Below, one piece after another: positions 1 to 36,629 of a stretch of 36,629 nt of DNA. Every line of letters begins with the position of its first letter. The first letter of the stretch is position 1. The position numbers and the translations under genes are program-made. The notes under the pieces were generated by a model that worked only from the letters and a program-made list of their open reading frames with translations, had not been told where the DNA came from and ran no database searches. Origin of the DNA: Gammaproteobacteria bacterium (GTDB lineage Bacteria; Pseudomonadota; Gammaproteobacteria; SpSt-1174); the NCBI GenBank assembly GCA_037388465.1, contig JARRKE010000015.1, forward strand, positions 1-36,629. The letters are read 5' to 3'.

Positions 1-690
1 GGCGAACAAACCGCATTGCGCGGCGTCGATCTCGAACTGCCCATGGGCCAGAGTCTGGCGCTGGTGGGCGCCAACGGGGCCGGCAAGAGTACCCTGATCC
101 GCAGTCTCCTCGATCTGACCCGCCTGGATGCGGGCAGCATCACCCTGTTCGGGCAGTCCTCCGAACGGCCTTCGGCCCGTCAGCAAATCGCCTACCTGCC
201 CGAACGCTTCCTGCCGCCGAGCTATCTGCTGGGCTGGGAATACCTGAATACGCTGGCGGCGATGTATACCCGCCCCGCGTCCGAGCAGGAGGTGCTCGAT
301 CTGTGCGGGCGGCTGGACCTGGACCCCGAGGTGCTGGGGCGGCCGGTGAGGAAATATTCCAAGGGTATGGCCCAGAAGCTCGGGTTATTGGGGTGCTTTC
401 TGAGCGGCAAGCAGCTGCTGGTCCTGGACGAACCCATGAGCGGCCTCGACCCCCATGCGCGCGTCCGGGTGCTGGAATTACTGCAGGCCCACCGGGCACA
501 GGGCGGGATGCTGCTGATGAGCACCCATCAGCTCGAGGACGTGGAGCAGCTTTGCGAGCAGCTGGCGATTCTTCACGAGGGCCGGCTGGTTTTCGACGGC
601 ACGCCGCAGGGATGCCGGGAACGATTCGAGGCCGAGACGTTGGAGACGGCCTACCTGCGGGCCATAGAACCTGACGGCCAGGCGGCCTGA
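1..690 (+). CDS. ABC transporter ATP-binding protein (5' end outside window)
   Basis: This is the ATPase subunit of an ABC transporter, which would power a membrane partner that must lie upstream, outside the window. The reading frame is open from base 1, so the true start is missing and only the first strand or so of the nucleotide-binding domain is lost. Visible motifs are Walker A (GANGAGKST, encoded near base 67), the signature YSKGMAQK, Walker B plus D-loop (LLVLDEPMSGLD) and the switch histidine in STHQ. The variant signature SKGM and the single-domain layout resemble ATPases of ABC-2-type exporters, including the NosF/CcmA-like group. The substrate cannot be told from this subunit. The gene ends 19 bases from the convergent ntrC stop. 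Confidence is high for the family and low for the role. Confidence 0.9.
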   Translation, partial: GEQTALRGVDLELPMGQSLALVGANGAGKSTLIRSLLDLTRLDAGSITLFGQSSERPSARQQIAYLPERFLPPSYLLGWEYLNTLAAMYTRPASEQEVLDLCGRLDLDPEVLGRPVRKYSKGMAQKLGLLGCFLSGKQLLVLDEPMSGLDPHARVRVLELLQAHRAQGGMLLMSTHQLEDVEQLCEQLAILHEGRLVFDGTPQGCRERFEAETLETAYLRAIEPDGQAA

Positions 691-709
691 TCGGTCCGTC
701 TCCGTCCTA

Positions 710-2140
710 CTAGTCCTCGTCCTCTCCACCCTCGAGTTTCAGATCCAGCTCCTTGATGCGCCGGGTCAGCGTGTTGCGCCCCCATCCGAGCAGGCGTGCC
801 GCCTCCTGGCGGCGTCCCCCCGTTTTGCGCAGCGCGGCCTGAATCAGGATCGTCTCGAACGCCGGCTGGGCCGTGTCCAGCAGCTGGCTCGCCCCGGCCG
901 CGAACTGCTGGTCGGCCCAGACCGCCAGGGTGGATTGCCAGTCGGTCTGCGGGGTGTCGACCGGCCGCGACTCGCGCAGCTCGGGCGGCAGGTCCTCCAT
1001 GTGGATCTCCCGGCCCGAGCCCATCACCGTCAGCCAGCGGCAGGTATTTTCCAGCTGGCGCACGTTGCCGGGCCAGTCCAGGGAGGTCAGGTATTTGAGC
1101 ACGTCGGGACGCAGCTGCTTGACCTCCATGTTCAGCTCCTGCGCGGCGTGGGTCATGAAGTGGCGCAGCAGCAGCGGGATGTCCTCGCGGCGGTCGCGCA
1201 GCGAGGGCAGGTGAATGCGGATGACGTTCAGGCGATGGAACAAATCCTCGCGAAACTGCCCTTCGCGTACCCGCGTCTCCAGGTCCTGATGGGTCGCGGC
1301 GATAATGCGTACGTCGACCTTGATCGGGGTATGTCCGCCCACGCGATAAAACTCTCCGTCCGCCAGCACGCGCAGCAGGCGGGTCTGCAGCTCGGCCGGC
1401 ATGTCGCCGATTTCGTCCAGGAACAGCGTCCCGCTGTCGGCCTGCTCGAAGCGGCCCCGGCGCTGGGATTGGGCGCCGGTAAAGGCGCCTTTTTCATGGC
1501 CGAACAGCTCGCTTTCCAGCAGATCCTTGGGGATGGCGGCCGTGTTCAGGGCGATGAAGGGTTGTTCGGCGCGCGGGCTGTGCCGATGCAGGGCGCGGGC
1601 CACCAGTTCCTTGCCGGTTCCCGACTCGCCGTTGATCAGCACGGTGATGCTCGACCGCGTGAGGCGGCCAATGGCGCGAAACACCTCCTGCATGGCAGGT
1701 GCCTCGCCGATGATTTCGGTATCTTCCTCTTCTTCGATGGCGGGTGCTGCTGCGCCCGGCTTGCCTTCTTCGCGCAGGGCGCAGGCGCGCCGCGCGAGCT
1801 CCACCGCCTCGTCCACGTCGAAGGGCTTGGGCAGGTATTCGAAGGCGCCGCCCTGGTAGGCGGAAACCGCGCTGTCCAGGTCGGAGTGGGCGGTCATGAT
1901 GATGACAGGCAATTCCGGATGGTTGCTGTGGATACGGTCCAGCAGTTCCAGACCGTCGATCCCCGGCATGCGGATGTCGGTCATGATGACGTCGGGTTCA
2001 CCACGCTCGAGCGCGCGCAACGCCCCCTGGCCATCGGGGAAGGCGGTGACATCGAGGTCGGCTTTCTGTAAGGCGCGTTCCAGCACCCAGCGGATGGAGC
2101 GGTCGTCGTCGATGATCCAGACGCGGTACGGATTAGCCAT
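710..2140 (-). CDS. ntrC: NtrC, nitrogen-response sigma-54 activator
   Basis: NtrC (GlnG) is the response regulator that, when phosphorylated under nitrogen limitation, activates sigma-54 RNA polymerase at glnA, amtB and other nitrogen genes. The 476-residue protein has the full three-domain layout. The receiver domain (about 1–120) has acidic residues D11–D13, phospho-acceptor D55 and K105. The AAA+ domain (about 140–375) has Walker A GESGTGKE at 171–178 and the sigma-54-contacting GAFTGA at 218–223. A Fis-type helix-turn-helix lies at the C-terminus (RRQEAARLLGWGRNTLTRRI). The length matches the family. The start overlaps the last 8 bases of ntrB, so the pair is translationally coupled. Sigma-54-like promoters at glnA, amtB and before the permease–tmm operon in this window are plausible targets. 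Confidence 0.97.
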   Translation of the reverse strand: MANPYRVWIIDDDRSIRWVLERALQKADLDVTAFPDGQGALRALERGEPDVIMTDIRMPGIDGLELLDRIHSNHPELPVIIMTAHSDLDSAVSAYQGGAFEYLPKPFDVDEAVELARRACALREEGKPGAAAPAIEEEEDTEIIGEAPAMQEVFRAIGRLTRSSITVLINGESGTGKELVARALHRHSPRAEQPFIALNTAAIPKDLLESELFGHEKGAFTGAQSQRRGRFEQADSGTLFLDEIGDMPAELQTRLLRVLADGEFYRVGGHTPIKVDVRIIAATHQDLETRVREGQFREDLFHRLNVIRIHLPSLRDRREDIPLLLRHFMTHAAQELNMEVKQLRPDVLKYLTSLDWPGNVRQLENTCRWLTVMGSGREIHMEDLPPELRESRPVDTPQTDWQSTLAVWADQQFAAGASQLLDTAQPAFETILIQAALRKTGGRRQEAARLLGWGRNTLTRRIKELDLKLEGGEDED

Positions 2141-3197
2141 CCGAGTGGTCCTCCAGGGGAAGCAATATCGTGAAAACGGTCTCGCCGGGGCGCGAGCGGC
2201 ATTCGATCAGGCCGCTGTGCTGGTTGACGAGGGATTGGGCGATCGACAGGCCGAGGCCGGTGCCGCCGTGGCGCCCGAAGACCATGGGCACGAACAGGCG
2301 GTCCTGGATTTCTTCGGGAATACCCGGGCCGTTGTCGATGATTTCGATGCTCGCCACCAGCCGGTGCCGGGTGGTGCCGATGGTGTACTGGCGCAGCACG
2401 CGGGTGCGCAGGATGATCTCGCCGTGGTCGACCAGCGCGTGCTGGGCGTTGCGTACGATGTTGAGGATCACCTGCACCAGCTGGTCGCGGTCGGCAAACA
2501 GGTCCGGGATGCTGGGGTCGTAGTCGTCGCGCAGGTCGATCGCCGGCGGCAGGTCCGTGCTTACCAGGGCGCGGACATGCTCGAGGACCTCGTGGATGTT
2601 GAGGTGCCGCTTCTGGGGCAGGGTATTGGGCCCGAGCAGGCGGTCCACCAGCTTCTGAAGCCGGTCGGCCTCGCCGATGATGATGTGGGTGTATTCCTTG
2701 AGATAAGGATTGTCGAGTTCCGCATCCAGCAGCTGCGCGGCGCCGCGCAGACCGCCGAGCGGGTTCTTGATTTCATGCGCCATGCCGCGCACCAGGGCAC
2801 GGGTCGCCGCCTGCTGGGCGATGATCTGCTCCTCGCGGGAAATGCGCAGATGCCGGTCCTGCTGAATGAATTCCAGCAACAGGCAGGCCTCGCCTTCGGG
2901 CGGGGTCACCGGCGCCACTGAAAAATCCACGATATGTTCCTGCAGGTTGGCCAACACCATCAGTTTTTCCTTCACCGTGCGCGGATTCAGCTCCTGCCGC
3001 GCGGCTTCCAGCTCGTCAAACCACTCCGGACGGGTGCTGAACACCGCGTCGAAGGGCATGCCCTGCATACGCTGATTGCTGCACTGCAGCAGCATCTCCG
3101 CGGCAGGATTGAGGTAGCGCACGTTGATTTCGGTATCCAGAACAACGACGGCCGTAGACAGATTTTCGAGTAGCGTCATCGCGGTCTGGGGCGTCAT
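2133..3197 (-). CDS. ntrB: NtrB, nitrogen-sensing histidine kinase
   Basis: NtrB (GlnL) is the soluble kinase/phosphatase of NtrC, normally controlled by PII proteins. The sequence shows an N-terminal PAS-like domain (about 5–115), then the HisKA H-box RGMAHEIKNPLGG with the phosphorylated histidine at H141. The ATPase domain has the N box (LNIVRNAQHAL), G1 (DNGPGIPEE) and G2 (GGTGLGLSI). There are no membrane segments, as expected for NtrB. The length, 354 residues, is normal. Two starts are possible: M1 (3197) and M7 (3179). Neither has a good ribosome-binding site. If the sigma-54-like element at 3210–3226 is real, the transcript would begin about 2 bases before M1, which would favour M7. 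ntrB is separated from glnA by one gene instead of following it directly as in enterics. Confidence 0.96.
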   Translation of the reverse strand: MTPQTAMTLLENLSTAVVVLDTEINVRYLNPAAEMLLQCSNQRMQGMPFDAVFSTRPEWFDELEAARQELNPRTVKEKLMVLANLQEHIVDFSVAPVTPPEGEACLLLEFIQQDRHLRISREEQIIAQQAATRALVRGMAHEIKNPLGGLRGAAQLLDAELDNPYLKEYTHIIIGEADRLQKLVDRLLGPNTLPQKRHLNIHEVLEHVRALVSTDLPPAIDLRDDYDPSIPDLFADRDQLVQVILNIVRNAQHALVDHGEIILRTRVLRQYTIGTTRHRLVASIEIIDNGPGIPEEIQDRLFVPMVFGRHGGTGLGLSIAQSLVNQHSGLIECRSRPGETVFTILLPLEDHSDG

Positions 3198-3376
3198 GGC
3201 AAACTTTTATGCAAGATGTGGTCCAACCTGGTGCGAGGTTCGCAAGCGGAAGAACGGTGGGGCGGATATCCGTGCAGATTGCACCGATAGAGGACATCTC
3301 TATCGATGACGGATTAAGCTGCGAAGATTAATCTGGGGCAAGCGGCCCCTGTCGGCGCACCATTATAGTGCAAAAA
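3198..3376 (-). promoter_or_regulatory. ntrBC upstream region with sigma-54-like element and palindromes
   Basis: This 179-base gap lies upstream of ntrB. On the minus strand, 3226–3210 reads TTGGACCACATCTTGCA. It keeps the GG and GC dinucleotides with the required 10-base gap, but matches the -24 box only in part. Three inverted repeats are visible: AACCT-N6-AGGTT (3225–3240), GTGCA-GAT-TGCAC (3272–3284) and CGATAGAG-N5-CTCTATCG (3285–3305). The last two abut. The arrangement looks like a control region, but neither the promoter nor the operators can be assigned with certainty. Confidence 0.4.
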
Positions 3377-3934
3377 TTACATCGGTCCGGTTTTGGGCTT
3401 GGGATGCAGGATGGAGTGGCGGTGCAGGGTGAAGGTGACGGTAGAGGATTTGAGTAGCGAATCGCCCTTGGCGTCGACCACCTCGGCGTGCACCGTATGG
3501 GTGCCGCGGTCGACGTTGGTGACGGTGTAGGTGGTATTGGAGCCCTTGTTAACCAGTTTGCCGTCCAGATAAAGCTCGATCTGGTCGCCAACGCGAATGT
3601 TCAGGGCGGGTTCGAGCGTCACGTTGATCTCGACGTTGCCGGCGCCGTCCCAGAAGGCGGAGTCGTTCTTGGGGTGGGTCACCTCGAGAGACTTGTAGGT
3701 GGTCGCCTCCGTCTTGGAGGTGGGCGAGGCCGGCGGCGCCGAACCCTGCGATCCCTGCTCCGAGGCGGGGAGTGCCGGCACCGTGGTGATGGGCGGCAGG
3801 TCCACCGGTGTGGCCTTGGATTTGTCGGGCGGATTGTCGCCGAACACGGTATTGCCGTACTGGTCGGTCCACTTGTAGATGGTGGCCAGTGCGGGCTGGG
3901 CGACGAGCAGCAGGGCGATCAGCAGGTAACGCAT
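3377..3934 (-). CDS. DUF4124 domain-containing exported protein
   Basis: Predicted 185-residue exported protein of unknown function. The start at 3934 was chosen because it gives a clean signal peptide (MRYLLIALLLVAQPALA) directly followed by the DUF4124 hallmark IYKWTDQYGNTVFGDNPP. A longer frame upstream to 4000 runs into the glnA terminator and is not credible. After the DUF4124 segment come a Pro/Ser/Ala-rich linker (about 50–85) and a C-terminal beta-rich domain (about 90–170) with INVTLEPALNIRVGDQIELYLDG, which resembles an Ig-like or carbohydrate-binding fold. DUF4124 proteins commonly sit beside glnA/ntrBC in gammaproteobacteria, but their job is unknown. Transcription is probably separate from glnA because a strong terminator lies between them. 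Confidence 0.85.
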   Translation of the reverse strand: MRYLLIALLLVAQPALATIYKWTDQYGNTVFGDNPPDKSKATPVDLPPITTVPALPASEQGSQGSAPPASPTSKTEATTYKSLEVTHPKNDSAFWDGAGNVEINVTLEPALNIRVGDQIELYLDGKLVNKGSNTTYTVTNVDRGTHTVHAEVVDAKGDSLLKSSTVTFTLHRHSILHPKPKTGPM

Positions 3935-3981
3935 GGGATGCAAGATACTCTTGCCCCGAAATCCAGACAAGAATGCCGGGC

Positions 3982-4011
3982 AAAAAAACGCCCCCGGCAA
4001 GCGGGGGCGTT
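3982..4011 (-). terminator. Rho-independent terminator of glnA
   Basis: On the minus strand a 9-base-pair GC-rich stem (AACGCCCCC/GGGGGCGTT, 3987–3995 with 4003–4011) is followed directly by a run of seven T residues (complement of 3982–3988). It sits 26 bases after the glnA stop codon. Confidence 0.92.
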
Positions 4012-4037
4012 ATATGGACTACTGTGCCTGATTGCGA

Positions 4038-5447
4038 TCAGAGGCTGTAGTACATGTCGAACTCGATGGGATGCGTGGTCATGCGCAGGCGCGTGACTTC
4101 TTCCATCTTGAGGTCGATGTAGCCATCGATGGCATCGTCCGTGAACACCCCGCCGGCCGTCAGGAAGCCGCGGTCGGCGTCCAGCGCGGCCAGGGCCTGA
4201 TCCAGCGCGTGGCAGACCTGCGGGATCTGCTTTTCCTCTTCGGGCGGCAGGTCGTACAGGTTCTTGTCCATGGCGTCGCCGGGGTGGATCTTGTTCTGGA
4301 TACCGTCCAGGCCGGCCATCAGCATGGCCGTGAAGGCGAAGTACGGGTTGCCGGAGGAATCCGGGAAGCGGACCTCGATACGACGGGCCTTGGGGCTGGA
4401 AACGTACGGGATACGGATCGAGGCGGAGCGGTTGCGGGCCGAGTAGGCCAGCATGACCGGGGCTTCGAAGCCGGGCACCAGACGCTTGTAGCTGTTGGTG
4501 GACGCGTTCGTGAAGGCGTTCAGGGCACGGGCGTGCTTGATGATGCCGCCGATGTAGAACAGCGCGGTCTCGGACAGGCCGCCATACAGGTCGCCGGCGA
4601 ACAGGTTTTCGCCGCCCTTGGCCAGCGACTGGTGGACGTGCATGCCGTTGCCGTTGTCACCGACCAGAGGCTTGGGCATGAAGGTCGCGGTCTTGCCGTA
4701 GTTGTGGGCCACGTTCTGCACCACGTACTTCAGGATCTGGTTCCAGTCGGCGCGCTCCACCAGGGTGGAGAACATGGTGCCGATCTCGCACTGGCCGGCG
4801 GTGGCCACCTCGTGGTGGTGCACCTCGGTTTCGACGCCCATCTGCTCCAGCACCTGGCACATGGCCGAGCGCAGGTCCTGCAGGGAGTCGACCGGCGGGA
4901 CGGGGAAGTAGCCGCCCTTCACGCCCGGACGGTGACCGACGTTGCCGCCCTCGAAGACCTTCTCGGAGTTCCAGCCGGCCTCGTCGGAATCGATTTCGTA
5001 GAAGGTGCCCTGCATGTCGGCGGCCCAGCGTACATCGTCGAAGACGAAGAATTCGGGCTCGGGACCGAAGAAGGCGGTGTCGGCGATACCGGTGGACTTC
5101 ATGTATTCCTCGGCGCGCTTGGCGATGGAGCGGGGATCGCGCTCGTAGCCCTGCATGGTGGCCGGCTCAATGATGTCGCAACGGACGATCAGGGTCGGAT
5201 CGCTGAAGAAGGGATCCATGACCGCGGTGCCGGTGTCGGGCATCAGGATCATGTCGGACTCGTTGATGCCCTTCCAGCCTTCGATGGAGGAGCCATCGAA
5301 CATCTTGCCGTCTTCGAAGAAACCGTCGTCGATGGTGTGGGCGGGCACCGTTACGTGCTGTTCTTTGCCCTTGGTGTCGGTAAAACGCAGGTCGACGTAC
5401 TGGACGTCGTTGTCCTTCATCATGTTCATGACATCATTGGCTGACAT
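4038..5447 (-). CDS. glnA: Glutamine synthetase type I
   Basis: GlnA makes glutamine from glutamate, ammonia and ATP and is the main ammonia-assimilation enzyme. The 469-residue length and the sequence [18 protein letters not shown] near the N-terminus are typical of dodecameric GSI. Other conserved parts are [10 protein letters not shown], the [14 protein letters not shown] metal/ATP region, [11 protein letters not shown] and [20 protein letters not shown]398 in NLYDLPPEE is the adenylylation site, so the enzyme is probably controlled by GlnE. A strong ribosome-binding site (GGAGGAG) lies just before the start. A sigma-54 promoter and an NtrC-type site lie upstream, and a clear terminator follows. 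It is distinct from the GmaS-type synthetase at 26.4 kb, which belongs to the methylamine pathway. Confidence 0.98.
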
Positions 5448-5530
5448 TTGAGATCTCCTCCGGTTATGCCAGGTGAATCAATTGTGTTTTGGCCCGCGGG
5501 GCCGGGGTAAAACGTCGTGCCCTCCAAAGA

Positions 5531-5546
5531 AGCACGAAACATGCCA
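5531..5546 (-). promoter_or_regulatory. Sigma-54 promoter of glnA
   Basis: The minus strand reads TGGCATGTTTCGTGCT, matching the TGGCAY-N5-TTGCW consensus except for one base in the -12 box. The GG and GC are separated by the required 10 bases. The predicted transcript start is near 5520, giving a leader of about 73 bases. Confidence 0.75.
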
Positions 5547-5590
5547 CACGCCGTCAGCTGCTAAGTGCCCGTTCGGCAAGGTGTAATGAA

Positions 5591-5616
5591 TCAGGGCGTT
5601 TCAGCGCATGCCCTGA
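5591..5616. repeat. Inverted repeat between NtrC site and glnA promoter
   Basis: TCAGGGC (5591–5597) and GCCCTGA (5610–5616) are perfect inverted arms separated by 12 bases. They lie between the candidate NtrC site and the sigma-54 promoter of glnA. There is no T-run, so it is not a normal terminator. It could be an operator or a DNA-bending element, but the function is unknown. Confidence 0.5.
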
Positions 5617-5638
5617 TCTGGCGCGCCCGAAAATCATG

Positions 5639-5655
5639 CGCACCAGTCTAGTGCA
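5639..5655 (-). promoter_or_regulatory. NtrC-type enhancer site upstream of glnA
   Basis: The sequence CGCACCAGTCTAGTGCA closely matches the NtrC pattern GCACC-N5-GGTGC, with one base off in each half at most. Its centre is about 127 bases upstream of the predicted glnA transcript start, a usual enhancer distance. It ends next to the stop codon of the CDF gene. Confidence 0.6.
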
Positions 5656-6807
5656 TTAACGATACAGAATCTTTACCGAGCCCACTTCGGGCAGTTGTTT
5701 GGCGGCCGCCCGCAATGTCTCGCCGGTTTGTTCGGCCTCATCGATGCCCGTTTGGCTCGTCAGCGGCAGGCAGATATCCAGGTGGATGCGCCCGTCATGG
5801 TAATGCAGGGTGAGGTCTTCGATATATTTCGCCGCCTCGATCGAGGCCCACTGCTCGCGCAGATGCTTCACGAAGGCGGCGCGGGTCGGCAGGTCGCGGC
5901 TCGGCTTGGCGGTTTCGTCGTCCTCCGGATCGACGTGCACCGTCACGTCGGTCACCTCGTCGAAACGGGTGACCAGCGCCTTCTCCACCTGCTCGCCGAT
6001 GTGATGCCCTTCCGACACGCTGATGCGCGGATTGACCAGCACGTGCACGTCCACCAGCGCCTGCCCGCCGCTGCGGCGGGTGCGCAGCAGGTGCAGGCCG
6101 GCCACACCCTCGATGGCCATGATCTCCTCGCGGATCGAGGCCACCATCTCGTCGTCCAGGGCGGTGTCGATCAGTTCCTCCACGCTTTGCCAGATCAGCT
6201 GCCCGCCCATGCGTGCGATGAACAGGGCCACGACCAGGGCGGCCACGGCGTCCAGCGACTGAATGCCGAGCAGGGTGCCGCCGATGCCGAGGATGACGAT
6301 CAGGGACGAGATGGCGTCCGAGCGGTGGTGCCAGGCGTTGGCGCGCAGCATGCGCGAGTTCACCCGCCGGGCGACGTGAATCGTGTAGCGGTACAGCCCT
6401 TCCTTGGACACGATGGCCAGGGCGGCGAAGAACAGGGCCAGCGGGGTCGGGCTGAGCAGGCGGTGGGGCTGGAGCAGGCGCTCGCCGGCACTGTAGCCGA
6501 TGCCGATGGCAACCAGCACCAGAATGCTGCCCAGAACCACCGTGCCCAGGGTCTCGATGCGTCCGTGGCCGTAGGGGTGCTGTTCGTCGGCGGCGACGCT
6601 GGCCTGGCGCGAGGCATACAGCACCACGGCGTCGGAAACGAGATCCGACAGGGTGTGCAGGCCGTCGGCGATCAGGCCCTGGGAATGGGTGAACAGGCCG
6701 CCGGCGATCTGCGCCAGCGACAGGCCGAAATTGGTCGCCGCACCGACCAGTGTGACCTTGCGGGTCGCTGCGTGGCGAAAATCCAGATGTGAAACGTCGA
6801 CGGACAT
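5656..6807 (-). CDS. Cation diffusion facilitator (CDF) metal transporter
   Basis: This is an inner-membrane proton antiporter that exports divalent metals such as zinc, iron, cobalt or manganese. The family is clear from the transmembrane region (about residues 15–210), with metal-site signatures DGLHTLSDLVSD in one helix and the following HPYGHGRIETLG. The conserved cytoplasmic domain begins around VASIREEIMAIEGVAGLHLLRTRRSGGQALVDVHVLVNP. At 383 residues it is longer than FieF (about 300). The extra C-terminal part (about 300–383) resembles a second small metallochaperone-like fold (LTLHYHDGRIHLDICLPL), also seen in some proteobacterial CDFs. The metal cannot be deduced. It is followed 18 bases upstream on the same strand by the TusA-like gene, so the two may be cotranscribed. 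Confidence 0.93.
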   Translation of the reverse strand: MSVDVSHLDFRHAATRKVTLVGAATNFGLSLAQIAGGLFTHSQGLIADGLHTLSDLVSDAVVLYASRQASVAADEQHPYGHGRIETLGTVVLGSILVLVAIGIGYSAGERLLQPHRLLSPTPLALFFAALAIVSKEGLYRYTIHVARRVNSRMLRANAWHHRSDAISSLIVILGIGGTLLGIQSLDAVAALVVALFIARMGGQLIWQSVEELIDTALDDEMVASIREEIMAIEGVAGLHLLRTRRSGGQALVDVHVLVNPRISVSEGHHIGEQVEKALVTRFDEVTDVTVHVDPEDDETAKPSRDLPTRAAFVKHLREQWASIEAAKYIEDLTLHYHDGRIHLDICLPLTSQTGIDEAEQTGETLRAAAKQLPEVGSVKILYR

Positions 6808-6825
6808 GGGAAAAAGATCGCGTGC

Positions 6826-7050
6826 TCAGCCACCCACTTCGATAACCAGCAGGATATCCCCATCCTGCTCGCGTGTCTCGACCACCCGGTGGCCGTTGAT
6901 GCGGCACCAGGCCGGAATGTCGTTCAGCGCCCCGGGATCGGTGCAGGCCACCTCCAGCACCTCGCCCGGTTCCAGTCCGGCGATCGCATCCTGGGTGCGG
7001 ATCACGGGCAAAGGGCAGAGCAGGCGGCGTGCGTCGAGCTGATGGCGCAT
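6826..7050 (-). CDS. TusA-family sulfurtransferase
   Basis: A 74-residue protein of the TusA/SirA/YedF family, which carries persulfide sulfur on a single cysteine for tRNA thiolation, cofactor synthesis or sulfur oxidation. The key motif is CPLP with C12 in LDARRLLCPLPVIRT, followed by the typical GEVLEVACTDPGALNDIPAWC segment. The start at 7050 matches the usual family length. The frame is open further upstream to 7203, but that part crosses an inverted repeat and looks non-coding. No good ribosome-binding site is visible. Which sulfur pathway it serves is unknown. The neighbouring CDF and thrB genes do not settle it. Confidence 0.9.
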   Translation of the reverse strand: MRHQLDARRLLCPLPVIRTQDAIAGLEPGEVLEVACTDPGALNDIPAWCRINGHRVVETREQDGDILLVIEVGG

Positions 7051-7058
7051 GGTGTGGT

Positions 7059-7138
7059 GAGGGGTGAGGCGAGAGGTGTCAGGGGTAGTGTACTTCAGTC
7101 GCGGGGCCCCGGCAGGCCGCTCTCTCGCCTCACCCCTC
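7059..7138. repeat. Perfect 17-base inverted repeat between tusA-like gene and thrB
   Basis: GAGGGGTGAGGCGAGAG (7059–7075) recurs inverted at 7122–7138, with a 46-base spacer. It lies wholly between the thrB stop and the TusA-like start on the minus strand. It could form a long-looped hairpin in the shared transcript, or be an interspersed repeat. No T-run follows it. Confidence 0.7.
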
Positions 7139-7153
7139 CACTCCTCACTGTTG

Positions 7154-8107
7154 TCAGGCCACCCAGGCGCGTTGCAGCCAGGCCTCATTGCGGATGCGGT
7201 CAAGCAGGATCTGCTTGAACACCTCCGGGTCCTTGGTATGGGTGATCTCGCCGGGGCGCGGAAAATGCAGGTCCATCAGCCGCGACAGCCAGAAGCGCAG
7301 CGCGGCGGCGCGCAGCATCACCGGCCACGCCCCGCGCTCGATGGGGGACAGCCGGCGTTCGGCGTGATAGGCGTTCATCAGGGCCTGCAGACGCTCCGGG
7401 TCGAGCGAGCCGTCCGCGTTGGAGCACCAGTCGTTGGCGGTCACGGCCAGGTCGTAGAGCAGCGCGTCGTTGCAGGCGTAATAGAAATCGATCACCCCGC
7501 TCAGCTCCCCGTCCAGGAACATCACGTTGTCGCGGAACAGGTCGGCGTGGATGACGCCGCGCGGCAGATCGGTGAAGCGGTACAGGCCCTGGAAGCGCAG
7601 TTCGTCGTCGAGGATGCGGGCATCCTCGGGCGACAGCCGGGGCAGTACCTGCTCGCTGGCCGTGCGCCACCAGCGCGGGCCGCGATCGTTTTCGCGTTGA
7701 TACGGGTAGTCGCCTGCCGCCAGGTGCATGCGCGCCAGGACCGAGCCCACGGCGGCGCAATGCACCGGCGCGGGCGCCAGCTCGCTGGCGCCCTCCAGAC
7801 GCTGCACCAGCGCCGCGGGCTTGCCGTTCAGGGTCTTGAGGTAATGCCCCTCCAGATCCGCGAGCGGATGCGGCGAAGGAATGCCGCGTTCGGCCAGATG
7901 CGCCATGAGATTGAGGAAGAAATCCATCTCGTCGGCGGTGTGCTTTTCGAACAGAGTCAGCACATAACGGCCGTGTTCGGTGGTCACGAAAAAGTTCGTG
8001 TTCTCGATGCCGGCGCTGATGCCCTCGTAGGACACGAGGCGGCCGAGATTGTAGGCCGAGAGAAAGGTTTCCAGTTCGGACTGGCTGACGGGCGTGAATA
8101 CGGACAT
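7154..8107 (-). CDS. thrB: Homoserine kinase (APH-fold type)
   Basis: ThrB phosphorylates homoserine in threonine synthesis. The 317-residue protein is the aminoglycoside-phosphotransferase-fold version found in Pseudomonas-like bacteria, not the GHMP kinase of enterics. The N-terminus MSVFTPVSQSELETFLSAYNLG is characteristic. Catalytic motifs are GVIHADLFRDNVMFLDG (Brenner-type loop with the catalytic Asp) and GVIDFYYACND (metal-binding Asp). The start at 8107 fits the family. An earlier in-frame ATG at 8155 would overlap the upstream DUF2782 gene. It sits in the common thrB–DUF2782–polA neighbourhood. Confidence 0.95.
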   Translation of the reverse strand: MSVFTPVSQSELETFLSAYNLGRLVSYEGISAGIENTNFFVTTEHGRYVLTLFEKHTADEMDFFLNLMAHLAERGIPSPHPLADLEGHYLKTLNGKPAALVQRLEGASELAPAPVHCAAVGSVLARMHLAAGDYPYQRENDRGPRWWRTASEQVLPRLSPEDARILDDELRFQGLYRFTDLPRGVIHADLFRDNVMFLDGELSGVIDFYYACNDALLYDLAVTANDWCSNADGSLDPERLQALMNAYHAERRLSPIERGAWPVMLRAAALRFWLSRLMDLHFPRPGEITHTKDPEVFKQILLDRIRNEAWLQRAWVA

Positions 8108-8133
8108 GGTGGCGCTATCTTGAAGGAGGTTGG

Positions 8134-8469
8134 CTACCAGCGAAACAGGACCCACGAAGGAATCATGAGGCGGGGACTGAGCTCGGTGGAGCGTTGGTCG
8201 AGTGAGCCGTTGCCGTCGCTGTCGACCAGATAATACGGCTTACCGTGTTTGGGAATCACGCGCACCATGTAGACCTGTCCGTGCAGGCTGTATTGCTCGA
8301 TGGTCTGATCCTTGTCATGAATGATCTTGACCTTGGGTTCGTACAGCTCGCGCTCCTCCGGGCTGGAAGGTTCCAGCGTGGGCGGGGGCGGCAGGGCCTT
8401 CTGGGCCTCGGTTTCGGCGAAGGCCGCAAGCGGCAGCAGCAACAGCAGGACGGAAAGTATGCGGCGCAT
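8134..8469 (-). CDS. DUF2782 exported protein
   Basis: A 111-residue predicted periplasmic protein of the DUF2782 family, function unknown. It starts with a signal peptide (MRRILSVLLLLLPLAAFAE), then a proline-rich stretch (PPPPTLEPSSPEE). The conserved domain follows, with EPKVKIIHDKDQTIEQYSLHGQVYMVRVIPKHGKPYYLVD given here in part as the IEQYSLHGQVYMVRV core. It ends in the typical LSPRLMIPSWVLFRW. Members of this family are usually found between thrB and polA in gammaproteobacteria, exactly as here. The gene lies 2 bases after the LOG gene stop and 26 bases before thrB, so these three are probably one transcript. Confidence 0.9.
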   Translation of the reverse strand: MRRILSVLLLLLPLAAFAETEAQKALPPPPTLEPSSPEERELYEPKVKIIHDKDQTIEQYSLHGQVYMVRVIPKHGKPYYLVDSDGNGSLDQRSTELSPRLMIPSWVLFRW

Positions 8470-8471
8470 GG

Positions 8472-9197
8472 TCAGAGCTCCATGAGTTTTTCCTGCTCTT
8501 CCGCCGAAGGCTCGAAACCGATGCCTTCGTAATGGTGGAAGATCGCGTCGACCACGGTCTGGCAGTCGTCGGCGAGGGTGATGAGGTCAAGATCGGATTC
8601 GCTGATCGTACCCCAGTCCACCAGGTCCTTGCGGAACCATTCGAGCAGTCCCTGCCAGAAAGGGCTGTGGACCAGGATGATGGGAATGCGCCGGGTCTTG
8701 CGGGTCTGGACCAGGGTGAGGATCTCGGCCAGCTCGTCCAGGGTGCCGAAGCCGCCGGGCAGGACCACGTACGCCGAGGCGTACTTCACGAACATCACCT
8801 TGCGCGAGAAGAAGTGCCGGAAACCCAGCGACATATCCTGAAAGTCGTTGGCCTCCTGTTCGTGCGGCAGCTGGATGTTCAGGCCGATGCTGGGCGACTT
8901 GCCGGCGAACGCCCCCTTGTTGGCCGCCTCCATGATGCCCGGGCCGCCGCCGCTGACCACGGCGAAGCCGGAGTCGGACAACTCGCGCGAGATCTCCTCC
9001 GCGAGCTGGTACATGGGCTGGTCGGGGCCGATGCGCGCCGAACCGAAGATGCTGACCGAAGGCTTGATGCGCGCCAGCCGCTCGAAACCGTCCACGAACT
9101 CGCCCATGATCTGAAAGATCTTCCAGCTCTCCCGGGTGAGCAACGAATCGTCCGTGGGGAGCATCACGGGATGGTGGCTGCGGAGTTTCTGGTTCAT
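8472..9197 (-). CDS. LOG-family nucleotide phosphoribohydrolase-like protein
   Basis: A 241-residue member of the TIGR00730/LOG family. Relatives cleave nucleoside 5'-monophosphates (cytokinin-type or pyrimidine/purine nucleotides) to base and ribose 5-phosphate. The Rossmann-fold motifs are present: SGGGPGIMEAANKGAF in the first half and the family-defining PGGFGTLDELAEILTLVQ. The substrate cannot be inferred. Some relatives are mis-annotated as lysine decarboxylases, which the motifs do not support. There is an upstream AT-rich patch (complement of 9198–9210) but no clear ribosome-binding site. It heads the LOG–DUF2782–thrB group, divergent from polA. Confidence 0.92.
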   Translation of the reverse strand: MNQKLRSHHPVMLPTDDSLLTRESWKIFQIMGEFVDGFERLARIKPSVSIFGSARIGPDQPMYQLAEEISRELSDSGFAVVSGGGPGIMEAANKGAFAGKSPSIGLNIQLPHEQEANDFQDMSLGFRHFFSRKVMFVKYASAYVVLPGGFGTLDELAEILTLVQTRKTRRIPIILVHSPFWQGLLEWFRKDLVDWGTISESDLDLITLADDCQTVVDAIFHHYEGIGFEPSAEEQEKLMEL

Positions 9198-9420
9198 TTA
9201 TAAAAATATAGAACAGGGGCCAGGATCGCGGCGGGTGCGTGTTTTACCACACCCATGGTCAGAATATTAAGCAAAACCGCCTTATGCGCCTTTTTATCGG
9301 CCATTATCCGGCAACCGGGCGCGTAAGTGTTTGATCGGGATCAGCTCCATTCCGGTGCCGGGCAATCTCTGTTTTAATCGGGTCCCTCAGACCGCCATTC
9401 ATCCAAGGTCCCACGCCACA

Positions 9421-12132
9421 ATGCCCGACAAACCCGCCAAGCCGCTCGTCCTGGTCGACGGTTCCTCCTATCTCTACCGCGCCTTCCACGCCCTGCCCCC
9501 GCTGACCACCCGCGAAGGCCAGCCCACCAACGCCGTGCTCGGGGTGGCCAACATGCTGCGCCGGCTGCTCAAGGACTACGATCCCGAGCAGATGGCGGTG
9601 GTGTTCGACGCCAAGGGCAAGACCTTCCGCGACGAGCTCTACAGCGAGTACAAGGCCAACCGGCCGCCCATGCCCGACGAGCTCAAGCAGCAGATCGAGC
9701 CCCTGCACGAGGTGGTCGAGGCCCTGGGCCTGCCCATGCTCATCGTCGAGGGCGTGGAGGCGGACGACGTGATCGGCACCCTGGCCACGGCGGCGGCGCA
9801 GGCCGGGCGCGAGGTGGTGATCTCCTCGGGCGACAAGGACCTGGCCCAGCTGGTCACCGAGCACGTCACCCTGGTCAATACCATGAACGACACCACCATG
9901 GACGCCGACGGGGTGCTGGACAAGTTCAAGGTGCCGCCCGAGCGCATCATCGATTACCTCGCCCTGGTCGGCGACAGCTCGGACAACATCCCCGGCGTGC
10001 CCAAGGTCGGCCCCAAGACCGCCGCCAAGTGGCTGCAGGAATACGGGTCGCTGGACGAGGTGGTCGCCCACGCCGACGAGATCAAGGGCAAGGTGGGCGA
10101 GTATCTGCGCGAGTCGCTCGACCAGCTGGCGCTGTCGCGCAAGCTGGCCACCATCCACTGCAACGTGGACCTGGACGTCGGCATCGATGACCTGCATCTG
10201 CGCGAACCGGACCGCGCCTGGCTGCATGAACTGTTTACCCGCCTGGAGTTCAAGTCCTGGCTGGCGGAGCTGGAGGCAGGCGGGGATGCGACGGAAGCGG
10301 GACCCGACGCTGCGGAAAAACCGGCGGCGGACTATCGCGCCGTGCTGACCCAGGCCGATTTCGACGCCTGGCTGAAGCGCCTGGAAAAGGCCGGGCTGTT
10401 CGCCTTCGACACCGAGACCACCAGCCTGGACTACTCGCAGGCCGAGGTGGTCGGCGTCTCGTTCGCCGTCGATCCCGGCGAGGCCGTCTACGTGCCGCTG
10501 GCCCACGATTACCCCGGTGCGCCCGCCCAGCTCGACCGGGATGCGACCCTGGCCCAGCTCAAGCCGCTGCTGGAAGATCCCGGCAAGGCCAAGCTCGGCC
10601 ATCACCTCAAGTACGACCGCAACGTACTCAACAACCACGGCATCGAGCTTCGCGGCATCCGCCACGACAGCATGCTCGAGTCCTACGTGCTCAATGCCTC
10701 GGCCAACCGGCACGACCTCGACACGCTGTGCGAGAAGTACCTGCAGCACCAGAACATCCATTACGAGGACGTGGCGGGCAAGGGCGCCAAGCAGATTACC
10801 TTCAATCAGGTCGCGGTGGACGATGCCACCCCCTACGCGGCGGAAGACGCCGACATGACCCTGCAGCTGCACCGCCTGTTCTGGCCGCAGCTCGAGGCCG
10901 AACCGGGGCAGCGCCGGGTGTACGAGGAAATCGAGATTCCGCTCATCGAGGTGCTGTCGCGCATGGAATGCCGCGGGGTGCTGGTCGACACCGACAGCCT
11001 GTTCCGCCAGAGCCACGAGCTCGCCGAGCGTATGGCCGAGCTGGAACAGCAGGCGCACGAGGCCGCCGGCGAGGCCTTCAATCTGGGTTCGCCCAAGCAG
11101 CTGCAGGCCATCCTGTTCGACAAGCTCGGCATCACGCCGCTGCGCAAGACCCCCAAGGGGCAGCCCTCCACTGCCGAGGACGTACTTCAGGAACTCGCCC
11201 TCACCCACGACCTGCCGCGCCTGATCCTGGACTACCGGGCCATGACCAAGCTCAAGTCCACCTACACGGACCGCCTGCCCGAACAGGTCAATCCGCGTAC
11301 TGGGCGGGTGCACACCTCCTATCATCAGGCGGTAGCCTCCACCGGCCGGCTGTCCTCGTCCGACCCGAACCTGCAGAACATCCCCGTGCGCACCGAGGAG
11401 GGCCGGCGCATCCGCCAGGCCTTCGTCGCGCCGAAGGGGCACAAGGTGCTGGCGGCGGACTATTCCCAGATCGAGCTGCGCATCATGGCCCACCTGTCGG
11501 CCGACCCGGGACTGCTGCGCGCCTTCGCCGAAGGGCAGGACATCCACCGGGCCACCGCGGCCGAGGTGTTCGGCGCGGCGCCGGACGAGGTCAGCGGCGA
11601 ACAGCGCCGGGCGGCCAAGGCCATCAACTTCGGCCTGATCTACGGCATGTCCGCCTTCGGCCTGGCGCGCCAGCTCGGCATCGGGCGCAACGAGGCGCAG
11701 GAATACGTGGACCGCTACTTCGCGCGCTATCCCGGGGTGAAGGCCTACATGGACCAGACCCGCGAACGGGCGCGCGAGCAGGGTTACGTCGAGACGGTGT
11801 TCGGTCGCCGCCTTTACCTGCCCGACATCCGCGCGCGCAACCAGCAGGTGCGGGCCCAGGCCGAGCGGGTGGCCATCAATGCCCCCATGCAGGGGACGGC
11901 GGCGGACATCATCAAGCGGGCCATGCTGCGCGTGGACGGTTGGATTCAGGGCGAGCAGCCTCCGGTAGCGATGACCATGCAGGTACACGACGAACTGGTG
12001 TTCGAGGTGCGCGAGGACGCGATCGACATGGCGCGCGGGCGCATCAGCGACCTCATGTCGGGCGCCGCCGATCTGGACGTTCAGCTGGTGGTGGACGTGG
12101 GGGTGGGGGACAACTGGGACGAGGCCCATTAA
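9421..12132 (+). CDS. polA: DNA polymerase I
   Basis: PolA fills gaps and removes primers in repair and replication. The 903-residue protein has all three domains. The 5' nuclease domain (about 1–290) starts at PLVLVDGSSYLYRAFHAL. The 3'–5' proofreading domain (about 310–500) keeps the active-site residues in FAFDTETTSLD and the later AAEDADMTLQL, so proofreading looks intact. The polymerase domain has motif A (DYSQIELRIMAHLS), motif B (RRAAKAINFGLIYG) and motif C (QVHDELVFE). The start at 9421 was chosen because the family sequence begins there; the frame is open 90 bases further upstream without similarity. A hairpin lies directly behind the stop, but its T-run is on the opposite strand. 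Confidence 0.98.
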   Translation: MPDKPAKPLVLVDGSSYLYRAFHALPPLTTREGQPTNAVLGVANMLRRLLKDYDPEQMAVVFDAKGKTFRDELYSEYKANRPPMPDELKQQIEPLHEVVEALGLPMLIVEGVEADDVIGTLATAAAQAGREVVISSGDKDLAQLVTEHVTLVNTMNDTTMDADGVLDKFKVPPERIIDYLALVGDSSDNIPGVPKVGPKTAAKWLQEYGSLDEVVAHADEIKGKVGEYLRESLDQLALSRKLATIHCNVDLDVGIDDLHLREPDRAWLHELFTRLEFKSWLAELEAGGDATEAGPDAAEKPAADYRAVLTQADFDAWLKRLEKAGLFAFDTETTSLDYSQAEVVGVSFAVDPGEAVYVPLAHDYPGAPAQLDRDATLAQLKPLLEDPGKAKLGHHLKYDRNVLNNHGIELRGIRHDSMLESYVLNASANRHDLDTLCEKYLQHQNIHYEDVAGKGAKQITFNQVAVDDATPYAAEDADMTLQLHRLFWPQLEAEPGQRRVYEEIEIPLIEVLSRMECRGVLVDTDSLFRQSHELAERMAELEQQAHEAAGEAFNLGSPKQLQAILFDKLGITPLRKTPKGQPSTAEDVLQELALTHDLPRLILDYRAMTKLKSTYTDRLPEQVNPRTGRVHTSYHQAVASTGRLSSSDPNLQNIPVRTEEGRRIRQAFVAPKGHKVLAADYSQIELRIMAHLSADPGLLRAFAEGQDIHRATAAEVFGAAPDEVSGEQRRAAKAINFGLIYGMSAFGLARQLGIGRNEAQEYVDRYFARYPGVKAYMDQTRERAREQGYVETVFGRRLYLPDIRARNQQVRAQAERVAINAPMQGTAADIIKRAMLRVDGWIQGEQPPVAMTMQVHDELVFEVREDAIDMARGRISDLMSGAADLDVQLVVDVGVGDNWDEAH

Positions 12133-12259
12133 AAAGAAGCCGGCCCGCTGGGGCCGGCAACAACGCAGGGATAACTCTGACCAACCCACACCGTTCTCGT
12201 GCCGGTAATACGGCCGGAGCAATCACGTAATTAGTGTACGGGAGGGGTGCCGAAGTTCC
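12131..12259 (-). ncRNA. Possible third, diverged small-RNA unit
   Basis: A GGAACTT element (complement of 12253–12259) sits exactly 179 bases from that of the middle unit and 358 from that of the outer unit. Below it on the minus strand lies a perfect 8-base-pair hairpin (12139–12146 with 12151–12158, GCTG or CAGC loop), followed by TTCTTTTTA, a plausible terminator overlapping the polA stop. The body between has no clear similarity to the other two units, and the -10 position (CACTA) is poor. It may be a decayed copy, a different small RNA, or only a terminator for read-through. Confidence 0.35.
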
Positions 12260-12286
12260 GCTGGATTCCCGGGTAACCCATGGGAC

Positions 12287-12405
12287 AAAAAAATTGCCCC
12301 GGCCATGGGGGGTGGCCGGGGCGGGGCTTTGGGCTCGAGCAGGGGGGGATTCGAGCCCGTCACGTTCAGGGAGGTAAACGTGACAGTGCCGGGCTACAGC
12401 ACTTG
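12287..12405 (-). ncRNA. Tandem small RNA, copy A (ErsA/Spot 42 position)
   Basis: Predicted RNA of about 119 nt. From 5' to 3' it has hairpin 1 (12385–12403), hairpin 2 with an 8-bp stem GUCACGUU/AACGUGAC (12359–12366 with 12377–12384) and loop UACCUCCCUG, and hairpin 3 with stem GGGCUCGA/UCGAGCCC (12331–12338 with 12351–12358). The terminator has a perfect 10-bp stem (12296–12305 with 12313–12322) and seven U residues (12287–12293). The loops of hairpins 2 and 3 are C-rich, CCUCCC-like, and could pair with Shine-Dalgarno sequences. A sigma-E-type promoter lies directly upstream. The polA–engB position is that of Spot 42 in enterics and ErsA in Pseudomonas. The likely role is a trans-acting regulator; targets are unknown. 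Confidence 0.75.
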
Positions 12406-12410
12406 AACGA

Positions 12411-12438
12411 TCAGACCGGGGGGTGCAACGAAAGTTCC
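12411..12438 (-). promoter_or_regulatory. Sigma-E/AlgU-like promoter of small RNA A
   Basis: The minus strand reads GGAACTT (12438–12432), 16 bases, then TCTGA (12415–12411). This is the classic extracytoplasmic-stress sigma factor pattern with ideal spacing. The predicted start is 6–7 bases downstream, just before hairpin 1. Confidence 0.65.
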
Positions 12439-12459
12439 TGCGGCCTTCGGGAATTAGAT

Positions 12460-12584
12460 AAAAAAGTGCCCCAGCCTTGGGGGAGGCCGGGGCCAACAAG
12501 TTAGGCTCGGTTCAGGGGGAGGGAGGGATCCGAGCCCGTCACGCTCAGGGAGGGGAACGTGACAGTGCCGGGCTACAGCACTTG
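12460..12584 (-). ncRNA. Tandem small RNA, copy B (ErsA/Spot 42 position)
   Basis: Predicted RNA of about 125 nt and the near-twin of copy A. Its first 28 bases are identical to those of A. It has hairpin 1 (12564–12582), hairpin 2 (12538–12545 with 12556–12563; loop CCCCUCCCUG) and hairpin 3 (12504–12510 with 12530–12536; 19-base C-rich loop). The terminator stem (12468–12477 with 12484–12493) ends in six U residues (12460–12465). Relative to A, hairpins 2, 3 and 4 each carry one G·U wobble, and hairpin 3 also has an A–U to G–C double change. On the plus strand the same bases would be A·C mismatches, so the minus strand is the RNA. The linker before the terminator differs from A. Confidence 0.75.
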
Positions 12585-12589
12585 TCGGG

Positions 12590-12617
12590 TGTGACCGACC
12601 CCCCTGGGGAAAGTTCC
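12590..12617 (-). promoter_or_regulatory. Sigma-E/AlgU-like promoter of small RNA B
   Basis: The minus strand reads GGAACTT (12617–12611), 16 bases, then TCACA (12594–12590). The -35 box is identical to that of copy A and exactly 179 bases away. The -10 box is weaker (TCACA instead of TCTGA). Confidence 0.55.
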
Positions 12618-12669
12618 GGGAGGACGAAGATGATTTTCAGCGACTGCCGGTGGCCCCGCCAGCGGGGTG

Positions 12670-13293
12670 TCAGTTCGAGGCGGCCGCCTCTTCCACGTCG
12701 TAGCCCAGCCAGCCGTCCAGGCGCGCATGCGCCTGATCGATGCCCTCGCGCTTGTGAGCGGAAAAGGTCTGTGCGGTGGCCGGCCAGCCGGCCTCCTTGA
12801 TGGCCCTGCGCACGGCGAGCAGGGTATTGCTCTGCGCGCCGCGCTTGAGCTTGTCCGCCTTGTTGAGCAGGATGTGCGCGTCCAGGCCGCGCGCCTGGCA
12901 CCAGTCGAGCATCTGGCAGTCGTGGTCCCTCAGGGGATGGCGGATATCCATCACGATCACCAGGCCCTGCAGGGACCGCCGGGTGGTGAGGTAGGCCTCG
13001 ATGAAGCGTCCCCAGCGCCGGCGTTCGGCTTCGGGGGCCTTGGCGTAGCCGTAGCCGGGCAGATCCACCAGGTGGCGCCCTTCGCCGAGTTCGAACACGT
13101 TGATCTGCTGGGTGCGCCCCGGCGTCTTGCTGGTACGCGCCAGGTTCTTCTGGCTGCACAAGGCGTTGATGGTGCTCGATTTGCCGGCGTTGGAGCGTCC
13201 GACAAAGGCCACCTCACGGCCGGTGTCCGTAGGCAGCAGAGCGGGATCGGGCACGCTGGTGATAAAGCGCGCCTTGGCGTAGACGGGATTCAT
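12670..13293 (-). CDS. engB: Ribosome biogenesis GTP-binding protein EngB (YihA/YsxC)
   Basis: EngB is an essential GTPase needed for assembly of the large ribosomal subunit. The 207-residue protein has P-loop GRSNAGKSS at 32–40, the conserved TPGRTQQINVFELG switch region, G3 DLPGYGYAKAP and G4 NKADKLKRG. The start at 13293 (MNPVYAKARFITSV) matches the family start. The open frame reaches back to 13536, but that part covers the c4 promoter and shows no protein character. The polA–sRNA–engB–cytochrome c4 order is conserved in Pseudomonas-like gammaproteobacteria. Two or three small-RNA units lie downstream on the same strand, so read-through from engB into them is possible. Confidence 0.97.
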   Translation of the reverse strand: MNPVYAKARFITSVPDPALLPTDTGREVAFVGRSNAGKSSTINALCSQKNLARTSKTPGRTQQINVFELGEGRHLVDLPGYGYAKAPEAERRRWGRFIEAYLTTRRSLQGLVIVMDIRHPLRDHDCQMLDWCQARGLDAHILLNKADKLKRGAQSNTLLAVRRAIKEAGWPATAQTFSAHKREGIDQAHARLDGWLGYDVEEAAASN

Positions 13294-13337
13294 GGCTGGT
13301 CGGGGGTCTGAGCGGGCTAAAGGAAAAAGCCTAATTT

Positions 13338-13366
13338 TTGCGGCCCTAAACCAAATATGATATACA
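13338..13366 (+). promoter_or_regulatory. Probable sigma-70 promoter of cytochrome c4
   Basis: TTGCGG (13338–13343), 17 bases, then TATACA (13361–13366) lie about 95 bases before the cytochrome c4 start in an AT-rich patch of otherwise GC-rich DNA. An alternative -10, TATGAT, begins at 13356. The -35 match is weak. Confidence 0.45.
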
Positions 13367-13460
13367 ATGCCGCCATTTTTTGCCGCCCCGCGCATTACTG
13401 GGCACGTATAAAAAGGCCGCCTGGCCGCATGATTTACATATCTGAGGAGCGACCTACACA

Positions 13461-14102
13461 ATGAAAAAGCTGTTGCTGATTTCTTTGACCAGCCTGAGTC
13501 TCGGTCTCGCGGCCCCGGTCTTCGCGCAAAGCGCATCGCAGGGTACCGTGATCAAGGGCGACGCTGCGGCCGGTAAGGCCAAGTCCACCACCTGTGCTGC
13601 CTGTCACGGCGCCGATGGAAACAGCGTGAGCGCCCAGTTCCCGCGTCTGGCCGGCCAGAACTACGACTACCTGGTCAAGCAGCTGCATGACTTCAAGTCC
13701 GGCAAACGCAAGAACGCCACCATGTCCGCCATGGCCGCTCCGCTGTCCAACACCGACATCGACGATCTCGCCGCCTACTTCTCCAGCCAGAAGGTCAACG
13801 GCCTGAAGCCCGGCGACAAGACCAAGGTCGCCGCCGGCGAAGCCATTTACCGCGGTGGCGATGCCGCCAGCGGCGTGCCCGCCTGCATGGCCTGCCACGG
13901 TCCCGACGGCATGGGCAACCCGGCTGCGCACTTCCCGCGTCTGGCCGGTCAGCATGCCGAGTACATCGTGACTCAGCTGAAGGCCTTCCACGACGGCAGC
14001 CGCGCCAACGATGCCGGTCAGATGATGCGCAATATTGCCGTCAAGATGACCGACAAGCAGATGGACGATGTCGCCCAGTACATCCAGGGTCTGCGTCCCT
14101 GA
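13461..14102 (+). CDS. Cytochrome c4 (di-haem)
   Basis: A periplasmic di-haem electron carrier between the bc1 complex and terminal oxidases such as cbb3. The 213-residue precursor starts with a signal peptide (cleavage likely after A22, PVFA/QS). It has two similar haem domains with CAACH (C45, C48, H49) and CMACH (C142, C145, H146), each followed by FPRLAGQ, a c4 hallmark. Axial methionines lie in NATMSAM and in MMRNIAVKM. A ribosome-binding site (GAGGAG) is 12 bases before the start. It is divergent from engB, as in Pseudomonas. Its maturation would use the ResB–CcsA system encoded immediately downstream. A strong terminator separates the two. Confidence 0.96.
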   Translation: MKKLLLISLTSLSLGLAAPVFAQSASQGTVIKGDAAAGKAKSTTCAACHGADGNSVSAQFPRLAGQNYDYLVKQLHDFKSGKRKNATMSAMAAPLSNTDIDDLAAYFSSQKVNGLKPGDKTKVAAGEAIYRGGDAASGVPACMACHGPDGMGNPAAHFPRLAGQHAEYIVTQLKAFHDGSRANDAGQMMRNIAVKMTDKQMDDVAQYIQGLRP

Positions 14103-14121
14103 TCGAGTCGCGGCGACTCAT

Positions 14122-14150
14122 AAAAAGGGTGGCTTCGGCCACCCTTTTTT
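14122..14150 (+). terminator. Rho-independent terminator after cytochrome c4
   Basis: A 10-base-pair stem AAAGGGTGGC/GCCACCCTTT with a TTCG tetraloop (14124–14147) is followed by more T residues. A smaller hairpin, GAGTCG-CGG-CGACTC (14105–14119), precedes it. Confidence 0.93.
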
Positions 14151-14249
14151 ATTTCCGCGTTCCGGGACGGGTCATCCGAGTACGGAACTCAAGTATGATT
14201 AGCCGCTCTTATTGCAAGTCGTTGAATCGAGTCAGCAGACCAAATCCTG

Positions 14250-16259
14250 ATGAGTAGCGAAACCTTAGGCCGAGTCGGCAAACCCCGCACCACGCTGTCC
14301 ATCCTGCTGGAATTCCTGGGTTCCATGAACCTGGCGATCACCCTGCTGGGGGCGGTGGGCATCGCATCGGTCGTCGGCACCGTGCTCAAGCAGGACCAGC
14401 CCTACAGCGACTACCTGCTGAAATTCGGTCCCTTCTGGCACGAGGTGTTCAAGAACCTCGGCCTGTACGACGTCTACTCCTCCGGCTGGTTCCTGTTCAT
14501 TCTCGGTTTCCTGCTGGTCTCCACCAGCGTCTGCATACTGCGCAACGGCCCCACCATGCTGCGCGAGATGCGCCAGTACCGGCTCAACGTACAGGAGAAA
14601 TCCCTGCGTGCGATGGGCAACACGCGCACGGAGCGACTGCAGGACAGCGCCGACGACGTGGCGCAGCGCACCGCCAAGCTGCTGCAGAACTACGGCTACT
14701 CGGTGCGCACCAAGGACCACGGCGACCACCGTGTGCTGGCCGCCATGAAGGGGCGCTTCAACCGCCTCGGTTACATCTTCGCGCATCTCGCCATCGTGGT
14801 GATCTGCATCGGCGGCCTGATGGACAGCAAGATGTTCCTCAAGATGGCCATCATGGACGGCAGCCTCAAGGTGGAGACCCAGGACCTGCCCGTGTCCAAG
14901 GTTCCCAAGAGCAGCATCATCGGCACCGGCAACTTCTCCTTCCGCGGCGAGGTGAACGTCCCGGAGGGTTCGGATGCCAATGTGATCTTCCTCAACGTCA
15001 AAGACGGCTACGTGGTGCAGCGTCTGCCGTTCGACATCTACCTGAAGAAGTTCCGCATCGAGCATTACATGACCGGTCAGCCCAAGTCCTTCGAGAGCGA
15101 CATCATCATTCGCGATCCGAAGCACCTGAAGGAGCCGCTGGCCACCACCATCAAGGTCAACCACCCCCTGATCTACCGCGGCTACGCCATCTACCAGTCC
15201 AGCTTCGGCGACGGCGGTTCCTTCCTGGACATGAAGCTGTGGCCGCTGGATACCCATGACGCCAAGCCGGAAATCCTGAAAGGCAACGTGTTCGGCAAGT
15301 ATCCGCTCAAGACCAGCGCCGGCCCGCTGAACCTGGAGCTGACCAACTTCCGGCTCTACAACATCGAGCCCGCCCCGGACAGTACGCCCAAGCATCACAA
15401 GTTCCACAATCTGGGGCCGAGCTTCACCTTCAAGCTACGCCGTCCCGACGGTCAGGCCCGTGAATACAAGAACTACATGGTGCCGGTGACCGAGAACGGT
15501 CATCCGTACTTCCTGAGCGGCATGCGCGCCACGCCGGCCGAACCGTTCCGCTACCTGCACATCCCCGCCGACCCGAACGGCACGCCCAAGCGCTTCATGA
15601 CCTTCCTCTCCTATTTGCAGAATCCCGCCGAGGTGAAGAAGGTCGTCGAGAAGACCACCGCCGAGGCCATGACGGGGGCCAAGATCAACAACCGGCAGCT
15701 TTCCGGACAGGTGGCCAAGTCCATGGAGCACCTGGTCGCCCTGTTCACCAGCGGCGGCTACGAGGCCGTCGCCAACGAGGTGGACGCCAAGGTGCCCGAG
15801 GCGCGCAAGCAGGAGGCGCTGGACGCCTTCCTCAAGGTGCTGAGCGCGGCGCTGGAGGCGGTGTACACCCAGATGATGCACGACCAGGGTGTGAAGCAAC
15901 TCACCCAGGACGACTGGCGCTTCTATAACGACGCCGTCACCGCGATAAACCTACTGCCGTACTATGGAACCCCGGTCTACATTCAGTTGACTAACTTCAA
16001 GCAAGTGCAGGCCTCCGGGCTTCAGGTCACCAAGGCACCGGGCAAGGACGTGGTTTATTTCGGCAGTGTCCTGCTGGTGATGGGCGTGTTCCTGTTGTTC
16101 TTCATGCCGCACCGTCGTATCTGGCTCTGGCTGCGTCCCGAGGAGGATGGTGGCAGCGAGGCCACTCTGGCTGGCACATCCAACAAGAATGTGCTGGAAT
16201 TCAAAAACCAGTTTGCCGCCCTGGCCGAGAAGCTGTTTTCCGGGCTGCGCAGGCGGTAA
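14250..16259 (+). CDS. resB: ResB-type cytochrome c biogenesis protein
   Basis: ResB (Ccs1/CcsB) is the partner of CcsA in system II cytochrome c maturation. Together they export haem and attach it to CxxCH motifs in the periplasm. The 669-residue protein has N-terminal membrane helices (about 27–50, 75–98 and 168–190). A large periplasmic domain follows, with the ResB-typical NHPLIYRGYAIYQSSFGDGG, and one C-terminal helix (about 590–612, FGSVLLVMGVFLLFFMPHRRIWLWL). This is the usual topology and length. There is no good ribosome-binding site before 14250. ccsA follows 38 bases later, so they are probably one unit. System II in a gammaproteobacterium is less common than the Ccm system. Confidence 0.95.
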   Translation: MSSETLGRVGKPRTTLSILLEFLGSMNLAITLLGAVGIASVVGTVLKQDQPYSDYLLKFGPFWHEVFKNLGLYDVYSSGWFLFILGFLLVSTSVCILRNGPTMLREMRQYRLNVQEKSLRAMGNTRTERLQDSADDVAQRTAKLLQNYGYSVRTKDHGDHRVLAAMKGRFNRLGYIFAHLAIVVICIGGLMDSKMFLKMAIMDGSLKVETQDLPVSKVPKSSIIGTGNFSFRGEVNVPEGSDANVIFLNVKDGYVVQRLPFDIYLKKFRIEHYMTGQPKSFESDIIIRDPKHLKEPLATTIKVNHPLIYRGYAIYQSSFGDGGSFLDMKLWPLDTHDAKPEILKGNVFGKYPLKTSAGPLNLELTNFRLYNIEPAPDSTPKHHKFHNLGPSFTFKLRRPDGQAREYKNYMVPVTENGHPYFLSGMRATPAEPFRYLHIPADPNGTPKRFMTFLSYLQNPAEVKKVVEKTTAEAMTGAKINNRQLSGQVAKSMEHLVALFTSGGYEAVANEVDAKVPEARKQEALDAFLKVLSAALEAVYTQMMHDQGVKQLTQDDWRFYNDAVTAINLLPYYGTPVYIQLTNFKQVQASGLQVTKAPGKDVVYFGSVLLVMGVFLLFFMPHRRIWLWLRPEEDGGSEATLAGTSNKNVLEFKNQFAALAEKLFSGLRRR

Positions 16260-16297
16260 TAGCAGGCGCAAAGACGCCGCACAGGAGGATTTGATTC

Positions 16298-17476
16298 ATG
16301 TCCGTACCTCACGATCTGCTCCATGAGGGGCTGGAACGGCCCAGTTGGGTCAAGTCCCTGAAGCCTTTCGACTGGATCTGGGCCGCCATCGTCGTGGCCG
16401 GCGCCGTATTCGGTTATTTCCATTACCAGGAAGACCTCAACCAGATCCAGACCGGCATCCTGATCGGCGTCACCGTCGGCGTGATTGGCCTCGGCCTGAA
16501 CTGGAAGGCGGTGCAGCCCTACACCCTGGTGGTGGCCGCGCTCAGCGTGTTCGCCGTGTGGTTGTACGGCGACAGCCTGCAGGCCGCCGAGCACAACTTC
16601 TTCCTCAAGTATATGCTGGCCAGCCAGTCCGCCATCTCCTGGATGAGCGCGCTGTTCGTGATGGCCATGGTCAGCTACTTCATCGGCCTGTTCGCCAACT
16701 CGTCCTTCGCCGCCAAGACCGGCAGTGCGCTGACCTGGTCCGCCCTGGTCATGGGCATGACCGGCATGATGGTGCGCTGGCGCGAGTCCTACCTGATCTC
16801 GCCCGACTTCGGGCACATCCCGGTGAGCAACCTCTATGAGGTGTTCATCCTGTTCTGCATCGTCACCGGCCTGCTGTACATGTTCTACGAGGGTCGCTAC
16901 AAGAACCGCTCGCTGGGCGGTTTCGTGCTGCTGATCATCAGTGCGGCGGTGGGCTTCCTGCTCTGGTACAGCTTCGACCGCGGCGCCAACCAGATCCAGC
17001 CGCTGGTGCCTGCGCTGAAGAGCTACTGGATGAAGATCCACGTGCCCGCCAACTTCATCGGCTACGGTTCCTTCGCGCTGTCCGCCATGGTCGGTATCGC
17101 CTACCTGCTGCGCACCCGCGCCGAACGCGTGAAGCCGAACGGCATCCTGGCCACGCGCCTGCCCACGCTCGAGATCCTGGACGACGTCATGTACAAGTCC
17201 ATCGCGCTGGGCTTCGCCTTCTTCACCATCGCCACCATCCTGGGCGCCATGTGGGCGGCTGAGGCCTGGGGCGGCTACTGGTCCTGGGATCCGAAAGAGA
17301 CCTGGGCCCTGATCGTGTGGCTGAACTACGCGGCCTGGCTGCACATGCGCTTCAGCAAGGGCTGGCACGGCAGCCCGATGGCCTGGTGGGCCATCGTGGG
17401 CCTGGGTGTCACCACCTTCGCCTTCCTGGGCGTGAACATGTTCCTGTCCGGTCTGCACTCCTACGGGGGCCTGTAA
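16298..17476 (+). CDS. ccsA: CcsA/ResC-type haem lyase subunit
   Basis: CcsA (ResC, CcsB in some naming schemes) is the membrane haem-handling subunit of system II cytochrome c synthase. The 392-residue protein is almost wholly hydrophobic, with about eight or more membrane helices. It has the diagnostic tryptophan-rich WWD motif WGGYWSWDPKETWALIVWL near residues 325–343, and conserved histidines flank it (KIHVPANFIGYG before; LHMRF after). A strong ribosome-binding site (AGGAGG) precedes the start. The stop is followed by a good terminator, so resB–ccsA is a closed unit. It matures the c4 cytochrome encoded upstream and presumably other c-type cytochromes. Confidence 0.96.
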   Translation: MSVPHDLLHEGLERPSWVKSLKPFDWIWAAIVVAGAVFGYFHYQEDLNQIQTGILIGVTVGVIGLGLNWKAVQPYTLVVAALSVFAVWLYGDSLQAAEHNFFLKYMLASQSAISWMSALFVMAMVSYFIGLFANSSFAAKTGSALTWSALVMGMTGMMVRWRESYLISPDFGHIPVSNLYEVFILFCIVTGLLYMFYEGRYKNRSLGGFVLLIISAAVGFLLWYSFDRGANQIQPLVPALKSYWMKIHVPANFIGYGSFALSAMVGIAYLLRTRAERVKPNGILATRLPTLEILDDVMYKSIALGFAFFTIATILGAMWAAEAWGGYWSWDPKETWALIVWLNYAAWLHMRFSKGWHGSPMAWWAIVGLGVTTFAFLGVNMFLSGLHSYGGL

Positions 17477-17498
17477 GCCAGGCAAGCTGCAACCACCG

Positions 17499-17529
17499 TC
17501 GCCGGGCGTAAAAGCGCCCGGCGATTTTT
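17499..17529 (+). terminator. Rho-independent terminator of resB–ccsA
   Basis: A perfect 10-base-pair stem TCGCCGGGCG/CGCCCGGCGA (17499–17508 with 17515–17524) with a six-base loop is followed by TTTTTG. Confidence 0.93.
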
Positions 17530-17560
17530 GTTGGGGATTTTGTCAAAGGACGATAATCAG

Positions 17561-18214
17561 ATGACCAAGCAACTCCTCCGCCTGTGCCTGATCGGCCTGA
17601 TGCTCCTGTCCGGCGTCGCCGCCGCGTCGCCCAGTTACGACGAAGGCATCGACTATCTGCGCATTGAGCCGCCCATTCCCACCTTCCAGTCCAAAGGCAA
17701 GGTCCAGGTGGTGGAGTTCTTCTGGTACGGCTGCCCGCACTGCTTTCATTTCGAGCCGTATCTTGAAAACTGGCTCAAGAGCAAACCCAAGAACGTCGAG
17801 TTCGTGCGCGTGCCGGCGGTGCTCAACCCCAACTGGGAGATCCTCGGGCGCGCCTATTACGCCTCCAAGCTGCTGGGCGTGGAAAAGCAGAGCCACGAGG
17901 CGCTGTTCAACGCCATTCACGTGCAGGGGCGCAACCTCAACAGCGAGCCCGCACTGGCGCGCTTCTTTACCCAGTTCGGCGTGAGCGAGAAAAAATTCCG
18001 CGAGGCCTACACCTCCATGTGGGTCGACACCCGCATCCGCCAGGCCCGTACGCTGGGCAAAGAGGCCAACGTGCGCGGCGTGCCGAGCGTGATGGTGGAC
18101 GGCAAGTTCCTGTTGAACGGCGAGCTCGCCGGCGGCAACGAGAACATGCTCAAGATCGTCGATTACCTGATCAAGAAAGAATCCACCGCTGCTCACGCCA
18201 CCGCCGGAAAATAA
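17561..18214 (+). CDS. dsbA: Thiol:disulfide interchange protein DsbA
   Basis: DsbA introduces disulfide bonds into exported proteins. The 217-residue precursor has a signal peptide ending near AAASP (about 1–22). The thioredoxin-fold active site is CPHC at 58–61 within FFWYGCPHCFHFEP, and the cis-proline is P175 in RGVPSVMVDG. An inserted helical domain lies between them. The CPHC dipeptide is that of the strongly oxidising DsbA class. The start at 17561 gives the right signal peptide and has AAAGGA upstream. Its place behind cytochrome c maturation genes matches the need for thiol control of apocytochromes, and engB–c4–dsbA synteny is known in Pseudomonas. Confidence 0.96.
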   Translation: MTKQLLRLCLIGLMLLSGVAAASPSYDEGIDYLRIEPPIPTFQSKGKVQVVEFFWYGCPHCFHFEPYLENWLKSKPKNVEFVRVPAVLNPNWEILGRAYYASKLLGVEKQSHEALFNAIHVQGRNLNSEPALARFFTQFGVSEKKFREAYTSMWVDTRIRQARTLGKEANVRGVPSVMVDGKFLLNGELAGGNENMLKIVDYLIKKESTAAHATAGK

Positions 18215-18226
18215 CCCCGGCATCCC

Positions 18227-18248
18227 GCCGCGCCCGCCCGGGCGCGGC
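18227..18248 (+). other. GC-rich hairpin after dsbA
   Basis: GCCGCGCCC (18227–18235) and GGGCGCGGC (18240–18248) form a perfect 9-base-pair stem with a four-base loop, 12 bases after the dsbA stop. No T-run follows, so it may protect the 3' end or act as a weak terminator. Confidence 0.5.
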
Positions 18249-18393
18249 ATGATTCAACCGGCCTGATTCCCCCCTTCTGTCGCGCCGTGCATTCCCGCCG
18301 GTGCGGTGCTCCGTTCGCCGGTGGCGGCTCCCCGGCCGCATGCCCTCGTTTCGTCCCCTTCCCGCGCACCATTTGGTGTCATCGCGGCGATTT

Positions 18394-18410
18394 TGCATTG
18401 CGCCGGTGCG
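18394..18410 (+). promoter_or_regulatory. Candidate NtrC enhancer site upstream of amtB
   Basis: TGCATTGCGCCGGTGCG fits the GCACC-N5-GGTGC pattern with two changes in the left half, centred about 88 bases before the predicted amtB transcript start. A second palindrome, CACCATTTGGTG (18368–18379), resembles the same site but has one base less in the centre. A related TGCATT…CCGGTGCG occurs near 18289. The 18215–18636 gap otherwise shows no gene. Confidence 0.4.
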
Positions 18411-18462
18411 TCTCAAATTCCGTCAGGTCGAGTTTGTTTAGGAAAAACAGCGGCTTAAAAAG

Positions 18463-18479
18463 TTGGTGCAGTTATTGCA
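18463..18479 (+). promoter_or_regulatory. Sigma-54 promoter of amtB
   Basis: TTGGTGCAGTTATTGCA has GG (18465–18466) and GC (18477–18478) with the obligatory 10-base gap and a perfect TTGCA -12 box. The transcript would begin near 18490, giving a leader of about 147 bases. Confidence 0.65.
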
Positions 18480-18636
18480 GGAAACATTGTTGCATTGTAG
18501 GCAACTTGTACAGATGGCCCTAACTGGGGGCACGGCCAAGGGGAAGCGGTCGAGGATTGCGGCGAGGGACGCCACACGCTGCGGGCGAAAAACCAATCAG
18601 CCCAGGTTCAATAACGCACTGAGTAGGGGGCTCATT

Positions 18637-19968
18637 ATGAGCACAGACGAACTTCAAAAAGTGGTAGAGATGGCTGGCACCGTCAATGCCGAAATCTTTT
18701 ATTGGTGGTGTACGGCAATCATGGTCCTTATCCACGCAGGCTTCCTGGCCTACGAGATGGGGGCTTCACGTCTTAAGAACACGCTGGCCTCGGGTGTGAA
18801 GAACATCCTGGCTTTCGCGTTTCTGGTGCCAACCTTCTTTTTCTTCGGTTGGTTCATTTACCTGGCGTTCCCGGGTGGCTTGATTCCCGACATGAGCGCC
18901 GGTGCGGCCGGACTGCCCTGGGATGCGGCAATGGGGCCGAACCTGAGCGACAACGCCTCGGGTGTTTTCTGGGCGGCGTTCACGCTGTTCTCCGCGACCA
19001 CGGCCTCCATCATGTCGGGTGCCGTGATCGAGCGCATCCGCATGTCGGCCTTCCTGATCCTCGCCATCCTGCTGGGTGCGGTGGTCTGGATTCTGGGTGC
19101 GGCCTGGGGTTGGCATCCGGACGGCTGGATGGTCACCAAGCTGGGCTTCCACGACACGGCCGCGGCCGGTGTGGTGCATCTGATCGCCGGCTTCTTCACC
19201 CTGGGCGTGCTGCTCAACCTGGGTCCGCGCATCGGTCGTTTCTCGCCTGACGGCAAGACCCTGGCCATCGCCGGCCACAGCGTGCCGATGTCGTTGATCG
19301 GCCTGATGATGATCATCGTCGGATTCTTCGGTTTCCTCGGCGGCTGCATCATCTACCAGACCGGCGACCAGTGGGTGACGATCTACAACACCCCGGCGAC
19401 CCTGTCCTCCTTCGCCTTCAACACTCTGATGGGCATGGCGGGCGGCATCATCGGCGCCTACTTCATCACCCGTGATCCGTTCTGGATGATGTCGGGCGCC
19501 CTGGTGGGCATCATCTCCGCCGCTTCCGGCCTGGAGCTGTACTATCCGCCGCTGGCCTTCCTGCTGGGCTTCGTCGGTGGCTGCACCATCGCCTACGCGG
19601 ATCGTCTGCTGCAGAAGTTCGGTATCGACGATGCGGTCGGCGCCTTCGGTGTGCACGGTGTCGGCGGTGTGATCGGCGTGCTCGGTTGCGGCCTGTTCGC
19701 CTCCGGCTACCCGAACATCCACGGTCCCGCCATCAGCTTCGGCGGTCAGCTCGTGGGTGCCGGCATCCTGGCCCTGCTCGGTTTCCTCCCCGGCTACGGC
19801 GTGTCCTATCTCCTCAAGGTGATGGGTCTGCTGCGCGTGCCGCCGGAGGCCGAAGAAGCCGGTCTGGATCTGACCGAGATCCCCTCCAAGGCCTATCCGG
19901 AATCCGAGGGTCATCCCTCCGCCCCGGTGATGCCCAACGGTGCCGCTGTGCCGCCTATCCAGGCCTGA
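18637..19968 (+). CDS. amtB: Ammonium/methylammonium transporter (Amt family)
   Basis: A 443-residue, roughly 11-helix inner-membrane channel for ammonium, and in this setting possibly methylammonium. Conserved Amt features are the region around SATTASIMSGAVIERIRMSAF, D173 and the first pore histidine H181 in HDTAAAGVVHLIAG, and the second pore histidine H340 in AFGVHGVGG. By my alignment the serine that lies near the ammonium site in E. coli AmtB is replaced by cysteine (FLGGCII). The start at 18637 follows the N-terminal family pattern. The frame upstream to 18463 covers the promoter and is not coding. No glnK lies beside it; instead a 58-residue membrane protein follows. A sigma-54 promoter and the methylamine operon downstream suggest nitrogen-controlled uptake. 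Confidence 0.93.
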   Translation: MSTDELQKVVEMAGTVNAEIFYWWCTAIMVLIHAGFLAYEMGASRLKNTLASGVKNILAFAFLVPTFFFFGWFIYLAFPGGLIPDMSAGAAGLPWDAAMGPNLSDNASGVFWAAFTLFSATTASIMSGAVIERIRMSAFLILAILLGAVVWILGAAWGWHPDGWMVTKLGFHDTAAAGVVHLIAGFFTLGVLLNLGPRIGRFSPDGKTLAIAGHSVPMSLIGLMMIIVGFFGFLGGCIIYQTGDQWVTIYNTPATLSSFAFNTLMGMAGGIIGAYFITRDPFWMMSGALVGIISAASGLELYYPPLAFLLGFVGGCTIAYADRLLQKFGIDDAVGAFGVHGVGGVIGVLGCGLFASGYPNIHGPAISFGGQLVGAGILALLGFLPGYGVSYLLKVMGLLRVPPEAEEAGLDLTEIPSKAYPESEGHPSAPVMPNGAAVPPIQA

Positions 19969-20009
19969 CGGACGACACATCCACGTAACCGAAACATAGG
20001 AGAAAGATC

Positions 20010-20186
20010 ATGGATTCAAGTCCTATCACGAGCTGGGCGGGCGCAACGGTGTACTACACCTTCGCCCACAACCCCTGGGTCATCGGCCTGATCCTCACGC
20101 TGTCGGTGATCGTCACCTTCGGTGTGGTGGCTTCGATGCTGGTCCATGAGAAGCACAGCTTCCATCGGATCAAGAACGGCGGCTAA
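20010..20186 (+). CDS. 58-residue single-span membrane miniprotein after amtB
   Basis: A short reading frame with a strong ribosome-binding site (AGGAGA, 19998–20003) 41 bases after the amtB stop. It encodes 58 residues: a polar start (MDSSPITSWAGATVYY), one hydrophobic span of about 20 residues (about 23–44, WVIGLILTLSVIVTFGVVAS) and a basic tail (HEKHSFHRIKNGG). This pattern suggests a one-helix inner-membrane protein with its C-terminus inside. I do not recognise the family. Its position suggests a subunit or modulator of the Amt transporter, where other bacteria have glnK. Codon use is like that of its neighbours. A terminator follows at 20293. Confidence 0.8.
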   Translation: MDSSPITSWAGATVYYTFAHNPWVIGLILTLSVIVTFGVVASMLVHEKHSFHRIKNGG

Positions 20187-20292
20187 GGAGTGTCGCGTTC
20201 GCAAGATACCGGGCGGCGGTTGCCGTCGCCCGGTTTCCAGGGAGGGTAGTCCAAAGGCATTGCCTCCCGGTCTGAGCGTATCAGTCCGACAT

Positions 20293-20322
20293 CAACGGCG
20301 GCCTCTGGCCGCCGTTGTTTTC
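20293..20322 (+). terminator. Rho-independent terminator of amtB unit
   Basis: A perfect 11-base-pair stem CAACGGCGGCC/GGCCGCCGTTG with a TCT loop (20293–20317) is followed by TTTTC. It separates amtB and the miniprotein gene from the purU operon. Confidence 0.88.
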
Positions 20323-20382
20323 TGGGGAGGACCCGTGCCGAAACGGGTACCGAAAAAATTTCGCTGGCTGCCTGAAAACCGC

Positions 20383-20427
20383 TTGACAGACAGTAAACAA
20401 TGATTCTTAATAGGAAACATTGTTGAT
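20383..20427 (+). promoter_or_regulatory. Sigma-70 promoter and operator-like element of the purU–mgd–mgs operon
   Basis: TTGACA (20383–20388), 17 bases, then CTTAAT (20406–20411) form a good sigma-70 promoter 30 bases before purU. An inverted repeat AACAATG-N15-CATTGTT (20396–20402 with 20418–20424) spans the -10 region and predicted start. The right half lies in GAAACATTGTTG (20414–20425), which also occurs upstream of amtB and, with one change, of the permease–tmm unit. This looks like a repressor site. Confidence 0.6.
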
Positions 20428-20441
20428 TTAAAGGAAACACC

Positions 20442-21296
20442 ATGTCACGTACGTATCGCCTCATCGTCTCCTGCCCCGACCGCGTCGGTATCGTGGCCGC
20501 CGTCTCGGGTTTCCTGGCGGAACACGGCGGCTGGATCGTCGAGGCCAGCCAGCATGCGGACGCGGTGAACGACTGGTTTTTCATGCGCTACGAGATTCGG
20601 GCGGACTCGCTGCCCTTCGATATCGCGACGTTCCGCCAGGCCTTCGCGGCCATCGCCGAGCGTTTCGACATGGAGTGGCAGATCACCGATACCGGCGTGC
20701 CCAAACGGGTGGTGCTGATGGCGAGCCGGCTGGACCACTGCCTGTCGGACCTGCTGCACCGCTGGCGCAGCCGGGAAATGGAGTTCGATATTCCCTGCGT
20801 GATTTCCAACCACGAAGACCTGCGCGACTTCGTGGAATGGCACGGCATTCCCTATCACCACGTCCCCGTGCCCAAGGACGACAAGCAGCCCGCCTTCAAC
20901 GAGGTGAGCCGCCTGGTGGACGAGTACCAGGCCGACGCCGTGGTGCTCGCCCGCTATATGCAGATCCTGCCGCCCGACCTGTGCGTCAAGTACGCGGGTC
21001 AGGTGATCAACATTCATCACAGCTTCCTGCCCTCGTTCGTCGGCGCCAAGCCGTACCACAAGGCCTTCGAGCGCGGCGTGAAGCTGGTGGGCGCGACCTG
21101 CCATTACGTCACCGAAGAGCTGGACGCCGGCCCGATCATCGAGCAGGACGTCGTGCGCGTCAGCCACGACGACACAGCCGAGGACCTGATCCGGCTCGGG
21201 CGCGACGTGGAGAAATCCGTGCTGGCCCGCGGCCTGCGTTACCACCTGGAGGACCGGGTGCTGGTGCGCGGCAACAAGACGGTGGTGTTCAACTGA
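20442..21296 (+). CDS. purU: Formyltetrahydrofolate deformylase
   Basis: PurU hydrolyses 10-formyl-tetrahydrofolate to formate and tetrahydrofolate. The 284-residue protein has an N-terminal ACT domain (about 1–85, YRLIVSCPDRVGIVAAVSGF) and a formyltransferase-fold domain with INIHHSFLPSFVGAKPYHKAFERG and the following GATCHYVTEELDAGPIIEQD. These carry the Asn-His and Asp catalytic residues of the family. A ribosome-binding site (AAAGGA) lies 8 bases upstream. It opens the methylamine operon and overlaps the next gene as TGATG. Here it most likely serves to release C1 units from methylamine oxidation as formate, together with folD at the operon end, rather than to supply purine synthesis. Confidence 0.97.
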   Translation: MSRTYRLIVSCPDRVGIVAAVSGFLAEHGGWIVEASQHADAVNDWFFMRYEIRADSLPFDIATFRQAFAAIAERFDMEWQITDTGVPKRVVLMASRLDHCLSDLLHRWRSREMEFDIPCVISNHEDLRDFVEWHGIPYHHVPVPKDDKQPAFNEVSRLVDEYQADAVVLARYMQILPPDLCVKYAGQVINIHHSFLPSFVGAKPYHKAFERGVKLVGATCHYVTEELDAGPIIEQDVVRVSHDDTAEDLIRLGRDVEKSVLARGLRYHLEDRVLVRGNKTVVFN

Positions 21297-22534
21297 TGCC
21301 GCTGCGCCTGGTCAAGAACGCCTTCGATTCGCGTCCGGGGCCGCGCTTTTTCACGCAGCCCGAGCGGCTCAAGGACAGCTACGACGTCGTCATCATCGGC
21401 GGCGGCGGGCACGGCCTGGCCTGCGCCTACTACCTGGCGAAGGAACACGGCATCACCAATGTCGCCGTGCTGGAGCAGGGCTACATCGGCGGCGGCAACA
21501 CCGGCCGCAACACCACCATTGTGCGCTCCAACTACCTCACGCCCGAGGGCGTGAAGTTCTACGACAAGAGCGTGCAGCTGTTCCAGGACCTGGCCAACGA
21601 TTTCGACCTGAACATTTTCTATTCCCAGCGCGGGCACTTCACCCTGGCGCACACCGACTCGGCGCTGCGCACCATGCGCTGGCGCGCCGAGGTCAACAAG
21701 CACTACGGCATCGAGTCCGAGGTGGTGGACCGCGAGGACATCGCGGGCGCCTGCCCGGAGCTCGACCTCGACTGCGGCGGGCACCTGCCCGTACTGGGCG
21801 CGCTGTACCACGCGCCCGGCGCCGTGGTGCGCCACGACGCGGTGGCCTGGGGATACGGGCGCGGGGCCGACCAGCGCGGGGTGGAGATTCATCAAAAGAC
21901 GCGGGTCACGGGCATCAACGTCAGCGGCGGCCGCGTCACAGGCGTGGAGACAGACCGCGGCAGCATCAAGACCGGCACCGTGATCTCCATGGTGGCCGGC
22001 TCCACGCCGCGCGTCACCAACATGGTGGGGCTGACCACGCCCATCGTGATCCACCCGCTGCAGGCCTGCGTCACCGAGCCTATGAAGCCCTGGCTGGACA
22101 CCATCATCGTCTCCGCCAGCCTGCACGTGTACGTGTCGCAGTCCTCGCGCGGCGAACTGGTCATGGGCGCCTCGCTGGACCCGGCCGAGCTGCATTCCAC
22201 CCGCTCGACCCTGGATTTCACCGAAGGCCTGATGGATTACCTGCTGGACCTGTTCCCCTTCCTGGGTCAGGCGCGGGTCATGCGCCAGTGGGCCGGCATG
22301 GCGGACATGACCCCGGACTTCGCGCCCATCATGGGCACCACGCCCATCGAGGGTTTCTACCTGGATGCCGGCTGGGGGACCTGGGGCTTCAAGGCCACGC
22401 CGGTCTCCGGCATGACCATGGCATCGACCGTGGCGAATGGTCGCAACCACGACCTCATCGAACCCTTCAACCTGTCACGCTTCGAGCGCTTCGCCCTGGT
22501 GGGCGAGCGCGGCGCGGCGTCCGTGGGGCATTGA
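21296..22534 (+). CDS. mgdA: N-methylglutamate dehydrogenase subunit A (SoxB-like)
   Basis: The flavin subunit of N-methylglutamate dehydrogenase, related to the beta subunit of heterotetrameric sarcosine oxidase. The complex oxidises N-methylglutamate to glutamate, moving the methyl carbon to tetrahydrofolate. The 412-residue protein has an FAD-binding dinucleotide motif (IIGGGGHGLACAYYLAK, glycines at 35–40) and the SoxB-like GGGNTGRNTTIVRSNYL, where relatives hold the covalent FMN region. The C-terminal GWGTWGFKATPVSG binds FAD. The start at 21296 shares its A with the purU stop. Assignment to N-methylglutamate rather than sarcosine rests on the adjoining gmaS and mgsABC genes. Classical sarcosine oxidase is the alternative. 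Confidence 0.9.
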   Translation: MPLRLVKNAFDSRPGPRFFTQPERLKDSYDVVIIGGGGHGLACAYYLAKEHGITNVAVLEQGYIGGGNTGRNTTIVRSNYLTPEGVKFYDKSVQLFQDLANDFDLNIFYSQRGHFTLAHTDSALRTMRWRAEVNKHYGIESEVVDREDIAGACPELDLDCGGHLPVLGALYHAPGAVVRHDAVAWGYGRGADQRGVEIHQKTRVTGINVSGGRVTGVETDRGSIKTGTVISMVAGSTPRVTNMVGLTTPIVIHPLQACVTEPMKPWLDTIIVSASLHVYVSQSSRGELVMGASLDPAELHSTRSTLDFTEGLMDYLLDLFPFLGQARVMRQWAGMADMTPDFAPIMGTTPIEGFYLDAGWGTWGFKATPVSGMTMASTVANGRNHDLIEPFNLSRFERFALVGERGAASVGH

Positions 22535-22536
22535 CC

Positions 22537-22815
22537 ATGAAGCTGATCGACTGCCCCTTCATCGGTCCCCGCCCCGCCGCCGAGTTCGTCTACGGCGGGG
22601 CCTGGCGTCCCATGCCGGATGCCGAACAGTGCAGCGACGCCGAGTGGGGATGCTACGTATTCCATCGCGACAGCGTGCCGGGGACCAAGCGCGAACTCTG
22701 GTATCACGGCCCTTCGGGCACCTGGCTGGTGGCGGAGCGCGACACGCTGACCGACCGCTTCCTGCGCACCATGACGCTGGGCCAGGCCATGGCGGAGGAG
22801 GCTTCCCATGCCTAG
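22537..22815 (+). CDS. mgdB: N-methylglutamate dehydrogenase subunit B (SoxD-like)
   Basis: A 92-residue delta subunit of the SoxD family. The start MKLIDCPFIGPRPAAEFVYGG is typical, as is the body W-G-CYVFHRDSVPGTKRELWYH with a conserved Cys. In sarcosine oxidase SoxD binds zinc and stabilises the complex. Here some usual zinc ligands are hard to place, so metal binding is uncertain. The gene starts 2 bases after mgdA and overlaps mgdC by 8 bases, so the subunits are made together. Confidence 0.9.
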   Translation: MKLIDCPFIGPRPAAEFVYGGAWRPMPDAEQCSDAEWGCYVFHRDSVPGTKRELWYHGPSGTWLVAERDTLTDRFLRTMTLGQAMAEEASHA

Positions 22816-25726
22816 CCGCCTTCCGGTCCAGCCGCACGAGCGCATCGACCGCAGCCGCAGCGTGACCTTCCGTTTCGAAGGCCGCGAATACACCGGCTTC
22901 GCGGGCGACACGGTCAGCTCCGCCCTGCTCGCCAACGGCGTCGAGGTGCTGGGGCGCAGCTTCAAGTACCACCGGCCGCGCGGCGTGTTCTCCGCCGCCA
23001 ACCACGACACCAATACGTTGATGCAGGGCGCCGGCGAGCTCAACCTGCGCGCGGACGTCACCGAGCTGCGGCCGGGGCTGGATCTTACCGCCGTGAACAC
23101 CCTGGGCGGCCTGCGGCGCGACCGCGGGCGCATCGTCGAATGGTTGGCGCCCATGCTGCCGGTCGGCTTCTACTACAAGACCTTTCACAACCCGCCCAGC
23201 CTGTTTCCGTTCTGGGAGCGCCTGATCCGCAACATGGCGGGACTGGGCCGGCTGGACGTGACGAGCACACTCGAACGCCAGCCCAAATACCACGCCTTTT
23301 GCGACGTGCTGGTCGTGGGCGCCGGGCCGAGCGGTCTGGCGGCGGCGCTGGCGGCGGCGGATGCCGGCGCGAAGGTCACGCTGGTCGACGAGCAGCCCGT
23401 GCCCGGCGGCAGCCTGGACGTCGAGTTCGGCGCGGACGATGAGGCCGCCGCCCTGCGGGCCGACCTGGTCGAGCGCATGCAGGCGCATCCCAATGTGGAA
23501 TTCCGGCCCGCGACCGTGGCGGCGGGCTACTACGCGGACCACTGGGTGCCGCTGGTGTCCGCGCAGGGCATGACCAAGCTGCGCGCCCGGGCGGTGATCG
23601 TGGCGAGCGGCGTTTTCGAGCAGCCCGCCGTGTTCCGCGGCAACGACCTGCCGGGCGTCATGCAGGCCTCGGCGGCCCAGCGTCTCATTCAGCACTACGC
23701 CATCAAGCCCTGCGAGCGGGCGGTGGTGCTGGCCGCGAACACCTCCGGTTACCGTGCCGCGCTGGACCTGGTGCGGGTGGGCGTGAACGTCGTGGCCATC
23801 GCCGATCTGGGCGACCCGGCGCAGCGCGGCCCGCTGGCGGAGGCGGCCAAGGCCCAGGGCATCGAGGTGCTGGCGGGAACCACCGTTTACGAAGCCACGG
23901 CCAGCGGCGGACGCCTCGGCGGCGTCGAGCTGCGCACCCTGGATGGCGAAGGCAAGCCGCGGTCCGACGCTGCGCCGCACATCGCCTGCGACGGCCTGTT
24001 CCAGTCCGTGGGCTGGGCGCCGGCCGCGGCCCTGCTGTATCAGGCCGGCACCCGCATGGCCTATGCCGAGGTGCCCGGGCAGTTCGTACCCGCGGAACTC
24101 CCGGAAGGCGTGTTCGCCGCCGGGCGCGTGAACGGCGTGTTCGATCTGCAGGCCCGGCTGGCCGACGGCCGCGCCGCGGCGGCGGAGGCCCTCGCCCATC
24201 TGGAACTCGCCGCGCCGGAAGCGCCCCGGCCGGGACGCGGGCAGGACGTGCACTCACACCCGTATCCGATCTTCGCCCACCCCAAGGGCAAGAACTTCAT
24301 CGACCTGGACGAGGACCTGCAGCTCAAGGACCTGGAGCGCGCCGCGGCGGAAGGCTTCGACAACATCGAGCTGCTCAAGCGCTACTCCACGGTCGGCATG
24401 GGCCCGAGCCAGGGCAAGCACGCCAACATGAACGGCGTGCGCGTGCTGGCGCGCATCAACGGCCAGCCCATCGACAAGACCGGCACCACCACGGCCCGCC
24501 CGTTTTTCCACCCGGTGCCCGTGCGCGCCCTGGCGGGCCGGCGCCTGCGCCCGGAGCGGCGCACGCCGCTGCATGCCTGGCATGCGGCGCACCAGGCCGA
24601 GTTCATGCCGGCCGGGCACTGGCTGCGTCCCAAGTTCTACGGTCCCGGCCCGCAGGCCGAGGCGGTCACCGGCGAGGTGCTGGCGGTGCGTGAAGGCGTT
24701 GGCCTGATCGACGTCTCCACCCTGGGCAAGATCGAGGTGTTCGGGCCGGACGCCGGCGAGCTGCTGGACCGCGCCTACACCCTGCGCCTGTCCAATATCA
24801 AACAGGACCGCACCCGCTACGCCCTGATGGTGGACGAGGCGGGCGTCATCATCGACGACGGCATCGCCGCCCGCCTCGGCGAGGAGCATTTCTACCTCAC
24901 CACCACGACCACCGCTGCCGAGGGCGTCTACCGCGAGCTGCAACGCCTGGCCATCGAATGGGGGCTGAAGGTCGACCTTATCAATCGCACCGGGCAGAAC
25001 GCGGCCATGAACATCGCCGGCCCGCTGACCGGCGAGGTGCTCGCGCCGCTGACTGACATCGACCTTTCGGCCGAGGCCTTCCCGTTTCTCGGCGCGCGCC
25101 GCGGCCGCGTGGCCGGCGTGCCGGCCCTGCTCATGCGCGTCGGTTTCGTCGGCGAGCTGGGCTACGAGATCCACGTGCCCGCCGCCCGGGCCGCCCACGT
25201 GTGGGAAGCCCTGATGGCCGCGGGCCGCAACCTTGGCATCCGTCCCTTCGGTGTCGAGGCGCAGCGCCAGCTGCGCCTGGAAAAGGGCCACATCATCGTC
25301 GGCCAGGACACGGACGGCACCTCCACCCCCTTCGATGCGGGCATGGCCTGGGCCGTGAAGTTCGACAAGCCGTTCTTCGTCGGCAAGCGCAGCCTGCAGG
25401 TGCTGGCGGACAAGGCGCGCTACCGTCTGGTCGGCTTCGCCCTGCCGCCGGGCGATGCCGGCAGCCTGCCCAAGGAATGCCACCTGGTGATCGAAAACGG
25501 CGAGATCGCCGGGCGCGTCACCAGCATCGGCGCGAGCCCGTCGCTGGGCAAGGTGGTCGGGCTGGCCATGATCGAGCGCAGCCTGGGCGAGGTCGACACC
25601 CTCAACATCCGGGTGGACGGCGGGGTGATGATCCAGGCGCCGGTGGTGCCGACCCCGTTCTACGACCCCGACAACCTGCGCCAGAAACCGTTGGTCAGCG
25701 CCGCACCCAGGGAGGCCACCGCATGA
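22808..25726 (+). CDS. mgdC: N-methylglutamate dehydrogenase subunit C (SoxA-like)
   Basis: The large alpha subunit, 972 residues, matching SoxA length. In order it has an N-terminal ferredoxin-like region (about 17–100, FRFEGREYTGFAGDTVSSAL and KYHRPRGVFS) that lacks an iron–sulfur cysteine set. The pyridine-nucleotide/FAD domain has GAGPSG at 171–176. A C-terminal aminomethyltransferase (GcvT-like) domain (about 600–970) has GLIDVSTLGKIEVFGPDA and GYEIHVPA. The GcvT-like part binds tetrahydrofolate and captures the methyl carbon as methylene-THF. It overlaps mgdB by 8 bases and mgdD by 4 (ATGA). The product, methylene-THF, feeds FolD and PurU of the same operon. Confidence 0.93.
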   Translation: MPSRLPVQPHERIDRSRSVTFRFEGREYTGFAGDTVSSALLANGVEVLGRSFKYHRPRGVFSAANHDTNTLMQGAGELNLRADVTELRPGLDLTAVNTLGGLRRDRGRIVEWLAPMLPVGFYYKTFHNPPSLFPFWERLIRNMAGLGRLDVTSTLERQPKYHAFCDVLVVGAGPSGLAAALAAADAGAKVTLVDEQPVPGGSLDVEFGADDEAAALRADLVERMQAHPNVEFRPATVAAGYYADHWVPLVSAQGMTKLRARAVIVASGVFEQPAVFRGNDLPGVMQASAAQRLIQHYAIKPCERAVVLAANTSGYRAALDLVRVGVNVVAIADLGDPAQRGPLAEAAKAQGIEVLAGTTVYEATASGGRLGGVELRTLDGEGKPRSDAAPHIACDGLFQSVGWAPAAALLYQAGTRMAYAEVPGQFVPAELPEGVFAAGRVNGVFDLQARLADGRAAAAEALAHLELAAPEAPRPGRGQDVHSHPYPIFAHPKGKNFIDLDEDLQLKDLERAAAEGFDNIELLKRYSTVGMGPSQGKHANMNGVRVLARINGQPIDKTGTTTARPFFHPVPVRALAGRRLRPERRTPLHAWHAAHQAEFMPAGHWLRPKFYGPGPQAEAVTGEVLAVREGVGLIDVSTLGKIEVFGPDAGELLDRAYTLRLSNIKQDRTRYALMVDEAGVIIDDGIAARLGEEHFYLTTTTTAAEGVYRELQRLAIEWGLKVDLINRTGQNAAMNIAGPLTGEVLAPLTDIDLSAEAFPFLGARRGRVAGVPALLMRVGFVGELGYEIHVPAARAAHVWEALMAAGRNLGIRPFGVEAQRQLRLEKGHIIVGQDTDGTSTPFDAGMAWAVKFDKPFFVGKRSLQVLADKARYRLVGFALPPGDAGSLPKECHLVIENGEIAGRVTSIGASPSLGKVVGLAMIERSLGEVDTLNIRVDGGVMIQAPVVPTPFYDPDNLRQKPLVSAAPREATA

Positions 25727-26379
25727 GCCGTCTCAGTCCCGCCCACGTGCGTATCGGCGGCGCCCTGCAGACCGTCGACGACATGCCGACCCTGGTGCGC
25801 AACAGCGGCACCCCGCCGACCTGGCTGGTCGACCTCAGTCCGCTGCGGCGCTGGCTGGTGCGCGGCGGCCAGGCCGCCGACTGGCTGGCGGCGCGCGACC
25901 TGCCGATTCCGGAGGAATTCTTCCGGGTCCACGACCTGGGCGAAGACGCCTTCCTGGTACGCACCGGCGAGGCGGAATTCATCCTGCACGACGGTCCCGG
26001 CGGCGCGCTGCGCACTGCCTTGGGCAAGCTCTCCGATGGTGTGGCCGACGACCTGGTAGCGGGGACGCGCATCGTCGCGCGCGACGATCTGGAAGTGGTG
26101 CTGGGCGGCGAAGACGCGGGGCGCCTGATGAGTGAGTTCTGCGCCCTGGATCTGGCCGAGGTGGAAAACCGGTTTTTGTTCACACGCGTGGCCGGGGTGA
26201 CCGCCTGGCTGTGCGTGGAGGGAACGGGCGCGCAGCGCAGTTATCGCATCGGCTGCGACCCGAGCTACGGAGAATATCTATTCGAGACCCTGCTCGACGG
26301 GGTCCATGAATGTGGAGGAGGTCTTGTGGGTTTTTTGGACTTCTACGAATCGAGAGGCATTAAACATGACGCCAGCTGA
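25723..26379 (+). CDS. mgdD: N-methylglutamate dehydrogenase subunit D (SoxG-like)
   Basis: The 218-residue gamma subunit of the SoxG family, a GcvT-like fold without a full active site that supports the folate-binding part of the complex. Family features include the C-terminal segment [20 protein letters not shown] and the final [24 protein letters not shown] region. The start at 25723 overlaps the mgdC stop (ATGA) and has GGGAGG upstream. The gene runs 14 bases into gmaS. SoxG is the least conserved Sox subunit, so the assignment leans on its place in the operon. Confidence 0.88.
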
Positions 26380-27700
26380 AGCAAAATCGTTCCTCGAGGC
26401 GAACGACATCAAATTCATCCTGGCCCAGTTCGTGGACATCCACGGTGTGGCCAAGACCAAATCCGTACCGGCCAGTCACCTGGAGGATGTCCTGGAGGAC
26501 GGCGCGGGCTTCGCCGGCTTCGCGGTATGGGGCATGCGCATGGGTCCGCACGGGGCCGACTACATGGCGCGCGGGGATCTCAGCACCCTGAGCGTGGTGC
26601 CCTGGCAGCCCGGCTATGCGCGCATGGTCTGCGACGGCTACGTCAACGGCGAGCCCTATGAGATGGACACGCGCAACATCCTGTCCAAGCAGATCGCGCG
26701 CCTCACGGAAAAAGGCTGGACGCTGATGACCGGCCTGGAGCCGGAGTTCAGCCTGCTCAAGCGCTGCGAGGACGGCAGCGTGGTGCCGGCGGACGATTCC
26801 GACATGCTGGAAAAGCCCTGCTACGACTACAAGGGCCTGTCCCGCTCGCGCGAGTTTCTGGAGCAGCTGGTTTCTTCGCTGCAGTCGGTCGACTTCGACG
26901 TCTATCAGATCGACCACGAGGACGCCAACGGCCAGTTCGAGATCAACTACACCTATTCCGACGCCATGACCTCGGCGGACCGCTACGTGTTCTTCCGCAT
27001 GGCCGCCGGCGAGATCGCCAACAAGCTGGGTCTGGTCTGCTCGTTCATGCCCAAGCCGTTCTCCAATCGCAGCGGCAACGGCATGCACATGCATGCCTCC
27101 ATCGCGGACGCCGAGGGCAACAACCTGTTCCACGATGCGTCCGATCCCAAGGGCCTGGGCCTGTCCAAGCTCGCCTACCACTTCCTCGGCGGCCTGCTCG
27201 CGCACGCCCCGGCGCTGACCGCGCTGCTGGCCCCGGCGGTGAACTCCTACAAACGCCTGGTCGTCGGCCGCTCCCTGTCGGGCGCCACCTGGGCCCCGGC
27301 GTTCATCTCCTACGGCGACAACAACCGCACCTCCATGGTCCGCATTCCCTACGGCCGTCTGGAGATGCGCCTGGGTGACGGCGCCGCCAACCCCTACCTG
27401 GCTGCTGCTGCGGTTATCGCCGCCGGCATGGACGGGGTGGAGCGCGAGCTCGATCCGGGCGAACCGCAGAACTACAACTTCTACGAAAAATCCCTGGCCG
27501 AGCTCGACGCCAACGGCATCAAGACCCTGCCGCAAAGCCTGCACGAGGCGATCGAGGCCCTGGAGGCCGATCCCCTGTTCGCCGAGCAGCTGGGCGCCGA
27601 TTTCATCGACGAGTACCTCACCGTCAAGCGCATGGAATGGGTGGAGTACTCGCGCCACGTTTCCGACTGGGAGCTGAACCGTTACGTGGAGTTCTACTGA
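26366..27700 (+). CDS. gmaS: Gamma-glutamylmethylamide synthetase
   Basis: GmaS joins methylamine to the gamma-carboxyl of glutamate with ATP, the entry step of the N-methylglutamate pathway. The 444-residue enzyme is of the glutamine synthetase fold. It shows the GmaS-typical N-terminus [20 protein letters not shown], the following [38 protein letters not shown] and the substrate region [10 protein letters not shown]. It lacks the NLYDLPPEE adenylylation tyrosine segment of GlnA. The start at 26366 fits the family and has GAGAGG upstream; an in-frame ATG at 26306 lies deep in mgdD and is unlikely. The stop overlaps the mgsA start (TGATG). Confidence 0.95.
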
Positions 27701-28593
27701 TGTGCGGGATCGTCGGATTGCTGTTGAAGAACGGCGCGCTTAACGCGCGTCTGGGGGAGCTGGTCACGCCCATGCTGGCCAGCATGTCCGAGCGCGGCCC
27801 GGATTCGGCGGGGCTGGCCGTGTTCGCGGAGCAGGACCAGGGGGAGAAGTTCTCGCTGTTCGCCGCCGATTCCGAGTTCGACTGGGATGCGCTGAAGCAT
27901 GCCCTGGACGACGAAGCCCTGGTGGGAAAGCCGGGCATCGTTTCGCAGGGCCGCTACGCGCGCCTCACCCTGGATGTCGAGCCCGACACCCTCAAGCACT
28001 GGCTGGGCGAGCACTTCCCCATGCTGCACGTGCTGTCGGCCGGGCACTACATCGACATCTATAAGGATGCCGGCCACCCGGCGGCGATCGCCGAGCGCTA
28101 CGGGTTCACCGGTCTCACCGGCTCGCACGCCATCGGGCACACGCGCATGGCCACCGAGTCGGCCATCACCCCGGCGCACGCGCATCCGTTCACGGCGGGC
28201 GAAGACTTCTGCCTGGTGCACAACGGCTCCCTGTCCAACCCCTACAGCATCCGGCGCCGGCTGGAGCGGCGCGGCATCCGCTTCGAGACCGACAACGACA
28301 CCGAGGCCGCCTGCCGTTTCATCGAGTGGCGCCTGGGCGAGGGCGAGACCCTGGAGGACGCGCTGGAGGAAGGCTTCTCCGTGCTCGACGGGTTCTACAC
28401 CCTGCTCATGGGCACCCACGACAAGCTGGCCCTGGTGCGCGACCCCTTCGCCTGCAAGCCGGCGGTGGTGGCCGAGACCGATGACTACGTGGCCATCGGC
28501 TCCGAGTACCGGGCGCTGGCCCATCTGCCGGACGTCAAGAACGCCACGCTCTTCGAGCCCAAGCCGGAGGTGATCTACTCATGGAATCGCTGA
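27700..28593 (+). CDS. mgsA: N-methylglutamate synthase subunit A (GATase class II)
   Basis: The amidotransferase subunit of N-methylglutamate synthase (GlxB-like). It releases methylamine from gamma-glutamylmethylamide for transfer to 2-oxoglutarate. The 297-residue protein begins MCGIVGLL, so C2 becomes the N-terminal nucleophile after Met removal. It continues with the class II glutamine amidotransferase patterns MSERGPDSAGLAVF, GHTRMATESAITPAHAHPF and LVHNGSLSN. It equals the N-terminal domain of glutamate synthase (GltB) as a separate protein. It shares its first base with the gmaS stop and overlaps mgsB by 13 bases. Confidence 0.94.
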   Translation: MCGIVGLLLKNGALNARLGELVTPMLASMSERGPDSAGLAVFAEQDQGEKFSLFAADSEFDWDALKHALDDEALVGKPGIVSQGRYARLTLDVEPDTLKHWLGEHFPMLHVLSAGHYIDIYKDAGHPAAIAERYGFTGLTGSHAIGHTRMATESAITPAHAHPFTAGEDFCLVHNGSLSNPYSIRRRLERRGIRFETDNDTEAACRFIEWRLGEGETLEDALEEGFSVLDGFYTLLMGTHDKLALVRDPFACKPAVVAETDDYVAIGSEYRALAHLPDVKNATLFEPKPEVIYSWNR

Positions 28594-29288
28594 CCCAGAA
28601 GGGCGTCGACGCCCAGACCTTCGACCTGGCCTCGACCACGGTGCGTGAGCTGAACCAGTTCCTGCACCACGAGCTCGACGGCCCCGAGTACATCGAGATC
28701 CTCAACCCCGACGGCCAGCACAGCATCGCCGTGGGCCTGGATGCGCCGGTCACCGTCGACATCCACGGCCATGCCGGCTACTTCATCGCCGGCATGAACA
28801 AGCAGGCCAGCGTCACCGTGCACGGCAACGTCGGCTGGAGCGTGGGCGAGAACATCATGTCCGGCTCGGTGCTCGTCAAGGGCAACGCTTCGGAGTGCGC
28901 CGGCGCCTCCGGCCACGGCGGCCTGGTGGTGATCGAGGGCGACGCCTCGTCGCGCTGCGGCATCTCCATGAAGGGCTGCGACATCGTGGTGGGCGGCAGC
29001 GTCGGCCACATGTCCGCGTTCATGGCGCAGGCCGGCCACCTGGTGGTCTGCGGCGACGCCGACCACGGCTTGGGCGACTCCCTGTACGAGGCGGTGATCT
29101 ACGTGCGCGGCGAGATCCACGGTCTCGGCGCGGACGCGCAGATCGAGCCCATGCAGGAGTCCGACTACGCCAAGGTGGCCGAGCTGCTGGCCAGGGCCGG
29201 TTTCGACCACGACCCGAAGACGTTCAAGCGCGTGGCATCGGCTCGCAGCCTTTATCACTGGAACGCCGATCATTTCCAGGAGTACTGA
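28581..29288 (+). CDS. mgsB: N-methylglutamate synthase subunit B (GltB C-terminal GXGXG domain)
   Basis: A 235-residue protein corresponding to the beta-helical C-terminal domain of glutamate synthase (GlxC-like). The repeated glycine-rich turns (VDIHGHAGYFIAGM, VTVHGNVGWSVGENIMSG, VLVKGNASECAGASGHGG, VVIEGDASSRCGISMKG) form the right-handed helix that links the amidotransferase and FMN subunits. The start at 28581 lies inside mgsA and has an excellent ribosome-binding site (GGAGGTG, 28567–28573). mgsC follows 2 bases after its stop. Confidence 0.93.
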   Translation: MESLTQKGVDAQTFDLASTTVRELNQFLHHELDGPEYIEILNPDGQHSIAVGLDAPVTVDIHGHAGYFIAGMNKQASVTVHGNVGWSVGENIMSGSVLVKGNASECAGASGHGGLVVIEGDASSRCGISMKGCDIVVGGSVGHMSAFMAQAGHLVVCGDADHGLGDSLYEAVIYVRGEIHGLGADAQIEPMQESDYAKVAELLARAGFDHDPKTFKRVASARSLYHWNADHFQEY

Positions 29289-29290
29289 GT

Positions 29291-30637
29291 ATGAGCAAGC
29301 CCGTTTACAAGGAGACGAACCACTCCTACGACGGTTCGGTGTTGCACTACATCACCCAGGCGGCCGAACACGGCCTGTACGAGATCCGCGGCCTGGGCGC
29401 GAAGCGCACGCTGCCGACCTTCGACGACCTGTCGTTTCTCACCGCCTCGGCCTCGCGCTATCCGCTCGAAGGCTACCGGGAGAAATGCGAGACCAGGACC
29501 GTGCTCGGCAGCCGCCACGCCAAAAACCCCATCGAGCTGGACATTCCCATCACCATCGCCGGCATGAGCTTCGGCGCCCTCACCGCCAACGTGAAGGATG
29601 CCCTGGGGCGCGCGGCCAGCGAGCTGGGCACCAGCACCACCACCGGTGACGGCGGCATGACCCCGGAAGAGCGCAGCTCCTCCAAGACCCTGGTCTACCA
29701 GTGCCTGCCCTCGCGCTACGGCTTCAACCCCGATGACGTGCGCAAGGCCGACGCCATCGAGCTGGTGCTGGGGCAGGGCGCCAAGCCCGGCGGGGGCGGC
29801 ATGCTGCTGGGGCAGAAGATCAGCCCGCGCGTCGCGCAGATGCGCACCCTGCCCGAGGGCATCGACCAGCGCTCCGCCTGCCGCCATCCGGACTGGACCG
29901 GCTCGGACGACCTGGCCATCAAGCTCAACGAACTGCGCGAGATCACCGACTGGCAGGTGCCGATCTACGTCAAGGTGGGCGCCACCCGCGTCAAGCACGA
30001 CGTCAAGCTCGCCGTCGCCTCTGGCGCCGACGTGGTGGTGGTCGACGGCATGCAGGGCGGCACCGCCGCCACCCAGCAGGTGTTCATCGAGCACACCGGC
30101 ATTCCCACCCTCGCCGCGCTGCGCCAGGCCGTGGAGGCGCTGGAAGAGATCGACATGGCGGGCAAGGTGCAGCTCATCATCTCGGGCGGCATCCGTAGCG
30201 GCGCCGACGTGGCCAAGGCGCTGGCCATGGGGGCCGACGCGGTCTCCATCGGCCAGGCCATGCTCATGGCCCTGGGCTGCAACAGCGACTACTACGTGCA
30301 GAACGGCCGGCACATCGACGCCACCGCCGACTACGCCGCGCTCGATACCGCGCCCGGCGTCTGCCACCACTGCCATACCGGTAAATGTCCGGTGGGCGTG
30401 GCCACCCAGACCCCCGATCTGGAAGCGCGGCTCGACCCGGAATGGGGTGCGCGGCGGGTGAAGAACTACCTGCAGACCCTTACCATGGAGCTCACCACCC
30501 TGGCGCGCGCCTGCGGCAAGTCCAACGTGCACAATCTCGAGCGCGAGGACCTGACCGCCCTCACCCTGGAGGCCGCCGCCATGGCCAAGGTGCCGCTGGC
30601 CGGCACGGACTGGATACCGGGAGTCACCAATGCCTGA
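29291..30637 (+). CDS. mgsC: N-methylglutamate synthase subunit C (FMN/Fe-S)
   Basis: The catalytic subunit (GlxD-like), 448 residues, equal to the FMN-binding domain of glutamate synthase. It combines methylamine with 2-oxoglutarate and reduces the imine to N-methylglutamate. FMN-barrel motifs are [19 protein letters not shown], the [14 protein letters not shown] loop, [17 protein letters not shown] and [22 protein letters not shown]-like [17 protein letters not shown]. Three cysteines for a 3Fe-4S cluster are C358, C361 and C366 in [12 protein letters not shown]. The physiological electron donor is not encoded nearby. It overlaps folD by 8 bases. Confidence 0.95.
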
Positions 30638-31520
30638 TCAGGGACAAAGCCGCGCGGAACTCGTATCCCACGAGGCGCGTCTGCTCGACGGCAAGGCGCA
30701 GGCCGAGGCCATGCGCGAGGTACTGCGCGAGCAGGTCGCGGCGCGTGTGGCCAAAGGCCTGCGCGCCCCCGGCCTGGCGGTGGTGCTGGTCGGGGGCGAC
30801 CCCGCCTCGCAGGTGTACGTGCGCCACAAGCGCAAGGCCTGCGACGCGGTGGGCTTCGTCTCCCAGGCCTACGACCTGCCGGTCGACGTTTCCGAGAAGG
30901 AACTGCTGGGGCTGATCGACAGGCTCAACGCCGACCCCGCCATCGACGGCATCCTGGTGCAGCTGCCGCTGCCCCGGCATATCGACAGCGAAACGGTCAT
31001 CGAGGCCATCGATCCCGCCAAGGACGTGGACGGTTTCCACCCCTACAACATGGGGCGGCTGGCCGTGCGCATGCCGCTGCTGCAGCCCTGCACGCCCAAG
31101 GGCGTGATGACCCTGCTGGAGGCCAACGGCATCGACGCCAAGGGCAAGGATGCCGTAGTGGTGGGCGCCTCCAACATCGTCGGCCGTCCCATGGCGCTGG
31201 AGCTGCTGCTCGCCGGCGCCACGGTGACCGTGTGCAACAGCTCGACCCGCGACCTGGCCGCGCACGTGCGCCGCGCCGAAATACTGGTGGTGGCGGTGGG
31301 CCGGCCCGAGCTGGTGCCCGGCGACTGGATCCGCGAAGGCGCGGTGGTCGTCGACGTCGGCATCAATCGCCTGGAAGACGGCCGCCTGGTGGGCGATGTC
31401 GCGTTCGAAAGCGCCAGGCAGAAGGCCGCCTGGATCACGCCCGTCCCCGGTGGCGTGGGCCCCATGACCGTCGCCACCCTGCTGGAAAACACCTACAAGG
31501 CCTGCGTCGCGGGCGACTGA
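30630..31520 (+). CDS. folD: Methylene-THF dehydrogenase/cyclohydrolase FolD
   Basis: FolD converts 5,10-methylene-THF to 10-formyl-THF through methenyl-THF, with NADP as the usual acceptor. The 296-residue protein has the YVRHKRKAC motif with catalytic K67, [12 protein letters not shown], the cofactor motif [18 protein letters not shown] and the C-terminal [19 protein letters not shown]. It starts inside the end of mgsC. Its place at the end of the methylamine operon, with purU at the front, makes a closed route: methylene-THF from MgdABCD to formyl-THF to formate. A second, housekeeping folD elsewhere in the genome is likely. Confidence 0.97.
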
Positions 31521-31560
31521 CCGGTTGCGCGCAACGCGCGGTCGGGCGCAAGCTTGGGCG

Positions 31561-31588
31561 GACCCGGACGGCTGACGCCGTCCGGGTC
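31561..31588 (+). terminator. Strong hairpin ending the purU–folD operon
   Basis: A perfect 12-base-pair stem GACCCGGACGGC/GCCGTCCGGGTC (31561–31572 with 31577–31588) with a TGAC loop lies 40 bases after folD. The T-tract is poor (GTCTGTTC), so termination may be partial. Confidence 0.65.
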
Positions 31589-31625
31589 GTCTGTTCAGAA
31601 AACCAAGAATCCCAGGAGGACGATC

Positions 31626-32162
31626 ATGCGTTGGTTAGCTGCCGCAGTGTTTTTGTTTGTTTCCCAGGCGGCGCTGGCGGGGAGCTTCACCCTGCGCAGC
31701 GCCGACTTCAAGCCCAACCAGAAGATTCCGATGGCGTACGTCTACAAGGGCTTCGGCTGCACGGGCGGCAACGTCTCCCCCGAGCTGCACTGGACGGGCG
31801 CCCCGGCCGGCACCAAGAGCTTCGCGATCACCGTGTACGACCCCGACGCGCCCACCGGCAGCGGCTGGTGGCACTGGGTGGTCTACAACATTCCGGCCGA
31901 CGTGCACCAGCTGGCCAAGGGCGCCAGCGCCAAGGGCATGCCCGCCGGCGCCGTGCAGAATCTCACCGATTTCGGCATCCACGGTTACGGCGGCCCCTGT
32001 CCGCCCAAGGGCGCCAAGGCGCACCGCTACATCTTCACCGTCTATGCCCTGGACGTCCCGAAGTTCGAGCTGCCCGCGGAGGCCTCCCCGGCCATGGTCG
32101 GCTTCAACATCCACTTCCACACCCTGGCCAAGGCGCACTTCCGGGCCCTGTACGGCCGTTGA
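31626..32162 (+). CDS. Secreted YbhB/YbcL (PEBP-like) protein
   Basis: A 178-residue exported protein of the bacterial phosphatidylethanolamine-binding/Raf-kinase-inhibitor-like family. The signal peptide (MRWLAAAVFLFVSQAALAG, about 1–18) precedes the conserved SPELHWTGAPAGTKSFAITVYDPDAPTGSGWWHWVVYNIPA and GYGGPCPPKGAKAHRYIFTVYAL, shown here by their cores DPDAPTG, HWVVYNIP and GYGGPCPP. These line the anion pocket of the fold. Its ligand and role are unknown. A good ribosome-binding site (CAGGAGG) lies 8 bases upstream. It sits alone between two hairpins inside the methylamine island. A link to the pathway is possible but not shown. Confidence 0.92.
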   Translation: MRWLAAAVFLFVSQAALAGSFTLRSADFKPNQKIPMAYVYKGFGCTGGNVSPELHWTGAPAGTKSFAITVYDPDAPTGSGWWHWVVYNIPADVHQLAKGASAKGMPAGAVQNLTDFGIHGYGGPCPPKGAKAHRYIFTVYALDVPKFELPAEASPAMVGFNIHFHTLAKAHFRALYGR

Positions 32163-32170
32163 TTCAGGCC

Positions 32171-32194
32171 GCCCCCGGCCGCCCGGCCGGGGGC
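32171..32194 (+). terminator. GC-rich hairpin after the PEBP-like gene
   Basis: A perfect 10-base-pair stem GCCCCCGGCC/GGCCGGGGGC with a GCCC loop lies 8 bases after the stop. It is followed by ATTCCC and not a T-run, so it is a weak or factor-assisted terminator. Confidence 0.5.
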
Positions 32195-32233
32195 ATTCCC
32201 CGCCGCGTTCGATCCCCGGACGCACCGATTCCT

Positions 32234-32269
32234 AGCACCGGACTGGGAATTGCACCGCATCAATGCGGT
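32234..32269 (+). promoter_or_regulatory. Enhancer-like cluster upstream of the permease–tmm unit
   Basis: Two NtrC-like sites (AGCACCGGACTGGGAAT, 32234–32250; TGCACC-N5-AATGC starting at 32251) lie about 106 and 89 bases before the predicted transcript start. The hexamer GCACCG occurs three times (32222, 32235, 32252). A perfect palindrome, ACCGCAT-CA-ATGCGGT (32254–32269), overlaps the second site and could instead be bound by another activator. Confidence 0.4.
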
Positions 32270-32320
32270 TTGATCGCCCCCGTCAGTTCCCATCTCCAAG
32301 AAAATCAATCACATAGCAAG

Positions 32321-32337
32321 TTGGCAAGCTCTTTGCA
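32321..32337 (+). promoter_or_regulatory. Sigma-54 promoter of the permease–tmm–tdm unit
   Basis: TTGGCAAGCTCTTTGCA matches the sigma-54 consensus nearly perfectly (TGGCA and TTGCA, correct spacing). The predicted start is near 32348, which leaves a long leader of about 370 bases before the permease gene. Confidence 0.75.
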
Positions 32338-32341
32338 TTTC

Positions 32342-32368
32342 CTGTAGAGAAACTTTGTTGCACTACAG
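32342..32368 (+). promoter_or_regulatory. Operator-like element at the start of the tmm transcript
   Basis: GAAACTTTGTTGCA (32349–32362), almost identical to GAAACATTGTTGCA at the amtB start (18481–18494), lies inside an inverted repeat CTGTAG-N15-CTACAG (32342–32347 with 32363–32368). It abuts the predicted transcript start, so it may be a repressor site or a 5' mRNA element. Confidence 0.45.
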
Positions 32369-32425
32369 TAGCCGGTGATCGGGTCGGCATCCCGGCAACC
32401 GCAAAGAAGAGAGGAAAGCCGCCTC

Positions 32426-32590
32426 ATGTACCTGTCCGCCAAAGCGTCGGTCTTCGGACCGATTCGTCTTTATATGGACATTGCCGTCGAGACGGCGAAG
32501 GCCGACCTGTGTCCGCTCTCCCATGGACAACGCGATACACGCGTGTCCGGCGAGGGCGGTGCCGCGCATCCATACGACGCGGTGATTTAA
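32426..32590 (+). CDS. Possible 54-residue leader ORF
   Basis: A short frame with a purine-rich ribosome-binding site (AGAGGA, 32409–32414) 11 bases before ATG. The peptide begins MYLSAKASVFGPIRLYMDIAVETAK and has no recognisable domain. The second half looks like random translation. It lies in the long leader of the permease mRNA. It could be a leader peptide or an accidental frame. The rest of 32270–32716 shows only the promoter elements listed separately. Confidence 0.25.
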   Translation: MYLSAKASVFGPIRLYMDIAVETAKADLCPLSHGQRDTRVSGEGGAAHPYDAVI

Positions 32591-32716
32591 GCATCAACAG
32601 CTCCTGCAATCTCCATCGGGCCTGCATCCGCCCTTTATCCACCCCGGTAGCCGTCACCCCGCGTGACCGATCCGGTTTACACGCCGGGTTCCTGAGGAAC
32701 CCACAGGAGGTATGAA

Positions 32717-34342
32717 ATGAGCAGTGTTGAAAGTGCAATCGGCAGTGACAGCACGGCGTACGAGGCCGGTGCGCTGCATCGGAAGATCGACTGGACGGGC
32801 GCCTTCTGGGTGGCCAGCGGCGTGCCCGCCCTGGTGCTGTTTTCGATCGGCGCGATCGCCGCGACCGTGGGCAGACCGTCCTGGGTCGTGTGGACCGTCT
32901 CGATCATTTTCGGGTTTTTGCAGTCCTTCACGTACGCCGAAATCGCCGGCCTGTTTCCCAACAAGTCGGGCGGCGCCTCCGTCTACGGAGCCGTGGCCTG
33001 GGTGCGCTACAGCAAGATCATCGCGCCCGTTTCGGTGTGGTGTAACTGGTTCGCCTGGTCGCCGGTACTGGCCATCGGTTCCGGGCTGGGGGCCGGCTAC
33101 ATCCTGAGCATACTTTTTGCGCCCACCGCCGAAATCAACACCTGGCATATCACCCTGCTGCATCTCGGCTGGATCATGCAGGGGCTTTCGCTGCGCATAA
33201 ACGCCACCTTCATCATCGGCGCGATCCTGCTTCTGGCCGTGTTCAGCATCCAGCACGGCGGCATCCTGCGTTCGGCCCGGGTGACGAAGATCCTGGGGAT
33301 TTCGGCGCTGCTGCCGCTGCTGCTGATCGGCCTGGCGCCGTTCGTGTCGGGCGGCGTGAGCGTCGACCACTTCTTCCCGCTCGTCCCCATCGCCATGGAC
33401 GCTTCCGGTAAAGCCGTCGACGGCACCTGGAACATGGCGGGCTGGACGCTGATGGCCGGCGGCCTGTTCATCGCCGCGTGGTCGACCTACGGTTTCGAAA
33501 CCGCCGTGTGCTACACGCGCGAATTCCGGGACCCGCAAAAGGACACCTTCAAGGCGATCTTCTACTCCGGCCTGCTGTGCCTGATCGCGTTCACCCTGGT
33601 GCCGCTGGCCTTCCAGGGCGCCCTCGGCCTGAAGGGCATGCTGGCGCCGGGAATCTACAGCGGCATGGGCGTGGGCAAGGCGATGGCCGGCATGGTGGGC
33701 GGTTCGTACCTGATCGCCAAGGTCATCCTCGTCATGCTCATCCTGGCGCTGATGCTCTCGATCATGACCGCCATGGCCGGATCGTCGCGCACCCTGTACC
33801 AGGCGTCGGTGGACGGCTGGCTGCCCAAGTACCTGTCGCGCGTCAACGAACACGGTGCGCCCACCCGGGCGATGTGGACGGACCTCTGCTTCAACATGCT
33901 GTTGCTGATGATGTCCAACTACGTGTTCATTCTCGCCATCTCCAACGTCGGCTACATCATCTTCAACTTCCTGAACCTCAACGCCGGCTGGATCCATCGC
34001 ATGGACCGCCGCGACTGGAAGCGTCCGTTCAAGGCGCCGTCCTGGCTGTTGGTGGCGGGCTTCGTGCTCTCCTTCGTCAACCTGGTGCTGCTCGGCATGG
34101 GCGCCGACATCTGGGGCAGCGGCACCCTGCTTTCAGGGCTCGTCTTCGCCGCCCTGATCGTGCCGATATTCCTGTTCCGCCACTACGTCACCGACAAGGG
34201 CAAGTTCCCCAAGGCGATGGTGGAGGACATGCACCTCGGCGACGAAGGCCAGGTGGTCAAGCGGGCGGGGGTGCTGCCGTACGTCACTTTGTTAGCTGCA
34301 GTTGTTGTTGTCTTCGCAAGCCACGCACTGGCTGTGTACTAA
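32717..34342 (+). CDS. APC-superfamily permease, candidate methylated-amine importer
   Basis: A 541-residue inner-membrane transporter of the amino acid–polyamine–organocation type with about 12 or more helices. It shows the helix-1 region [20 protein letters not shown], the conserved [22 protein letters not shown] after helix 2, and the [31 protein letters not shown] loop (core [14 protein letters not shown]). A very good ribosome-binding site (AGGAGGT) precedes ATG 32717. tmm follows after 13 bases, so the permease very probably brings in a substrate of that pathway, such as trimethylamine, TMAO or a related quaternary amine. The substrate is inferred from position only. Confidence 0.88.
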
Positions 34343-34355
34343 GGGGAAAAAGACC

Positions 34356-35732
34356 ATGAAAACTCGTATCTGCATCATCGGCGCCGGACCCAGCGGTCTC
34401 GCCATGCTTCGCGCCTTCGAATCCGCCCGCAAGGACGGCGTCGAGATTCCCGAGCTCGTCTGCTACGAAAAGCAAAGCGACTGGGGCGGGCTGTGGAACT
34501 ACACCTGGCGCACGGGCCTGGACAAGAACGGCGAGCCGGTGCACGGCAGCATGTACCGCTACCTGTGGTCGAACGGCCCCAAGGAATGCCTGGAGTTCGC
34601 CGACTATTCCTTCGAGGAACACTTCGGCCGTCCGATTCCGTCCTATCCGCCGCGCGCCGTGCTGCACGACTACATCATCGGCCGCGTCGAGAAGAGCGGG
34701 GTGCGCAAGTACATCGAGTTCGAGACGCCGGTGCGCTGGGTCGAGTACGCCGAGGACACGGGCAAGTTCACCGTCACCGTGATGGATCACAAAAAGGACG
34801 AGACGCGCGAAGAGATCTTCGATTACGTGGTGGTCGCATCCGGGCACTTCTCCACGCCGAACATGCCGTATTTCCCCGGCTTCGAGAAATTCCCCGGCCG
34901 CGTGCTGCACGCGCATGATTTCCGCGACGCCTGCGAGTTCGTCGGCAAGGACCTGCTGGTCGTCGGCAGCAGCTACTCGGCGGAGGACATCGCCAGCCAG
35001 TGCTACAAGTACGGCTGCAAGTCCATCACCTTCAGCTTCCGTTCCAGCCCGCTGGAATTCGACTGGCCGGAGTCCTTCACCACCAAGCCCCTGCTGACCA
35101 AGGTGGAAGGCAAGACCGCGCACTTCAAGGACGGCACCACCAAGGATGTGGACGCCATCGTCATGTGCACCGGCTACCTGCACCACTTCCCCTTCCTGCC
35201 CGACGAGCTGCGGCTCAAGACCAACAACCGCCTGTATCCGCTCAACCTGTACAAGGGCGTGTTCTGGGAAGACAACACCAAGCTGATGTACGTCGGCATG
35301 CAGGACCAGTACTACACCTTCAACATGTTCGATGCCCAGGCCTGGTACGCGCGCGACGTCATCCTCGGCCGCCTGCAGCTGCCCGACGCCGAGGCCATGG
35401 CCGCCGACATCAAGGACTGGCGCGCCCGCGAGGAAGCGCTGGAAGATCCCTTCCAGGCCATCGACTTCCAGACCGAGTACGTGCGCGACCTGCTGAAGTC
35501 CGTGGACTACCCGTTCCTCGACGTCGACCGCATCGCCGAGCTGTTCAAGGAATGGGAGCACCACAAGGAGGAAGACATCATGGGCTTCCGCAACCGCAGC
35601 TATCCCTCCGTGCTGACCGGCAACATGGCCCCGGTGCATCACACGCCCTGGCTGGATGCGATGGACGACTCGCTGGAGGCGTTCCTGGACATCAAGGACG
35701 AGGCGGACGAACCGGCGGCGGCCGCAAAGTGA
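34356..35732 (+). CDS. tmm: Trimethylamine monooxygenase (FMO type)
   Basis: Tmm oxidises trimethylamine to trimethylamine N-oxide with NADPH and O2. The 458-residue protein is a bacterial flavin monooxygenase. The FAD motif is GAGPSG at 9–14, and the FMO signature [11 protein letters not shown] fits FxGxxxHxxxF/Y. The NADPH motif [10 protein letters not shown] starts near 202. The segments [19 protein letters not shown] and [21 protein letters not shown] are characteristic of Tmm rather than of general FMOs. The start at 34356 fits the family; an in-frame ATG at 34302 lies in the permease gene. Neighbours are the permease before and the TMAO demethylase after, so the product is passed straight on. 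Confidence 0.95.
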
Positions 35733-35750
35733 TTTACCGGCTGGTGCAAC

Positions 35751-35772
35751 GGCGCGGGCTTCGGCCCGCGCC
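35751..35772 (+). other. UUCG-capped hairpin between tmm and tdm
   Basis: GGCGCGGGC-TTCG-GCCCGCGCC is a perfect 9-base-pair stem with a very stable tetraloop, 18 bases after the tmm stop and 18 before tdm. No T-run follows. It may set unequal mRNA stability or partial termination between the two genes. Confidence 0.6.
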
Positions 35773-35790
35773 GGCAGGGCGGGTGTTCCG

Positions 35791-36629
35791 ATGACGGTCA
35801 TGGACGTGCAGGAAACGGTGACGGACGCGCCGCCGCAGCGCCTGTGGCTTGCCGGCGGTGCTGCCACGGCTGTGGCGCTGGAGGCGGGCGACCGCATTGC
35901 CATCGTTGACGTCGAGGGTATGCAGCCCGTGGACGTGTTCGCGTTCGATGCCGAGGGACGGCCGAACCCGGCTGCGCTCGGGATCAAGGCCGCGCGTGCC
36001 GCGTCCACGGCCCTGTCCGCCTATCTGGACGGAAAAAGCGAACAGGCGTCGGCCCTGGCCATGGCGTTGCGCGAGCACGGGGCCGATGCGGCCGCGCCTG
36101 GCGTGGCGCTGGGCGAGGCGGACAATCCGCCCGGCACCGAGGTCACGCTCAAGGCCAAGCAATCCGTCCTGGTGTGCATCGCCGCGCCCGGTGCCGACAC
36201 GGTGCTGAACGGCGCCGCGCCGCCGACCGAGATCGAGCTGCACGTCACGCGGGTCAAGCCCGAGGTCGAGCACCTGCCGCCGCCGCTGGCCGAGCCGCAG
36301 GCGGAGATCCGCATCAAGGCGGGCACCGCCCAGGCCTATCACGTCGCTGCCGGCGAATACATCCAGGTCATCGACGTGGCGGGCAAGCAGTGTTCGGACT
36401 TCCTGGCCTTCGACGCCGCCGACCTGGCGCGCGGCGAGGAGTCGGGGCTGGACGCCACCACCACGCGCACGCTCATGGGCAACATCTACCCGACGCCCGG
36501 GCTGCATTCGAAGTTCTTCGACGACAAGATGCGCCCGCTGGTCGAGGTCGTGCGCGACACGGTCGGCCGGCACGACACCTTCGCGCTCGCCTGCAGCGCG
36601 AAAAGCTACGAAGACAAAGGCTATCCCGG
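35791..36629 (+). CDS. tdm: Trimethylamine N-oxide demethylase (3' end outside window)
   Basis: Tdm splits TMAO into dimethylamine and formaldehyde; known enzymes use zinc and iron and have a DUF1989 part followed by a GcvT-like folate-binding part. The frame is open to the window edge (279 residues seen), so the GcvT-like half lies outside. A DUF1989 domain is clear at about 172–279: AGEYIQVIDVAGKQCSDFLAF, then TRTLMGNIYPTPGLHSKFF and CSAKSYEDKGYP, with C201 and C268 as possible metal ligands. Residues 22–65 (AGDRIAIVDVEGMQPVDVFAFD) look like a degenerate copy of the same unit. Start 35791 is the first ATG after the tmm–tdm hairpin; the ribosome-binding site is weak. A urea-carboxylase-associated DUF1989 protein is the alternative, but the tmm context argues for Tdm. 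Confidence 0.85.
   Translation, partial: MTVMDVQETVTDAPPQRLWLAGGAATAVALEAGDRIAIVDVEGMQPVDVFAFDAEGRPNPAALGIKAARAASTALSAYLDGKSEQASALAMALREHGADAAAPGVALGEADNPPGTEVTLKAKQSVLVCIAAPGADTVLNGAAPPTEIELHVTRVKPEVEHLPPPLAEPQAEIRIKAGTAQAYHVAAGEYIQVIDVAGKQCSDFLAFDAADLARGEESGLDATTTRTLMGNIYPTPGLHSKFFDDKMRPLVEVVRDTVGRHDTFALACSAKSYEDKGYP

Follow-up and report, generated by a model that had tools for sequence, protein, structure and literature searches.

Two predicted sRNA units in the polA–engB gap

The small RNAs (sRNAs) Spot 42 and ErsA are both encoded between polA and engB, and the question raised here is what the two repeated units in this same gap of our window (the whole 36,629-nucleotide stretch of DNA analysed) are, and whether they belong with those RNAs. 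Some 540 bases separate the convergent genes polA and engB here, and both units lie on the minus strand of this gap, in the sense of engB (Table 1). Reading the sequence from each GGAACTT to the following T-run places unit A at 12617–12460 and unit B at 12438–12287, and the model search found nothing else in this genome that matches clearly. An earlier note on this DNA had proposed two tandem, self-terminated sRNA genes on the minus strand at 12287–12617, and the coordinates, folds, terminators and a covariance model (R1, below) all confirm it. The units are RNA of a known kind, namely an unannotated relative of the polA-linked sRNAs that has been duplicated and inverted, and they are not private to the window.

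Table 1. Features of the polA–engB gap and its flanking genes, in window positions
Feature	Positions	Strand	Basis
polA (DNA polymerase I), flanking gene	9331..12132	+	ORF; tblastn to homologues beside engB
Possible decayed third unit	12131..12258	-	GGAACTT 12258-12252 and weak R2 match 12131-12234
Unit B, predicted sRNA, ~119 nt	12287..12405	-	start inferred; R1 E 9.4e-10; R2 71.9 bits; fold z -7.8
Unit B predicted intrinsic terminator, CCCCCC in loop, with T-run	12287..12322	-	terminator prediction
Unit B hairpin 3, loop AUCCCCCCCUGC	12331..12358	-	fold; family loop 3 motif
Unit B hairpin 2, loop ACCUCCCU	12359..12384	-	fold; family loop 2 motif
Unit B hairpin 1	12385..12403	-	fold; family covariation
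Unit B putative promoter, sigmaE/AlgU type	12411..12438	-	GGAACTT 12438-12432, 16-base spacer, TCTGA 12415-12411
Unit A, predicted sRNA, ~126 nt	12460..12585	-	start inferred from promoter; R1 E 3.9e-6; R2 62.1 bits; fold z -5.5
Unit A predicted intrinsic terminator, C-rich loop, with T-run	12460..12493	-	terminator prediction
Unit A hairpin 3, enlarged C-rich loop (CCCUCCCUCCCCCUG)	12503..12537	-	fold; family loop 3 motif
Unit A hairpin 2, loop with CCCCUCCCU	12538..12563	-	fold; family loop 2 motif
Unit A hairpin 1 (AGUGCUG UAGCC CGGCACU)	12564..12582	-	fold; family covariation
Unit A putative promoter, sigmaE/AlgU type	12590..12617	-	GGAACTT 12617-12611, 16-base spacer, TCACA 12594-12590
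engB (yihA/ysxC) GTPase, flanking gene	about 12670-13293	-	translation; 61% identity to same-family EngB

Both units share one layout: hairpin 1 with the stem AGUGCUG/CGGCACU, hairpin 2 with a CCUCCCU loop, hairpin 3 with a loop that is long and C-rich, and a C-loop terminator whose stem of 10 pairs runs into a T-run. Folding, terminator prediction and covariation thus agree with the 5′ hairpin, two C-rich-loop hairpins and T-run terminator per unit described earlier, and none of 200 dinucleotide-preserving shuffles folded as well (z scores in Table 1). The units had also been called near-identical, which holds for the 5′ half only; hairpin 1 and the greater part of hairpin 2 barely differ between the units, whereas the promoter spacer, the hairpin 3 loop and the terminator diverge, and overall identity is ~78% over 125 aligned positions. 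The stems of units A and B differ by paired changes.

A decayed third unit may lie further along the gap, as judged from the sequence. The R2 match there begins 178 bases after the unit B match, compared with an A-to-B spacing of 179. It scores 11.1 bits, with an E of 0.001 for 801 bases, and the terminator contributes most of this; unrelated stretches reached 9–13 bits. Hairpins 1–3 are not kept at 12131–12234.

Promoters

The earlier note had given each unit a -35/-10 pair. A putative promoter is indeed present upstream of each, as GGAACTT-N16-TC, which from its sequence is of the sigmaE/AlgU type and not sigma70-like; the promoter search found 0 sigma70-type sites at the units. The -10 element of unit A, TCACA, deviates from the commoner TCTGA. 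Across the family, with the motif sought up to 60 bases upstream of each copy and stretches of the same loci as controls, the strict form GAACTT-N15-17-TC was found at 77 of 136 copies versus 9 of 1332 control stretches, and a relaxed sigmaE-like form at 105 of 136 versus 27 of 1332 (2%). The motif keeps an almost fixed distance from the point where the model match begins, -22 to -28 in most copies. An RpoE (318 bits, above its curated cut-off) and an Hfq (also above cut-off) are encoded in the window genome. At the three sX13 loci read a clear GAACTT promoter was not found, so sigmaE control is not universal among these RNAs.

Covariance models and distribution

R1 was built from ten copies of Nitrococcus, Spiribacter and other Ectothiorhodospiraceae-type bacteria, with the window genome left out. 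It recovered both window units in a search of 0.55 Mb (E values in Table 1) and matched 24 further loci outside its building set. When all 24 copies found first were aligned with MAFFT, hairpins 2 and 3 were put in the wrong place, and a model-fitted alignment was used instead. In the fitted alignment of 36 sequences, 91.8% of cells are paired, with a covariation score of 0.582 versus 0.167 after shuffling, and with 108 sequences the values are 90.1% and 0.646 versus 0.181; as the model guided both of these alignments, they are biased towards it. An unfitted alignment of ten sequences also yields these four hairpins, and 9 of its pairs are doubly changed. In the family, paired changes are seen at each of the 38 pairs, and helix 1 is 97.6% paired, with covariation. 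The window units match R1 at full length and all helices covary, which places them in this polA/engB-linked group of C-rich-loop sRNAs, to which sX13 and anti-hemB genes also belong.

The rebuilt model, R2, has matches in 156 of the 369 class genomes. engB or polA is present at 110 of the 125 R2 loci examined, so the matches are not independent chance events. By comparison, the Rfam cut-offs are reached in 20 of the 369 class genomes by the anti-hemB model and in 3 by the sX13 model; Rfam spreads these RNAs over several families, and its curated cut-offs miss most of them.

The loops carry CCCC or CCUCC in 81% (loop 2), 92% (loop 3) and 69% (loop 4) of family copies, where whole-RNA composition would predict 2–9%. 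Shuffling the letters within each loop still gives 55%, 88% and 47%, respectively, which shows that C-richness is kept more than letter order. The CCUCC/CCCC loops resemble the anti-Shine-Dalgarno end of 16S rRNA, and looking for targets by simple complementarity would therefore do no more than pick out genes whose ribosome-binding sites are strong.

Relation to named sRNAs

Neither unit reaches any Rfam cut-off, and membership of a curated Rfam family was rejected on these scores. The earlier note had looked to Spot 42 and ErsA for kinship. Relatedness to the sRNAs of this gap stands, but the closest curated families are anti-hemB of Burkholderia and sX13 of Xanthomonas rather than Spot 42, and the suggested comparison with the Spot 42 (RF00021) and ErsA (Pseudomon-1, RF01719) models gave 14.6 bits (gathering threshold 80) and 14.1 bits (threshold 50).

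Anti-hemB (RF02837; Burkholderia RNA 7), which is expressed as RNA ncS04 (PMC5688073), is the best Rfam match by E-value, and it is significant and full-length in both units (model positions 1–81 of 81), scoring 36.2 bits (E 7.6e-7) and 30.2 bits (E 3.7e-5) below a gathering threshold of 49.5. It has the CCUCCCUGA loop, the second hairpin and the terminator in common with the window units, which have one more hairpin, at the 5′ end, beyond the 81 positions of the model. In a relative, the copy lying in the polA–engB gap (L010) scores 51.5 bits, above the Rfam cut-off, and a 71-bit anti-hemB gene (L228) directly adjoins engB, has a GAACTT-N-TC promoter and is matched by R2. The best anti-hemB class match read (L188) lies in a stretch with neither polA nor engB. 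Most genomes whose anti-hemB score passes the Rfam cut-off are matched by R2.

sX13 (RF02232) of the Xanthomonadaceae gave 22 and 16.3 bits against a gathering threshold of 50. Like the window units it adjoins polA and has stable stems with C-rich apical loops; its three stems follow an unstructured 5′ end (PMC3771888), in which the window units differ. R2 matched the three bona fide sX13 genes in our sample (Rfam 103–125 bits) in the same places at 41–44 bits (E ~1e-12). sX13 uses its C-rich loops to repress mRNAs that carry G-rich motifs close to their start codons and does not need Hfq, and the authors who described it had already pointed to stem-loops with C-rich motifs as a common feature of polA-linked sRNAs in distant bacteria (PMC3771888).

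ErsA lies in the polA–engB gap, as the window units do, has C-rich loops like theirs, and shares what looks like a sigma22/sigmaE-type promoter motif; it is codirectional with polA. Its transcription depends on sigma22, a sigma factor of the envelope-stress response (PMC8395346), and one ErsA gene read here (L192) has a GAACTT promoter, spaced as in other copies. R2 matched authentic ErsA genes in the gap only weakly (genome-wide E ~1e-5). Homology by R2 score alone was not accepted for ErsA, as an unrelated SdsR gene scored almost as well, and it is therefore locus and promoter, more than score, that speak for the kinship of ErsA.

Spot 42 occupies the same gene gap, is under cAMP-CRP rather than sigmaE, and acts through single-stranded regions. 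The best R2 match in the E. coli polA–yihA stretch coincides with its gene, spf, at 11.9 bits (E 0.0033), which is suggestive only. Outside the gap, NmsRA/NmsRB (NgncR_162/163) of Neisseria are also tandem siblings, ~70% identical and with anti-Shine-Dalgarno-like UC-rich regions (PMC5362039). They have three stem-loops and lie at a dsbB–lrp locus, and were rejected as the same family because of this different locus.

sX13, anti-hemB and ErsA have been described separately, and are linked here by a common locus, a common structure and, in most cases, the same type of promoter. We tentatively propose, as a reading that is plausible while falling a little short of probable, that ErsA, sX13, anti-hemB and possibly Spot 42 form one ancient sRNA lineage, ancestrally sigmaE-driven, that became fixed next to polA/engB in the class Gammaproteobacteria (taken broadly, with Burkholderiales included), with the window as one of several independent tandem expansions combined with a cassette inversion.

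Copy number and orientation

The earlier note had raised loss of the hairpins in close relatives as something to look for. The two other genomes of the window's family, one of which is Thioalkalivibrio sp. SpSt-1174 (L012), keep all four hairpins, each in a single copy codirectional with polA. Since the copy is single and oppositely oriented in both, the cassette was duplicated and flipped in the window. Among loci with a flanking gene, 101 copies are in polA sense and 9, including the window, in engB sense; both genes end at the gap, so either orientation leaves polA and engB intact. The cassette is flipped relative to polA/engB, as in the window, at L011, L015, L022, L026, L033, L076, L157 and L167.

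The tandem pair had been thought undescribed. Among the papers searched we found none describing such tandem arrays at polA, but the arrangement itself recurs: arrays of 2–5 units, mostly two, occur in 16 of the genomes examined, the window's included, and these copy numbers are lower bounds, as the sample was scored with strict filters. A T-run closes every array copy, and the relaxed promoter motif is present at 27 of 39. Siblings are more alike within the genome than to any outside array copy in the window, G149 and G263, and are not most alike within the genome in G129, G242 and G337, suggesting that both recent and older duplications exist. Natural arrays of one to five copies make dose versus specialisation of sibling sRNAs testable.

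The longest array seen is the five tandem copies directly after polA in G263 (L204 1554-2300), the last two of which are 99% identical. Four tandem copies, most with their own GAAC-type promoter, lie between polA and engB in G172 and G279 (L122 2150-2909, L123 2059-3001). A second tandem pair, distant from polA/engB and next to a gene for an rlmL-like methyltransferase, was found at L131 1661-2046 and L133 1386-1758, and both of these genomes also keep a copy adjoining engB.

Proposed function

The structure, its covariation, the conserved promoter, the conserved locus and the duplication of the units are supported by the data above. Taking the findings for sX13, ErsA and anti-hemB together, the window pair most likely gives rise to two stress-induced siblings that occlude G-rich ribosome-binding sites, and we consider it probable that this is a duplicated stress-type trans-acting sRNA, induced by sigmaE, whose C-rich loops repress mRNAs with such sites. 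A single C-rich-loop sRNA, which most related bacteria keep in the polA–engB gap, would have been tandemly duplicated to give two siblings. With a sigmaE (AlgU-type) promoter and a terminator of its own, each unit would be co-induced with the other by envelope stress, and the exposed CCUCC/CCCC loops would then repress the translation of a set of mRNAs by pairing with their G-rich ribosome-binding regions, by analogy with sX13. We assume that two copies would give a higher dose, and that the diverged third loops may give each copy a partly different target preference. For this pair we infer transcription, sigmaE control, targets and a division of labour between the units.

It is possible that the second copy is neutral. 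The idea that one unit is functional and the other a recent neutral duplicate heading to decay, like the possible third remnant, would fit both the single copy kept in the two same-family genomes and the degenerate unit that may lie downstream. However, promoter, four hairpins and terminator are kept in both units, whose stems have changed in pairs, and two to five copies are kept in several other lineages, making this explanation unlikely. The units could instead mainly bind protein, or titrate the ribosome or another sRNA as a sponge or decoy, rather than repress specific mRNAs. Loops like the anti-Shine-Dalgarno sequence could bind many G-rich RNAs at little specificity, and the dispensability of Hfq for sX13 activity (PMC3771888) points the same way, but sX13, which R2 matches so strongly, represses defined mRNAs through its loops and their G-rich motifs, and we see only a slim chance for the sponge or decoy. 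A gap between convergent genes that contains strong terminators might also suggest that the hairpins are merely terminators or DNA-level structures; hairpins 1–3 are not terminators, all helices covary, and one promoter type sits at a fixed distance upstream, which makes this explanation scarcely tenable. A duplicated, sigmaE-induced repressor of mRNAs with G-rich ribosome-binding sites is the reading we prefer.

Other loci

Alphaproteobacterial-type R2 matches outside the class have C-rich hairpins, but neither polA nor engB is present in the stretches that were read; these matches may be convergent. Another R2-matched locus outside the class (L225 1662-1800), in a stretch that likewise has neither gene, shows successive hairpins, each with a CCUCC-type loop. 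R1 finds no family member in the five Alteromonas-type polA–engB gaps L056, L067, L075, L088 and L089. All the same, a GAACTT...TACTCTTA motif in polA sense is conserved in them, and they possibly hold another sigmaE-type sRNA.
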